A stretch of DNA of 64,000 nucleotides, taken from positions 372,001 to 436,000 of the forward strand of contig NZ_CP034897.1 of NCBI RefSeq assembly GCF_005082145.1, written 5' to 3'. How positions within the stretch are numbered: the first letter of the stretch is position 1; every line of letters begins with the position of its first letter. The DNA is from Buchnera aphidicola (Aphis craccivora). Lineage in GTDB: Bacteria > Pseudomonadota > Gammaproteobacteria > Enterobacterales > Enterobacteriaceae. The notes beneath the pieces were generated by a model. That model had not been told where the DNA came from. It made no database searches and saw only the letters and a program-made list of their open reading frames with translations. A program made the position numbers and the translations under genes. Below are positions 1 through 64,000 of the stretch, piece after piece.

Positions 1-73
1 ATGACATATTATATATTTTGTATATAATATATATTTAAAAAAGAATTAATAAAGTAAATGTATAAGGTATTTT
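1..73. other. Spacer upstream of flgI
   Basis: This AT-rich leader precedes flgI. In relatives flgH lies immediately upstream, but none of the three forward frames here ends in something I recognise as the FlgH C-terminus, so the window probably opens in the flgH-flgI spacer. The only clear signal is an AAGG ribosome binding site about 8 bases before the flgI ATG. Confidence 0.4.
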
Positions 74-1183
74 ATGTTCAAGATAATATCGTTATTAAAA
101 TTTATTATTTGTATTTTAATAAGTTTTTATTCTTTTACTCATGCCGAAAAAATACGTGATTTAACTAGTATTGAAGGTATAAGAGATAATCAACTAATTG
201 GTTATGGTTTAATAGTAGGTTTAGATGGAACTGGTGATCAATCAACACAAGTTCCATTTACCAATCAATCATTATATAATATGCTTTCTCAATTAGGTGT
301 TACTATACCGCCAGATACTAATATGCATTTAAAAAATGTAGCAGCTGTAATAGTTACGGCAAAATTACCTCCATTTAGTCATACAGGCGAAAAAATAGAT
401 GTAGTAGTTTCTTCGATGGGTAATGCAAGAAGTCTTAAAGGAGGAACACTACTAATGACTCCTTTAAAAGGAGCTGACAATCAAATTTATGCGATTGCCC
501 AAGGTAACATATTAGTATCTGAAAGAAATAGTTCGCAAAAAAGAAATAACCCTATTATATTTAATCAAGTAAATTCAGGAAGAATTCATCATGGAGCAAC
601 AATTGAGAAAGAAATAAATACTGATTTTGGAAAAAAAGAAATAATTAACTTACAATTAAATCAAGAAGATTTTAGTATTGCACAAAAAATAAGTGATATG
701 ATTAACATAAAGTATCCAGATACAGCTATAGCAATAAATTCTAAAACAGTACAATTAAATACATATGCTAATAATACAATACAAGTTCATATGCTTTCTA
801 ATATTCAAGATATAGATGTTTCTTTGCCTTCAGAAGAAGCTAAAGTAATAGTTAACCCTCGAACTGGCTCAATCGTTATTAATAAAGAAGTAAGATTAGG
901 CACATGTATCGTTACGCATAAAAATTTATCTGTAATAATTAATAAAATAATTAATAAAAATAATCGTTCAAATTTTTTACATTCAATTTCGCATGATAAA
1001 TCAAATTTATTAACAAGTATTAACGATAAAAATTATCTTGAAAATGAAACACTGAATAATGAAAGTTTAAATAATATATTACGAGCATTAAATTCTTTAG
1101 GAACTAAACCTGATGAGTTAATATCTATTCTTCAGTCAATGAAAAGTGCAGGCTGTCTTCACGCAAAATTGGAAATTATTTAA
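74..1183 (+). CDS. flgI: Flagellar P-ring protein FlgI
   Basis: FlgI forms the P-ring, the peptidoglycan-level bushing around the flagellar rod. The 369-residue product is close to the 365 of E. coli and matches throughout. Residues 1-24 form a signal peptide ending in FTHA before EKIRDLTSI. The GYGLIVGLDGTGDQ block follows, and the protein ends SAGCLHAKLEII as in E. coli. The two cysteines of the family disulphide (in LGTCIVTH and SAGCL) are both kept. A lysine/asparagine-rich insert lies near residues 310-340. The stop overlaps the flgJ start as TAATG, so the genes are translationally coupled. Known biology: Buchnera makes many basal bodies without filaments. Confidence 0.97.
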   Translation: MFKIISLLKFIICILISFYSFTHAEKIRDLTSIEGIRDNQLIGYGLIVGLDGTGDQSTQVPFTNQSLYNMLSQLGVTIPPDTNMHLKNVAAVIVTAKLPPFSHTGEKIDVVVSSMGNARSLKGGTLLMTPLKGADNQIYAIAQGNILVSERNSSQKRNNPIIFNQVNSGRIHHGATIEKEINTDFGKKEIINLQLNQEDFSIAQKISDMINIKYPDTAIAINSKTVQLNTYANNTIQVHMLSNIQDIDVSLPSEEAKVIVNPRTGSIVINKEVRLGTCIVTHKNLSVIINKIINKNNRSNFLHSISHDKSNLLTSINDKNYLENETLNNESLNNILRALNSLGTKPDELISILQSMKSAGCLHAKLEII

Positions 1184-1497
1184 TGCAAAATTATTTATCT
1201 TTATTTAATATCACAAATTACCATGCTAAATTAGTTAATGATTTAAAATATCAAGTAAAAGTTAATCCTAAAAAATATTCATCAGAAACAGCTAAACAAG
1301 TTGAAGGTGTTTTTATTTATATGCTATTAAAAAGCATGAGAAATTCATTAATAAAAGATAGTTTATTGGATAATAATCAAAGTCGTTTATATACGGAAGT
1401 ATATGATGAACAAATTTCAAAAGAATTAACTAAGAAAGGTATTGGATTAGCAGATATGATTCTAAAACAAATCGAACAAAAAAAAATATATATATAA
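1183..1497 (+). CDS. flgJ: Truncated FlgJ, rod-capping domain only
   Basis: FlgJ in E. coli has about 313 residues: an N-terminal rod-cap scaffold and a C-terminal peptidoglycan hydrolase. This product has 104 residues and matches only the N-terminal part (KQVEGVFIYMLLKSMRNSL, then a GIGLADMILKQ block). It stops within the linker just after a run of nine adenines at the 3' end. Only 21 bases separate its stop from flgK, so the hydrolase domain is deleted rather than decaying. Rod-cap function is plausible; piercing peptidoglycan would need another enzyme or may be less demanding in a cell with a thin wall. The start is fixed by the TAATG overlap with flgI. Confidence 0.93.
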   Translation: MQNYLSLFNITNYHAKLVNDLKYQVKVNPKKYSSETAKQVEGVFIYMLLKSMRNSLIKDSLLDNNQSRLYTEVYDEQISKELTKKGIGLADMILKQIEQKKIYI

Positions 1498-1518
1498 CAA
1501 TTTCTTAAGGGGAGCTAT

Positions 1519-3150
1519 ATGAGTTCCATATTAACTTCTACTATTTCTAGTATTAATGCTATAAAAATATTAATCGATAATACATCAAAAAAAGTTTTAA
1601 ATCCACATTATAGAAATTCATCAGAACGCATTTCAATAGAAAATAATATAGATGAATCTAATGCTAATGCAGGTGTAAGAATACAAAAAGTATATGATGA
1701 ATATAATAATTTTATTGATGAAGAAAAACGAAAAACAAGTGAACGAGTACAAGATGAACAAACACGCATTGAAGAATATTTAAAGTTAGAAGATTTATTT
1801 GTTAAAAAAATACATGTATTTAATGACTTAATCAACAAACTTTACTCTTCTATACAAGAAAACATTGTTAATAGAAATGAAAATGTATTTAATAAAGAAA
1901 TTGAAAGTAATTTAAAAAATGTTGTAGCAGAACTAAAAAACTTTGATGATAAATTAAATACTTTAGAAAACGATGTTAAGAATGATATATTAGAAAAAAT
2001 AAAAAAAGCAAATATCTTAATCAATAAAATTTGTGATCTCAATATTGACATTCATTACTTCCCAGTAGAACAAGTTCCTAATGGTGTATATAAATATATT
2101 GATGAAAGAGATCAATTAGTTAATGAGTTAAATGATATTATTGGTGTTACAGTAATTAAAGATGATGACAATTTTGAAGTACGTTTAAATAGCGGTATGT
2201 GTCTTATTAAAAACGACAAAAAGAAAAATTTAATGATCTTAACATCTAATACTGATGAAAAATATGTTAGTGTAGGTTATTGGGATGAACATGAAAAAAC
2301 ACTTAAAAAAATGGAACATATGATTCCAAGTGGATCTTTAGGCGGACTCTTTTCATTTCGAAGAGAAGAATTAAAAAATGCTAAAAATAAGCTTGGGCAA
2401 CTAACTGTTAATTTTGCTGATAGTATTAACGAAAATCATACATTAGGTTATGATATACTTGGTAATCTTGGAAGACAAGTATTTAATATTAGTACACCTA
2501 AAATTATATCCAGTTCACATAACCCGTCAAATCCTTTTGTTTCTATTAAATGGATGGCTACTAGTGATGCGCAAGATACAGATTATATAGTTTCTATGAA
2601 AAATCACCAGTGGGTAGTTCAAAGATTACGTGACCAAACAATATTTGAACCAGAAATATATCAAAATAATAATAATACATACCTGACTTTTGATGGAATG
2701 GAGTTAAAAATTGAAGGAAATCATAACGAAGGTAATATGTATATGATTCAGCCATATGCTAAAACATTAGATGAACTGGAGTTATTAATTGTAGAAAATA
2801 ACTTGTTCGCATCATCTTCAACAAATGATATGAGTCAGCAAAATAGAAATAATGCAATTATTATACATAATTTAAATAAAGATAAATTAGTAAATAAAAA
2901 AGATACATTAGGTATGTCTTATCTGAAATTTTTAAAATCTATATCTTATAAATGTAATGATCTTGAAGAAAAAGTACCTTTCAAACGTCAAATGATTAAA
3001 ATATTAGAAAATAAAAAATTATCAGTATCTGATGATATAAATGAAGATTATCAAAATCTTAGTTATGAGCAAAAATGTTATATTGCAAATGTGAAAATTT
3101 TAAAAATGGCTGAAAGTATTTTCAATGATATTATTGATTGTTATAGTTAA
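1519..3150 (+). CDS. flgK: Flagellar hook-associated protein 1 FlgK
   Basis: FlgK joins hook and filament in complete flagella. At 543 residues it matches the usual length of about 547. The C-terminus (DINEDYQNLSYEQ then ANVKILKMAESIFNDII) aligns with the E. coli D0 helix. The N-terminus starts MSSI as expected but is more divergent: the ASNNISSYNVAGYTRQ block of E. coli is replaced by a lysine/proline/histidine-containing stretch around residues 22-36. A strong Shine-Dalgarno (AAGGGGAG) precedes the ATG. flgL, which follows flgK in E. coli, is absent and a terminator comes next. Its role without filament genes is unclear; it may simply cap the hook. Confidence 0.95.
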   Translation: MSSILTSTISSINAIKILIDNTSKKVLNPHYRNSSERISIENNIDESNANAGVRIQKVYDEYNNFIDEEKRKTSERVQDEQTRIEEYLKLEDLFVKKIHVFNDLINKLYSSIQENIVNRNENVFNKEIESNLKNVVAELKNFDDKLNTLENDVKNDILEKIKKANILINKICDLNIDIHYFPVEQVPNGVYKYIDERDQLVNELNDIIGVTVIKDDDNFEVRLNSGMCLIKNDKKKNLMILTSNTDEKYVSVGYWDEHEKTLKKMEHMIPSGSLGGLFSFRREELKNAKNKLGQLTVNFADSINENHTLGYDILGNLGRQVFNISTPKIISSSHNPSNPFVSIKWMATSDAQDTDYIVSMKNHQWVVQRLRDQTIFEPEIYQNNNNTYLTFDGMELKIEGNHNEGNMYMIQPYAKTLDELELLIVENNLFASSSTNDMSQQNRNNAIIIHNLNKDKLVNKKDTLGMSYLKFLKSISYKCNDLEEKVPFKRQMIKILENKKLSVSDDINEDYQNLSYEQKCYIANVKILKMAESIFNDIIDCYS

Positions 3151-3173
3151 TTTTTGAAAAATCCTTTTAAAAT

Positions 3174-3201
3174 AAAAACTTACTTTTTAAAGTAAGTTTT
3201 T
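3174..3201. terminator. Bidirectional terminator between flgK and rne
   Basis: A near-perfect inverted repeat has arms at 3174-3186 and 3189-3201. The inner stem ACTTAC...GTAAGT is flanked by A and T runs, so it can work as an intrinsic terminator for flgK on plus and for rne on minus. Confidence 0.8.
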
Positions 3202-3278
3202 ATTTTTTATACTTAATTTTTTCAATTAATTTATTTTTAAATATTTTATATAAAATACATTAATTTATAAAAATAATT

Positions 3279-6017
3279 TTATTCAGTTTTAGTAATAGGT
3301 GAAGTAGAAAAATCAGTAGCAGAATGTGCTCCAGCAGAATTCTTTTTTTTATTTGATTCGATCAAAAAAATTGAAGATTTTATTGTTTTTTTGTGTTTAT
3401 TAGAAAATGAGTTATTAAAAATTTTAGTAATAGGTGCATAAGCTTGATTTTTATTTTTTTCTTTTTTTACATTTTGATTACTTAAAACTTTTTTTTGACT
3501 TGATGTGAATATACGATTTCTTTTAAAAGATAACTTAATTTTTTTTCTTTCTTGAATTATATTTTGATCTTTAAAACTTTTTTTAGTTTTATAAAAACGA
3601 TTTTTTTTATTTTCTTTAAAATTATTAATTTTTTTCAATAATATATTTTTTTTAAGAATATTATTGTTTTCATTAATAGATGAAATATTTATTTTTTTTT
3701 TAATATCTAAATTATCATCTTTTTTTATTGGATTTATATTAATTTTTGTTAATGAATTTTTGAATAAAACTCGTCCTAATGCTAATTCTAATGAAAAAAT
3801 AATACTAATACCAATTGATTTCGAAGAATTAACAACACATGGGCTCATAAATTCGTTTTTTAAATGTTTTAAATTTGTAATATTAGATGTATTCTGGGCT
3901 TGAAAAATAATAGAATTTTTATTTTTAATTGTATTAATATATTTTTCTTGATTTTTTAAAATATTTTGTTTATGAATAATAATATTTTTGAATAACACTT
4001 CTTTATTTAAAAAAATATTGTTTTTTGTATTATTTAAATTTAATTTAAAAAAGTTCAATTGTTTTATATAATAAATAAGATTTATTTTTTTTAAATAGTT
4101 GTTATGAAAAGATGAATTATATTTTTGCTTTTGACGCAAATTAAGTTTATTATCTTTTTCAATTTTATGATTTTTAGAGATAATATTTATATTTTTTTTA
4201 ATATCATTAATTGGAATATTATTTGCTTTTTTAAAAAAAATATTATTTTTATATTGAAAAATATTTTTTTTTAATATTTCACTTTTATGAAAAATATTTC
4301 TTATAAAAAAAGATTCCTTTATCCAAGATATGAAATTTATCAAAAAATTATTATAAATATTTTTTTTAGATGTTTTTTTTTCAATGATGTTTTTGGGATT
4401 AATAGAATAATTGAAAAATGTACTATTTTTTAAAAATGGTTTGGTTTTATTTTTTTTTTCTATAACGTTCTTTTTAATATTTTTTAAGTTTTTATTCTTT
4501 AAAACACTAGAAAGATAATAACTAATCGATGGTATACGTTCTCCTTTTCTGATTCTAGAAACAAGATAATGAGGAGTTTTCATATTTTTATTAGGAACAA
4601 TAATTGTTTTTCCACCAGCTTGTCGTTTTTCAATCGCGTGTACTGCATCTCGTTTTTCGTTTAATAAATAACAAGCAATTTCTATCGGTACAATAGCATG
4701 TACTTCATATGTATTTTCTTTTAATGCTTCTTCTTCAATTAAACGCAAAATTGATAAAGATAAAGATTCATTATCTCTAATAGTACCTGTTCCTGTACAT
4801 CTAGGACAAACATGATGACTAGATTCACCTAAAGATGAACTCAATCTTTGTCTAGACATTTCTAATAATCCAAATCTAGAAATATTTCCAATTTGAACAC
4901 GTGCGCGATCTTCTCGTACAATTTCACGAAGTTTATTTTCAACAGCTTTTTGATTGCTTATAGATGTCATATCTATAAAATCAATAACTATTAAACCACC
5001 TAAGTCTCGCAATCTTAATTGTCTTGAAATTTCTTCAACTGCTTCTATATTTGTATTAAATGCAGTCGCTTCAATATCTATATTACGTGTAGAACGAGAT
5101 GAATTAATGTCAATAGCTGTTAAGGCTTCTGTGCTATCTACTGTAATTGAACCACCGGAAGGGAGTCGTACCTTTCTTTGAAAAGCAGAATTTATTTGAG
5201 ATTCAATTTGATAATAACTAAATAAAGGAACTTCTCCAGTATAAAGTTTTATTTTATTAATAAAATCTGGTCGACCTAAAGCGGAAATATGTTCTCGAGC
5301 TATATGAAGTATTTTAGGGTTATCAATTAAAATTTCACCAATATCCTGGCGTAAATAGTCTCTAAATGCACGAAAAATTATATTATTTTCTTGATGAATT
5401 AAAAATGGTGCAGATCTACTTTCTGAAGCTTTTTGGATAGCATTCCAATGTTTTAGTCTAAGAGATAAATCCCATTGTAATGATTTTATAGATTTTCCAA
5501 CTCCTGCAGTTCTAATAATTAAACCCATATTTTTAGGTAGTTTTAAAGATAATAATAATTCTTTTAATTCAATTCGATCGTTACCTTCAACTCTTCTAGA
5601 TACCCCGGTAATATTAGGGCTATTAGGCATTAAAACTAAATAACTTCCTGCTAGGGTAATAAAAGTTGTTAAAGCTGCTCCTTTGGTTCCCCTTTCTTCT
5701 TTATTAATTTGAACTATAAGCTCTTTTCCTTCTTTTAAAATATTTTTAATATTTACACGTACATTACTATTATAATTTTTCGGAAAATATTTTTCAGAAA
5801 TTTCTTTTAAAGGTAAAAAACCATGTTTTTCTATTCCATAATCTACAAAAGCAGCTTCTAAACTAGGTTCTATACGAGTGATTTTTCCTTTATAAATATT
5901 TGATTTTTTTTGTTCTGATCCAGAATTTTCTATATCAAGATCATATAATCGCTGACCATCAACAAGAGCGACACGTAACTCTTCCTGCTGAGTTGCGTTA
6001 ATTAACATTCTTTTCAT
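3279..6017 (-). CDS. rne: Ribonuclease E (degradosome scaffold)
   Basis: RNase E is the main endonuclease of mRNA decay and of rRNA/tRNA maturation. The first ~510 residues are very close to E. coli: [18 protein letters not shown] at the start, the S1 domain, the DNase I-like core with DFIDM, and the zinc-link CPRCTGTGT. The start at 6017 is chosen because it gives exactly the E. coli N-terminus; a longer frame adds 15 unmatched residues. The 912-residue product has a lysine/asparagine-rich, poorly conserved C-terminal half. Three islands in it still resemble E. coli microdomains: an amphipathic membrane-binding helix near residues 556-580, an enolase-binding-like segment near 724-752, and the PNPase-binding-like C-terminus ([13 protein letters not shown]). 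pnp and deaD in this window encode likely partners. Confidence 0.97.
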
Positions 6018-6303
6018 TGTAACATTTTCTCTCTTATTTTTATAAATAAGTAAATACATCAACAGGAAATATATACTTTTTAAAAATTAATATTTTATTA
6101 TCTAACTATGATTTTTATTTAAAATATATATAAAAATAAGTTGTTTTAAAATACTATACAAATAACTTAAAAATTAATAAATATTATTTTTTATAATTGA
6201 AAATCACAAATAATTTAATTATTGATACTAATATATTTATATATTTAATTATATTATAATTAATAAAAATTAAAAAAATTACTTAATTATAGAGATTTTT
6301 TTA
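6018..6303. other. Divergent rne/rluC intergenic region
   Basis: This 286-base A+T-rich region separates the divergent rne and rluC starts and must hold both promoters. In E. coli the rne leader folds into a hairpin used for autoregulation; I could not recognise that hairpin here. I see no further gene. Confidence 0.4.
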
Positions 6304-7248
6304 ATGACATATAAAATATTATCTGCATCTATTATATATATTAATGAAGATATGATAAATCAACGAATAGATAATTTTTTGAAAAAAAAATTTAAAAATA
6401 TACCAAAAAGTATGATTTATCGTATTATTAGAACTGGAAAAATTCGAATTAATAAAAAAAGAATCAAACCAAATTATAAATTGAAAATTGGAGATCATCT
6501 AAAAGTTCCTTCGATAAAGATTTTAATCGAAGAAAAAAAATATTTTCATGTTAATAATTATGAAAAAAATCTATTAAATAATATACTCTATGAAGATAAC
6601 TATTTATTAATAATAAATAAACCCTCAGGTATTGCAGTACATGGTGGAAGCGGTATTAATTTTGGCATTATAGAGTATTTTCGAAATATTCGTCCATTAG
6701 AGAAATTTCTTGAACTTGTACATCGTATTGATCGAGAAACATCAGGTATATTAATTTTAGCAAAAAAAAGAACATCTCTTATATCTATGCATAAACAAAT
6801 AAGAGAAAAAAAAATAAAAAAAGAATATATTGCATTAGTTCATGGTTTATGGCCTGATAGTTTAAAAAAAATATCCGAACCTTTATTAAAGGTTAATTTA
6901 AAAAACAAACAAAAAAAAATGTTAATTAATAATAATGGAAAAATTTCAGAAACTTGTTTTCAAATAAAAAAACAGTATTCTTTTGCAACATTACTTTCTA
7001 TTTTTCCTAAAACAGGTAGAACACATCAAATTCGAGCACATGTATCACATGCAGGATATCCAATATTGTTTGATAAACGTTATGGAGATTCAAACTTAGA
7101 TAAACGAATTAAACAAAAAATGAGTTCTAATAGACTTTTATTACATGCTGTTTCAATTGATTTTATACATCCAAACAATGGTAATATATTACATATAGAA
7201 GCGCCGTTAGATATGAATATTAGAAATTTTTTACAAACTCTTGTATGA
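6304..7248 (+). CDS. rluC: 23S rRNA pseudouridine synthase RluC
   Basis: RluC makes pseudouridines 955, 2504 and 2580 in 23S rRNA (E. coli numbering). The 314-residue protein has an N-terminal S4-like RNA-binding domain (QRIDNFLKKKFKNIPKSMIYRI) and the RluA-family catalytic domain with the active-site aspartate in HRIDRETSGILI. The KTGRTHQIRAHVSHAG motif is present. It is divergent from rne and followed by rpmF, the E. coli order. A second RluA-family enzyme, RluD, is also encoded in this window; the IRINKKRIKPNYKL segment and synteny assign this one to RluC. Confidence 0.96.
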   Translation: MTYKILSASIIYINEDMINQRIDNFLKKKFKNIPKSMIYRIIRTGKIRINKKRIKPNYKLKIGDHLKVPSIKILIEEKKYFHVNNYEKNLLNNILYEDNYLLIINKPSGIAVHGGSGINFGIIEYFRNIRPLEKFLELVHRIDRETSGILILAKKRTSLISMHKQIREKKIKKEYIALVHGLWPDSLKKISEPLLKVNLKNKQKKMLINNNGKISETCFQIKKQYSFATLLSIFPKTGRTHQIRAHVSHAGYPILFDKRYGDSNLDKRIKQKMSSNRLLLHAVSIDFIHPNNGNILHIEAPLDMNIRNFLQTLV

Positions 7249-7305
7249 TATATATTAAAAAATAATTAATTTTTTATCTAATAATATTTGCAGAGAAAAA
7301 ACTAT

Positions 7306-7470
7306 ATGGCCGTACAAAAGAATAAACCTACTCGTTCTAAAAGAGGTATGCGTCGTTCACATGACGCTTTAAAAAATATATCATTATCTATAGATAAGTT
7401 TTCTGGGGAAACACATATACGGCACCATATAACTCAAAAAGGATTTTATAAAGGTAAAAAAGTTATTTAA
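7306..7470 (+). CDS. rpmF: 50S ribosomal protein L32
   Basis: The 54-residue product begins [20 protein letters not shown], the L32 signature, and ends GKKVI, three residues shorter than E. coli. The ATG at 7306 is used because it gives the conserved N-terminus; an upstream in-frame TTG would add six unmatched residues. It is a structural protein near the peptidyl transferase centre. In E. coli rpmF is followed by plsX and fabH; here both are gone and fabD follows after a hairpin. Confidence 0.97.
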
Positions 7471-7479
7471 AAAAACAGA

Positions 7480-7506
7480 AAAACGGTATTTAAAAAATAC
7501 CGTTTT
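7480..7506 (+). terminator. Hairpin terminator after rpmF
   Basis: The arms at 7480-7491 and 7495-7506 are perfect complements (AAAACGGTATTT), with a 3-base loop followed by a short T-rich stretch. It separates rpmF from the fatty-acid genes and may only attenuate, since fabD follows within 60 bases. Confidence 0.7.
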
Positions 7507-7561
7507 ATCATTAAATAAAATTTATCTTTAAAAATTTTTACTTAATCAAAAGGTTATTTTG

Positions 7562-8491
7562 ATGCGTGGATTTGCTATGTTATTCCCTGGTCAAGGTGTT
7601 CAATATATAAACATGTTATCTTGTTTTTTACAAAAAGAAAAAATTTTTCAGAATATTTTTAAAGAAGCATCAGAGTATATAAGTTGTAATTTATTAAAAT
7701 TAATAAAAGAAGGACCATTAGAAAAAATAAATGACAGCAAATATACACAACCAATAATATTGACTTCATCAATTGCGATATATAAATTCTGGAAAGCATG
7801 TAATGGAAAAAATCCATCATTTATGTCTGGGCATAGTTTAGGAGAATATTCTGCACTAGTTTGTTCTGGTGCTTTAAAATTTAGTGATGCAGTAAAAATT
7901 GTTTCATTGCGTGGACAATATATGCAAAAAATCACTTTAAATCAATCATATTTAGTAAAAGCTATAATTGGTTTAAATAAAAATATTATTAAAAAAATTT
8001 GCGAAAAATACAAATCAAAGACTGTTTCCATTGCAAGTATTAACTCCGATAATCAAATAATTATTTCAGGAAACAAAATAGATGTATATCAAGCGAGTTT
8101 AGATTGTAAAAAAAATGGAGCTAAATTTATATTTGATATGAATCTTAGCATGCCAGTACATAGTTACTTAATGAAACCAGTTGCTAAAAAAATTGAATGT
8201 ATATTAAAAAATATCGAAATAAAAAAACCCAAAATACCAGTTATTAATAATGTAGATGTAAAATGTGAAAATAATAGTAAAAATATTAAAATAGCATTAA
8301 TAAAACAAGTATATAAAACTGTAAGATGGAAAGAAATAATAGATTTTATACAATCTAAAAATATTTTTACTATGTTAGAAATTGGACCAAATAGTATTTT
8401 AACTAATTTAAATAAAAAAAATATTAATTTAATTTCTCTTAATACAAGTAATAAAAAATTTTTTTTGAAAGCTTTTAAAAAAATAAATTAA
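7562..8491 (+). CDS. fabD: Malonyl-CoA:ACP transacylase FabD
   Basis: FabD loads malonyl groups from CoA onto acyl carrier protein for type II fatty-acid synthesis. From the ATG at 7562 the protein has 309 residues, the E. coli length, and starts with the FPGQG motif. The nucleophile Ser92 lies in GHSLGEY and the catalytic histidine in MPVHSYLMKP. A TTG three bases upstream is in frame, but the AAAGG site is better spaced (8 bases) for the ATG. fabG begins five bases after its stop. The usual upstream neighbour fabH is missing. Confidence 0.97.
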   Translation: MRGFAMLFPGQGVQYINMLSCFLQKEKIFQNIFKEASEYISCNLLKLIKEGPLEKINDSKYTQPIILTSSIAIYKFWKACNGKNPSFMSGHSLGEYSALVCSGALKFSDAVKIVSLRGQYMQKITLNQSYLVKAIIGLNKNIIKKICEKYKSKTVSIASINSDNQIIISGNKIDVYQASLDCKKNGAKFIFDMNLSMPVHSYLMKPVAKKIECILKNIEIKKPKIPVINNVDVKCENNSKNIKIALIKQVYKTVRWKEIIDFIQSKNIFTMLEIGPNSILTNLNKKNINLISLNTSNKKFFLKAFKKIN

Positions 8492-8496
8492 AACTA

Positions 8497-9228
8497 ATGA
8501 AAACTGAAAAAAAAACAGCTCTAATAACAGGAGCAAATAAAGGAATTGGAAAAGCAATAGCTATAAAATTATTAAAAAAAGGAATAAGAGTCATCGGCAC
8601 ATCTACGACTCAATATGGAGTAAAAATAATTAATAAATATTTAAAAAAAAATGGTTTTGGTGTTGTTTTAGATTTAAAAGATACTAATTCTATTACAGAA
8701 AAAATTAAAGAAATTTATAAGCATAATTATTCTATTGATATATTGGTTAACAATGCTGGAATTAAATCAGATAAACTATTAGTTCATATGAACAACACAG
8801 ATTGGGAAGATATAATAAAAATTAATTTAATATCTATATTCTATACCTCTAAAGCTGTCATTCGTTCTATGATTAAAAAAAAAGAAGGTCGTATAATCAC
8901 GATTAATTCTATAATTGGTTATACAGGAAATAAAGGTCAAACTAATTATAGCGCTGCAAAATCAGGTCTTATTGGATTTCATAAATCTTTAGCACTTGAA
9001 GTGGCTTCAAAAGGAATAACAGTTAATATGGTTGCGCCAGGACTTATTCAAACAGATTTTATTAAAGATTTAAATGCATTTCAATATAAAAAGCATTTAT
9101 CTAATATTCCAATGAAACGATTAGGAAGTGTAGAAGAAATAGCAGATGCTGTAATGTTCTTATCTTCTAATCAAGCATCTTATATTACTGGTCAAACATT
9201 ACATGTAAATGGTGGTATGTATATGTAA
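8497..9228 (+). CDS. fabG: 3-oxoacyl-ACP reductase FabG
   Basis: FabG is the NADPH-dependent beta-ketoacyl-ACP reductase, the first reduction in each fatty-acid elongation cycle. The 243-residue short-chain dehydrogenase has the TGANKGIG nucleotide-binding motif near residue 12, the NNAG motif, and the catalytic Ser-Tyr-Lys set (INSIIGYTGNKGQTNYSAAK). It ends GQTLHVNGGMYM as in E. coli. It is probably co-transcribed with fabD (5-base gap) and acpP. Confidence 0.97.
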   Translation: MKTEKKTALITGANKGIGKAIAIKLLKKGIRVIGTSTTQYGVKIINKYLKKNGFGVVLDLKDTNSITEKIKEIYKHNYSIDILVNNAGIKSDKLLVHMNNTDWEDIIKINLISIFYTSKAVIRSMIKKKEGRIITINSIIGYTGNKGQTNYSAAKSGLIGFHKSLALEVASKGITVNMVAPGLIQTDFIKDLNAFQYKKHLSNIPMKRLGSVEEIADAVMFLSSNQASYITGQTLHVNGGMYM

Positions 9229-9294
9229 ATATACATTTAATCTAAAAATATATTAATATAAACAATAAAAACATTTAAAAGTGAATAAAATAAT

Positions 9295-9534
9295 ATGAAA
9301 GATATTGAAAACAAAATAAAAAAAATTATTTCAAAAAAACTAGATATAAAAATAGAACATATTACTAATAATTCTTCATTTTTAGAAGATCTTGGAGCAG
9401 ATTCATTGGATATTGTAGAATTAATTATGACTTTAGAAGAAGATTTTAATATAGAAATATCTGATAATGAAGCAGAAAAAATTAAAACAGTACAAAGTGC
9501 TATAAATTTTATTAACAGTAAAATTAAAAATTAA
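9295..9534 (+). CDS. acpP: Acyl carrier protein
   Basis: ACP carries growing acyl chains on a 4'-phosphopantetheine arm. This acidic 79-residue protein has the attachment serine (Ser37) in GADSLDIVE and the expected four-helix length. It sits after fabG as in E. coli. The following E. coli genes fabF, pabC and mltG are absent and tmk comes next. Confidence 0.97.
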
Positions 9535-9583
9535 AATGATTAAATTCTACTTAAAAATGAATTTATATTAGATATCTAAAAAA

Positions 9584-10219
9584 ATGATAAAAAATAAATT
9601 TATTGTAATTGAAGGATTAGAAGGTGCAGGAAAAACACATGCATGTACTTGTATAAAAAAAATTCTAAAAAAAAATAATATTAAAAATGTTATATTAGTT
9701 CGACAACCTGGAAGTACACCTATAGCAGAAGAAATAAGAAAATTAATTACAACATATCATACTGAAAAAATCACAAAAGAAACAGAGCTTTTATTAGTAT
9801 ATGCAGCAAGAATACAATTAGTAAAAACAATTATTAAACCAGCATTAAATCGAGGAGATTGGGTTATTTCAGATCGTCATGATCTCTCTTCTTTAGCATA
9901 TCAAGGTGGAGGGCTAGGTATTAACAAAAATATTATTAATAAATTAAAAAATTTGTTATTAGGAGATTTTGCGCCAGATTTAACTCTATATTTAGATGTG
10001 ATACCTGAAATTGGTTTGCGAAGAGCATTAAAACGAAGTGCATTAGATAGAATAGAAAAAAGATCTTTGAAATTTTTTAGAAAAACAAGAAAAAGTTATT
10101 TAAATAATATAAAATCAGACAAAAAAATTATTAAAATTAATGCTAACTTAGATATTGATAATGTTACTCAAAATATTACAAAGCAACTATTACAATGGCT
10201 TCATAAACAATTTATATGA
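9584..10219 (+). CDS. tmk: Thymidylate kinase
   Basis: Tmk phosphorylates dTMP to dTDP. The 211-residue protein has the P-loop EGLEGAGKT near residues 10-18, the DRHD motif, AYQGGG, and a lid with arginines (ALDRIEKRS), the bacterial type II arrangement. The E. coli REPGGT motif reads RQPGST here, a substitution worth noting beside the substrate site. Its TGA stop overlaps the holB ATG as ATGA, so the two are translationally coupled. Confidence 0.96.
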   Translation: MIKNKFIVIEGLEGAGKTHACTCIKKILKKNNIKNVILVRQPGSTPIAEEIRKLITTYHTEKITKETELLLVYAARIQLVKTIIKPALNRGDWVISDRHDLSSLAYQGGGLGINKNIINKLKNLLLGDFAPDLTLYLDVIPEIGLRRALKRSALDRIEKRSLKFFRKTRKSYLNNIKSDKKIIKINANLDIDNVTQNITKQLLQWLHKQFI

Positions 10220-11199
10220 AACACTATCCTTGGCTAATAAATCCATATAAAATAATTATTCAAAAACATCAAGCAAAAAAAACACATCATGCATTTTTAA
10301 TAAAAACTATAAAAGGATTGAAAGTATTTACATTAATTTGGAATATTAGCAAATGGTTATTATGCAATAAAGTAAATGGAATAAAATGTTGCGAAAAATG
10401 TCATAGCTGTCAATTAATGACATCAGGAAATCATCCAGATTGGCATCAATATATTAAAAATAAAAATGAACTAGTTACTATTGATAACGTTCGCGAAATT
10501 AATGAAAAAATATTTAAATATCCGCAACAAGGGAAAAATAAAATAATATTTTTGTCTAATATTCAAAAACTAACAGAATCTGCAAAAAATGCACTATTAA
10601 AAACTTTAGAAGAACCGCCAAAAAAAACTTGGTTTTTTTTAATAGATTACAATAATATAATAATTAATTCTACACTGCATAGTCGTTGTTTAATATACAG
10701 ATTGTTTCCTCCCCAAGAAAAAAACAGTTTAATTTGGTTAAAAAATCAAAATTTATTCAATAAAACATTTAATGTAATTTCATTGCGTATTAATCAAGGC
10801 TCTCCAATATCTGCTAAAGAATTTATTAATAATGGACTTTGGGAGGAGAGAAAAAATTTATTTATATGTTTTTCGAAATCCATTAAAAATCAAAACCTAC
10901 TAAAAATGTTACCAATTTTATCTATAAATAACACTTTATTAAAAATAGATTGGATCTGTTTATTATTATTTGATGCTATACAAGTATATTTTAACGAAAA
11001 AAGAAAATTAACTAACTTTGATCAATCAGAATTAATTCAATTTTTTACTCAAAATTATAATTATTTTACTTTAAATCAAAGTATACAAAGCTGGAATAAA
11101 TGTCGATATAGATTATTAAATATACCTAGTATTAATAACGAATTATTATTATTAGAACAATTGCTTAAATGGGAAAAAGTTTTAGGTTTTATTGTTTAA
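10216..11199 (+). CDS. holB: DNA polymerase III delta' subunit
   Basis: Delta' is a structural subunit of the clamp loader that opens the beta clamp. The 327-residue protein begins MKHYPWLINPYK and keeps the zinc module cysteines (CCEKCHSCQL) and the TESAKNALLKTLEEPP segment of sensor-region proteins. It overlaps tmk by four bases and is followed by ycfH as in E. coli. It is more divergent than its neighbours, as usual for delta'. holC (chi) is absent from its expected place between pepA and valS. Confidence 0.95.
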   Translation: MKHYPWLINPYKIIIQKHQAKKTHHAFLIKTIKGLKVFTLIWNISKWLLCNKVNGIKCCEKCHSCQLMTSGNHPDWHQYIKNKNELVTIDNVREINEKIFKYPQQGKNKIIFLSNIQKLTESAKNALLKTLEEPPKKTWFFLIDYNNIIINSTLHSRCLIYRLFPPQEKNSLIWLKNQNLFNKTFNVISLRINQGSPISAKEFINNGLWEERKNLFICFSKSIKNQNLLKMLPILSINNTLLKIDWICLLLFDAIQVYFNEKRKLTNFDQSELIQFFTQNYNYFTLNQSIQSWNKCRYRLLNIPSINNELLLLEQLLKWEKVLGFIV

Positions 11200-11241
11200 T
11201 TTTAATATCTACATAATTGTTATATTAAAGAGATAAAAATT

Positions 11242-12018
11242 ATGTTTTTAATTGACTCTCATTGTCATCTCGACCAATTAAATTATAATAAATTTAATAA
11301 AAGTATAGAAGATATGTTAAAAAAATCAAATGAAAATTATGTGAAAAAATTTTTAACAGTATCTACTTCTATTAGCAATTTTTATAATATAAAAAAATTA
11401 TTTGATATATATAATAATATTTTTTATTCCTGTGGTGTACATCCTTTATATTGTCAAAAAGAAACAAAAAATTTTGAACAACAATTGAAAAAATCATCAA
11501 CAAACCCACGTGTTATTGCTCTAGGTGAAACAGGTTTAGATTATCATTACTCACTTGAAACAAAAAAAATACAACAATATTTTTTTCGAAAACATATACA
11601 AATTGCAATACAATTGAATAAACCTATTATAGTACATACAAGAAATGCTATACACGATACAATAAGAATATTAAAAGAAGAGAATGCAGAAAAATGCGGA
11701 GGTATAATACATTCTTTTACTGAAAATGATACAACAGCATTTCAATTTTTAGATCTAGGATTCTATATTTCCTTTTCTGGAATTATTACTTTTAAAAATT
11801 CAATTTTATTAAGAAAAACATTAAACAAAATACCATTAAAAAGTTTGTTAATTGAAACAGATTCTCCATATTTATCACCTGTCCCATATAGAGGCAAGGA
11901 AAATCAACCAGCATATTTACTTGATATAGCAAAACATATTTGTTTAATAAAAAAAATACATTTAGAAGAATTTGCTAAAATTATAAAAAACAATTTTTAT
12001 ACATTATTTAAATTTTAA
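11242..12018 (+). CDS. ycfH: TatD-family metal-dependent hydrolase YcfH
   Basis: This 258-residue protein belongs to the TatD family, which has deoxyribonuclease-type activity. It starts [11 protein letters not shown] with the HxH metal site and keeps [19 protein letters not shown], and [19 protein letters not shown]. Synteny (holB-ycfH-ptsG) identifies it as YcfH rather than another TatD paralogue. The physiological substrate is not established; DNA repair or quality-control roles have been proposed for the family. Confidence 0.94.
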
Positions 12019-12075
12019 AATAAAATATATTATTTAATTAATTTTATATTTTATATATACTTAGGAGTTTTTAAT

Positions 12076-13509
12076 ATGTTTAAAAATGTATTTTCAAACC
12101 TTCAAAAAATTGGAAAATCACTTATGTTGCCTGTTTCGGTATTGCCGATTGCAGGAATATTACTTGGTATAGGGTCTGCTCATTTTAGCTTAATACCAGA
12201 TACTATTTCTGAAATTATGGCTCAAACAGGAGGTTCTGTTTTTTCAAATATGCCATTAATTTTTGCAATTGGAGTAGCCTTAGGGTTTAGTAATAACGAT
12301 GGTGTAGCAGCGTTAGCCGCGGTTGTTGCATATAGTATTTTAATTAAAACATTATCTGTACTTGAACCAAGTATATTACAAAAAAATATTGAGATAATAC
12401 AAAATAAAAATTTTTCTGATATAGGAATATTAGGAGGAGTGATAGCAGGAGCTATTTCTGCATATATGTTTAATAAATTTTATAAAATTCAATTACCTGA
12501 ATATTTAGGATTTTTTGCAGGAAAAAGATTTGTTCCTATCATTTCAGGTTTATCTGCAATATTTATAGGATTAATTTTATCTTTTATTTGGCCGTCAGTT
12601 GCAAAAAAAATTCAAATATTTTCTCAATGGGCAGCTTACCAAAATCCAATTTTTGCGTTTTCTTTATATGGCTTAGTAGAAAGAGCATTAGTCCCATTTG
12701 GTTTGCATCACATATGGAATGTTCCATTTCAAATGCAAATTGGAGAATATACAAATTCTGTTGGACAAGTGTTTCATGGTGATATTGCAAGATATATGGC
12801 TGGAGACACTACGGCTGGAAATTTATCAGGTGGATTTATTTTTAAAATGTATGGTCTTCCAGGAGCTGCACTAGCAATTTGGCATACAGCAAAAAAAGAA
12901 AATAAAAATAAAATAGGTAGTATTATGGTTTCTGCTGCCTTAACAGCTTTCTTAACTGGAATTACAGAACCAATCGAATTTTCATTTATATTAGTTGCTC
13001 CAATATTATATATTGTTCATGCCTTTTTAGCAGGTTTATCTTTTCCATTATGTATCTTTTTAAATATGCGTGCTGGAACAAGTTTTTCTCATGGGTTTAT
13101 AGATTTTATAGTATTAAGTGGGCATAGTAATCAACTTTTTCTTTTCCCAATTGTTGGTATTTTATATGGTACTCTATATTATATTATATTTTATTTTTTA
13201 ATAGTTACATTAAACTTACAAACTCCAGGAAGAGAATATGATCACAATAATACTATTATAAAAAATAATATTGAAATAGCACCTTATATTATTAACGCTT
13301 TAGGAGGAAAAGAAAATATTAAAAATTTAGATGCTTGTATTACAAGATTGCGGATTACAGTATTAGAAATATCAAAAGTAAATAAAATTGCTTTAAAAGA
13401 CCTCGGGGCAGCTGGAATAGTAATATCAGGGTCAGGAATACAAGCTGTTTTTGGTACTAGATCTGAAAATATCAAAACAGCAATGGATGAATATATAAAA
13501 AAAGTATAA
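12076..13509 (+). CDS. ptsG: PTS glucose-specific transporter EIICB
   Basis: PtsG imports glucose and phosphorylates it during transport. At 477 residues it equals the E. coli length. The N-terminal IIC domain is a polytopic membrane channel with the [10 protein letters not shown] motif. The IIB domain carries the phosphorylated Cys421 in [12 protein letters not shown] good AGGAG site lies 8 bases before the ATG. A hairpin follows the stop. It depends on EI, HPr and EIIA encoded elsewhere, and is probably a main carbon-entry point in an endosymbiont fed host sugars. Confidence 0.97.
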
Positions 13510-13514
13510 AACAG

Positions 13515-13538
13515 GGGTGAGTAAAGCTTCACTCGCCC
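13515..13538 (+). terminator. Hairpin after ptsG
   Basis: The inverted repeat GGGTGAGT (13515-13522) / ACTCGCCC (13531-13538) has one G-T pair and an 8-base loop. It is markedly GC-rich for this genome. There is no strong T-tract, so it may act as a weak terminator or protect the ptsG mRNA 3' end. Confidence 0.65.
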
Positions 13539-13588
13539 AATAATTAATATAATATGTTTTAAAAATATATGAGTAAAAACATTTTATT

Positions 13589-13933
13589 ATGAATAATCAT
13601 TTAATTTTTCAAAAAATCATAAGAAAAGAAATTTCATCAAATATTATATATCAAGATAAAATCGTAACTGCTTTTGATGATATAAACCCAAAAGCGCCTA
13701 TACATATATTAATTGTACCAAACTGTTTTATAAAAACAGCGAACGATATAAATAAAAAAAATAAAAATGTTATTGCACATATGTTTTATATTGCAATACA
13801 AATTGCAAAAGAAAAAAAAATTAGCGAAGATGGATATAAAATAATTGTTAATTGTAATGAAAACGGAGGGCAAGAAATACACTATTTACATATGCATTTA
13901 TTAGGCGGAACTAAACTAAAAACATTATATTAA
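13589..13933 (+). CDS. hinT: HIT-family purine nucleoside phosphoramidase HinT
   Basis: HinT hydrolyses adenosine phosphoramidates and aminoacyl-AMP. The 114-residue protein has the histidine triad [10 protein letters not shown] near the C-terminus, with the nucleophilic middle histidine, and the [17 protein letters not shown] core strand. It lies after ptsG and before lpoB, as in E. coli (ycfF). It is slightly shorter than the 119-residue E. coli protein. Confidence 0.95.
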
Positions 13934-13961
13934 AAATATAATTCTTTGAAAAGGTAATAAT

Positions 13962-14507
13962 TTGAGTAAAAATTTAATATTTTTTTTTATTTTTTTATTA
14001 TGTATTAATAGCTGTTCACTATTAAAAATAAAAAAAAGTTCTTTAAAAGAAAGTAATACCTCTACAGAAAATACAAATATTATTTTTTTAAATTTTAAAA
14101 ATGCTATTGAAAATATTACTTTAGAAATGTCTAATGATAAGAATATATTTTTTTCTAAAAAAATATCATTATACGTTAATATGTTGAGAAATGAAAGCAA
14201 TATTTTTTTAGAAAATAAAAAATTAACAAATGTTATAAAAAACCAAATTTTAAAAAAAATAAATGTATTTAATATCATCAATACTAATCAAATTAATCAA
14301 AGCAAAAAAGAATTAGGAATATCTAAAGATAATAATTTTTTGAATGCAAGCATTGCAATGTTATTAGCTCGAAATAATAATGCAACATACTATCTTGATA
14401 GTAGCGTTGTTGTTGATAATAAATCGCTAAAATTAAAAATTAAACTAATACTTGTAAAAACAGGAGAAATTATATTTTATAAAACAAAAAATCTTTGTTT
14501 TTTATAA
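13962..14507 (+). CDS. lpoB: Outer-membrane lipoprotein LpoB, activator of PBP1b
   Basis: LpoB spans the periplasm from the outer membrane and stimulates the peptidoglycan synthase PBP1b. The 181-residue product has a lipoprotein signal peptide with a cysteine in CINSCS near residue 18. Similarity to E. coli LpoB is low overall but clear near the end (LVKTGEIIFYKTK against LVQTGEIIWSGKG) and in QSKKELGISKDN. Position after hinT supports the call. The start is TTG at 13962, seven bases after AAAAGG. The proline-rich linker of E. coli LpoB is absent, which would fit a shorter reach across a thin periplasm. Confidence 0.8.
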   Translation: MSKNLIFFFIFLLCINSCSLLKIKKSSLKESNTSTENTNIIFLNFKNAIENITLEMSNDKNIFFSKKISLYVNMLRNESNIFLENKKLTNVIKNQILKKINVFNIINTNQINQSKKELGISKDNNFLNASIAMLLARNNNATYYLDSSVVVDNKSLKLKIKLILVKTGEIIFYKTKNLCFL

Positions 14508-14550
14508 AAAATATATTAATTATAAATTTTATTAAAACATTTAATAGAGC

Positions 14551-14642
14551 AGATCTTTCTACTAAAATTTATATTATAAAATATATATTTTAAATATTTA
14601 AATCAAAGATATATTTTACGATTATAAATAGTAGAAAGTTCT
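14551..14642. repeat. Long-range inverted repeat between lpoB and the porin gene
   Basis: The arms AGATCTTTCTACTA (14551-14564) and TAGTAGAAAGTTCT (14629-14642) are complementary except for one mismatch, separated by a 64-base A+T-rich loop. It lies downstream of both convergent genes. The loop is too large for a standard terminator; it could be the base of a structured 3' RNA element. Confidence 0.5.
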
Positions 14643-14707
14643 AACTCTTAATTTCTTATATTAAAATTTTTTAAAAAAATTAATTAAAAAATAACTGACT
14701 ATAAAAA

Positions 14708-15814
14708 TTAAAATTTATAAACTAGTCCAGCACCAATAATATTATCTGTAGAAATTTTATGTGTTTTAATAAAATCGTTTTCTTTCAACAAATTAATTTG
14801 ATAATTCATATAAGTTGAAATATTTTTATTGAATTCATAACGAGTTGAAATATTAATTTGTTTTGCTAAACCTAATTCACTTTTTTCAGGACTATTAATA
14901 TTATAACCTTTAGAATCTAAATAGCTTAAAGAAGGACGAAATCCAGATTTAAAACGATATTCTGCAACTGCTTCAATATTTTGTGTTTCATTTATATAAC
15001 TATCGCTATGAATATTATGAGGTGTTAGATTTCTTGCTGCACCATAAAAAGCAGCAATATATACTTTATCAGTATCATATTTAAAACCTAATCCATATGC
15101 ATTTACAGCTTCATTTTTTCCATGCTTATCTGTTGTAAGTTGAGGTCTTTTAGATGTAAAACAAGAACCAATAGCAGTCAATCCTGAATCACTTTCATAT
15201 TTTAAAGACGCACCCCAACCTGAATGATTTTTTTGGTTTTCACTTCTATTTTTAGTTTCATCTTGATATTGTAAAGCAAAACTAACTCCATTAACTAAAC
15301 CAAAAAAATTATCATTTCTATAAGTAAGTAAACTACTATTTCTGTTTACCATATAATTATCATTATATGCAAAAACACTATTATTTGTAATATATGGAAT
15401 ATGATTAGTTAAAGATTCTACATCATGAATAACACCATAATTTCTACCGTAATCTATAGATCCTAAATTACCATATTTCAAACCAGCATATCCTAAACGT
15501 ATAGAGCTAGGTTGTTGTTCATTCATTAATTCTTCAGGCATAAAAAAATCAGTTTTGTATTCAATTTTTGCATAACTAGAAAGTTTATTAGTAATATTAA
15601 TTTTTCCTGAAAATCCTAAAATAGCATTTGTATTATCTTCTTTTGAAGTAATTTTAGTAGATAAAAAACGATTAGAAAACGAATGATTAGGATTTATACT
15701 ACCATATAATTCTAACTTGTTACCATTTTTATTAAAAATTTCAGCAGCTGTAACTGCGCTACTAGTAGCAAATAATATTGGTATTAACATTGATAAAGAT
15801 TTTTTTTTGTTCAT
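14708..15814 (-). CDS. ompF: General outer-membrane porin (OmpF/OmpC type)
   Basis: This trimeric beta-barrel channel lets small solutes through the outer membrane. The 368-residue precursor has a signal peptide cleaved after AVTAA, giving AEIFNKNGNKLELYG, very close to mature OmpF. SIDYGRNYGVIHDVE and LTYRNDNFFGLVNGVSFALQYQ match strand regions, and it ends GAGLVYKF with the terminal phenylalanine needed for barrel assembly. The loop-3 eyelet motif PEFGGD of enterobacterial porins is not conserved (residues between HDVE and NRNSS are TNHIPYIT...). It sits beside asnS and pncB, the ompF position in E. coli; it could equally be labelled a general Buchnera porin. Confidence 0.9.
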   Translation of the reverse strand: MNKKKSLSMLIPILFATSSAVTAAEIFNKNGNKLELYGSINPNHSFSNRFLSTKITSKEDNTNAILGFSGKINITNKLSSYAKIEYKTDFFMPEELMNEQQPSSIRLGYAGLKYGNLGSIDYGRNYGVIHDVESLTNHIPYITNNSVFAYNDNYMVNRNSSLLTYRNDNFFGLVNGVSFALQYQDETKNRSENQKNHSGWGASLKYESDSGLTAIGSCFTSKRPQLTTDKHGKNEAVNAYGLGFKYDTDKVYIAAFYGAARNLTPHNIHSDSYINETQNIEAVAEYRFKSGFRPSLSYLDSKGYNINSPEKSELGLAKQINISTRYEFNKNISTYMNYQINLLKENDFIKTHKISTDNIIGAGLVYKF

Positions 15815-15889
15815 AATTTTTAGATTACCTTATTAGTAAATTTAATATAAATCAAAAATTATAAAAATAATTTGATATAAAAAATTTAT

Positions 15890-17290
15890 TTAAAAATGAG
15901 AGCTTTTAACAGTACGAGGAAATGGAATAATATCTCTTATATTAGAAACTCCAGTAATATAAGAAATAAATCGCTCAAAACCCATTCCAAAACCTGAATG
16001 TTGAACTGTACCATAACGTCTAAGATCTCGATACCACCAGTATTCTTCTTTTTTTAAACCTAACTCAGATAAACGCAAATCTAATATAGAAATACGTTCT
16101 TCACGTTGAGATCCACCTATTAATTCACCGATACCTGGAACTAAAAGATCCATTGCTGCAACAGTTTTTTTATCATCGTTTAATCTCATGTAAAATGCTT
16201 TTAATTCTTTAGGATAATCGGTTATTATTAAAGGTCTTTTAAAATGTCTTTCAACAAGATAGCGTTCATGCTCAGAATTTAAGTCCATTCCTGGAAAAAT
16301 ACCGTTATCAAATTTATTACAAGAATTTATTAAAATATTTATAGCATCAATATACTTTATACGAATAAAATCTAATAATAAAAACTTTTTAAGACGATTA
16401 ATTATATCACTATCAACATAATTTTTAAGAAATTTAATATCTTCAATACAATTTTTTAAAACATATTTACAAACATACTTTAACATCTCTTCTGAAAATT
16501 TAGATATTTCATATAAATTCAAAAAAGATGATTCAACTTCTAACATCCAAAATTCTGCTAAATGACGAATAGTATTTGAATTTTCAGCTCGAAAAGTTGG
16601 TCCAAAGGTGTATACTTTAGATACAGAGCAAGCATATGTTTCTAAATTAAGTTGTCCCGAAACAGTTAAAAAAGACTCTTTTCCAAAAAAATCCTTTTTA
16701 AAATCAACGGAACCATTATCTTTTTTAGGAATGTTTTTCATATTTAATGTTGAAACATTAAACATTTCTCCAGCACCTTCAGTATTAAGATTAGTAATAA
16801 TAGGTGTTGGAATCCAATAATAACCTTTTTCATGTAAAAATTTATGTAATAATTGGAATACATAATTTCGTATTCTTACTATCACTCCAATTAAATTTGT
16901 TCTTCCACGTAAATGTGCTACTTCTCGTAAATATTCTAAGCTGTGTTTTTTTGCAGAAATTGGATAAGTATCTGGATTTTCAATCCATCCTAATACTTGC
17001 ACTTCTGTTGCTTGAATCTCATATTTTTGTTTTCCACCTAAAGATAAAACAAGATTCCCTTTGATTAATACAGAACATCCAATAGTTAAACGAAGTATTT
17101 CTTTATAATAATTGTATAAAGTATTATTAGCAACAACTTGTATAGAATGAAAACATGATCCATCATACACTGTGATAAAAGAAAATCCAGATTTTGAACT
17201 TCTACGACTTCGAACCCATCCATATACAGTAATTAAATTATTTAACATAATGTTATTTTGATATATTTTTGATATCGATACTGTATTCAT
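15890..17290 (-). CDS. asnS: Asparaginyl-tRNA synthetase
   Basis: AsnRS charges tRNA-Asn. The 466-residue protein matches the E. coli length. It has an N-terminal OB-fold anticodon domain ([18 protein letters not shown]) and a class II catalytic core: motif 2 in [12 protein letters not shown] and motif 3 near the end ([13 protein letters not shown], followed by RDIIPFPR). An AGGGA site lies about 8 bases before the ATG. It is part of the minus-strand trio pncB-asnS-porin. Confidence 0.97.
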
Positions 17291-17360
17291 AATTTTTTCC
17301 CTTATACCTTATTTCTATAAGAATATCTACAGAAAATAAGTTTTATCAAAATTAACAATA

Positions 17361-18563
17361 TTATTTTATATTTTTTAAAGGCAAATCAAATGCTTTAAAT
17401 AAAGACTTCATAAATTCTTTATCCAAACAAAATGTTTTACCAGGACTATCAGATATTTTTGCTACTGGTTTTCCATTGCATTTAACTAATTTAATTACAA
17501 TATTGAGTGGTTTCACATTTGGAATATCACAAGTTAACTGTGTTCCAATACCAAATATAACATTAATTTTTTTATTAAATTTTTTATATAAAGTTATAAT
17601 TTTTTTAAAATTTAAATTATCTGAAAATAATAACGTTTTAGTAGAAGGATCAATTCCTAAATTTTTATAATGTTTTAAAGCTTTTTCAGCCCACTGTATT
17701 GGATCACCTGAATCATGTCTAATGCCTTGATATGATTTAGATAAATATAAGTTAAAGTCACGTAAGAATGAATCCATTGTAATACAATCTGTTAATGCAA
17801 TGCTTAAGTGTTTGTTATATTGACATAACCATATTTTTAAAGCTAAAGATTGACTATATTTCAAATTAGAGCTAATTTGTTGATGTGCTTGAAACCATTC
17901 ATGCGCTTGAGTTCCCACTGGGGATAATTTCAAAATACGAGAAATATGATAATTACTTGATCCAATTAAAAAAGGAAATTGTTTTTTTAATCTTTTAACA
18001 ATAGAATATTGCACATCATATGAAAATCTACGTCTTGTTCCAAAATCGATAATTTTTAAACGAGATAAATCTAAATTTTTAGTATAATTAAAAAAATTTT
18101 TTAACTTTAAGTTTAAATAATCTACTGCAATATCTGGAGTAACTTCAGGATAATGATTTTTATGAAAAATTTCGCTAATTAAAGATAAAATAGGAACTTC
18201 CCATAAAATTACTTCTTTCCATAGCCCAGTAATCCGAATATGTAATTGACCATAATAATTCTTTACTTTTATTTGTGTCATATTATAACGAAAATTTTTT
18301 AACCAATGTAAATATTCTTTTTTAAAAAATGGAAAAGAATTCATATATATATATTCTTCATGACTTAAAGATAAAGATTGCATCATATTAATTTGATCTA
18401 ATAAAACATGTGAATAAGATCCTAAAATATTAGGACCTCTACAAATAAATTCTGCAACAACATCAACATTCTTATAACAAAAAAATACAGCTTGTTGCAT
18501 ATGAAGTTTGTATGCATCAGTATCTAGTAATGTTTTTACTATTGGATAATTATATTTTTTCAT
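17361..18563 (-). CDS. pncB: Nicotinate phosphoribosyltransferase
   Basis: PncB converts nicotinate, PRPP and ATP to nicotinate mononucleotide, a salvage route to NAD. The protein has 400 residues, as in E. coli. Diagnostic blocks are [16 protein letters not shown] at the start, [15 protein letters not shown] with the phosphorylated histidine, [18 protein letters not shown], and the C-terminal [19 protein letters not shown]. It suggests that NAD is built from host nicotinate. It lies upstream of asnS on the same strand. Confidence 0.97.
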
Positions 18564-18832
18564 ATGTATCTATTTTTATAGTATTTTTTTATATTATGAT
18601 AATTAATATAATATTTTATATATAAAATTATCTATAAAATTTATATAAAAATATAACATAAATAAAAAAGTTATCAATTTTTGAAAAAAAATATATATTT
18701 ATTATAACTTAATAATAATATTAAATTTTAATGTTTATTAAAATTATAACAAAAACAATTATATTTTCTTATACATCAATAAAAAAATAGTGAAAATATA
18801 TATTTTATTTTAAAATTAAAAAAGGAATTATA
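18564..18832. other. Divergent pncB/pyrD intergenic region
   Basis: This 269-base A+T-rich spacer lies between divergent genes and must contain both promoters. I see no conserved RNA or open frame. An AAAGGA ribosome binding site precedes pyrD. Confidence 0.4.
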
Positions 18833-19843
18833 ATGTTTTACTATTTAATACGTAAACTTTTATTTTTAATAGATCCTGAAAAATCACATATATTGACATT
18901 AAAATGTCTGAATTCTCGATATATTCAAACACTAATGAATTTATTTTTAAAACCTATTCCATCAAAACCAATTAAATGTATGGGGTTAACATTTCCTAAT
19001 AAAATTGGTTTAGCAGCTGGCATGGATAAAAATGGAGAATACATAAATTTTTTTTCTAAATTAGGATTTGGTTTTATTGAATTAGGTACAGTTACACCAT
19101 TGCCTCAAATAGGAAATTCAAAACCAAGAATGTTTAGAATTATTTCAAAAGAAGCCATTATCAACAAAATGGGATTTAATAATCTTGGTATAGAAAATCT
19201 TATTTATAATATTCAGAAATCAAAATTTAAAGGTATCATTGGAGTAAATATAGGAAAAAACAAACATACTTCTATTGAAAATGCAATAAATGATTATTTA
19301 ATATGTATAGAAAAAATATATTGTTATACTCATTATATTACAATTAATATTTCTTCTCCTAATACAAAAAATTTAAGAAATTTACAATTTGGAGTATTAT
19401 TTAATAATTTATTAAAAAAAATCAAAATAAAACAAAAAGAAATGCATCAAAAATATTCAAAATACGTACCAATTGCAATTAAAATTTCACCAGATTTATC
19501 AAAAAATGAGATAATTTATATCTCTAACCAGTTAATTAAATTTAAAATAGATGCAGTTATTGCTACTAATACCACTTTAGATCATTCCTCAATATATAAA
19601 ATAAAAAAAAATCAAATGAAAGGAGGGTTAAGTGGTTTTCCTTTGCAAAAAAAAAGTAATGATGTAGTGTCTATGTTATATAAACAACTTAAAAAAACAA
19701 TTCCTATCATCGGTGTTGGAGGAATTAATTCTTTAAGTTCAGCAAAAGAAAAAATTAAATTAGGAGCTGAATTAATACAAATATATTCTGGGTTAATATA
19801 TCATGGTCCAAAATTAATTAGACAAATAATCAAACAATTATAA
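18833..19843 (+). CDS. pyrD: Dihydroorotate dehydrogenase (quinone)
   Basis: PyrD oxidises dihydroorotate to orotate, passing electrons to quinone at the inner membrane. The 336-residue class 2 enzyme equals the E. coli length. The N-terminal hydrophobic helices for membrane contact ([19 protein letters not shown]) are kept, as are [23 protein letters not shown], the catalytic-serine motif NISSPNT, and the FMN-phosphate loop GVGGINS. It supplies the pyrimidine pathway together with pyrB/pyrI in this window. Confidence 0.97.
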
Positions 19844-19902
19844 AACTTTTAAAAATTATATTTTTTAAAAAAATAATTTTACTCTATAAAGATACAAAAT
19901 AA

Positions 19903-21993
19903 ATGAACTATTTATATGCTAGTACAAATTTAGGATGTGAAAAATTGTTAGAAAACGAACTTATTTTTTTAGGAGCAAAAAACTTAAATATTACTAAAGG
20001 CGGCATTTATTACGAAGCCGAAGATCTTCTAGTATATAAAAGTTTAATATGGAGTCGTATTGCTTCAAGAATTTTTATATGCATTAAAAAATTCATCATA
20101 AAAAATAATAACGATCTATATATCAATACTTACCAAATTAATTGGGATAAAATTTTATATTTAAATAAAACTTTTTTAGTAAAATTTAAAGGAAGCAATA
20201 ATTTTATTCAAAATAATCTATTTGGGGCGTTAATTATAAAAGATGCGATTTTTGATCAATTTTATAAAAAATATTCTATCAATCCTAATGTTAATCTGAT
20301 TGCTCCTGATATTCGAATTCAAGCGATATTAAATAATGACACAATAAATATTATGTTAGATTTAAGCGGTCAATCTTTACATCAAAGGGGGTATAAAGAA
20401 ATTTCTAATATTTCACCAATTAAAAATAACTTAAGTACAGCAATTATATTAAGTTCAAATTGGACAAAAAACACTCCTTTAATTGATCCCATGTGTGGTT
20501 CAGGAATATTTTTAATCGAAGCTGCAATGATTTATGCTAATAGAGCACCAGGACTAAAAAGAATAAAATGGGGTTTCCAATCTTGGAAAAAATATAATAA
20601 ATTTTTGTGGAATATAGTTCTTAATGAAGCAAACAAAAAATTTGAAAATCAAATAAAAAAATGTAAAAAAAATTTATTTATAGGATATGATTGCAATAGT
20701 AAAGTTATAGAAAAAGCTAAAGAAAACGCATTTAATGCAAATGTATTAAATATTATTCAATTTTCTACCTCTAATTTAAATAACTTCAATAATCCATATA
20801 AAAAAGAGATTGGAACAGTATTAACCGATCTACAATATAAAGAAAAACAAAACACAGAAAATACACTGGTAGCATTGTATGTTCATATGGGATATATACT
20901 TAAAAAGCATTTTAAAAATTGGAGATTATCAATATTTACAGCATCGGAATTTTTATCGAATTTTTTACAAATGAAACCTTATGAAAAAATATTTTTTAAA
21001 AATGACCCATTAAACTGTGTTTTAAAAAATTATAAAATATTTTCAGAAAAACTAAATCAAAAAAATGAAGAATATGAAAATAGATTAAAAAAAAACATTC
21101 AAAAATTAAAAAAATGGAATGACTTTAAAAAAATAGAATGTTTTCGTATATATGATAGAGATATACCTAATTATAATATTGTTATAGATATTTATAAAGA
21201 ATGGCTAGTCATCCAAGAATATCAAGCACCAAAAATAATAAATATACATAGTGCTTATAAAAGATTATGTCATGCTATTTATTTCACTAAAAAAATACTA
21301 TCTATTCCAATAGATAATATAGTATTTAAAACCAGAAAAAAACAAATAAATAAATTACAGTATCAAAAATTTTTTAATAGTAATAAATTTTTTATAATTC
21401 AAGAATATAGCGCAAAACTTTTAGTAAATTTAATTGATTATTTAGATACTGGATTGTTTTTAGAACATAGATGTGTAAGAAAACTAATCAATACAATGTC
21501 TTATGAAAAAGATTTTTTAAACTTATTTGCGTATACTGGTAGTGCTAGTGTTTATGCTGGATTAGGAGGCGCTAAAACAACTACGACTGTAGACATATCT
21601 AAAACATATATAAAATGGTCAATAAAAAATATGTCAATTAATAATTTAATCGGAAGTCAACATTCTTTCATTCAGTCAGATTGTTTAGAGTGGATTAATT
21701 CAAATTATCGAACATTTGATTTAATATTTCTTAATCCACCAAATTTCTCCAATTCAAAAAGAATGAAAAAAATTTTTGAATTAAAAAAAGATTATCTTAA
21801 TTTAATAAAAAGTTTAAAAAAAAATTTAAGAAAAAATGGTTATATTGTTTTTTCAAGTTCTACAAATAATTTTAAAATTAATTTCAATGAAATTAATAAA
21901 ATGAAATTGCATATTAAAAATATTACTCATTTGGTACAATCAAAAGATTTTTTAAACAAAAAATATTATTCTTGGTTAATAAAACATATGTAA
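19903..21993 (+). CDS. rlmKL: Bifunctional 23S rRNA methyltransferase RlmKL
   Basis: In E. coli the N-terminal half (RlmL) makes m2G2445 and the C-terminal half (RlmK) m7G2069 in 23S rRNA. The 696-residue protein keeps the fusion: a THUMP domain, then LIDPMCGSGIFLIEAAMIYANRAPG (SAM site), then a second Rossmann domain with LNLFAYTGSASVYAGLGGA. The N-terminal catalytic motif NPPYGER of E. coli is replaced by DLQYKEK (residues 309-315), while the second domain keeps NPPNFSNSKRM (E. coli DPPTFSNSKRM). The RlmL activity is therefore doubtful and RlmK likely retained. uup follows 21 bases later. Confidence 0.95.
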   Translation: MNYLYASTNLGCEKLLENELIFLGAKNLNITKGGIYYEAEDLLVYKSLIWSRIASRIFICIKKFIIKNNNDLYINTYQINWDKILYLNKTFLVKFKGSNNFIQNNLFGALIIKDAIFDQFYKKYSINPNVNLIAPDIRIQAILNNDTINIMLDLSGQSLHQRGYKEISNISPIKNNLSTAIILSSNWTKNTPLIDPMCGSGIFLIEAAMIYANRAPGLKRIKWGFQSWKKYNKFLWNIVLNEANKKFENQIKKCKKNLFIGYDCNSKVIEKAKENAFNANVLNIIQFSTSNLNNFNNPYKKEIGTVLTDLQYKEKQNTENTLVALYVHMGYILKKHFKNWRLSIFTASEFLSNFLQMKPYEKIFFKNDPLNCVLKNYKIFSEKLNQKNEEYENRLKKNIQKLKKWNDFKKIECFRIYDRDIPNYNIVIDIYKEWLVIQEYQAPKIINIHSAYKRLCHAIYFTKKILSIPIDNIVFKTRKKQINKLQYQKFFNSNKFFIIQEYSAKLLVNLIDYLDTGLFLEHRCVRKLINTMSYEKDFLNLFAYTGSASVYAGLGGAKTTTTVDISKTYIKWSIKNMSINNLIGSQHSFIQSDCLEWINSNYRTFDLIFLNPPNFSNSKRMKKIFELKKDYLNLIKSLKKNLRKNGYIVFSSSTNNFKINFNEINKMKLHIKNITHLVQSKDFLNKKYYSWLIKHM

Positions 21994-22014
21994 TAAATTT
22001 TAAACGAGAAAACT

Positions 22015-23790
22015 ATGAATTTAATTAGTATCAAAGATGCTTATTTATCATTTAGTAATTTAGAAATACTAAAAAACGCTTCTTTTTATATAAATAAAAA
22101 TGAACGAATTTGTTTAACTGGTAAAAATGGAGCTGGAAAATCAACTTTATTAAAAGTAATTAATAAAACACAAGATTTAGATAAAGGTGTTATCGCATAC
22201 AGAAAAAATATTAAAACTTCATATTTAGAACAAGAAAATTTAAATCATTTAAATCTTTCTATTTTTGAATTTATTAAAAAAAAATTTAATAAAATCAATA
22301 CTAATAACATTATCAAAATAGAAAAAATAATTGATTTATTAAAGCTAAATAAAAATACTTTGCTTTCCGAGGTATCTGGTGGATTTTTAAGAAAAATTGC
22401 ATTAGGTGCAACTTTAGTGAATGAACCTGATATATTATTACTTGATGAGCCCACTAATCATTTAGATATAAATACAATAAAATGGTTAGAGCATTTTTTA
22501 ATAACATTTTCTGGTAGCGTTGTTTTTATATCACATGATAGATGGTTTATTGAAAATATATGCACAAGAATTATTGACCTTGATCGAGGAAAATTAATAT
22601 CCTTTCCAGGAGATTACAAAAAATTCGTTAAATTAAAATATAAAAATAATTATATTGAAAAAGTTCAAAAAAAATTATTTGATCAAAAATTAGAAAAAGA
22701 AGAAATTTGGATTAAAAAAGGAATTAAAGCACGTACTACAAGAAATGAAGGTAGAGTAAAAAATTTAGAAATATTAAGAAAAGAAAATGAAAATTATAAA
22801 AAAGTAGAAAAATTTAATAGTATCCAAATTAATGAAATTAAAGAATATTCTGGTAAAATAGCTTTTAAATTAAAAAATATAAATTTTAGTATACAAAACA
22901 AAGTTATTATTCAAAATTTTTCTTCAATAATACAATACGGTGATAAAATAGGATTAATTGGTAACAATGGTTCTGGTAAAAGTACTATGATCAAAATCCT
23001 AACAGGAGAAAACAAAGTTCAAACAGGCGATTTTTATTCAGGAAAAAAGTTAAAAATAGCATATTTTGATCAAAATCGATCTATTTTAGATTATAAAAAA
23101 TCTATTTTAGATAATATAAATGAAGGAAAAGATAAAATATTAATTAACGGAAAAGAACAACATTTAATTGGATATTTAAAAAAATTTTTATTTAAACCAT
23201 ATGAGCTAACAAGATTAGTAAAAACTTTGTCTGGAGGAGAATGTAATAGATTACTTTTAGCTAAATTATTTTTAAAAGAAAATAATGTGTTAATTTTAGA
23301 CGAACCAACAAACGATTTAGATTTAGAAACATTAAAATTATTAGAAAAAATCATTATTCAATATTCTGGAACTGTATTAATAGTAAGCCATGATAGACAT
23401 TTTATTCAAAATACTGTAAACAAATGTTGGTTGTTTAAAGGAAATGGAGTAATTACCACACATATCGGTGCATATCAAAAATTAGTAGAAAAAGAAATAA
23501 AAAAAAATAAAAACAAAAAAAATGTATGTACTTTAAATAAAAAATTAAATTTATCAAATAAAAATCAACTTAAAAAAGAAATAGAAAAAACATTAAAAGA
23601 AATTGAACAGATAGAAAAAAATATCAACATTTTACAAAATCAAATTAATAAACCTGAATTTTTTAAAAAAAACATTGTTAATCAAATACCTATATTGAAA
23701 AAATTAAATTTAGAAGAAAAAAAATTAGAAAAAAAATTAATATCTTGGGAAAATTTAGAAAAAAATATACAAAACAGTTTAAAAAATTAA
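22015..23790 (+). CDS. uup: ABC-F family ATPase Uup
   Basis: Uup is a soluble tandem-ATPase of the ABC-F family, which acts on ribosomes; E. coli uup mutants show altered transposon excision. The 591-residue protein has two ATP-binding cassettes: Walker A GKNGAGKST, signature VSGG and Walker B LLLDEPTNHLD, then GNNGSGKST, LSGGECNRLLLA and LILDEPTNDLD. Both sites look intact. A lysine/glutamate-rich coiled-coil C-terminus follows (residues ~510-591). It lies after rlmKL, as in E. coli. Confidence 0.95.
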   Translation: MNLISIKDAYLSFSNLEILKNASFYINKNERICLTGKNGAGKSTLLKVINKTQDLDKGVIAYRKNIKTSYLEQENLNHLNLSIFEFIKKKFNKINTNNIIKIEKIIDLLKLNKNTLLSEVSGGFLRKIALGATLVNEPDILLLDEPTNHLDINTIKWLEHFLITFSGSVVFISHDRWFIENICTRIIDLDRGKLISFPGDYKKFVKLKYKNNYIEKVQKKLFDQKLEKEEIWIKKGIKARTTRNEGRVKNLEILRKENENYKKVEKFNSIQINEIKEYSGKIAFKLKNINFSIQNKVIIQNFSSIIQYGDKIGLIGNNGSGKSTMIKILTGENKVQTGDFYSGKKLKIAYFDQNRSILDYKKSILDNINEGKDKILINGKEQHLIGYLKKFLFKPYELTRLVKTLSGGECNRLLLAKLFLKENNVLILDEPTNDLDLETLKLLEKIIIQYSGTVLIVSHDRHFIQNTVNKCWLFKGNGVITTHIGAYQKLVEKEIKKNKNKKNVCTLNKKLNLSNKNQLKKEIEKTLKEIEQIEKNINILQNQINKPEFFKKNIVNQIPILKKLNLEEKKLEKKLISWENLEKNIQNSLKN

Positions 23791-23823
23791 TTTAAATTTA
23801 ATATATTATTTTTTCATAAGGTA

Positions 23824-24762
23824 TTATATAGATTTCATGCAATTAAAAGAACAACAATTTTTAAAATTAATTGAACAATTAAAACATTGAATAAATAATA
23901 AATGACATAAATTAAAAGCACAATTTACATAATTATCTGAAGGTTTATTGCATTGTTTACAAACAGATATTATATCTTCTGATATTTTTTCAATCATTCG
24001 GTTATCAAATACAAAATTACTACCTTTGAATAAAATAGGTAATCTTTTTTTCTTTGCTTGATTTACATATCCAATGATTCCACCTTCTATGTGATAAACA
24101 TTCTTAAAACCATTAAAAATCATCCAAGATGTTGCTTTTTCACAACGAATTCCACCTGTACAATACATTACTATATTTTTATTTTTAGCATACTGCATCA
24201 CTTTTATTACATTTTTTAATTGTTCTCGAAAAGTATTACTTTTAATTTCTAATGCATTAGGGAAATGACCTATTTTATATTCATAAGAATTTCTCATATC
24301 AACAAATATTGTATTTTTATCATTTAACATCAAATTAACTTTTTCCGCATTAATATATGTACCAACATTTTTAAATAAAAATAAGGGATTTTTAATCCCA
24401 TCGTTAACAATACGTTTTTTAATTTTTACAGAAAGCAACCAAAATGCGTTTACATTATTAGTATGGAATGTTTTATTAATACGTAAACCATTTAATACTG
24501 GATTAAATTGATATAAAAATTTTTTAAACATTGAATATATATAAATAGGAATACTAATTTGAGCATTTATTCCTTCATGAGATATGTATACTCTACCTAA
24601 TATCTTGTATTCAAAAAAATTTTTATAAATTTCGTCTCTAAAACTTTCAAGTTCTTTAATATAAAAATACTTATAAAAAGAAAGAACTAAACGCGGTTCA
24701 TTTTTTAAAAGTATATTATTTTTTAATTCTTTTTTAGAAATATAATTATGTAAAATTGACAT
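23824..24762 (-). CDS. trhO: tRNA uridine-34 hydroxylase TrhO (YceA)
   Basis: TrhO makes 5-hydroxyuridine at tRNA position 34, a step toward cmo5U/mcmo5U. The 312-residue protein has an N-terminal ferredoxin-like domain with GRVYISHEGINAQ and a rhodanese domain with the active cysteine in MYCTGGIRCEKA. The C-terminal region has a dense cysteine cluster (CKQCNKPSD and several later Cys pairs), probably a metal site. It is shorter at the C-terminus than the ~350-residue E. coli protein. It converges with uup, 33 bases apart. Confidence 0.94.
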   Translation of the reverse strand: MSILHNYISKKELKNNILLKNEPRLVLSFYKYFYIKELESFRDEIYKNFFEYKILGRVYISHEGINAQISIPIYIYSMFKKFLYQFNPVLNGLRINKTFHTNNVNAFWLLSVKIKKRIVNDGIKNPLFLFKNVGTYINAEKVNLMLNDKNTIFVDMRNSYEYKIGHFPNALEIKSNTFREQLKNVIKVMQYAKNKNIVMYCTGGIRCEKATSWMIFNGFKNVYHIEGGIIGYVNQAKKKRLPILFKGSNFVFDNRMIEKISEDIISVCKQCNKPSDNYVNCAFNLCHLLFIQCFNCSINFKNCCSFNCMKSI

Positions 24763-24816
24763 GATAGACTCACATTATTTTAAAAAATAATATTACATTT
24801 AATTAAAGAAACATTA

Positions 24817-27690
24817 TTATTGATTGTCATAAAATGAACCATTAAAAATTTCTATTTGATAAGATAATTTTGAATATATTTCATTTAAATTTTTTAATTT
24901 TTCTTTTTCTTTTTCAATAATATGTTGCGGTGCATAATATAAAAAATCTTTATTTAAAAATTTTTTTTCTATAAATGAAATTTTTAATTTTATGTTTTTT
25001 ATTTCTTTATTTAATCTGTTTAACTCAACTTTTTTATCTACTACTTTAAGTAAAGGGATTAAAACTTCCACTCCATCAATGATTTTCTTTATAGATAAAA
25101 AAGGTTCCTTATATGATTGAGAAACCATTTTAATTTTATCTAAATGGCCTATATTTTTTAACAATAAAAAATTTTCTTGAATAATTTTTTCTTGATCGAG
25201 AGAAACATTTTTTAAAAATAATGATAAAAATTTTTTAGAACCAATATTCATTTCAGCTCTAATATTTCTTAAAAAAATTATTATTTTTTTAATCCAGTTC
25301 ATATGTAATACAACTTTTTCATTACAAAATAAATTGTTGTATTTTGGAAAAGACTGAAGCATAATTGTTTTTTCTTTAATATTTTTAATTTTTTTTATAC
25401 GCTGCCAAATAGATTCAGTAATAAAAGGAATAATTGGATGTAGTAATTTTAAAAGTTCTTCTAAAATATAAACTAAAATATTTTTAGTAAAATATATATC
25501 TTCAGACGAACCAAATTTTATAATTAATTTAACAAATTCTAAATACCAATCGCAAAACGTATTCCAAGTAAAATCATATAAAACATTTGCTGAAATATCA
25601 AACCGATAGTTATCTAATGAATCTCTATATAATTTTACTGTATTATTAAACTCTATTAATATCCATTTGTTTATAAAGAGCATATTATTTATTTGAAAAT
25701 GAAAAAAACAGTGATCTTTAGTATGTATTAAAACAAATCGACTAGCGTTCCAAAGTTTATTACAGAAATTTCGGTATCCTTTTAATCTACTCATATCCCA
25801 TTTTATATCACGCGTATTAGAAGCGAGAGCACAAAAAGTGAAACGTAGTGCATCTGTACCTGTTGGACTAATTCCATTAGGAAACTGATTTATAGTACGT
25901 TTTTTAATTCGATCAAATAATTGTGGTTGTAATAAATTATTTGTTCTTTTTTTGATCAAATCATTTAACGAAATACCATCTATCATATCTAAAGGATCAA
26001 TGACATTTCCTTTTGATTTTGACATTTTTTGACCTTCTTCATCACGTATTAGACCCGTAATATAAACATCTTTAAAAGGAATATGAGATACACCAAGATT
26101 ATCTTTAATAAGATACATAGTTAACATAATCATTCTAGCAATCCAGAAAAAGATAATGTCAAAACCGCTAACCAATACATTAGTTGGATGAAAAATTTTT
26201 AAAAATTCTGTTTTTTTAGGCCATCCTAATGTAGAAAAAGTCCATAATCCAGAAGAAAACCAAGTATCTAAAACATCTTCATCTTGAGTTAATATTATAT
26301 CATTTGATATTTTATATTTTTTTCGTATTTCATTTTCGCTGTGTCCGACATATATATTTTTTTGGTAATCATACCAAACTGGAATACGATGGCCCCACCA
26401 TAATTGACGTGAAATACACCAATCTTCAATGTTATTCATCCAAGATAAATACATAGCTTTATATTGTGATGGAATAAAATTAACTTTTTTATCTTTAACT
26501 GCAGAAATAGCTAAATTAGCTAATTTTGATGTTTTTAAATACCATTGATTAGTTAACATGGGCTGAATAATTACACCACTTCTATCACTATGAGGTGTAA
26601 GAATATCACATTCCTCAATTTTTTCTAGAAGCCCTATTTTTTGTATTTCTTTAATAATTTTTACTCTAGCAGAAATAATATCTAAATTTTGAAATTTAGC
26701 TGGAACTGATAAACTATATATTTTAGATATTTCACCTTTGTGATCATAAACATCAAAATGAGTTTTAATTTTACCATTAAAAGTAAAAATATTAATCATT
26801 GGTAATTTATGACGTAACCCAATTTTATAATCATTAAAATCATGTGCTGGCGTAATTTTTACACAACCTGTTCCTTTTGTTATATCTGCATGTTGATCTC
26901 CAATAATAGGTATAATTCTATTAACTAAAGGACACATAACAAATTGACCAATAAATTGATTATAATTTTGGTCTTCTGGATTAACAGCTAAAGCTGTATC
27001 TCCTAGTAAAGTTTCAGGTCTAGTTGTAGATACTATTAAATACTTAATGAGGTTATTATTTTTTTTTTTATTACAAACAATAGGATATCGAATAAACCAC
27101 TTGTTACTTTTTATTAAACGGTGTTCTACTTCTAAATCTGAAATCACTGTTTCTAATTTTGAATCCCAATGTACTAATCTTTTTTTTTGATATATTAAAT
27201 TATTTTTATAGAAAATAATAAAAGCTTCTTTAACAGAATGACAAATATCAGGATCTAAAGTAAATTTTTCACGATCCCAATCAACAGAATTACCTAAACG
27301 TCGCATTTGTTTTGTAACAATTAAGTTATATTTTTTTTTCCATAACCATATCTTTTTAATAAAGTCATTTCTATTATAATCTTTTTTAGTTTTATGTTCT
27401 TTAAGATATATTTGACGTTCAACTAAAATTTGTGTTGCTATTCCAGCATGATCTGTTCCAACTTGCCATAATGTATTTTTTCCCTGCATTCTATTATAAC
27501 GGATTAATATATCCATAATAGTTTGTTGAAACGCATGCCCCATATGTAAATTTCCAGTAATGTTTGGAGGAGGCATCATGATACAAAATGATGGTTGATT
27601 TAAATTATTATTAGGCTTAAAATACCCGTTTTTTTCCCAAAAATTATACAAAGGTTCTTCAATGTCTTTAGGGTTATAAGTTTTTTCCAT
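24817..27690 (-). CDS. valS: Valyl-tRNA synthetase
   Basis: ValRS charges tRNA-Val and edits threonine. The 957-residue protein begins MEKTYNPKDIEEPLYNFWE and has the class I HIGH-type motif (PPNITGNLHMGH), the editing domain (STTRPETLLGDTALAVNPED), and KMSKSKGN. A C-terminal coiled coil that grips the tRNA elbow is present (lysine/leucine-rich, ending near DNQ). It lies 65 bases downstream of pepA. The holC gene that separates pepA and valS in E. coli is gone. Confidence 0.97.
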   Translation of the reverse strand: MEKTYNPKDIEEPLYNFWEKNGYFKPNNNLNQPSFCIMMPPPNITGNLHMGHAFQQTIMDILIRYNRMQGKNTLWQVGTDHAGIATQILVERQIYLKEHKTKKDYNRNDFIKKIWLWKKKYNLIVTKQMRRLGNSVDWDREKFTLDPDICHSVKEAFIIFYKNNLIYQKKRLVHWDSKLETVISDLEVEHRLIKSNKWFIRYPIVCNKKKNNNLIKYLIVSTTRPETLLGDTALAVNPEDQNYNQFIGQFVMCPLVNRIIPIIGDQHADITKGTGCVKITPAHDFNDYKIGLRHKLPMINIFTFNGKIKTHFDVYDHKGEISKIYSLSVPAKFQNLDIISARVKIIKEIQKIGLLEKIEECDILTPHSDRSGVIIQPMLTNQWYLKTSKLANLAISAVKDKKVNFIPSQYKAMYLSWMNNIEDWCISRQLWWGHRIPVWYDYQKNIYVGHSENEIRKKYKISNDIILTQDEDVLDTWFSSGLWTFSTLGWPKKTEFLKIFHPTNVLVSGFDIIFFWIARMIMLTMYLIKDNLGVSHIPFKDVYITGLIRDEEGQKMSKSKGNVIDPLDMIDGISLNDLIKKRTNNLLQPQLFDRIKKRTINQFPNGISPTGTDALRFTFCALASNTRDIKWDMSRLKGYRNFCNKLWNASRFVLIHTKDHCFFHFQINNMLFINKWILIEFNNTVKLYRDSLDNYRFDISANVLYDFTWNTFCDWYLEFVKLIIKFGSSEDIYFTKNILVYILEELLKLLHPIIPFITESIWQRIKKIKNIKEKTIMLQSFPKYNNLFCNEKVVLHMNWIKKIIIFLRNIRAEMNIGSKKFLSLFLKNVSLDQEKIIQENFLLLKNIGHLDKIKMVSQSYKEPFLSIKKIIDGVEVLIPLLKVVDKKVELNRLNKEIKNIKLKISFIEKKFLNKDFLYYAPQHIIEKEKEKLKNLNEIYSKLSYQIEIFNGSFYDNQ

Positions 27691-27755
27691 TTTATTTAAT
27701 CATTTTTCTATTAAAAAGTAATATGCTAATTGAATGTCAATATATTCATATTTAT

Positions 27756-29249
27756 TTAACATTGAGTATAATGTGACATATTTAATAAAAATTGAGATAA
27801 AAGTTCTACAGGACGTCCTGTTGATCCTTTGTTTACACCAGATTCCCAGGCAGTTCCTGCGATATCTAAATGTGCCCAATGATATTTTTTTGTAAATTGT
27901 GACAAAAAACAAGCAGCTGTTATTGCCCCAGCTTTTCCATTTCCAACGTTTGAAAAATCAGCAACATTAGAATTTATATCTTTTTCATATTCTTTAAATA
28001 AAGGTAGTCTCCAAACTTTATCATTAGTTTGTTGAGAAGCTTTTTTTAAATCGTTAACTAAATCTTCATTATTTGAAAACAATCCAGTAACATCGTTTCC
28101 TAATGCTACAACACATGCTCCAGTTAAAGTAGCAACATCAATAACTATATCAGGTGAAAAACGTTCTATATATTTTAAAACATCACATAAAACTAAACGC
28201 CCTTCAGCATCTGTATTTAATACTTCTACTGTTTTACCGGACATAGTAGTTAGAATATCCCCAGGTCTAAAAGCGCTACCTCCTGGCATATTTTCACAGC
28301 CAGCTAAAATTCCTATAATATTTAACGGTAAATTTAATTCTGCAGCCATAATTAAAGTTCCATAAACAGCAGCTGCACCACACATGTCATACTTCATTTC
28401 ATGCATATTTTGTGATGGTTTTATAGAAATTCCTCCAGAATCAAATGTTAATCCTTTTCCTATTAATATAATAATTTTTTTATTAATAACATTTTTTCCA
28501 GAGTATTGAACAACAGACATATATGGTTTATTTTCAGATCCTCTACTTACAGCCAGATAGGCATGCATACCTAAACTTTTCATTTGATTTATATCGATAG
28601 TTGTTACATCAATATTATTATATTTTTTAGATAATTTTTCTGCTTGCAAAGACAAATATAGTGGGTTACAAATATTAGGCGGTAAATTACTTAATTTTTT
28701 TGCAGCAGTTAATCCCAAATCAATTGCTAGAGAATGCGTTAAAGCAACTTTTGCTAATGAGATTAAATTTTTATCTATTATATTAAATGAAATGGAATTT
28801 AAGTAAACGTCTTTTTTTAAAAAAGTATTGATTTTAAAAAACTCTTTTTTAAGAGCACTAATTATTTTTCGAATAAACCAATATATATTATTCTTATAAA
28901 AGTTTAATTCAGTTAAAGAAAAAATAATATGTTTAATAGAACGCTTGTTTAATATTTTAATAATGTTTTTTGTTATTTTAATAATAGAGCGTGAATTAAA
29001 ATTATTTTCATCTCCACATCCTATTAATAATAATCTTTTCGCTATAATATTTGGAACATCATATAATAATAAGCTTTGTCCTATTTCGCCATTAATATCA
29101 CCTTGATTTATTAACTGACTGATATAACCATTACTATATTCATCTAAATTATTAGCTGATCTTGTTAATCGACAAGGTTTAAAAACACCAACAATTACAC
29201 AATCTGTTTGTTCTTTATGTAAAGAAAAACTATCTAGAAAAAATTTCAT
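27756..29249 (-). CDS. pepA: Leucyl aminopeptidase PepA
   Basis: PepA is a hexameric two-metal aminopeptidase that recycles short peptides; in E. coli it also binds DNA in XerCD site resolution and carAB control. The 497-residue protein has the M17 signature NTDAEGRLVL with flanking metal ligands (LIGKGLTFDSGG, KYDMCGAAAV, and the GGSAFRPGDI segment). The N-terminal domain is more divergent. It lies upstream of valS, as in E. coli. Confidence 0.96.
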   Translation of the reverse strand: MKFFLDSFSLHKEQTDCVIVGVFKPCRLTRSANNLDEYSNGYISQLINQGDINGEIGQSLLLYDVPNIIAKRLLLIGCGDENNFNSRSIIKITKNIIKILNKRSIKHIIFSLTELNFYKNNIYWFIRKIISALKKEFFKINTFLKKDVYLNSISFNIIDKNLISLAKVALTHSLAIDLGLTAAKKLSNLPPNICNPLYLSLQAEKLSKKYNNIDVTTIDINQMKSLGMHAYLAVSRGSENKPYMSVVQYSGKNVINKKIIILIGKGLTFDSGGISIKPSQNMHEMKYDMCGAAAVYGTLIMAAELNLPLNIIGILAGCENMPGGSAFRPGDILTTMSGKTVEVLNTDAEGRLVLCDVLKYIERFSPDIVIDVATLTGACVVALGNDVTGLFSNNEDLVNDLKKASQQTNDKVWRLPLFKEYEKDINSNVADFSNVGNGKAGAITAACFLSQFTKKYHWAHLDIAGTAWESGVNKGSTGRPVELLSQFLLNMSHYTQC

Positions 29250-29447
29250 AATATATCTCTACAATTTTATTTTTTTAAATTTATAATACATAAAATTTTA
29301 ATTTAATAAAAAATAAAAAATTTTAAAATAATAAAATATTATATACTATAATAGTATTGATATTAAGTTGTAATTATATTTTAATTTATTTTAATTTTAC
29401 ATATATTTACATATAAAGTTGTATTTAATTTTAAGAGAATTTAAGTT

Positions 29448-30464
29448 ATGAATCATCTTTATCAGCGTAATTTTTTAAGATTATCAGATTTTTCTAATAC
29501 AGAATTAGAAAATATTATTATGTTATCTGAAAAACTAAAAAAAATAAAAAAAAATAATCAAGAAACTCAGTTATTAAAGAAAAAAAATATTGCTTTAATT
29601 TTTGAAAAAGAATCTACTCGTACAAGATGCTCATTTGAAATTGCTGCATTTGATCAAGGTGCGCATGTTACTTATCTCGGACCAGGTAGCACTCATCTTG
29701 GAATAAAAGAATCAATTGAAGATACAGCAAAAGTTCTTAGCCGTTTATATGATGGAATTGAATATCGAGGTCACAATCATGGAGTAATAGAAACTTTAGC
29801 AAAGCATTCTAATGTTCCTGTATGGAACGGATTAACTGAAAAGTTTCATCCAACTCAAATAATTGCAGATTTATTAACAATGAAAGAAGTTTGTCCAAAA
29901 AAACAATTCTCTGAAATTAAATGTGCATACGTTGGAGATTCGCATAATAATATAGCAAATACTTTATTAGAAGCTTCATCTATTTTAGGGTTAGATTTAC
30001 GTTTAATATCCCCAAAAGAATGTTGGCCTGAAAAAAATATTTTACACTTATGTCAAGAAAAATCAAAAAAAAATAAAAGACAAATAATATGCACTGAAGA
30101 TATACAAGAAGGTATAAAAAATGTAGATTTTATTTATACAGATGTTTGGGTTTCTATGGGAGAGCCAAAAAGTATATGGAAGGAAAGAATAACATTATTG
30201 AAAAATTATCAAGTTAATCAAAATATGATAGATATGACTAATAATCCTGATGTAAAAGTATTACATTGTCTTCCTGCTTTGCATGATCAAAAAAATACTA
30301 TAGTCAAATCGATGTTAAAAGAATATAATTTACAAGATGGAATAGAAATTACAGATAGTGTTTTTCAAAAAAATCAAGAAATTATTTTTGAACAAGCAGA
30401 AAACAGATTGCATACTATAAAAGCTATTCTTATTTCTAGTCTTATTGAAAATATTAATTTTTAA
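29448..30464 (+). CDS. argF: Ornithine carbamoyltransferase
   Basis: This enzyme forms citrulline from ornithine and carbamoyl phosphate, a late step in arginine synthesis, one of the amino acids Buchnera provides to the aphid. The 338-residue protein has STRTRCSFE (carbamoyl phosphate), the EFHPTQ-like KFHPTQ block, DVWVSMGE and HCLPALHD with the catalytic cysteine. It matches E. coli ArgI and ArgF equally in name; synteny with pyrB favours the argI copy. The upstream 198 bases have no evident ArgR operator that I can recognise. Confidence 0.96.
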
Positions 30465-30570
30465 AATAAAAACATGTAATTTATAGAAAATTATTTACTC
30501 ATTGTTTCTCATCTTTTTTATAAAAAATAACCCTAACTAATTTTTTATCTATAATCAAGGAATTTAAAAG

Positions 30571-31503
30571 TTGAGAAACTCTCTATATAAAAAAAATATA
30601 ATTTCAATTAATGATCTTAAACATGATGAACTAGAATTAGTTTTAAAAAAATCGGCGATTTTAAAAAAAAAACCAGAACCTAACTTACTAAAAAATAAAA
30701 TTATTGCTAGTTGTTTTTTTGAAGCATCTACTCGTACACGTCTATCTTTCGAAACTGCAATTTATCGATTAGGTGCTTCAATAATAGGTTTTTCTGATGG
30801 AAATAATATATCTTTATCAAAAAAAGGAGAATCACTAGCAGATACTATTTCAGTAATTAGTTCATATGTAGATGCTATCATTATAAGACATCCTCAAGAA
30901 GGATCAGCGCGTTTAGCTGCTAAATTTTCTAATAGCATACCTGTATTTAACGCTGGAGATGGATCAAATCAACATCCAACTCAAACACTATTAGATTTAT
31001 TTACTATTAAAGAAACACAATATCGACTTGATAATTTAAATATTGCAATGGTAGGCGATTTAAAATATGGAAGAACTGTACATTCTTTAACACAAGCATT
31101 AGCTAAATATAAAAAAAATAAGTTTTTTTTTATTTCACCTGATGCTTTAACAATGCCAAATTATATTAATGATATGCTTTTAGAAAAAAAAATTAGCTGG
31201 ACAAGATGTCAAAATATAGAAGAAATCATTTCTGACATTGATATTCTTTATATGACACGTGTACAAAAAGAAAGACTTGAATCCACTGAATACGCAAACG
31301 CTAAATCAAAATTTATATTAAACACTAAAATTTTAAAAAACGCTCGTAGTAATTTAAAAATATTGCACCCTCTTCCTCGTATAGATGAAATTGATTATGC
31401 TGTTGATTATACGCCTTATGCTTGGTATTTTAAACAAGCAGCAAATGGTATTTACGCGCGTCAAGCAATACTATCACTAGTATTGATAAAAAATCATTTT
31501 TAA
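30571..31503 (+). CDS. pyrB: Aspartate carbamoyltransferase catalytic subunit
   Basis: PyrB forms carbamoyl aspartate, the committed step of pyrimidine synthesis. The 310-residue protein is nearly collinear with E. coli: [38 protein letters not shown] with the catalytic lysine, [12 protein letters not shown], and [10 protein letters not shown]. The start is TTG at 30571, nine bases after AAGGA; no nearer ATG fits the N-terminus. The 106-base upstream gap shows no pyrL-like leader with a terminator, so the UTP-dependent attenuation of E. coli is probably lost. pyrI follows closely. Confidence 0.97.
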
Positions 31504-31513
31504 TAAGAAAAAT

Positions 31514-31972
31514 ATGCAAATAAACAAACTCCAGGTGGAAGCTATAAAATGTGGTAGTGTAATTGATCACATTCCATCTCAAATAGGTTTTAAACTATTA
31601 TCTTTGTTTAGATTCACAGAAACAGAAGAACGAATTACGATTGGTTTGAACTTACCTTCTCAAAAATTAGGAAAAAAGGATATTATTAAAATTGAAAATA
31701 CTTTTTTAAGCGCAGATCAAATTAATCAATTAGCTATTTATTCACCTTGTGCTACAGTTAATTATATTGATCAATATAATTTAGTAGGAAAAATATTTCC
31801 AAAATTACCTAAAAAAATAGATCGTATTTTAATTTGTCCAAATAGTAATTGTGTTAGTCATGATAGATTTATAAATTCTAGTTTTATTTTTATAAAAAAA
31901 TTAAATAAAAATATAAATTTAAAATGTCAATACTGCGAAAAAGAATTTTCTAAAAATATAGTTTTATCATAA
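31514..31972 (+). CDS. pyrI: Aspartate carbamoyltransferase regulatory subunit
   Basis: PyrI binds CTP and ATP and gives aspartate transcarbamoylase its allosteric control. The 152-residue protein keeps the allosteric domain ([17 protein letters not shown] with nucleotide-site residues) and the zinc domain with four cysteines (CPNSNCVSH and CQYCEKEFS) that contacts PyrB. Its retention means that feedback control of pyrimidine synthesis probably survives at the protein level even though the transcriptional attenuator appears lost. It is coupled to pyrB with a 10-base gap. Confidence 0.97.
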
Positions 31973-32011
31973 AAAATTTAATTATAAATTTTATTAAAAT
32001 AATGGTGTTAT

Positions 32012-32404
32012 ATGAATATTATTAATACAAAACATGCCCCCCAACCTATTGGACCATATTCACAAGCTATACAATTCAATAATTTTTTAATTACATCTGG
32101 TCAAATACCGATTGATGCAAAATCTGGAAATATACCAGAAAATATTGATGAACAAACATATATAGTATTAAAAAATATAAAATATATTCTTAAAGAATCA
32201 AAATATCAAGTAAATAATATTATTAAAATAACAATTTTTACTATTGATTTAAAACAAATTCAAATAATCAATGAAATATATGAAAAATTTTTTTTAAAAA
32301 ATCAATCTTATTTTCCTGCAAGATCTTGCGTTGAAGTACAAAAACTACCAAAAAATGTAAAGATTGAAATGGAAGCTATTGCATATAAAAAAAACAACGA
32401 TTAA
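32012..32404 (+). CDS. ridA: Enamine/imine deaminase RidA (YjgF)
   Basis: RidA hydrolyses reactive 2-aminoacrylate and related imines made by PLP enzymes. The 130-residue trimeric-family protein has GPYSQAIQFNNFLITSGQIP and the key arginine in FPARSCVEVQKLP. It follows pyrI as in E. coli, and a GC-rich hairpin terminator ends the unit. Confidence 0.96.
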   Translation: MNIINTKHAPQPIGPYSQAIQFNNFLITSGQIPIDAKSGNIPENIDEQTYIVLKNIKYILKESKYQVNNIIKITIFTIDLKQIQIINEIYEKFFLKNQSYFPARSCVEVQKLPKNVKIEMEAIAYKKNND

Positions 32405-32429
32405 TTTTTAATTATTTATTAATATTCAA

Positions 32430-32448
32430 TATGCCGCTAAGCGGCATA
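32430..32448. terminator. Bidirectional terminator between ridA and deaD
   Basis: The inverted repeat TATGCCGC (32430-32437) / GCGGCATA (32441-32448) has a 3-base loop and is followed by A-rich sequence on plus, preceded by A+T on the other side. It lies between convergent ridA and deaD and can serve both. Confidence 0.75.
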
Positions 32449-32453
32449 AAAAA

Positions 32454-34253
32454 TTAAATATTTTTACGACGGGAAAAAGATGGTTTTATTTCATTTTTAT
32501 TAGAATAAGATTTAGTTGGGCGATTTTCAGAAAAACGACGATTGATATTTATATCTTTGTTTAAAAAAGATCGATTATATGATTTATTTTGATAATATTT
32601 AGAATCTCGTAATAATTTTATATTTATTGGTTTATTTAAAATTCTAGTTTTTGTAAGATGTTGTAATAATTCTTTAGATAAACCTTTGGGTAATTCAATA
32701 ATAGAATATGAAGAAAGTAGTTTTATATTTCCAATATTACGACTATTTATATTCCCTTCGTTAGCGATAGCACCAACTATATGACGTACTTCTACTCCAT
32801 CATTACGACCAATTTCAATACGATACAAATCTATATCTTTGATGTCTTTTCGATCGCGACGATATCGATTATTTCGATTATCTTCACGTCTACGATCATC
32901 TTTATAAAAATTTTCTCTAGAAGGACGTTTTAACACATCTTTTTTAATAATTAAAGGACGCTCTCCTTGAGCCATTTTTAATAAAGCTGCCGCAAGAGTT
33001 TTAATATCTAAATCATCAGAAAAACGTAATTTATCTAATAAAACTATATATTCGTCTAAATCTCTACTTTCAAGCTGTTGTTGTACTTTTTTTGAAAATT
33101 TTTGAAGACGTTTTTCACATAATAATTCAATTTTTGGCAATTGTACTTCTGGAATAGATTGATTAATTGTACGTTCAATATTGCGTAATAATCGACGTTC
33201 ACGATTTTCAACAAATAATAATGCACGTCCTGCACGTCCTGCACGTCCTGTTCGTCCAATACGATGCACATAAGATTCAGAGTCCATGGGAATATCGTAG
33301 TTAATTACAAAACTAATTCTATCAACATCCAAACCACGAGCTGCAACATCTGTAGCAATCAAAATATCTAGTCTACCATTTTTTAAACGCTCTAATGTTT
33401 GTTCTCGTAATGCTTGATTCATATCTCCATTTAATGCTGCACTATTATATCCATGGCGTTCTAATGCTTCAGAAACTTCTAAAGTAGCATTTTTTGTTTT
33501 TACAAAAATGATTGTAGCCGAAAATTCTTCTACTTCTAAAAAACGAATTAAAGCATCTGTTTTTTTACCATATACCATCCAATAACTTTGCTTAATATCA
33601 GGACGTGTAGTTATATTAGATTTAATTTTTATTTCCTTAGGATTTTTCATAAATCTTTTAGAAATACGTCGTATTACTTCTGGCATTGTTGCTGAAAATA
33701 AAGCAGTTTGATGTTCTTTTGGTATTTGTGACATAATTGTTTCTACATCTTCTATAAAACCCATTCTTAACATTTCATCTGCTTCATCTAAAACTAATGC
33801 GTGTAAATTTGAAAGATTAAGAGTTCCTCTTTTTAAATGATCTAATAAACGCCCTGGAGTACCTACAACAATTTGAGGACCTTGTTTTAATGCGCGTAAT
33901 TGTAACTCGTACCTTTGACCTCCATATAAGGGTAACACATGAACTCCTACTATATATTTAGAAAACATAGAAAAAGCTTCGGCAACTTGTACAGCTAATT
34001 CTCTTGTAGGAGCTAATACTAAAATTTGAGGTGCTTTTAAATTAATTTTTAAATTATGCAATAATGGTAATGAAAAAGCAGCTGTTTTTCCACTTCCAGT
34101 TTGAGCCATACCTAGTACATCTTTGCCCTGTAAAAGTAATGGAATACAAGATGCTTGAATAGGAGATGGTTTGACATATCCCATTTCATCTAATGATTGA
34201 ATAATAAAAGGATTTAAACCAAGAAAAGAAAATGTTTTTTCAGTATGAGTCAT
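32454..34253 (-). CDS. deaD: DEAD-box RNA helicase DeaD (CsdA)
   Basis: DeaD unwinds RNA in ribosome assembly, translation and cold-adapted mRNA decay. The 599-residue protein has the full motif set: Q motif region [31 protein letters not shown], and [16 protein letters not shown]. The C-terminal region keeps the RNA-binding domain ([22 protein letters not shown]) and an Arg/Asn-rich tail. Nine-base repeats at about 33223-33250 encode the AGR run, as in E. coli. It may supply the helicase of a degradosome with RNase E and PNPase. An unusual conserved element lies upstream. Confidence 0.97.
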
Positions 34254-34274
34254 GCAATAGATATGCCTTTTAAG

Positions 34275-34331
34275 TTACAGTGGCCAGTCTACATAGCTCA
34301 TTATGAAAATATATATATTATTTATTCTCAT
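34275..34331 (-). CDS. Short upstream frame in the deaD leader (possible leader peptide)
   Basis: A short frame in the deaD leader reads MRINNIYIFIMSYVDWPL then stop; the second ATG (34301) gives MSYVDWPL. It is in frame with deaD, whose ATG lies 21 bases beyond the stop. From memory, an older, longer E. coli DeaD annotation starts with an in-frame extension containing MSYVDWPP, and the residues between the stop and the deaD ATG (LKRHIYC) also align with it (ILRHTYY). Such conservation in A+T-rich non-coding sequence suggests a translated leader or an RNA element. Translation is not shown. Confidence 0.45.
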   Translation of the reverse strand: MRINNIYIFIMSYVDWPL

Positions 34332-34396
34332 TGAAAAGTGTGAACCGGCTACGATTAAATGATCTAATAAATACAATACTAAAAAAATAATATTGA

Positions 34397-34429
34397 TTGC
34401 TAATGATTTATGAAATATAACATTAGCAA
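34397..34429 (-). terminator. Candidate terminator downstream of pnp
   Basis: Perfect 9-base arms (TTGCTAATG and CATTAGCAA) enclose a 15-base loop. Reading in the pnp direction, a run of seven T appears about eight bases after the stem. The spacing is loose, so this is a candidate only. Confidence 0.45.
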
Positions 34430-34605
34430 CTAATTAAAAATTTTAAAAAAATCAAGTATATATTTGTTAGATAAGAAAAATCAACTAAAAACGAATAATA
34501 ACATTGTTATTTGTATATTATATATATGGTATTTTTTAAAAAAATAAATTTATATTTTATTAAAAATAAAATTTTTTATTTAAAAACATTTAAAAAACAA
34601 TTATA

Positions 34606-36729
34606 TCAGATAAAAATATTATTTATAGATTTATTAGATATAATAGAATTTTTTACTTCTTTAATACTAAGTCTTAAACGGCCTTGTCGATCAATTTCTA
34701 ATACTTTTACAGGTATAATTTGATCTAGTTTTAAATGATCAGAAACTTTTTCTACTCTTTTATCAGAAATTTGAGAAATATGTACTAATCCTTCTTTTCC
34801 AATTCCTATTGTAATAAAAGCACCAAAATCAACAATTCGCGTTACTTTTCCTGAATAAATACGCCCAACTTCAATTTCTGCTGTAATTTCTTCAATTCTA
34901 CGAATTGCGTTTTTTGCTTTTTCTCTAATTGTTGCAGATATTTTAACTGTTCCGTCATCTTCAATTTCAATTATAGTTCCTGTTTCTTCTGTAAGCATTC
35001 GAATTACAGAACCTCCTTTTCCTATTACATCTTTAATTTTTTCAGGATTAATTTTAATTGTATGAATTCTAGGTGCAAATTCAGAAATTTCTTTTCTAGG
35101 TTTACTTAAGGCTTGCTGCATAACATTTAAAATATGTAATCTAGCAGATTTAGCTTTATTTAAAGCAATATGCATAATTTTATTAGTTATACCTTCTATT
35201 TTTATATCCATTTGTAAAGCTGTTATACCGTCTTTAGTCCCAGAAACTTTAAAATCCATATCTCCTAAATGATCTTCGTCTCCTAAAATATCTGAAAGCA
35301 ATACATAATGATCACCTTCTTTTACTAAACCCATAGATATTCCAGCTACAGCAGATTTTATTGGAACACCAGCATCCATTAAAGCTAATGATGCACCGCA
35401 TACAGAAGCCATAGAAGAAGAACCATTTGATTCAGTTATTTCAGAAACAATTCTAATTGTATATGGAAATTCATCAATTTTAGGCATTACCGCTAAAAGA
35501 CTTCTTTTAGCTAAGCGACCATGTCCAATTTCTCTTCTTTTAGGTGATCCAACTATTCCTATTTCTCCCACAGAATAAGGTGGAAAATTATAATGAAATA
35601 AAAAATTATCCGTTTTATCACCTAATAGTTCATCTAAATTTTGTGCATCTCTAGATGTTCCTAAGGTGACAGAAACTAAAGATTGTGTTTCGCCACGAGT
35701 AAATAAAGCAGAACCATGTGTCCGAGGTAAAACACCTGTTCTGATATCTAATGCACGAATCATATCTTTTTCTCTACCATCAATGCGATGTTCATTATTT
35801 AATATACGTTTTCTTACAATATTTTTTTCAATTTTTTGAAAAATTTCATCAACTTCACTTATATCAATATTTGAATTTTCATTTAAAAGTAATTTAATTA
35901 TATGATCTTTAAGAAAATTTAATTTTTCGTGTCTTTCTTGTTTATTGAATATCAAATAAGCATTACTTATATCTTTTTCAATTAATTTTATAAGTTTAGA
36001 TTCTAACGCAGTATTTATTTCAGGATAAGATATAGTCCAAGGTAATTTTCTAGCTTCATTTGATAAAGAACGGATGTTATTAATAACTACTTGTTGTTGT
36101 TGATGACCAAAAATAATTGATCCAAGAACTTTTTCTTCACTTAATATTTTTGATTCTGCTTCTACCATTAAAACAGCATTTTGAGTTCCTGATACAACAA
36201 GATCTAAAAAACTAGATTTCATTTCTTCAGTAGTAGGGTTTAAAATATATTGATCATTAATTAGACCAACTCTAGCAGCTCCAACTGGACCATAAAATGG
36301 AATACCAGATAAACTTAATGCTGCTGAAGCACCAATAATAGAAATTATATCAGGATTTATTTGTGGATTAACTGACACTACTGTAGCAATAATTTGAATT
36401 TCATTAAAAAACCCTTTAGGAAATAAAGGGCGAATTGGTCTATCAATTAACCTAGCAGTTAATATTTCACTCTCACTTGGACGACCTTCTCTTCTAAAAA
36501 AACCTCCAGGTATTCGACCAACAGCATATGTTCTTTCTTGGTAATTTACTGTAAGAGGAAAAAATTTTTGTCCAGGATGAATTGTTTTATCCCCCACAAC
36601 AGTAACAAAAACAGCAGTATCATCCATACTAGCCATTACAGCAGCTGTTGCTTGTCTTGCCATTATACCTGTTTCTAATGTAATTGTATGTTGGCCATAT
36701 TGAAATTTTCGTACAATGGGATTCAGCAA
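34606..36729 (-). CDS. pnp: Polynucleotide phosphorylase
   Basis: PNPase degrades RNA 3' to 5' by phosphorolysis and is a core degradosome member. The 707-residue protein has two RNase PH domains ([20 protein letters not shown] and [16 protein letters not shown]), the [13 protein letters not shown] catalytic loop, then a KH domain ([12 protein letters not shown]) and an S1 domain ([17 protein letters not shown]). The last ~10 residues diverge. It lies downstream of rpsO with a terminator between them, as in E. coli. Confidence 0.98.
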
Positions 36730-36903
36730 AATAATATCCTTAATATAAAATTAATTTTTTGTTGATTATAAATTAATTGATTTAAAAAATAAAAATATCA
36801 ATATATTTTATAAAAATTATTTATAAATTAAATATTTATTTTAATTATAAAAAATTTATTTTATTGTTTTATTAATGGAAATATTTTTAATAAGACTGTA
36901 AAA

Positions 36904-36924
36904 AAAGGGCTAATCAAGCCCTTT
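36904..36924 (-). terminator. Terminator between rpsO and pnp
   Basis: The arms AAAGGGCT (36904-36911) and AGCCCTTT (36917-36924) form a hairpin which, read on the minus strand, is followed by a run of T. It corresponds to the rpsO terminator of E. coli, where partial read-through feeds pnp. The remaining ~170 bases up to pnp are A+T-rich, with no recognisable RNase III stem-loop. Confidence 0.8.
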
Positions 36925-36997
36925 AAAAAAATTTACATCTTACAAATTAATTAAAAGAATTAAAATATTTTTGTAATTTTATAATATAAAAAAATAT

Positions 36998-37267
36998 TTA
37001 CCGTCTTAAATTTAAATTTTCAATCAATGTGCTATAACGAGATATATTTTTTTTCTTTAAATAATTTAATAATTTACGACGTTTAGAGACCATATTTAAC
37101 AAGCCTCTACGGCTTGAATGATCTTTTTTATGTTGAGAAAAATGTAATTGCAGATGATTAATTTGATGTGTTAATAATGCAACTTGAACTTCAGTATTTC
37201 CACTATCTTTGTGATTTTTTCCGTATTTTAAGATTTTTTCTTTTGTGTTGGCTATACTAAGAGACAT
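36998..37267 (-). CDS. rpsO: 30S ribosomal protein S15
   Basis: S15 binds 16S rRNA early and bridges to the 50S subunit. The 89-residue protein has the expected length and motifs ([35 protein letters not shown]). It is encoded between truB and pnp, the conserved order. Confidence 0.98.
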
Positions 37268-37364
37268 TTAATACCTCATATATTTTTAATTATATTAAAC
37301 TAATATTTTAGTAAAATTATTTAAAAATAATATCATGCTACTCTTAAATTGAATAGAAAATAAC

Positions 37365-38285
37365 TTAACTATTAGACATAGAAATTAATCGATATGGAAT
37401 TAATATTTCTTCAGTATAAATTTCTCCTAATCCAAGAAATATTTTTTTTTCTTTTTCTAAAACACGCACTAAACTATTTTTAATATAAGATTTAAAACTA
37501 ATTTTTTTTCCTAATTTAAAATTAAAAGATTCTTTATAAGAAAGATATACTTTCGGTAAAAAACAAACAGGAGTATCAACAGGCATTAATAAGTTATCTA
37601 ATTGATTAATATTTTTTTTATTTGATAATTCTTTTAAATAAGGTATTGTAACTAATTTAGAATAAGAAAGTAATCCTACTTGTGTACGACGTAATGAAAT
37701 AACATGTGCACCACAACCTAACTTTTCTCCTAAATCATCAATAAGTGTTCTAATATATGTTCCTTTTGAGCAATGTACATTTAGTTCAATTAAATTATTT
37801 TTTTGTGAAACAAGGGTTAATTTATATATTTTAATTTGTCTTATATTACGTGGAATATTTAATCCTTGTCTTGCATATTTATATAAAGGAACACCATTAT
37901 GTTTAATCGCTGAATACATTGAAGGTATTTGATTAATAAATCCAGTTAATTCTTTTAAAGTTTTATCTAATTCAATATGTGTAAATGAAATATCTCTTTT
38001 TTTTATAATAATACCATCAGAATCAAATGTAGATGTTTTTTCACCTAATTTAGCAACGACATTGTATTTTTTATCAGAATTATTTAAATAACAAGAAAAT
38101 TTTGTACTTTCTCCAAAGCAAACTGGCAGCATTCCTGAAGCCAAAGGATCTAAAGTTCCAATATAGCCTGCTTTTTTTGCATGAAAAATACTTTTCACTT
38201 GTTGTAATGTATTATTAGAAGAGATTCCTATAGGTTTATCAATTAATAAAAACCCATTAATATCACGTTTTTTATAAAAGAACAT
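37365..38285 (-). CDS. truB: tRNA pseudouridine-55 synthase TruB
   Basis: TruB makes pseudouridine 55 in the T-loop of tRNAs and acts as an RNA chaperone. The 306-residue protein has GFLLIDKPIGISSN, the catalytic aspartate in GTLDPLASGMLP, and CSKGTYIRTLIDDLGEKLGCGAHV. The C-terminal PUA-like part is more divergent. It lies between rbfA and rpsO. Confidence 0.97.
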   Translation of the reverse strand: MFFYKKRDINGFLLIDKPIGISSNNTLQQVKSIFHAKKAGYIGTLDPLASGMLPVCFGESTKFSCYLNNSDKKYNVVAKLGEKTSTFDSDGIIIKKRDISFTHIELDKTLKELTGFINQIPSMYSAIKHNGVPLYKYARQGLNIPRNIRQIKIYKLTLVSQKNNLIELNVHCSKGTYIRTLIDDLGEKLGCGAHVISLRRTQVGLLSYSKLVTIPYLKELSNKKNINQLDNLLMPVDTPVCFLPKVYLSYKESFNFKLGKKISFKSYIKNSLVRVLEKEKKIFLGLGEIYTEEILIPYRLISMSNS

Positions 38286-38304
38286 TAAAATATCCTTTGT
38301 TAAA

Positions 38305-38667
38305 TCACGTTTTTCTTACTAATTTATTTAGTAATAATGAAATTCTATTACCTTTTATCAAGGAATCATCATGATAAAAGATAATATTTGGTATAATTCT
38401 TAATTTTAATTTTTTACATAATATTTTTCGAATATAACCAGATGCTTTATTTAACAAAGTTAATAACTTTTTCACATTTAATTTCTCATTTGTTTCTAAA
38501 AAGCTAACAAATACCTGAGCGTAAGATAAATCTTTAGATACAATAACTTCAGATATTGTTATAATTATTTTAAAACGTGGATCTTTAAGAAAATACTGTA
38601 TAATAATTGCAATATTTTTTTTTAATTCTTGAGCTATTTTAGAAGATCGACTAAATGATTTTTCCAT
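38305..38667 (-). CDS. rbfA: 30S ribosome-binding factor RbfA
   Basis: RbfA is a KH-fold maturation factor that binds 16S rRNA in late 30S assembly and helps cold growth. The 120-residue protein starts EKSFSRSSKIAQELKKNIA and has DPRFKIIITISEVIVSKDLSYAQVF. It lies between infB and truB and is probably co-transcribed with them. Confidence 0.96.
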   Translation of the reverse strand: MEKSFSRSSKIAQELKKNIAIIIQYFLKDPRFKIIITISEVIVSKDLSYAQVFVSFLETNEKLNVKKLLTLLNKASGYIRKILCKKLKLRIIPNIIFYHDDSLIKGNRISLLLNKLVRKT

Positions 38668-38720
38668 GTTTTTATTACCAATATTTGATATATATTTAAA
38701 AACATAAATTTATCTATAAA

Positions 38721-41330
38721 TTATAATATTCTTTTTACCTCTTTAACTTCAAATACTTCTATATTATCTCCAATTTTTATATCGTTAAAATTTTTTATCC
38801 CAATACCACATTCCATACCATTTCGTATTTCATTCACGTCTTCTTTAAAACGACGTAAAGATTCTAACTCACCTTCATAAACTACTATATTATCTCTGAG
38901 TAAACGAACTGGATTATTTTTTTTAATAACACCATTAATCACCATACATCCCGCAATTAATCCAAATTTAGGCGATTTAAACGTATTTCTTACTTCTGCT
39001 AATCCAATAATATTTTGTTTGTATTCAGGGGATAAAAGTCCTGTCATAGCAGATTTTACTTCATCAATTAAGTCATAAATAACAGAATAATAACGAAGGT
39101 CTAAACGTTCCATTTCGATAATTTTTTTTGCAGAAACATCTGCTCGAACATTAAAACCTAAAATAATAGCATTAGATGCTAATGCTAATGAAGCATCCGT
39201 TTCTGTAATCCCTCCTATACCTAAACCTATTATATTAATTTTCACTTCATTAGTGGATAATTTAAGTAAAGCTCCAGAAATAGCTTCTAAAGATCCTTGA
39301 ACATCAGATTTAATAATAACTTTTAGCTCTGAGAAATTAGATTTTTTAATATTATTAAACATATTTTCTAAACTTGATCTATTTTGATTTGCTAGTTTTA
39401 ATTCACGAGATTTATTTTTTCGATAATATGCAACTTCTTTAGCTTTTTTTTCATCACGAACTACAGTTACTTTATCACCAGCATAAGGAACTTTAGATAA
39501 ACCTAAAACTTCTACAGGAATAGAAGGTCCTGCATGTTTTAATGATTTTCCAATTTCATTACGTAATGATTTAATACGACCATATTCTAATCCGCATAAT
39601 ATTACATCTCCTTTCTTTAAATTTCCTTTTTGAACTAATACAGTTGCTATTGGTCCTCGACCCTTATCAAGAAAAGATTCTATTACAACACCTTCTGCCA
39701 TGCCAGTAGATACCGCTTTAAGTTCTAACATTTCTGATTGTAATAAAATTGCATTTAATAATGCATCTATACCTTTTCCAGTTTTTGCTGATATAGAAAC
39801 AAAAATATTTTCACCACCCCATTCTTCTGAAATAATATTGTGTTTAGTTAAATCATTTTTAATTTGATTTATATCTGAATCTATTTTATCAATTTTATTA
39901 ATAGCAACAATAATTGGAACATTAGCTTCTTTTGCATGTTGAATTGCTTCAATAGTTTGTGGTTTGACCCCATCGTCAGCTGCAACTACTAAGACAACAA
40001 TATCGGTTATTTTTACTCCACGAGAACGCATTCCAGTAAAAGCTGAATGACCTGGAGTATCTAAAAAAGTAATTGATCCTAAATCCGTTTTTACATGATA
40101 AGCACCAATATTTTGAGTAATACCACCAGCTTCATTAAATGCTATTTTTGTAGAACGAATATAATCTAATAACGATGTTTTACCATGATCAACATGCCCC
40201 ATGATAGTAACTACTGGAGATCTTATGATAGAAGTTGAATGACCTCCTAAATCACGATCTTTCATGATTAATTCTTCCAATTCATTTTCTTTATGCAAAA
40301 TAACTTTATGACCCATTTCTTCTGCAATTAATTGTGCAGTATCTTGATCAAGAACATGATTAATGCTACCTATTATACCCATATTCATCATAGTTTTAAT
40401 AACTTCAGAACTTTTTACTGCCATTTTATTAGCCAAATCAGATACTATAATAGTACTATTAATAATTACATCTCTATTAATAGAAGATTCCGGTTTTTTA
40501 AAAACTTGTTGCAATAAAATAGATTTATTTTTTTGTTTAATATTTTTTTTGTTTTTAAAAATTCGATTTTCTTCTTTTTTATTTTTTATATTAATACTTT
40601 GCTTGTTATTTTTTTTCTGACGATAATTTTTTAAATTTCGGTTGTAATTTCTTTTATTTTTTTCGTTTTCATTATTGTTTTCATCATTTTCTATATTACG
40701 AGTATGAAAAAATGTAGTTAAATGATAATCTTTTGTTTCTTCTTTAAATTTTTTATGTTCTAAATTTTCTTTTGTTATTTTCTTTGAATTAAAAGAATTC
40801 TTATTCAAATCTATATTTCTTTTTAAAACTTTATTTTTTTCATTTTTTTTAAGAATACTAGAATTTTTTAATCTATTTAATTTATTTATAGAATCTTTAT
40901 TAGATTTGTTTTTTTCTAACAGACTAACATGTTCTTTAAAAATTTGTTCTTTTGTAATTTTTTTTGAAAAAGGTTTTAAAAAAATTTTTTCTTTATTTTG
41001 AGGTAATTTTTTATCTTTTAATACAGTTTGAACTTCTGGCGTAATACTTTTAGTATATGTTCTTTTTTTTCTAATCTCTACTTGAACAGATTTATTTTTA
41101 CCTCCAGCTAAAGAAACATTTAAAGTACTACGAGTTTTTCTTTGTAGAATAAAAGTATTTTCAGAAATATTTTGTTTTTTTCTTAGATGTTTTAATAAAA
41201 ATTTCTTTTCTGAAATATTAATAAAATCATTTTCATTTTTTACAATTCCAATTTCAGAAAAATTTTTTATTAATTCTTTTACTGGTATTTTAATTTCACT
41301 AGATAACACTTTTAAACTCATATCAATCAT
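38721..41330 (-). CDS. infB: Translation initiation factor IF-2
   Basis: IF-2 delivers fMet-tRNA to the 30S subunit and drives subunit joining. The 869-residue protein has a lysine/asparagine-rich N-terminal region, still with the IF2N subdomain at the start and [26 protein letters not shown] near residue 70, and the G domain with [27 protein letters not shown] and NKID. The C-terminal domains (ending VKEVKRIL) bind initiator tRNA. The start at 41330 aligns with E. coli MTDVTIKTL and has a TAGGAA site 8 bases upstream. Internal starts used in E. coli for shorter forms were not examined. Confidence 0.97.
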
Positions 41331-41345
41331 ACTATTTTCCTATTA

Positions 41346-42833
41346 TTAAACTTTACTATCAAACCAACAAATATTACGAGCAGTCATAATTAATACACCA
41401 GCTTCTTCAGAATTAAGATTTTCGATATCAATTAAATCATCTACTCCTTGATTAGCTAATTCTTCTAAAGTAAATATATTTTTTTCAGCTAATTTTAATG
41501 CCAATACTTCATTCATTCCTTGTATATCTAAAAGTTTTTGTTCTATTTGTTTTTTATTTATCATTTTTTTTCGATCTAATTCGATAAGATTTAATCCTTT
41601 TTTTGCACATTCTCGAACTAATTTTACCTCTTCTTCAGTTAAAAGATTAATTGATAATAATTCATCAATTGGTATATAAGCCAGCTCTTCAAGAGAAGAA
41701 AAACCCTCTTTAACTAAAGTAGTAATAATTTTTTCATTAACATTTAAATATTTTTTAAAAATATTAAAAGCAGCAGATGCTTCTTCTTTATGTTTTATTC
41801 GTAAATCTTCTGTAGTCATTACATTTAATTCCCAACCACTAATTTGAGAAGCTAAACGAACATTTTGACCATTTCTACCAATAGCTTGAGCTAAATTGTT
41901 TGAATCTACAGCAATATCCATTGTATGATGATCCTCATCAACTATAATAGATGTAACATCTGCTGGAGCCATTGCGTTAATAACAAATTGAGCTGGATTA
42001 TCATCCCATAAAATAATATCAATACGCTCTCCACATAATTCACTCGATACCGCTTGTACTCGCGCACCTCTCATTCCTACACATGCACCTACTGGATCAA
42101 TTCGTTTATCATTAGTTTTTACTGCAATTTTAGCACGAGATCCAGGATCACGTGCCGCCGCTTTAATTTCAATAATTTCTTCACCAATTTCAGGGACTTC
42201 TATGCGAAATAATTCTATAAGCATTTCGGTTTTTGAACGACTCATAAATAATTGAGCGCCACGAGCTTCAGGATGCACACCATATAAAATACCACGAATA
42301 CGATCTCCAGGACGGAAATTTTCTCGAGGTAACATACCTTCTTTTAAAATTACAGCTTCAGCGTTATTTCCTAAGTCTAATATAAGATTATCTCTATTAA
42401 TTTTTTTTACAATACCAGTAATAATCTGTCCAATATATTTTCGAAATTGATCGACTAACATAGCACGTTCTGCTTCACGTACTTTTTGAACAATTACTTG
42501 TTTAGCAGTCTGTGTTGTAATTCTATCAAAATCAACAGAATCAATTTTATCTTCTACATAATCATTGATTTCAACTTTATCACCTTCAAAACAAGCTGCT
42601 GCCAAAGTAATTTCTTTCGTTGGGTGATTGACGATATCTACTACCATCCATCTTCTAAAAGTACTAAAATTACCAGTTTTACGATTAATGCTAACTCGAA
42701 CATCAATTTCTTGTTCATGTTTCTTTTTTGTAGCTGTTGCCAATGCAACTTCTAAAGCTTCAAAAATTTTTTCACGCGGTAGTGATTTTTCATTAGAAAC
42801 AGCTTCTACAACAGCTAAGATTTCTTTATTCAT
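41346..42833 (-). CDS. nusA: Transcription termination/antitermination factor NusA
   Basis: NusA binds RNA polymerase and nascent RNA and modulates pausing, termination and antitermination. The protein has 495 residues, exactly as in E. coli, from the ATG at 42833 ([20 protein letters not shown]); an upstream in-frame TTG adds three unmatched residues. An N-terminal polymerase-binding domain is followed by S1, two KH domains ([30 protein letters not shown]), and two acidic repeats, the last ending MTARNICWF. rimP and metY, upstream in E. coli, are absent. A hairpin terminator lies only about 43 bases before the start. Confidence 0.98.
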
Positions 42834-42875
42834 CTTAGTCAACCTCTGAATAAATATTTTTAAATATTCTAATAA

Positions 42876-42899
42876 AAAACCCCGAAAATTCGGGGTTTT
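42876..42899 (-). terminator. Strong hairpin terminator upstream of nusA
   Basis: Perfect 11-base arms (42876-42886 and 42889-42899, with core ACCCCGAA/TTCGGGGT) form a GC-rich hairpin, and on the minus strand it is followed by six T. It ends the secG-tRNA-Leu unit, or works as an attenuator in the nusA leader, because the nusA start lies just 43 bases further on. Confidence 0.85.
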
Positions 42900-42931
42900 A
42901 GGTAATATTACCCTATTTATAAAACTAAAAT

Positions 42932-42961
42932 ATAATATTTTATTAATATATTTAATGTAAA
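42932..42961 (-). promoter_or_regulatory. Candidate nusA promoter
   Basis: On the minus strand TTTACA (complement of 42956-42961) and TATTAT (complement of 42932-42937) are separated by 18 bases, a plausible sigma-70 promoter between the tRNA gene and the hairpin. A perfect 12-base palindrome GGTAATATTACC (42901-42912) lies between it and the hairpin. In such A+T-rich sequence chance matches are frequent. Confidence 0.35.
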
Positions 42962-42984
42962 ATTTTTTATATTTTAAAAAATAA

Positions 42985-43066
42985 TACCGAGAATGGGACT
43001 TGAACCCATATGCCTTAAGGCACTATCCCCTCAAGATAGCGTGTCTACCAATTTCACCATCTCGGC
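42985..43066 (-). tRNA. leuU: tRNA-Leu (anticodon GAG)
   Basis: The minus-strand sequence starts GCCGAGATGGTGAAATTGG and folds as a class II tRNA: acceptor GCCGAGA/TCTCGGT, anticodon stem CTATC/GATAG around TTGAGGG (anticodon GAG, for CUC/CUU), a variable arm (GTGCC...GGCAT), and a T-arm with GTTCAAGTC. It matches E. coli leuU in sequence and in its place beside secG. The CCA end is not encoded, so tRNA nucleotidyltransferase is required. Confidence 0.97.
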
Positions 43067-43122
43067 TCGAATCTGATATTTATTATATTCTAAAATAACT
43101 TTAAAAAATTAAAAATTTAAAT

Positions 43123-43443
43123 CTAACGAGGTATTTCAGTGTTTAATATTTTATTTTTTTTAAAATTCAACTCTTTTTCATTATTATGATCTTCAAATAA
43201 ACTTGAATTTATTTTTTTATCGTTAATATTACATAAAATAAGACTAATTATTAAAAATAAACCAGAACATAACCCAATAATATTTATTGCAAAACTATTA
43301 CTTCGAAAACTATTGAATAATTTAATATTAGAAAAGGTGTTTGAATGCATCATATCACTTGTTCCTTTCCCTGGTTGTAATAAAATTAAAAAATTTAAAC
43401 AAATAGAAATAAAAATCAAAAAAACTAAAAAAAATAAATACAT
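43123..43443 (-). CDS. secG: Protein translocase subunit SecG
   Basis: SecG is a small inner-membrane subunit of the SecYEG channel. From the ATG at 43443 the protein has 106 residues (E. coli 110), beginning MYLFFLVFLIFIS. It has two membrane helices around a loop with the signature LLQPGKGTSDM (E. coli LQQGKGADM) and ends with a polar tail. A longer in-frame start adds 28 residues without a match; an AAGGA site lies before the chosen ATG. It is upstream of tRNA-Leu and downstream of glmM, as in E. coli. Confidence 0.94.
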   Translation of the reverse strand: MYLFFLVFLIFISICLNFLILLQPGKGTSDMMHSNTFSNIKLFNSFRSNSFAINIIGLCSGLFLIISLILCNINDKKINSSLFEDHNNEKELNFKKNKILNTEIPR

Positions 43444-43564
43444 AAAAAATAATTTTCCTTTTTTAAATAAAAGTAAAAAAATTACTATTTTGGTAAAATT
43501 TCTATTAACATATATAAATATTTTCAACTTAATTATATTTAAAAACTAACATTTTATACATTTA

Positions 43565-44898
43565 TTAAATTAACTTAATTGTATTTGAAATTGTATTAGC
43601 TATTTTTTTTATTTTATTATGATCTTGGTCTTCTATCATAACCCGAAGACAAGATTCAGTTCCAGATTTTCGAATAAAAATTCGACCAGTATCTCCTAAA
43701 ATATTTTTTGATTTTTCAATAATAGACTGAAATTTTATATTTTTTTCAAAATTTTGATCTTTTTTTAAAAAAACATTTAATAATATTTGAGGAAATAATA
43801 TTACTTGATTAGATAAACAGTATAAAGATGCATTATTTTCAATCATAATTGATAATACTTGTAAACTAGCTATAATTCCATCACCAGTAGAATGTTTATC
43901 TAATAAAATAACATGTCCTGATTGTTCCGCGCCAAGCATCCAGTTTTTTTCTTTAATTTTTTTATATATATAACGATCACCTATTTGTGCAGCAAAAAAT
44001 GGTATTCCAATTTTTTTCAAACCAAGAATAACACCCATATTAGTCATTAAAGTGCCTACTACTCCACCATTTAACTTGTTATTTTTTAAATATTGCTTTG
44101 CAATTATATAAATAATTTGATCTCCATTTACTTCATTTCCTAAATGATCTACCATAATAACACGATCTCCATCACCATCAAATGCTAATCCAATATCAGC
44201 TTTATTTTCAATTACTAATTTTTTTAACTCAACGGTATTGGTAGATCCTGAATTTTTATTAATATTAATGCCATTTGGATAAATAGAATAAGTTATTACA
44301 TTTGCTCCTAAATCTTGAAAAATTTTAGGCGCTATATTATAAGCTGATCCATTAGCACAATCTAATACAATAGTAAATTTAGATAAGTTCATATTTTTAG
44401 GAAATGTATTTTTACAAAAATCAATATATTTTTTTTTAGAATTATTTATTTTTTTAGAAAATCCAAAATTTTTTACATAAGAAAAATCATAAAGAGGATT
44501 ATTTAATTCTTTTTCAATTGAAATTTCTATATCTCTAGTTATTTTAGTTCCGTTTTTAGAAAATATTTTTATTCCATTATCATCAAAAGCATTATGAGAT
44601 GCTGAAATAATAATGCCTGCTGAAGCATTTAAAGATTGTGTTAAATATGCAATTGCAGATGTAGGTATACACCCAGCTGATAAAGTAGAAATTCCTTTTG
44701 ACAGAATACCAAATTCTAAAGAATACTGAAGCATAGATCCTGAAATACGAGTATCTCTTCCAATAATAATTTTTTTTTATTTTCACCTAAAATAGTTCCA
44801 ATAATTTGTCCTAATTTTAACATAAAATCTGGAGTTATTGGTTGTTTACCTACTTTTCCACGTATTCCATCTGTTTTAAAGTATTGAAAATTTTTCAT
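43565..44898 (-). CDS. glmM: Phosphoglucosamine mutase GlmM, split by a one-base frameshift
   Basis: GlmM converts glucosamine-6-P to glucosamine-1-P on the way to UDP-GlcNAc and peptidoglycan. The gene starts ATG at 44898 ([20 protein letters not shown]), then goes out of frame at nine adenines (44770-44778). Adding one adenine restores [17 protein letters not shown] and a 444-residue protein, against 445 in E. coli. Everything after the run is intact, including [11 protein letters not shown] with the phosphorylated serine, AFDGDGDRV and RKSGTES. Without correction, translation ends after 60 residues. Since the rest is well conserved, rescue by RNA polymerase slippage at the A-run is likely; sequencing error or recent inactivation cannot be excluded. 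Confidence 0.92.
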
Positions 44899-44982
44899 GT
44901 TAATTTATCTCTATTTTAAACAATGTATAAATATAAAATTATAAAATATTTAATATTTTAAAAAAATCTGTTTTTTAAAAAC

Positions 44983-45017
44983 AAGATGAAGTTATAATAA
45001 TTTTATTACTTCATCTT
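44983..45017 (-). terminator. Terminator downstream of ftsH
   Basis: The arms AAGATGAAGT (44983-44992) and ACTTCATCTT (45008-45017) are perfect complements with a 15-base loop. On the minus strand the stem is followed by GTTTTT. It separates ftsH from glmM; folP, between them in E. coli, is absent. Confidence 0.75.
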
Positions 45018-45136
45018 ATTTCAGTGTTTGTTAAAATATAATATTAATTATATTAAACTTTTACGTAATTTAATACGTATTTAATAATTAATATGCGATA
45101 TTATTGTTAATTTAATTATAATATTGGTAATATATT

Positions 45137-46978
45137 TTAATTTTGATTCATTTCAGACCATCCTTTTGGTTTTCGAACTTCTTTTCTTTCCATTAAATCG
45201 TCTATTTGAACAGAATCAATGGTTTCGTATTTTATTAAAGCATTTTTCATAGCATGTAAAATATCAATATTTTCATTTAAAATATTTTTAGCTCGATTAT
45301 AATTTACTTCTATTAACAATTTAACTTCTTCATCAATAATTCTAGCGGTTTCATCAGACATATGTTTTGCTTTAGCTACTGTTCGACCTAAAAATATTTC
45401 TCCTTCTTCTTCAGCGTATAATAAAGGACCCAATTTATCTGAAAACCCCCATTGAGTTACCATATTTCGTGCTAAATTTGTAGCTACTTTAATATCATTA
45501 AAAGCGCCAGTAGACACTTTTTTAGAACCATAAATAATTTCTTCTGCTAAACGACCGCCATACAAAGTAGATATTTGACTCTCTAATTTTTGCCTACTAA
45601 TACTGAATGTGTCTGATTCTGGTAAAAAAAAAGTAATACCTAATGCTTGGCCTCTAGGGATAATCGTAACTTTATGAGCAGGATCATGATCTGGTACTAA
45701 TCTTCCAACAATCACATGACCAGCTTCATGATATGCCGTAGATTCTTTTTGAAAATCACTCATCACCATTGATTTACGTTCAGAACCCATCATAATTTTA
45801 TCTTTTGCTTTTTCAAATTCAATCATAGAAACGACACGGTTGTTTAAACGAGCTGCAAATAATGCTGCTTCATTTACTAGATTGGCTAAATCTGCACCTG
45901 AAAAACCTGGTGTTCCGCGAGCAATGATTAAAGGGTCAACATCTTTAGATAAAGGCACTTTTCGCATGTGTACTTTTAATATTTGTTCTCTTCCACGAAT
46001 ATCTGGAAGTGGTACAATAACTTGACGATCAAATCGACCTGGACGTAATAAAGCAGGATCTAAAACATCTGGTCTATTAGTAGCAGCTATTAAAATTACA
46101 CCCTCATTGCCATCAAAACCGTCCATTTCTACTAACATTTGATTAAGTGTTTGTTCTCTTTCATCATGTCCACCGCCTAATCCAGCGCCTCTTTGCCGTC
46201 CTACTGCATCAATTTCATCAATAAATATAATACATGGTGCATTTTTTCTAGAGTGTTCAAACATATCTCTTACTCTTGACGCACCTACTCCAACAAACAT
46301 TTCAACAAAATCAGAACCAGAAATTGTGAAGAATGGAACTTTTGCTTCTCCTGCAATTGCTTTTGCAAGCAATGTCTTCCCAGTTCCAGGAGGACCTACC
46401 ATAAGTACACCTTTAGGTATTTTACCTCCTAATTTCTGAAATCGACTAGGTTCTTTTAAATATTCAACTAATTCACTTACTTCCTCTTTAGCTTCATCGC
46501 ACCCCGCAACATCATCAAAAGTAGTTTTAATTTCATCTTCTGATAACATTCGAGCTTTACTTTTACCAAAAGACATGGCTCCTTTTCCGCCACCCATTTG
46601 CATCTGACGCATAAAAAAAATCCATACGCCAATTAGCAACAACATAGGAAACCAAGAAACAAATATAGAAAATAAAATACTCGGTTCTTCTGGAATTTCT
46701 CCCATAACTTTAACATTTTTTGTTATAAGATTGTCTAATAACTTAGGATCATTTATAGGAATATAAGTAGTATATTTATTGCTGTCTTTTTTAGTAACAC
46801 TAATCGTCCGTCCATTAATATATACCTCACGGACCTGATCTTGATTAACTTCTGATAAAAAAGTAGAATAATCAACTCTGTGACTATTTGAATCACTAGT
46901 ATTAAAGTTTTGAAAAACAGACATTAAAATCACTGTAATTACTAACCAAAATATCAGGTTTTTAACCATGTCACTCAA
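45137..46978 (-). CDS. ftsH: ATP-dependent zinc metalloprotease FtsH
   Basis: FtsH is a hexameric inner-membrane AAA+ protease that degrades misfolded membrane proteins and regulators such as LpxC in E. coli. The 613-residue protein has two N-terminal membrane helices, Walker A GPPGTGKT, Walker B IIFIDEID, the SRH region [19 protein letters not shown], and the zinc site HEAGH. It ends shortly after KGWSEM, lacking the ~30-residue polar tail of E. coli. The TTG at 46978 lies 8 bases after AGAGG and gives MSDMVKNL, matching E. coli; ATG at 46969 is the alternative. rlmE is upstream. Confidence 0.97.
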
Positions 46979-47049
46979 GGGAACAACCTCTCATTACATC
47001 TATTTTAAAAAACAACGAAGATTTAAAAGTCTAGAAATAAAATAATATT

Positions 47050-47670
47050 TTATCTGGTCGCTAGAATGAATATTTCTCGTGATCTTGATCGAGAAGTTTT
47101 TGGTTTACAAATTTTAATTTTTGAAAACAACGTTCTAATTTCTTTAAAAAATTCATTTAAACCTTCTCCATGAAAAGATTTTACTAAAAAAACACCATTT
47201 TTTGCTAATACAAATCTAGATATTTTAAGAGCTATTTTACAAATTTCTATAATACGCGGCATATCAACAGACCAACAACCTGTAATATTAGGCGCCATAT
47301 CCGACATAACTACATTAAAAGTTTTATTAGATAAATTATTTAATATAAAATTTAATGTATTTACATTTCGAAAATCTCCTTGAAAAAATTTAACTCCTGT
47401 TATTTTTTTCATAGGTAATATATCATATGCTAAAATAGATCCTGTTTTTCCAATTTTATTAACTGCGTATTGCGACCAACCTCCTGGAGAAGCGCCTAAA
47501 TCAATAATGTTCATTCCAGGTTTAAATAACTTGTTATTCTTATCAATTTCTTTTAATTTAAACCAAGATCTAGATCGAATTTTATTTTTTTTTGCTTCTT
47601 TAACATATTTATCTTGAAAATGTTCTAATAACCAACGCTTAGAACTATTTGATTTATTCTTTATAATCAT
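47050..47670 (-). CDS. rlmE: 23S rRNA 2'-O-methyltransferase RlmE (FtsJ)
   Basis: RlmE methylates U2552 in the A-loop of 23S rRNA during late 50S assembly. From the ATG at 47670 the protein has 206 residues (E. coli 209). It has KRWLLEHFQDKYVKEAKK, the SAM motif DLGASPGGWSQY, MSDMAPN, and KSFHGEG; the K-D-K-E catalytic set appears complete. A longer frame adds 14 residues with no match. In E. coli rlmE is upstream of ftsH, as here; yhbY next to it is absent. Confidence 0.95.
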   Translation of the reverse strand: MIIKNKSNSSKRWLLEHFQDKYVKEAKKNKIRSRSWFKLKEIDKNNKLFKPGMNIIDLGASPGGWSQYAVNKIGKTGSILAYDILPMKKITGVKFFQGDFRNVNTLNFILNNLSNKTFNVVMSDMAPNITGCWSVDMPRIIEICKIALKISRFVLAKNGVFLVKSFHGEGLNEFFKEIRTLFSKIKICKPKTSRSRSREIFILATR

Positions 47671-47736
47671 ATTATTTGATTCTTTTATAATATTTATAAT
47701 AAATCTCATCACTATATATTTAAATAAATTGTTAAT

Positions 47737-48216
47737 TTAAATATAATCTATCTTTAAAATTTTGTATTTAATATTACCAGAAGGTGTAAATATAGTAGCA
47801 ATAGTGTTAACAGTTTTTCCAATTAAACCCCTCGACATTGGAGAATTAATTGAGATTAAATTCTTTTTAAAATCAGATTCATCATCACCTACAATCTGAT
47901 AAGTAAATATTTCATTACTTTGTATGTTTAAAATAGTTACTGTAGAGCCAAATACAACTCTTCCATCGTTAGGTATTTTAGTGATATCTATAATTTGACA
48001 ATTAGATAGTTTTAATTCTATATCTTTTATTCGTCCTTCACAAAAACTTTGCTCTTCACGAGCAGAGTGATATTCAGCGTTCTCTTTTAAATCACCATGT
48101 TCTCTAGCTTTTGCTATTTCAATAATAATACGGGGACGTTTTGTGTTTTTTAATTGTTCAAGTTCTTTACGAAGTTTTTCAGCACCTCTAACAGTCATTG
48201 GAATTAAATGAACCAT
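47737..48216 (-). CDS. greA: Transcript cleavage factor GreA
   Basis: GreA rescues backtracked RNA polymerase by stimulating transcript cleavage. The 159-residue protein has the N-terminal coiled coil with the acidic tip ([18 protein letters not shown]) and the C-terminal FKBP-like domain ([10 protein letters not shown]). GAGGT lies 8 bases before the ATG. It is upstream of rlmE on the same strand. Confidence 0.97.
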
Positions 48217-48731
48217 ATAACATACCTCATTTTTTTCTAAAAGAATATAAAACTATTAATTTAAAAAATACTAAAAATTTTTTATATGATTTTTTAAAAT
48301 AAAATATATTTTTAAGAAAAAAGATTTAATTTTTATTAAATATTTTTAAAAATTAAATTATTTATATACTTCAATAAATAATTAAAATAAAAAATATAGT
48401 AATATTAATACATCATTGATAAAATCTAATTAAAGTAAAAACTAAAATTTTTAATTTTATTTAGATCTTACCTCATATCTACTATTAAATTATTTTAGTA
48501 TGTAAAAATTTATCAAAAATTTTAATTTTTTAAAAATATTAATATATGCACCATAATATTAAACAAAAATAAACGTATCTATATTAATGTAAAAAATAAA
48601 ATTTATCAAAAATTTCAATTTTATGAAGCAAAAGTTCTTATTAATATTTAATATAAATTTAAAAATATATTTATGTGTATAATATTTAAAATATTTACAT
48701 TTTAACAAAATTAATTTTAAGTATATTTAAC
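48217..48731. other. Large divergent greA/ibaG intergenic region
   Basis: This 515-base, extremely A+T-rich gap lies between divergent greA and ibaG. I see no open frame of any family and no RNA gene. It contains a 24-base direct repeat (48506-48529 and 48599-48622) with one mismatch and a TATAAT at 48678-48683 that could be the -10 box for ibaG-murA. It may be the remains of a deleted gene or a promoter region. Confidence 0.5.
48506..48622. repeat. Imperfect 24-base direct repeat pair
   Basis: AAATTTATCAAAAATTT followed by T/C and AATTTT occurs at 48506-48529 and again at 48599-48622, 93 bases apart, differing at a single position. It is low complexity, so chance is possible, but 23 of 24 matches including TATC is more than expected at this spacing. 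Confidence 0.4.
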
Positions 48732-48986
48732 ATGGATAATAAAAAAATAATATCGATACTAAACCAAAAACTAAATTTAGAACAAATATATGTTACAGGA
48801 GATAATAATCATATCAAAATAATTGCAATAGGAGATATATTTAAAGGTGTTAATCAAGTAAAAAGACAGCAAATAATTTATAAACCTTTAATTGATATGA
48901 TTCTAGAAAAAAAAATTCACGCTTTATCTATCACAACATACACAAAGGAAGAATGGAAAAAAAATAATAAAAATAATATTAGTTAA
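48732..48986 (+). CDS. ibaG: BolA-family iron metabolism protein IbaG (YrbA)
   Basis: IbaG is a small BolA-like protein that forms complexes with monothiol glutaredoxin in iron-sulfur handling. The 84-residue protein has the E. coli length and matches throughout, including YVTGDNNHIKIIAIGD, the RQQIIYKPL segment with conserved residues, and HALSITTYTKEEW. It is adjacent to murA, as in E. coli; the upstream mla genes of E. coli are not present. Confidence 0.95.
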   Translation: MDNKKIISILNQKLNLEQIYVTGDNNHIKIIAIGDIFKGVNQVKRQQIIYKPLIDMILEKKIHALSITTYTKEEWKKNNKNNIS

Positions 48987-49019
48987 ATATTTAAAAATAA
49001 TATAGAGATTTAATAATGA

Positions 49020-50273
49020 ATGAATAAGTTAAATATAGAAGGTAATAAAAAATTAAATGGCAATGTATTAATTTCTGGTTCTAAAAATGCTGCTTTGCCT
49101 ATATTATTTATGACAATATTAACAAAAGAAAAAATTGAAATTAGTAATATTCCAAAATTAACAGATATTAAAGTAGCAATTAAACTACTTAAATCTTTAG
49201 GAGCAAAAATAGTAAATAAAAAAAAAATATTATATATTGACCCAAGTAAAATTAACATTTCTAGTCCTCCATATAATTTAATTCAAAAAATAAGAGCATC
49301 TATATGGATGTTAAGTCCTCTTTTAATGCGATTTGGTAAAGCTAAAATATTTTTTCCAGGAGGTTGTAAGATAGGTTGCAGACCTATTGACCTTCATTTA
49401 AAAGGTTTGGAAGAACTAGGAGCTCAAATTATTCAAGAAAACAATTATATTACTGCATCTATTATAAAACCTCTTAAGGGAAAATATATTTATTTAGAAA
49501 AAATTAGTGTTGGAGCAACTATTACTATTATGAGCGCTGCAACTTTAGCAGAAGGTATTACCATTATAGATAATGCTGCTCAAGAACCAGAAATTGTTGA
49601 TGTTGCAAAATTCTTAAATACTTTAGGGGCTAATATTACTGGAGCAGGAAGTAATAAAATATATATAAAAGGAGTATTAAAACTAAGAGGTGGCCGTCAT
49701 AAAGTAATACCAGATAGAATTGAAACAGGAACTTTTTTAATAGCCGCTGCAATTTCTAAAGGATTTATTATATGCAATAATACTGAACCAAAACATTTAA
49801 CAAGTGTATTAAAAAAATTATCTGAAACTGGTGCATATATAAAAACTGGGAAAAATTGGATTAAATTAGATATGCAAGAAAAAATACCCAAAGCTGTAAA
49901 TATTACAACTGCTCCATACCCAGGTTTTCCAACTGATATGCAACCACAATTTGCTTTATTAAATAGTATTTCTAAAGGTAAAAGTATTATTATTGAAAAT
50001 ATATTTGAGAATCGTTTTGCTTATGCTAAAGAATTAATTAAAATGGGCGCCAAAATAAAGATTAAAAATAATTGTATTTTTTGTAAAGGTGTTAAAAATT
50101 TATTTTCAAAAACTCTTTTCTCTACTGATTTAAGAAGTTCAGCTACATTAATTTTAGCGGGTTGTATTGCAAAAGGAATTACAGTAGTTAATAATATTCA
50201 TCATTTTAAAAGAGGGTATGAATCATTTCCAAAAAAATTGAACAAATTAGGTGCAAATATTCAAAATATATAA
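49020..50273 (+). CDS. murA: UDP-GlcNAc 1-carboxyvinyltransferase MurA
   Basis: MurA transfers enolpyruvate from PEP to UDP-GlcNAc, the first committed step in peptidoglycan synthesis. The 417-residue protein has GSKNAALPILF, IRASIWMLSPLL, and the catalytic cysteine (Cys116) in PGGCKIGCRP, the fosfomycin target. DRIETGTFLIAAAIS and GFPTDMQPQF are also present. The ATG at 49020 gives MNKLNIEG, matching E. coli MDKFRVQG. Another ATG four bases earlier (49016) is out of frame and reads ATG AAT GAA TAA, overlapping the true start. Confidence 0.97.
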   Translation: MNKLNIEGNKKLNGNVLISGSKNAALPILFMTILTKEKIEISNIPKLTDIKVAIKLLKSLGAKIVNKKKILYIDPSKINISSPPYNLIQKIRASIWMLSPLLMRFGKAKIFFPGGCKIGCRPIDLHLKGLEELGAQIIQENNYITASIIKPLKGKYIYLEKISVGATITIMSAATLAEGITIIDNAAQEPEIVDVAKFLNTLGANITGAGSNKIYIKGVLKLRGGRHKVIPDRIETGTFLIAAAISKGFIICNNTEPKHLTSVLKKLSETGAYIKTGKNWIKLDMQEKIPKAVNITTAPYPGFPTDMQPQFALLNSISKGKSIIIENIFENRFAYAKELIKMGAKIKIKNNCIFCKGVKNLFSKTLFSTDLRSSATLILAGCIAKGITVVNNIHHFKRGYESFPKKLNKLGANIQNI

Positions 50274-50356
50274 TAACTTTTTAATTATTTAAAATAACTT
50301 ATAAAGAATTATTAATATTTTATTTTCAAAACAAACAGAAAGAATTGGAGTATTAT

Positions 50357-50677
50357 ATGTATGCAGTTTTTTTAAGTGGTGGCAAACAATATCGAGTTAA
50401 AAAAAATCAAGTAATACAGTTAGAAAAATTAAATTACCCAAAAGGCTCAATAATTGAATTAAAAAATATTTTAATGATTTCAAATAAAGAAAAAACAAAA
50501 ATAGGAAATCCTTTTTTAAATGGAATTAAAGTTAAAGCTTATGTTGAAAATCATGGTAGATCTAAAAAAATTAAAGTACTAAAGTTTAATCGTCGTAAAC
50601 ATTATAGAAAACAACAAGGTCATCGTCAATATTTTACTAATGTAAAAATTATAGATATTAATCATATAGAGAACTAA
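50357..50677 (+). CDS. rplU: 50S ribosomal protein L21
   Basis: L21 binds 23S rRNA domain VI. From the ATG at 50357 the 106-residue product begins [18 protein letters not shown], matching E. coli; an upstream TTG would add four residues and overlap the GGAG ribosome binding site. The [13 protein letters not shown] block is typical. rpmA follows directly. Confidence 0.98.
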
Positions 50678-50678
50678 A

Positions 50679-50933
50679 ATGGCACATAAAAAAGCTGGTG
50701 GTTCCACAAGGAACGGAAGAGATTCTAATGCTCAAAGATTAGGTGTAAAGCGTTTTGGAGGTGAATTAGTATCCGCAGGTAGCATTATTGTAAGACAGAG
50801 AGGAACTAAATTTCATCCAGGGAAAAATGTAGGTTGCGGAAAAGATCACACTATTTTTGCTACTGTTAAAGGAAAAATAGAATTTAAAAAAAAAGGAATA
50901 AAAAAAAGAACATATATTAACATTATTAACTAA
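50679..50933 (+). CDS. rpmA: 50S ribosomal protein L27
   Basis: L27 reaches the peptidyl transferase centre with its N-terminus. The 84-residue protein begins [20 protein letters not shown] and includes [19 protein letters not shown], as in E. coli. It starts one base after the rplU stop and ends in a terminator. Confidence 0.98.
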
Positions 50934-50964
50934 TAAAAAATTAAAAAAGTTAATATTTTTAAAA

Positions 50965-50982
50965 ACCCCTTTTTTGAGGGGT
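50965..50982 (+). terminator. Terminator after rpmA
   Basis: ACCCCT (50965-50970) pairs with AGGGGT (50977-50982) around a 6-base loop, followed by ATTATTTTTTT: a classical intrinsic terminator of the rplU-rpmA unit. obgE follows 64 bases later and so needs read-through or its own promoter. Confidence 0.8.
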
Positions 50983-51036
50983 ATTATTTTTTTATAAATA
51001 ATACATTTTTAAAATTGTATTTGTTTTAAAAAATAA

Positions 51037-52047
<1,011 letters not shown>

Positions 52048-52114
52048 AATTTTTTTCTTATTTTATTTATTTGATTTTTAGTTTTTTAAAATATAAAAAT
52101 CATGAAAATTAATA

Positions 52115-52149
52115 AAAGAACTCGGTTTGTTACAAAAACCAAGTTCTTT
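52115..52149. terminator. Bidirectional terminator between obgE and rpsI
   Basis: The arms at 52115-52128 and 52136-52149 (AAAGAACT-C-GGTTT with its complement) pair except for one mismatch, around a 7-base loop. It lies between convergent genes and can serve both directions. Confidence 0.75.
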
Positions 52150-52172
52150 AAAATAAGTTTTTCTATTTAGTT

Positions 52173-52562
52173 TTAACGTTTAGAAAACTGTATACGTTTT
52201 CTGGATTTACGAAAACCTACTTTTTTTCGCTCTACTTGTCGTGAATCACGTGTAACAAATCCAGACTTTCTTAATTCGCTACGAAATAATTGATTGTAAT
52301 CAATCAAAGCACGAGTAATTCCTTGTCTAATTGCTCCAGCTTGACCAGAAATTCCACCTCCTTTAACTGTAATATAAATGTCAAAATTATTCATCATATC
52401 TGTTAAAATCAATGGTTGACAAACAATCATACAAGAAGTTTCTCGACCAAAATAATCATTCAATAAACGTTTATTTACTACTATTTGACCCTTACCAGGT
52501 CTAAGAAAAACTCTAGCAGAAGAACTTTTTCGACGACCAGTTCCATAATTTTGAATTTTCAT
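52173..52562 (-). CDS. rpsI: 30S ribosomal protein S9
   Basis: S9 sits in the 30S head, and its C-terminal tail contacts P-site tRNA. The 129-residue protein has [17 protein letters not shown] at the start, [19 protein letters not shown], and the basic tail ending [13 protein letters not shown]. It is downstream of rplM with a 23-base gap. Confidence 0.98.
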
Positions 52563-52585
52563 AATATATTTTTAATATACCCTTA

Positions 52586-53014
52586 TTAAATATTTAAAAA
52601 TTTAGGACATTGTGCTATATGGTTATGTTTTTCACCTGAAAAAACTTTTAATTTTTTAAACATTAAACGACCTAAAGGACCTTTTGGAAGCATGCCTTTA
52701 ACAGCTATTTCAATAATTTTTTCTGGATTTTTTGCCATAATTTCTTCGAATTTAAATTGTTTTATCCCACCAATATAACCTGTATGATGATAATAAATTT
52801 TATTATTTTTCTTTTTTCCAGTAACTAAAATTTTAGCAGCATTTAAAACTATAATATAATCTCCAACATCAAGATGCGGTGTATATTCAACTTTATGTTT
52901 ACCTCTAAGACGTAAGGATAAAGAACTAGCAAATCTACCCAATACTTTGTTAGTAGCATCAACATAAAACCAATCTCTTTTGATATTTTTTTCTTTAATT
53001 GAAAAAGTTTTCAT
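52586..53014 (-). CDS. rplM: 50S ribosomal protein L13
   Basis: L13 is an early assembly protein of the large subunit. From the ATG at 53014 the 142-residue protein begins [20 protein letters not shown] and has the E. coli length; a longer GTG frame adds four residues. [25 protein letters not shown] and [10 protein letters not shown] are diagnostic. It leads the rplM-rpsI operon. Confidence 0.98.
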
Positions 53015-53320
53015 TATATAACTCACTTTAAAAATAATATATGTAGAAAAGAATACTATGATTAGAATTAATAAGATATAGTAAATATATTATCATCTAT
53101 CATACTTATTAAAATTCTTTTAAAAATTAATAATGAATCTAATTAAATAAAAATTTTATAATAATATTTTTTAAAAAAATTAATATTTTTTTAAAACACA
53201 ACACATTTTTTCATATAAAAAATAGTATATTATATAATCTATTATTATTTTTTATATTAAAAAATTAATACTAATTAAATAAAAATATTTTATATTGATA
53301 TAAAACATATTAGATATTTG
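53015..53320. other. Divergent rplM/pheA intergenic region
   Basis: This 306-base region has no phenylalanine-rich leader peptide (pheL type) and no attenuator hairpin before pheA. A TATAAT at 53233-53238 could be a -10 box, with only a poor -35 candidate. Otherwise I see nothing but A+T-rich sequence. Confidence 0.45.
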
Positions 53321-54481
53321 ATGGATAAACAAACTATGCTGTCTAAAAATGATTTATTAAATTTTCGTAATGAAATTAACAATATTGATGAAAAAATAGT
53401 TATGTTGCTCGCGAAAAGAAAAAAATTAGTATTAGATATAGCTCAATCTAAAATACAAAATAATCAACCAATCCGTGATGTTAATCGTGAAAAAAATTTA
53501 TTATCTAAACTAACTAGTTTAGGGAAGAAAAAAAATTTAGATCCTAATTATATAATACGATTATTCCAACTAATAATTGAAGAATCTATACTTACTCAAA
53601 AAATATTATTGAAAAAACATCAAAAAAACAAAAATACGAATGAATCTATTATTTCATTTCTTGGTCCTAAAGGATCTTATTCACATATTGCTGCGTCTAA
53701 ATATGAAAAACAAAATTTAAAAAACTTTATTATTAAAGAATGTTTGAATTTTTCAGAAGTTATTCAATCAGTTGAAAATAATGAGTCAAATTATGCTATT
53801 TTACCAGTAGAAAATAGTTGTTCAGGACCTATTGATGAAATATTTTATATTTTAAAAAATACAAATTTATTTATTGTTGGAGAAGTTAATGTTTATATAG
53901 ATCACTGCTTATTAGCAATAGAAAAAGTTGAACTAAATATAATTAAAAAAATATATAGTCATTCTCAACCATTTAAACAATGTAGCAATTTTATTAGTCA
54001 ATTTCCAAATTGGAAACTTGAATATACTAATAGCACAACTGATGCAATTAAAAAAGTTATTAAATATAATAAAATTACGAATGCTGTTTTAGGAAGTGAA
54101 ATAGGAAATCAAATTTATGGATTAAAAGTTTTATGTAAAAATATATCAAACCAAAAAAATAATATAACAAGGTTTATTTGTTTATCAAAAACACCTTTAA
54201 AAATTTATTCAAATAACAAAGTAAAAACTACAATAATATTTACTCTAGAAAAAGAATTAAAAAAACTTTCTGAAATAATTTTAATCCTAGAAAAAGAAAA
54301 AATAATCGTAAAAATGTTAACTTTTTATAATACTAAAAATGAAGAAAAAATATTTTATCTTGATATTGAAGAAAATTTATCATCTAATACGATACAGAAC
54401 ATTCTGAATAAAATTCAAAAAATTACTAAATTTATAAAAATATTAGGTTGTTATCCCATTGAAAGTAAAAAATTGTTTTAG
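53321..54481 (+). CDS. pheA: Chorismate mutase/prephenate dehydratase PheA
   Basis: PheA makes prephenate and then phenylpyruvate, the last steps specific to phenylalanine, a key nutrient given to the aphid. From the ATG at 53321 it has 386 residues, as in E. coli. The chorismate mutase domain is N-terminal (FRNEINNIDEKIVMLLAKR), then the dehydratase domain (LGPKGSYSHIAASKY, VENSCSGPIDE, NNITRF), then an ACT-like regulatory domain. There both phenylalanine-binding motifs are changed: GALV of E. coli is KKLS (314-317) and ESRP is TFYN (334-337). Feedback inhibition is therefore probably weak or absent. Confidence 0.97.
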   Translation: MDKQTMLSKNDLLNFRNEINNIDEKIVMLLAKRKKLVLDIAQSKIQNNQPIRDVNREKNLLSKLTSLGKKKNLDPNYIIRLFQLIIEESILTQKILLKKHQKNKNTNESIISFLGPKGSYSHIAASKYEKQNLKNFIIKECLNFSEVIQSVENNESNYAILPVENSCSGPIDEIFYILKNTNLFIVGEVNVYIDHCLLAIEKVELNIIKKIYSHSQPFKQCSNFISQFPNWKLEYTNSTTDAIKKVIKYNKITNAVLGSEIGNQIYGLKVLCKNISNQKNNITRFICLSKTPLKIYSNNKVKTTIIFTLEKELKKLSEIILILEKEKIIVKMLTFYNTKNEEKIFYLDIEENLSSNTIQNILNKIQKITKFIKILGCYPIESKKLF

Positions 54482-54592
54482 TTATAAATTCATTAGATGT
54501 TTAGATATTAAAAATATTTTAAAATAAACTAAAACATTATTAATTCTCGTGTTTTAAATAATTCAATATTAATTTATAAAAGAGTAAGAAAC

Positions 54593-55945
54593 ATGTTTAG
54601 CAGCTTAACTGAACGCCTTTCAAAAAGTTTACGTAATATTATTAACAAAGGAAGGCTTACGGAAGATAACATTAAGGATACTATAAGAGAAGTAAGAAAA
54701 GCATTATTAGAAGCTGATGTTACATTATCAGTAATAAAAACATTTATAAAAAATGTTACCAAAAAATCAATTGGTTATGAAATCAATAAAAGTCTTACCC
54801 CTGGTCAAGAATTTATAAAAATTGTACGAAATGAATTAATTTTAGCTATGGGTGAAAAAAATAATGATTTAAATCTATCTGCTCGTCCACCCGCAATAAT
54901 ATTAATAGTTGGTTTACAAGGAACAGGAAAAACTACCACTGTAGCTAAAATAGCTAAATGGATACAAAATAAATACAAAAAAAAAATACTTATTACATCT
55001 ACTGATATTTATCGTGCTGCTGCAATAAAACAACTTGAAATTTTATCTAATCAAATTAATACAGATTTTTATTCATCTAATATCAACCAAAAACCAATCA
55101 ATATAATAGAAGAGGCTATTAAATATGCTCAATTAAAATTATGTGATGTTTTACTAATAGATACAGCAGGACGTTTACATGTCGATGAAATAATGATGAA
55201 TGAAATACAACAAATACAAAATTTTTCTAAACCTATTGAAACACTATTAGTAGTCGATTCAATGATGGGTCAAGATGCAATTAATATGGCTAAGAGTTTC
55301 AATCAATATTTATCTATATCAGGTATTATATTAAGTAAAACTGATAGTGACTCTAGAAGTGGAATTGCATTATCAATGCGCTATATTACTGGAAAACCTA
55401 TTAAATTCATAGGTACAGGTGAAAAACTAACAAATTTAGAAATATTTCATCCAGAACGTATGGCTGATAAAATTTTGGGAATGAACAAAGTTGTATCGAT
55501 GATTAAAGATATTGAAGAAAAAATTAATCAATCTAATTTACAAAATTTAACTAAAAAACTTAAAAAAGGCCATGATTTTAATTTAAATGATTTTTTAATT
55601 CAAATAAAAGAAATGAAAAAAATGGGAGGTTTAAACTATTTTATAGATAAATTTTCAAACAATAAAATGATGCATAATAGTTCATTGTTAGAAAATGATG
55701 AAAATACTTTAAATAAAATCGAGGCAATAATATATTCAATGACACCTAAAGAAAGAAATAATCCGATAATTATAAAAGGTTCTCGTAAACGTAGAATTGC
55801 TTTAGGATCTGGAACGCAAATTCAAGATATAAATAAATTATTAAAAAATTTTGATGATATAAAAAAAATCATGAAAAAAATTAAAAACAATGGAATTGGA
55901 AAAATGATTCGTAATATAAAAAATATATTACCTAAAAATTTTTAA
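54593..55945 (+). CDS. ffh: Signal recognition particle protein Ffh
   Basis: Ffh with 4.5S RNA targets nascent inner-membrane proteins to FtsY. The 450-residue protein has the N domain, the G domain (GLQGTGKTTTVAKIAKW, DTAGRLHVDE, TKTDSDSRSG) and the methionine-rich M domain with the RNA-binding segment (SRKRRIALGSGTQIQD). E. coli has 453 residues. It leads the ffh-rpsP-rimM-trmD-rplS cluster, of which the last four form an operon in E. coli. Confidence 0.98.
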   Translation: MFSSLTERLSKSLRNIINKGRLTEDNIKDTIREVRKALLEADVTLSVIKTFIKNVTKKSIGYEINKSLTPGQEFIKIVRNELILAMGEKNNDLNLSARPPAIILIVGLQGTGKTTTVAKIAKWIQNKYKKKILITSTDIYRAAAIKQLEILSNQINTDFYSSNINQKPINIIEEAIKYAQLKLCDVLLIDTAGRLHVDEIMMNEIQQIQNFSKPIETLLVVDSMMGQDAINMAKSFNQYLSISGIILSKTDSDSRSGIALSMRYITGKPIKFIGTGEKLTNLEIFHPERMADKILGMNKVVSMIKDIEEKINQSNLQNLTKKLKKGHDFNLNDFLIQIKEMKKMGGLNYFIDKFSNNKMMHNSSLLENDENTLNKIEAIIYSMTPKERNNPIIIKGSRKRRIALGSGTQIQDINKLLKNFDDIKKIMKKIKNNGIGKMIRNIKNILPKNF

Positions 55946-55990
55946 AATATATCAAAATAATTTTAACACTTAACAATCAAAGGAAAAAAA

Positions 55991-56248
55991 ATGGTAAAAA
56001 TTCGATTAGCTCGATATGGAAACAAAAAACGCCCGTTTTATAAAATAGTAGCAGCAGATAGCCGCTTTTCTAGAGATGGTCGTTTTATTGAAAGATTAGG
56101 TTATTTTAATCCATCATCCAAAGATATTACCACTTCTATTAAATTAAATATTACACGTATTATGTATTGGCAAAAAAATGGAGCTAAACTTTCAGAGCGA
56201 TCAAAAAAATTAATTAAGTTATTTAAAAAAAATGAGGGAATATTATAA
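55991..56248 (+). CDS. rpsP: 30S ribosomal protein S16
   Basis: S16 is an early 30S assembly protein. The 85-residue protein begins MVKIRLARYGNKKRPFYKIV and has SRFSRDGRFIERLGYFNP. AAAGGA precedes the ATG. Its TAA stop is directly adjacent to or overlaps the likely rimM start. Confidence 0.98.
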   Translation: MVKIRLARYGNKKRPFYKIVAADSRFSRDGRFIERLGYFNPSSKDITTSIKLNITRIMYWQKNGAKLSERSKKLIKLFKKNEGIL

Positions 56249-56250
56249 AT

Positions 56251-56775
56251 ATTATATTAAATACTTTAATTGATCCTATTCTAGTAGGAAAAATAGGAAG
56301 AGTTTACGGAATATTAGGTTGGCTAAATTTTTTTTCTTTTACAGAAAATCAAGAAACAATATTTAGTTATTTTCCATGGTTTATCTTAAAAAATAAAAAA
56401 TGGGAAATTATTAAACTAAAAAATTGGAAACAACATAATAACCATTTTATTATTCAAATCAATAATATTACAAATCGATCTCTTGCTAGTAAATGGACTA
56501 ACACTGAAGTTTTTATTAGTAGCAATCAACTTCCAAAACTTGATCAAAATGAATACTATTGGAATGATATTATCCAATGTAAAGTATTTAATATTACAAA
56601 TAAATATTTAGGTATAGTAATTAATTTAATAAGTAACAAATATAATGATATTCTTGTTATAAAAAATGAATTCAAAAAAAATCACACAAAAAAAACAATG
56701 ATTCCGTTTATTAATAAAAAAATAGTAACAAATGTAGATATTAAAAACAAAATTATAACAGTCAAATGGAATTAA
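56251..56775 (+). CDS. rimM: Ribosome maturation factor RimM (non-ATG start)
   Basis: RimM binds S19 and helps 16S rRNA processing in the 30S head. The frame between rpsP and trmD encodes DPILVGKIGRVYGILGWL, YFPWFILKNKKWE, YYWNDIIQCKVFN and MIPFINKK, collinear with E. coli RimM (182 residues), and ends VKWN. No ATG, GTG or TTG exists between the upstream in-frame stop (56233-56235) and the conserved region. Candidates are ATT at 56251 (used here, 174 residues) or ATA at 56245, five bases after GAGGGA. It overlaps trmD by ten bases. Confidence 0.9.
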   Translation: MILNTLIDPILVGKIGRVYGILGWLNFFSFTENQETIFSYFPWFILKNKKWEIIKLKNWKQHNNHFIIQINNITNRSLASKWTNTEVFISSNQLPKLDQNEYYWNDIIQCKVFNITNKYLGIVINLISNKYNDILVIKNEFKKNHTKKTMIPFINKKIVTNVDIKNKIITVKWN

Positions 56776-57551
56776 AATATGATATCTCAATTAAAAAAAA
56801 AGATAATCAAACATTAATATCATTTTATATTATCACTATATTTCCAGACATGTTCCATTCAGTTTCAAATTATGGAGTAACCGGAAAAGCAATTCAAAAA
56901 AAGATTATTGATCTTAATTGTTTAAACCCAAGAGATTTTGCTAAAAATAAATATAAATCTATAGATGATCGTCCTTATGGAGGAGGACCAGGAATGTTGA
57001 TGAGCGTTGAACCATTATATTTATCAATTAAATATGCAAAATCTTTATTAAAAAATGCGACAGTTATTTATTTGTCTCCACAAGGGAAAAAATTAAATCA
57101 AAATAATATTTTTAAATTAATTAAGAAAAAAAAAATCATTTTTATATGCGGTAGATATGAAGGAATAGATCAAAGAATCATCGATTCTTTAGTAGATGAA
57201 GAATGGTCAATAGGAGATTATATACTTACTGGTGGAGAACTAGCAGCTATGGTTATAATAGATTCTATTGCTAGATTTATTCCCGGTGTTATTCATACAA
57301 AAAAATCAATAGAAAAAGAATCTTTTTATAATAATTTGCTTGATTGTCCACATTATACCAGACCTAAAAAAATTTATGATATGATAGTTCCAGATGTGTT
57401 GCTGTCTGGTAATCACAATAAAATTCGTTTATGGCGTTTAAAAAAATCTTTAGAAGAAACTCTTAAAAAAAGACCAGATTTATTAGAAAAAAAAATTTTA
57501 AAAAAAGAAGAAAAAATAATTTTAAACGAATTTAAAAAAAACAAAAAATAA
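56766..57551 (+). CDS. trmD: tRNA (guanine-37-N1)-methyltransferase TrmD
   Basis: TrmD makes m1G37, which prevents +1 frameshifting. The 261-residue protein has the trefoil-knot SPOUT core (YLSPQGKKLNQ, FICGRYEGIDQRIID, WSIGDYILTGGELAAM), and DRPYGGGPGMLM. Its N-terminus is about 17 residues longer than in E. coli before the IITIFPDMF strand; no better start is seen. The start lies inside the end of rimM. The C-terminal part (LLDCPHYTRP, LLSGNHNKIRLWR) is intact. Confidence 0.97.
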   Translation: MELKYDISIKKKDNQTLISFYIITIFPDMFHSVSNYGVTGKAIQKKIIDLNCLNPRDFAKNKYKSIDDRPYGGGPGMLMSVEPLYLSIKYAKSLLKNATVIYLSPQGKKLNQNNIFKLIKKKKIIFICGRYEGIDQRIIDSLVDEEWSIGDYILTGGELAAMVIIDSIARFIPGVIHTKKSIEKESFYNNLLDCPHYTRPKKIYDMIVPDVLLSGNHNKIRLWRLKKSLEETLKKRPDLLEKKILKKEEKIILNEFKKNKK

Positions 57552-57594
57552 AAATATCATTAATTGATAATTATTTTATTTAGTAGAGGTAAAA

Positions 57595-57942
57595 ATGATC
57601 AATATAATTCGAAAAATAGAAGAAGAACAACTCAAAAAAAATGTGCCTAATTTTCGACCTGGAGATACAGTAGAAGTAAAAGTATGGGTCATTGAAGGAG
57701 CGAAAAAAAGACTACAATCTTTTGAAGGAATAGTAATTGCAATAAAAAATAGATTTTTAAATTCATCTTTTACTATTCGTAAAATTTCAAATGGAGAGGC
57801 TGTAGAACGAGTCTTTCAAACTCATTCATACAATATTGATAATATTACTATTAAAAGAAAAGGATTAGTTAGAAAAGCAAAGTTATATTTTCTCAGAAAA
57901 CGTACTGGAAAATCTGCTAGAATTAAAGAAAAAATTAAATAA
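57595..57942 (+). CDS. rplS: 50S ribosomal protein L19
   Basis: L19 lies at the 30S-50S interface. The 115-residue protein has the E. coli length and shows [27 protein letters not shown] and the basic C-terminus ([20 protein letters not shown]). AGAGG precedes the ATG, and a terminator follows. Confidence 0.98.
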
Positions 57943-57966
57943 ATTTGTTGTTTAAAACAGTCAATA

Positions 57967-57994
57967 TGCAGTCACGACGTTATTCTTGACTGCA
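57967..57994. terminator. Bidirectional terminator between rplS and tldD
   Basis: TGCAGTCA (57967-57974) and TGACTGCA (57987-57994) are perfect complements around a 12-base loop, followed by a T-rich stretch (CTTAATACTTTTTA). It lies between convergent rplS and tldD. Confidence 0.8.
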
Positions 57995-58027
57995 CTTAAT
58001 ACTTTTTATATATTATTTTTTAAAATA

Positions 58028-59482
58028 TTAAACAGTACCACCTATAGTTAATTTATCTATTTTAATAGAAGGTTGTCCTATTCCGACAGGAATGTTTTGA
58101 CCTTCTTTGCCACACATTCCCATGCCTTGATCCATTTTTAAATCATTTCCAACCATGGATACTTTTTGCATGACCTCTATACCAGATCCTATCAATGTAG
58201 TATTTTTAATTGGAGTAGAAATTTTGCCTTTTTTTATCAAATATGCTTCTGAAGTTGAAAAAACAAACTGTCCAGAAGTGATATCTACTTGACCACCCGA
58301 AAAATTTACGGCATATATCCCATAATCAATACTTTTAATAATATCTTCTATTTTTGAACTTCCAGATAACATATATGTATTAGTCATTCTTGGCATTGGT
58401 AAATGAGAGTAAGATTCACGACGACCATTACCAGTAGATTCACTTCCCATTAAACGAGCATTAAGTTTATCTTGCATATATTTTTTTAAAATTCCGTTTT
58501 CAATTAATATATTATATTGTCCGGAAACTCCTTCATCATCAATATTTAATGATCCACGTTGATTTTTTATTGTGCCATCATCAATTATAGTGCATAATTC
58601 TGAAGCAACTTTTTTCCCGATCATATTGGTAAACACTGATGTTCCTTTTCTATTAAAATCTCCTTCTAAACCATGCCCTACAGCTTCATGTAGCAAAACA
58701 CCAGGCCAACCAGACCCTAAAACAACAGGAAAGGTACCAGAAGGAGCTTCTTTTGAAGATAAATTCAATAAAGCTATACGAACTGCTTCTTTAGTCCAAT
58801 AGTCAATTCTAACTTCTTCTAAAAAATCATCTTTATTTAATAAAAAATTATAATTAGTACGACTTCCTCCTCCGCTTCTTCCTCGTTCTATTTTACCGCG
58901 CTCTTCAACTAAAACACTAACTGAAAATTCGACTAATGGTCTTATATCTGCAGCTAAATTTCCATCAGTAGATGCAACTAAAATTTTTTCATAAGACCCA
59001 CTTAAAGTAGCATTAACTTGTACAACACGACTATCAACATTACGAGCAATATGATCAACTCTATAAAGTAAATTAATTTTTTCACTAGAAGTGAATTTTT
59101 TTAATGGATTTTTAAAATCATAAAAAGAATTTTTCTTTTGCTCTATAAATATTTTTGGTTTTATTTTTTTTTCTTTGCGATCAATTATGCTTTTTGCCAT
59201 TTGAGCGCTTTTTCTAATAGCATCTATCGATATTTGATCAGCATATGCAAACCCAGTTTTTTCTCCAGAAATAGCTCTAATCCCAACACCTTGATCTAAA
59301 TGATAAAATCCTTCTTTAATAATTCGATTTTCTAACACCCAAGATTCACAAATACGTGATTGAAAATATAAATCTCCATAATCTAAATTATGAGTAGAAA
59401 TATCTTCTAATATTTCAGATAGATTTTGACGATTTAATTTATTTAAAGTTAATAAAGATTCACTAACTAATTCCAATGTCAT
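58028..59482 (-). CDS. tldD: Metalloprotease TldD
   Basis: TldD pairs with TldE (PmbA) in a cytosolic zinc protease that trims peptides, known from microcin B17 maturation and CcdA turnover. The 484-residue protein has the metal motif in [13 protein letters not shown] with a downstream cysteine site, and [20 protein letters not shown]; the match is full length. Its native role in Buchnera is unknown. The partner pmbA is not in this window. Confidence 0.96.
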
Positions 59483-59647
59483 TTGAACTCACTTGTATAT
59501 TTAAAATATTATTATGTTTACATTATAAAATATAAAAAAAAAATAAAAAATATTTTTTATAAAAATATTATATATAATCTTAAAAATTTATTATAAAATA
59601 GAATGATAAATTTTTTAAATTAATTTAATTGCTACATTGAGCTAAAA

Positions 59648-60103
59648 ATGAAAAAAAAGATAAATGTATTACTAATAAATGGGCCTAATCTAAATCTTTT
59701 AGGAACTAGAGAACCGAATATATATGGAAATAATACTTTACAAGATCTAATAAATAACTTAAAAAAAAAATCAGAAAAATTAAATATATTATTAAATCAT
59801 ATACAGTCTAATGCAGAACATATATTAATTGAAAAAATACACTCTGCTAAAGAAGATAATATTGATTATATTATAATTAATCCAGCAGCTTTTACACATA
59901 CTAGCATAGCTTTAAGAGATGCACTAATTGCTACTTCTATACCATTTATAGAAGTTCATATTTCTAATATTTATAGTAGAGAAAACTTTCGTTCTCATTC
60001 ATGGTTTTCCGATATTTCTCAAGGGGTAATTACAGGATTAGGGCTAGAAGGTTACTATTGGGCATTAAAAACAATATCTAAAAGATGTTTAATAAAAAAA
60101 TAA
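59648..60103 (+). CDS. aroQ: Type II 3-dehydroquinate dehydratase AroQ
   Basis: AroQ makes 3-dehydroshikimate in the chorismate pathway that feeds PheA. The 151-residue type II enzyme has [20 protein letters not shown] with the catalytic arginine and tyrosine, [20 protein letters not shown], and [17 protein letters not shown] with the catalytic histidine. E. coli K-12 uses the unrelated type I AroD instead; AroQ upstream of accB is found in other Enterobacterales. accB and accC are not present here. A ten-adenine run (59761-59770) lies within the frame. Confidence 0.96.
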
Positions 60104-60117
60104 AATTTATTATAATT

Positions 60118-60155
60118 TTGCACCTTCTTTAATTATAAATTGATAGAAAGTGCAA
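60118..60155. terminator. Bidirectional terminator between aroQ and fis
   Basis: TTGCACCTTCT (60118-60128) pairs with AGAAAGTGCAA (60145-60155) apart from one mismatch, around a 16-base loop, between convergent genes. Confidence 0.6.
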
Positions 60156-60187
60156 TCATATCTAAAACCTATAAAAATTTTAAAAAA

Positions 60188-60487
60188 TTAATTCATACCA
60201 TATTTTTTTAATTTTTTTCGTAAAGTACTACGATTTATACCCATCATTAAAGCAGCTTTTGTTTGATTTCCACGTGTATATTGCATGATTACATCTAGTA
60301 ATGGCTGTTCAAGTTCAGATAATATTAATGGGTATAAATTATTAATATATTTAGTATTATCTAAATTTAATAAATAATTTTCTAAAGATTTTTTAACTAA
60401 TAAACGCAAAGGTTTTTTTATAACTTTATTTTGATTATCTTTAGTAAAGTTTACTAAAAATTTTTTATCTATTAAATTTTCTGGCAT
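60188..60487 (-). CDS. fis: Nucleoid protein Fis
   Basis: Fis bends DNA, activates rRNA promoters and organises the nucleoid in E. coli. The 99-residue protein is shortest on similarity at the N-terminus (the beta-hairpin used for Hin/Gin recombinase contact) and nearly identical in the C-terminal helix-turn-helix: [20 protein letters not shown], then [10 protein letters not shown]. dusB, co-transcribed with fis in E. coli, is absent. It is one of few global DNA-binding regulators in the genome. Confidence 0.97.
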
Positions 60488-60571
60488 AAAATTATCAACT
60501 CTTTAATTTTTTGTATAATAAAATTAATATTATTAAAAATTAAAACATATTATATAAAAAAATAATATATT

Positions 60572-61522
60572 TTATAGTTGTTGCTCTAAATTGAGAATAA
60601 GATCTTTCATATCATTAGGTAAATCAGTTCTAAAACTAATTAATTTTTTAGTAGTAGGATTTAAAAATTCAATATAATGCGCATGTAATGCTTGACGAAA
60701 AAAAACTTCATTTTTAAAAAAACACTTTTTTTGTAAATAGTTAAAAGAATAATTGATCCCACCGTATAAAGGATCACCTAATAAAGGGTATTTAATATGT
60801 AACATATGAGCGCGAATTTGATGAGTTCGACCTGTTTCTAATTTTAATAAGATATGTGTATAAAATTTAAATCGTTTAATTATTCTATAATGTGTAATAG
60901 CAGGTTTTCCTGATTCATGTGCTATCATACATATTCTTTTAGTAGGATGACGCATTATAGGGCAGTTAATTGTACCACCAGAAATCATATTTCCTTTTAC
61001 AATAGCTTGATATTCTCGAATAACTTTTTTAGATTTTAATAATTCTACTAAATAATAATACGCAAAAATTGTTTTAGCTATCACCATTAAACCGCTCGTA
61101 TTTTTATCTAAACGATGAACAATTCCGCAACGAGGTAAATATTTACTATTTTCATAATGATATAATAATCCATTTAAAATTGTATTACTATTGTTTCCAG
61201 CTCCAGGGTGAACAACGACACCAGGAGATTTATTTATAACTAATAAGTCATTATCTTCATATACAATATTTAAAGAAATATTTTCCGGTAAATCAGATAT
61301 TATCTTTTTAAAAATTGGGTAAATAGTAATTTTTTCACCTCCTAATATTTTTTTATTAGGTTTGTTTTCTATTTTATCATTAACATATACATGATTGGTA
61401 AGAATCCAATTTTTAATACAGGAACGCGAATACTTCCGAAAAATTTGAGAAATAGTTAAATCTAATCTTTTTCCTGAAATTGTGTTATAAGGAGCTAATA
61501 TACTTATTTTTTTTTTTTTCAA
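60572..61522 (-). CDS. rluD: 23S rRNA pseudouridine synthase RluD
   Basis: RluD makes pseudouridines 1911, 1915 and 1917 in helix 69 of 23S rRNA. The 316-residue protein has an S4 domain (KRLDLTISQIFRKYSRSCI), the catalytic aspartate in HRLDKNTSGLMVIAK, and LETGRTHQIRAHMLH. The start is TTG at 61522, seven bases after AAGGA; immediately after it come 13 adenines encoding lysines 2-5. No ATG fits. It is divergent from bamD, as in E. coli (yfiO). Confidence 0.95.
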   Translation of the reverse strand: MKKKKISILAPYNTISGKRLDLTISQIFRKYSRSCIKNWILTNHVYVNDKIENKPNKKILGGEKITIYPIFKKIISDLPENISLNIVYEDNDLLVINKSPGVVVHPGAGNNSNTILNGLLYHYENSKYLPRCGIVHRLDKNTSGLMVIAKTIFAYYYLVELLKSKKVIREYQAIVKGNMISGGTINCPIMRHPTKRICMIAHESGKPAITHYRIIKRFKFYTHILLKLETGRTHQIRAHMLHIKYPLLGDPLYGGINYSFNYLQKKCFFKNEVFFRQALHAHYIEFLNPTTKKLISFRTDLPNDMKDLILNLEQQL

Positions 61523-61656
61523 TACAAAATCCTTATTTTTAAAATATATTTGTTTAATCTAAATCTTTATTTTCACAGAATATGATATTCTAATACATAT
61601 TAATATAATAAATACTATTAATACAAAATTTCATTAAATTATAGAAAATATATATT

Positions 61657-62388
61657 ATGCTAAAAAAAAATATTTTAATTATTTTTATACTACTGCTTAT
61701 ACATTCTTCAGCGTGTTCTCAAAATACGCAACAAAAAAAAATTATTCAAGAAAAAATATTTTATGAATATTGCAAAAAAGAACTAAAAGAAAATAAATTT
61801 GATAGCGCAATATTTCATTTAGAAAGCATGAAAAAAAAAAATATTTCTAATGCTTATTCCGATAAAATTCAAATTAATTTAATTTATGCATATTATAAAA
61901 TTGAAAATTTTCATATGGCGCAAAAAAATATAAAAGAATTTATAGAACTATACCCAAAACATCCAAATATTGACTATATTTTTTACATAAAAAGTTTAAT
62001 AGATATATCGCTTGATAAAAATATTTTTTTCAAAATATTAACTATAAAAACTTATAAAAGCGATCCTGTTTATGCAAGAAAAGCTTTTTTTGAATTAAAA
62101 AATTTTTTATATAGTTATCCTAAAAGTATTTATATTACAAATGTAAAAAAAGATTTATTTTATTTAAAACAACGTTTATCAAAATATGATTTTGAAATAT
62201 TAAAATATTATTTTAATCATAAAAAATATATAGCAGTTATTAACCGGGGTGAGGAAATACTTCAAAAGTATCCAGAAACTTCATATGTAATAGAAACATT
62301 AAATTATATGCAACAATCTTTTATTCAATTAAAAATATTTGATACTGCTAAAAAAATATCTAAAATTATTTCACTAAATAAATTTTAA
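61657..62388 (+). CDS. bamD: Outer-membrane assembly lipoprotein BamD
   Basis: BamD is an essential lipoprotein of the BAM complex that inserts beta-barrels such as the porin here. The 243-residue protein has a lipoprotein signal peptide ([20 protein letters not shown]) with Cys20, followed by TPR repeats of about the E. coli number ([20 protein letters not shown] and the [12 protein letters not shown] block). E. coli has 245 residues. The match is moderate but collinear. Confidence 0.93.
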
Positions 62389-62491
62389 ATTTTTTAATTA
62401 AATAGTTTTAATTCGTAACAAATTTAAATGTTAAATTATATTTTTAAACACTTTAATAGCATAAACGTTATTTTTAAAAAAATTAAAAAAT

Positions 62492-64000
62492 ATGAAAAAT
62501 ACAACAAATGAAATACGAAAAAAATTTTTACAATTTTTTCAAAAAAAAGGACATACTATTCTTCCAAGCAGTTCTTTAATTCCAACAAATGACTCTACAC
62601 TACTATTTACTAATGCAGGAATGAATCAGTTTAAAGATTTTTTTTTAAATCCGAAAAAAAAAAAATATTCTCGCATAACTACTGCACAACGTTGCTTAAG
62701 AACAGGAGGAAAACATAATGATTTAGAAAACGTAGGATACACAGAAAGACATCATACATTATTTGAAATGCTTGGAAATTTTAGTTTTAATGATTATTTT
62801 AAAAAAGATGCCATTTTATATGCATGGGAATTATTAACATCTAAACAATGGTTTAACATTAATAAAAATAAATTATGGATTTCAGTATATAAAAATGATG
62901 AAGAAACATATAAAATATGGATTGATATTATTAAAATTCCTCCTGAACATATAATTAAAATAGGTGATAAAGATAATTGCAAATATCATTCTGAAAACTT
63001 TTGGCAAATGGGGGATACTGGACCATGCGGGCCATGTACTGAAATATTTTATAATTATGACGCAAAAAAAAATCATGATTTTTCTGAATTTTTAAAGAAT
63101 AAAAATGAATATTTTATCGAAATCTGGAATATTGTTTTTATAGAATATAATCGTATTTCTTCAAATAAAATAATTCCTTTAAAATATAAATCTATAGATA
63201 CAGGAATGGGTTTAGAAAGAATTGCTGCTGTTTTACAAAATGTAAAATCAAATTATAAAATCGATGTTTTTCAAAAATTAATTCACAACATTTCCCGCTT
63301 CAGTAATATAGAAAATTTAAATAATATATCTTTAAAAATAATTTCAGATCATATTAGATCTTGCATATTTCTTATTTATGAAAACATAATTCCATCGAAT
63401 GAACATCGAGGATATATTTTAAGAAGAATTATTAGAAGAATGTTAAGACACGCATATAAAATTGGAATAAAGAAAAATTGCTTTTATAAAATTATTCCTT
63501 ATTTTATTGAAAACATAAGTGAAAATTTTAATTTTTTAAAAGAAAAGGAAAAAAAAATTCAAGAAATATTAAAATTAGAAGAAATTCAATTTTCTGAAAC
63601 TCTTGAAAAAGGATTAAAAATATTAAATATAGAAATTAAAAAAACATACAATCAAAAAATTTCTGGAAAAACTGTTTTTTATCTTTATGATACATTTGGA
63701 TTCCCTGCTGATTTAACAATAGATATTTGTCGTGAACAAGGAATCGAAATAGATATTAGTAGTTATTATTTAGAAAAAGAAAAACAAAAAAAACTATCAA
63801 ATATAGGAAATAAATTTTCTTTAAATTACAATCAAATAATAAATATTAATGATCATTGCACTTTTGAAGGTTATAAAAAAAACACAATTAAAGCATTAAT
63901 AAAACATATTTATGTAAATAAGGAATCAGTTTCATTAATTTCTGAAGGCCAAAATGGAATTATTTTCCTTGATAAAACATGTTTTTATCCAGAATCTGGT
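62492..64000 (+). CDS. alaS: Alanyl-tRNA synthetase (5' part; runs off the window)
   Basis: AlaRS charges tRNA-Ala. The first 503 codons are present, starting MKNTTNEIRKKFLQFFQKKG. The class II core is clear: LFTNAGMNQFKDFF, TTAQRCLRTGGKHNDLENVG, HHTLFEMLGNFSFNDYF, DTGPCGPCTEIFY, MGLERIAAVLQ, and EHRGYILRRIIRRMLRH. The frame continues to the last base, into the editing domain. A 12-adenine run (62654-62665) encodes four lysines in place of the E. coli DKRN segment and leaves the frame intact. Confidence 0.97.
   Translation, partial: MKNTTNEIRKKFLQFFQKKGHTILPSSSLIPTNDSTLLFTNAGMNQFKDFFLNPKKKKYSRITTAQRCLRTGGKHNDLENVGYTERHHTLFEMLGNFSFNDYFKKDAILYAWELLTSKQWFNINKNKLWISVYKNDEETYKIWIDIIKIPPEHIIKIGDKDNCKYHSENFWQMGDTGPCGPCTEIFYNYDAKKNHDFSEFLKNKNEYFIEIWNIVFIEYNRISSNKIIPLKYKSIDTGMGLERIAAVLQNVKSNYKIDVFQKLIHNISRFSNIENLNNISLKIISDHIRSCIFLIYENIIPSNEHRGYILRRIIRRMLRHAYKIGIKKNCFYKIIPYFIENISENFNFLKEKEKKIQEILKLEEIQFSETLEKGLKILNIEIKKTYNQKISGKTVFYLYDTFGFPADLTIDICREQGIEIDISSYYLEKEKQKKLSNIGNKFSLNYNQIININDHCTFEGYKKNTIKALIKHIYVNKESVSLISEGQNGIIFLDKTCFYPESG

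Follow-up and report, generated by a model that had tools for sequence, protein, structure and literature searches.

In Buchnera, frameshifts in cell-wall genes that are rescued by poly(A) transcription slippage were reported by Tamas et al. (2008, PNAS; as related in passages of PMC5009743 and PMC3164680), and, in Blochmannia, ancient frameshifts in homopolymers that are kept by selection were reported by Wernegreen et al. (2010, MBE; as related in a passage of PMC3017870). Events of this kind are also cited in a passage of PMC3890641, while the relevant passage of PMC3164680 terms the homopolymer frameshifts of Buchnera murF, murE and mraY inactivations. This kind of event is already known, then, in Buchnera and Blochmannia. 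At dnaX, frameshifting yields two isoforms, unlike at glmM, where one required enzyme is concerned and where no stimulatory structure was found. What glmM shares with dnaX-type programmed frameshifting or slippage, as outlined in PMC5009743, is an A-rich slippery run and a one-position shift.

Here we report that glmM of Buchnera aphidicola from Aphis craccivora is divided at a run of nine adenines. As in the cases of Tamas et al., in which transcripts were corrected by slippage, the lesion is a frameshift in a long A run of a cell-wall gene of Buchnera; the passages that relate those cases do not mention glmM, and a further difference is that the split here is clade-wide, shows two opposite offsets in sister clades and is known from DNA sequence. 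It resembles the cases of Wernegreen et al. in being an old A-run frameshift, shared between species, in an undecayed gene, and differs from them (Blochmannia, other genes) in that the run has a fixed length, nine in one set of nine genomes and eleven in another set of four. The lesions in PMC3164680, as far as its passages on them go, lie in the same pathway and are of the same kind. No description of a glmM split was found among the papers listed for Buchnera glmM (mrsA), outside which lay most subscription papers and all supplementary tables, nor in the parts of PMC5814848 and PMC9672956 that bear on the gene. What is new is the age of the event in glmM, the two opposite out-of-frame states, and the link to a published puzzle about the cell wall of the Rhopalosiphum maidis symbiont.

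Layout and identity of the divided gene

The DNA analysed (the window) is a stretch of 64,000 nucleotides from a genome of 641,853 bases in three contigs. A 3000-base piece of contig 2 is 100.0% identical, over 2973 bases, to the leucine plasmid of Buchnera from Aphis craccivora, which points to that symbiont or one extremely close to it. In the window, glmM lies on the minus strand at 43565-44898, between open reading frames that we take to be ftsH on one side and secG on the other (Table 1). The preliminary description had placed the two halves of GlmM in different frames, joined at nine adenines on the coding strand, and had predicted a 444-residue protein if there were ten; the first point is confirmed by the T9 read on the plus strand and by the differing frames of the N-part and C-part ORFs, and the second holds by count (43+12+389). 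The final A of the tract is the first base of the bridge, which is conserved in all 13 split genomes described below, and the open frame of the C-part extends over 403 aa. No lesion in glmM was seen beyond the change of frame at the tract.

Table 1. Parts of the divided glmM gene, in window positions
Feature	Position	Strand	Remark
A9 tract (T9 on the plus strand), frame break and proposed slip site	44770..44778	-	break at the same place in 13 of 33 glmM-bearing Buchnera
N-part ORF, 60 aa from ATG	44716..44898	-	GlmM-like until ...GENKKK; out of the GlmM frame from the tract on
Bridge, tract to first downstream ATG, 12 residues in the GlmM frame	44735..44769	-	GlmM only if bridged
C-part, 389 aa from ATG	43565..44734	-	rest of domain I, domains II-IV and what we take to be the catalytic loops

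Domain searches found all four PGM_PMM domains (PF02878, PF02879, PF02880 and PF00408), the first of which is cut by the break: the N-part matches PGM_PMM_I at profile positions 2-42, and the C-part, counted from its ATG, matches positions 55-133 together with domains II, III and IV. With 492 bits against TIGR01455 (GlmM; cut-off 447.55) the C-part qualifies as a member of the family, and the N-part, in its other frame, scores 27 bits and is alone below the cut-off. The motifs SASHN, FDGDGDR, GAEQSGH and RKSGTE, presumably the catalytic loops and motifs of GlmM, are all inside the C-part. The earlier statement that all catalytic motifs follow the break is nonetheless only nearly right, because the N-part contains the conserved TDGIRG, which we likewise assume to have a role in GlmM.

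Two further features of the window may be mentioned. An inverted repeat at 44983-45017, between ftsH and glmM, is probably the terminator of ftsH; a similar repeat follows ftsH in the symbiont of Muscaphis stroyani, which is without glmM. When the window genes of at least 200 aa were compared with Buchnera of A. pisum, no further split was found except in one gene truncated by the window end, in a scan at 85% coverage that misses breaks near gene ends and that glmM itself passed.

Distribution and age of the break

We surveyed 36 genomes of the genus Buchnera, 33 of which carry glmM and three of which have no recognisable copy (G005, G019 and G025). The comparison of tract length across other Buchnera, already suggested in the preliminary description, places a split at the same point (profile residues 34-39) in 13 of the 33. 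The tract is A9 in nine of these (G000, G013, G015, G016, G018, G022, G026, G029 and G032), including the symbionts of Aphis craccivora (G000), Aphis helianthi (G015) and Protaphis terricola (G026), and A11 in four (G001, G008, G010 and G024), including those of Schizaphis graminum (G001) and R. maidis (taken to be G008); it is A10 in none. G008 has an extra T after the A11, which changes the offset and leaves the gene still out of frame. An A10 with glmM in frame occurs in G031 (Melanaphis sacchari, the nearest neighbour of the split clades) and in G003; among the other 18 in-frame genomes the longest A run at the site is 5-9 in 17, and one has no run of at least 5. From GRDTR to the stop there are 396-405 unbroken codons in every split copy and 395-398 in the 20 in-frame copies.

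On a FastTree phylogeny of the 33 genomes, built from 12 neighbouring genes with glmM left out (4490 aligned residues), the nine A9 genomes form one clade and the four A11 genomes another (support 1.0 each), and both join G031 in a clade that also has support 1.0. In our reading both split clades belong to the tribe Aphidini, perhaps as its two subtribes. A Fitch count on the tree gives one change to out-of-frame glmM; the two split clades group together to the exclusion of G031 with a weak support of 0.30, so that the out-of-frame state may have had one origin or two. Because the branches of the A9 clade sum to 0.75 substitutions per site, the out-of-frame state would be old, and in the genomes compared the break is a clade-wide feature that is not private to this genome.

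Each of the 13 split genomes carries an intact glmS and an intact glmU, and glmS, glmM and glmU co-occur in 33 genomes. In G005 (Muscaphis stroyani), G019 (Pentalonia nigronervosa) and G025, neither glmM nor, weak hits aside, glmS or glmU was found, and no GlmM-like ORF is present in the 1500 bases that follow ftsH; these genomes may need host-derived UDP-GlcNAc. The genes therefore vanish when the step is not needed, and the 13 split genomes keep them. The preliminary description had called glmM essential, which can be upheld conditionally, since three Buchnera genomes appear to do without all three genes. In the A. craccivora symbiont itself, PGM_PMM domain searches match glmM only and so find no second phosphohexomutase; a passage of PMC7245037 reports pgm absent from all sequenced Buchnera. 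As a side observation, murF is whole in G005, and murB is still present in both G005 and G019, all without glmS, glmM and glmU.

Selection on glmM and the probable bridging of its frame

The C-part has a dN/dS of 0.15-0.37 when split genomes are compared with each other (nine pairs) and of 0.18-0.32 when in-frame genomes are (six pairs). Fisher tests on five of the split pairs rejected equal rates in every one, with p values of 6e-8 to 1e-23. For the 29 codons of the N-part, in which changes are few, dN/dS is 0.07-0.43 in nine split pairs. Over the ten codons from GRDTR on, pN/pS is 0.135 for the A9 clade, 0 for the A11 clade and 0.313 for the in-frame genomes; when the three parts of the split genes are compared, the bridge codons come out lowest. 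Both halves of glmM and the bridge codons are under purifying selection.

The tract is likewise kept. Across 22 genes in the nine A9-clade genomes we found 65 A-run loci, a locus being a run of at least 9 in at least one genome, and a run of at least 9 is retained by all nine genomes at three: those of glmM (9 in each), murF (10-11) and murC (10-14). All three are split sites, in 9/9, 9/9 and 5/9 genomes of the clade, respectively. Conservation of a run is no proof on its own, because one of the seven T-run loci in the same survey, in frame in ftsH, is T9 in all nine genomes too. AAG makes up about 7% of the lysine codons of the C-part. Between genes, 6 of 14 still-pure runs changed length (six pairs pooled, with few alignable sites), a result that is suggestive only.

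The gene shares three marks with slippage-rescued frameshifts: a single homopolymer frameshift without other lesion, constraint on both sides of it, and presence in several species. The earlier view that glmM is alive and its frame bridged at the tract gains support from dN/dS values like those of in-frame relatives, from the conserved bridge codons and tract, from the retention of glmS and glmU, and from the failure to find a second phosphohexomutase, all of which suggest a functioning gene. Since relatives keep the break and selection preserves both halves, the cell most likely still makes GlmM by slipping. That the frame is bridged by one of the two machines, polymerase or ribosome, is on this comparative evidence highly probable, and we think it probable that RNA polymerase slippage does so. 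A working glmM would then have coding DNA one nucleotide short within the A9 tract; RNA polymerase would slip backward on the run and add one A, the mRNA pool would be mixed, and the minority of expression events that gained one position would give full-length phosphoglucosamine mutase. A single insertion would serve the A9 genomes and G008, and the A11 of G001, G010 and G024 would call for one deletion or two insertions. 

Passages of PMC5574713 on Buchnera transcription place 151 of 157 insertions in homopolymer runs, with only 15-16 deletions in such runs, and describe rates that climb exponentially with run length; according to the same passages no frame-restoring transcription errors were detected, in a strain whose glmM may be either split or whole. 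Slippage at glmM could be low, because a run of nine falls short both of the A11 in the sister clade and of the tracts in murF and murC. The lack of a slippage-free A10 in all 13 split genomes is not predicted by a simple rescue of a defect.

The main alternative is that a different machine does the same work, namely the ribosome, by -1 frameshifting on A_AAA_AAA inside the A9. The classical heptamer is present in the right phase for A9, the zero frame reading AAA AAA AAA, and a passage of PMC7245037 proposes ribosomal frameshifting in three further Buchnera genes that carry frameshifts. The one-position-short offset that a -1 shift would suit is also prevalent, in 10 of 13 glmM splits, 28 of 29 murF splits, all ten typed murC splits (none being one long) and 7 of 8 typed murE splits, but this excess is no proof of mechanism, because a deletion bias in replication would yield the same pattern. 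Against the ribosome stand the other three glmM splits (A11), which require the opposite shift, the 60 bases after the tract, where no downstream structure was found (z of -0.73 to 1.35 against mononucleotide shuffles, over all 13 genomes with a split), and the fact that no conserved Shine-Dalgarno-like stimulator was seen by eye. We regard ribosomal frameshifting as unlikely and favour slippage by the polymerase, because three of the four A11 genomes have an opposite offset that -1 shifting leaves unexplained: slippage would serve every offset (A9, A11 and G008), and a -1 shift only A9 and G008. We infer that the GlmM product is made and that it is RNA polymerase rather than the ribosome that slips. 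The A. craccivora symbiont has an AGGTGA ahead of the tract that resembles a Shine-Dalgarno sequence; it was considered as a stimulator and rejected, as it is not kept across the clade.

Alternatively, two polypeptides might be made separately, a short N-part and a C-part started at the downstream ATG, which lies about 12 codons past the tract in all 13 split genomes. Gene callers do start there. In a search of public proteins (8000 candidates scored, best 120 of 5702 matches considered), the first 14 clusters among the matches listed are at least 75% identical, with the window's own protein at their head; their representatives, to which the lengths refer, measure 387-408 aa in 13 of the 14 and 389 aa in six. 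A fifteenth cluster, P0039, reaches the same identity and is a fragment of 330 aa. The same ATG, however, is found in 17 of the 20 in-frame genomes, the C-part alone would miss domain I up to profile position 54, and the out-of-frame tail of the N-part stops at points that differ between genomes. The codons between tract and ATG, untranslated if two polypeptides are made, show the lowest pN/pS of the three parts; bridging is needed for them to be read as GlmM at all. The two-piece model therefore fares poorly, and we hold it to be quite improbable. The one full-length representative among the first 14 clusters, 446 aa from Protaphis terricola, must come from an annotation that joined two frames, because the G026 DNA is A9 there; a full-length joined glmM is already annotated for that symbiont.

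That glmM is a true pseudogene, recent or in neutral decay, has in its favour that decay usually starts with a frameshift and that a recognisable glmM is missing from three Buchnera genomes, but with a dN/dS well below 1, a second lesion seen in none of the 13 copies, and glmS and glmU whole, it is highly improbable. Long A runs are prone to sequencing or assembly error, but error is scarcely credible for an A9 in nine genomes and an A11 in four that track the tree, with representatives, from several sources, that are truncated alike in 13 of the 14 leading public clusters (best 120 of 5702 matches) and an R. maidis genome polished with PacBio and Illumina reads (according to a passage of PMC6451198); an assembly slip or a fresh pseudogene is, in sum, very unlikely. 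Judged from these sequences, glmM is most likely a real, old and selected gene that depends on slippage.

Other split genes of the wall pathway

Splits are concentrated in genes of the cell wall. By a stricter test, adopted in place of a coverage test that missed breaks near gene ends, split copies number 29/35 for murF, 12/35 for murC, 8/35 for murE and 13/33 for glmM, with one each for murA, mraY and murD and none for murG, or 65 of 276 wall-gene copies against 1 of 396 among twelve other genes. The coverage test had given 63/276 against 0/396. Counted by gene, copies within one clade not being independent, 7/8 wall genes and 1/12 others contain a split under the stricter test; the gene-level p of 1e-4 belongs to the first test (7/8 versus 0/12). 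A or T runs of at least 9 occur in some genome in 11 of the 12 non-wall genes. Neither group includes ftsI, which is split in G031 and partial in G005, or ftsW, of which G005 has a split copy; rplM in G032 and pnp in G000, which are cut by the end of a sequence block, were dropped. Elsewhere in the genomes, glmS is in two pieces in 1/33, murB in 2/35, and leuS and metG in 0/36 each. The sole split among the twelve non-wall genes (33-35 genomes) is that of nusA in G027, whose reading frame changes near residue 436.

For murC, murE and murF, dN/dS is 0.08-0.42 in both halves, over ten genome pairs in which split and whole copies are mixed. Three of the 65 split wall copies belong to G019 (Pentalonia nigronervosa), without glmS, glmM and glmU, and may be true pseudogenes. 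In murF, with 29 split and 6 whole copies among 35, nearly all breaks are at the same A-run site and one short. On the 33-genome tree, a Fitch count has murF already split at the root and needs five changes; such an ancestral split would run against the four independent inactivations counted for murF in the passage of PMC3164680 concerned.

The symbiont of R. maidis (taken to be G008) has five split wall genes, namely glmM, murC, murD, murE and murF, and in the pair G008/G010 the dN/dS of glmM, murC, murE and murF is well below 1. In PMC9116674, according to the parts at hand, frameshifted coding sequences were removed by script, and murF, murC and/or murE were then scored lost in Aphidini Buchnera; the R. 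maidis symbiont still builds a peptidoglycan wall, for which compensating enzymes were proposed. The terms slippage, homopolymer and Tamas are absent from the main text of that paper. Slippage would be a simpler answer than compensating enzymes for this wall. We suggest, as a caution, that single homopolymer frameshifts in endosymbionts should not be scored as gene losses, and the pathway-wide pattern of splits makes the open question of the Aphidini cell wall testable.

A further possibility, which we put forward tentatively and consider rather doubtful, is that the wall-precursor pathway of Aphidini Buchnera may be a series of slippage-dependent genes (glmM, murC and murF, in some species murE, murD and mraY) whose out-of-frame state selection itself maintains, so that wall synthesis stays under a low, fixed ceiling. 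If true, such a ceiling would explain why A10 is absent from the 13 split glmM genes, why the fully kept A runs are the split sites, and how the R. maidis symbiont has a wall despite murC, murE and murF being scored lost. Within the A9 and A11 clades, murC alternates between whole and split at one run of A10-A14, and murD of the R. maidis symbiont breaks at a T8A7 junction.
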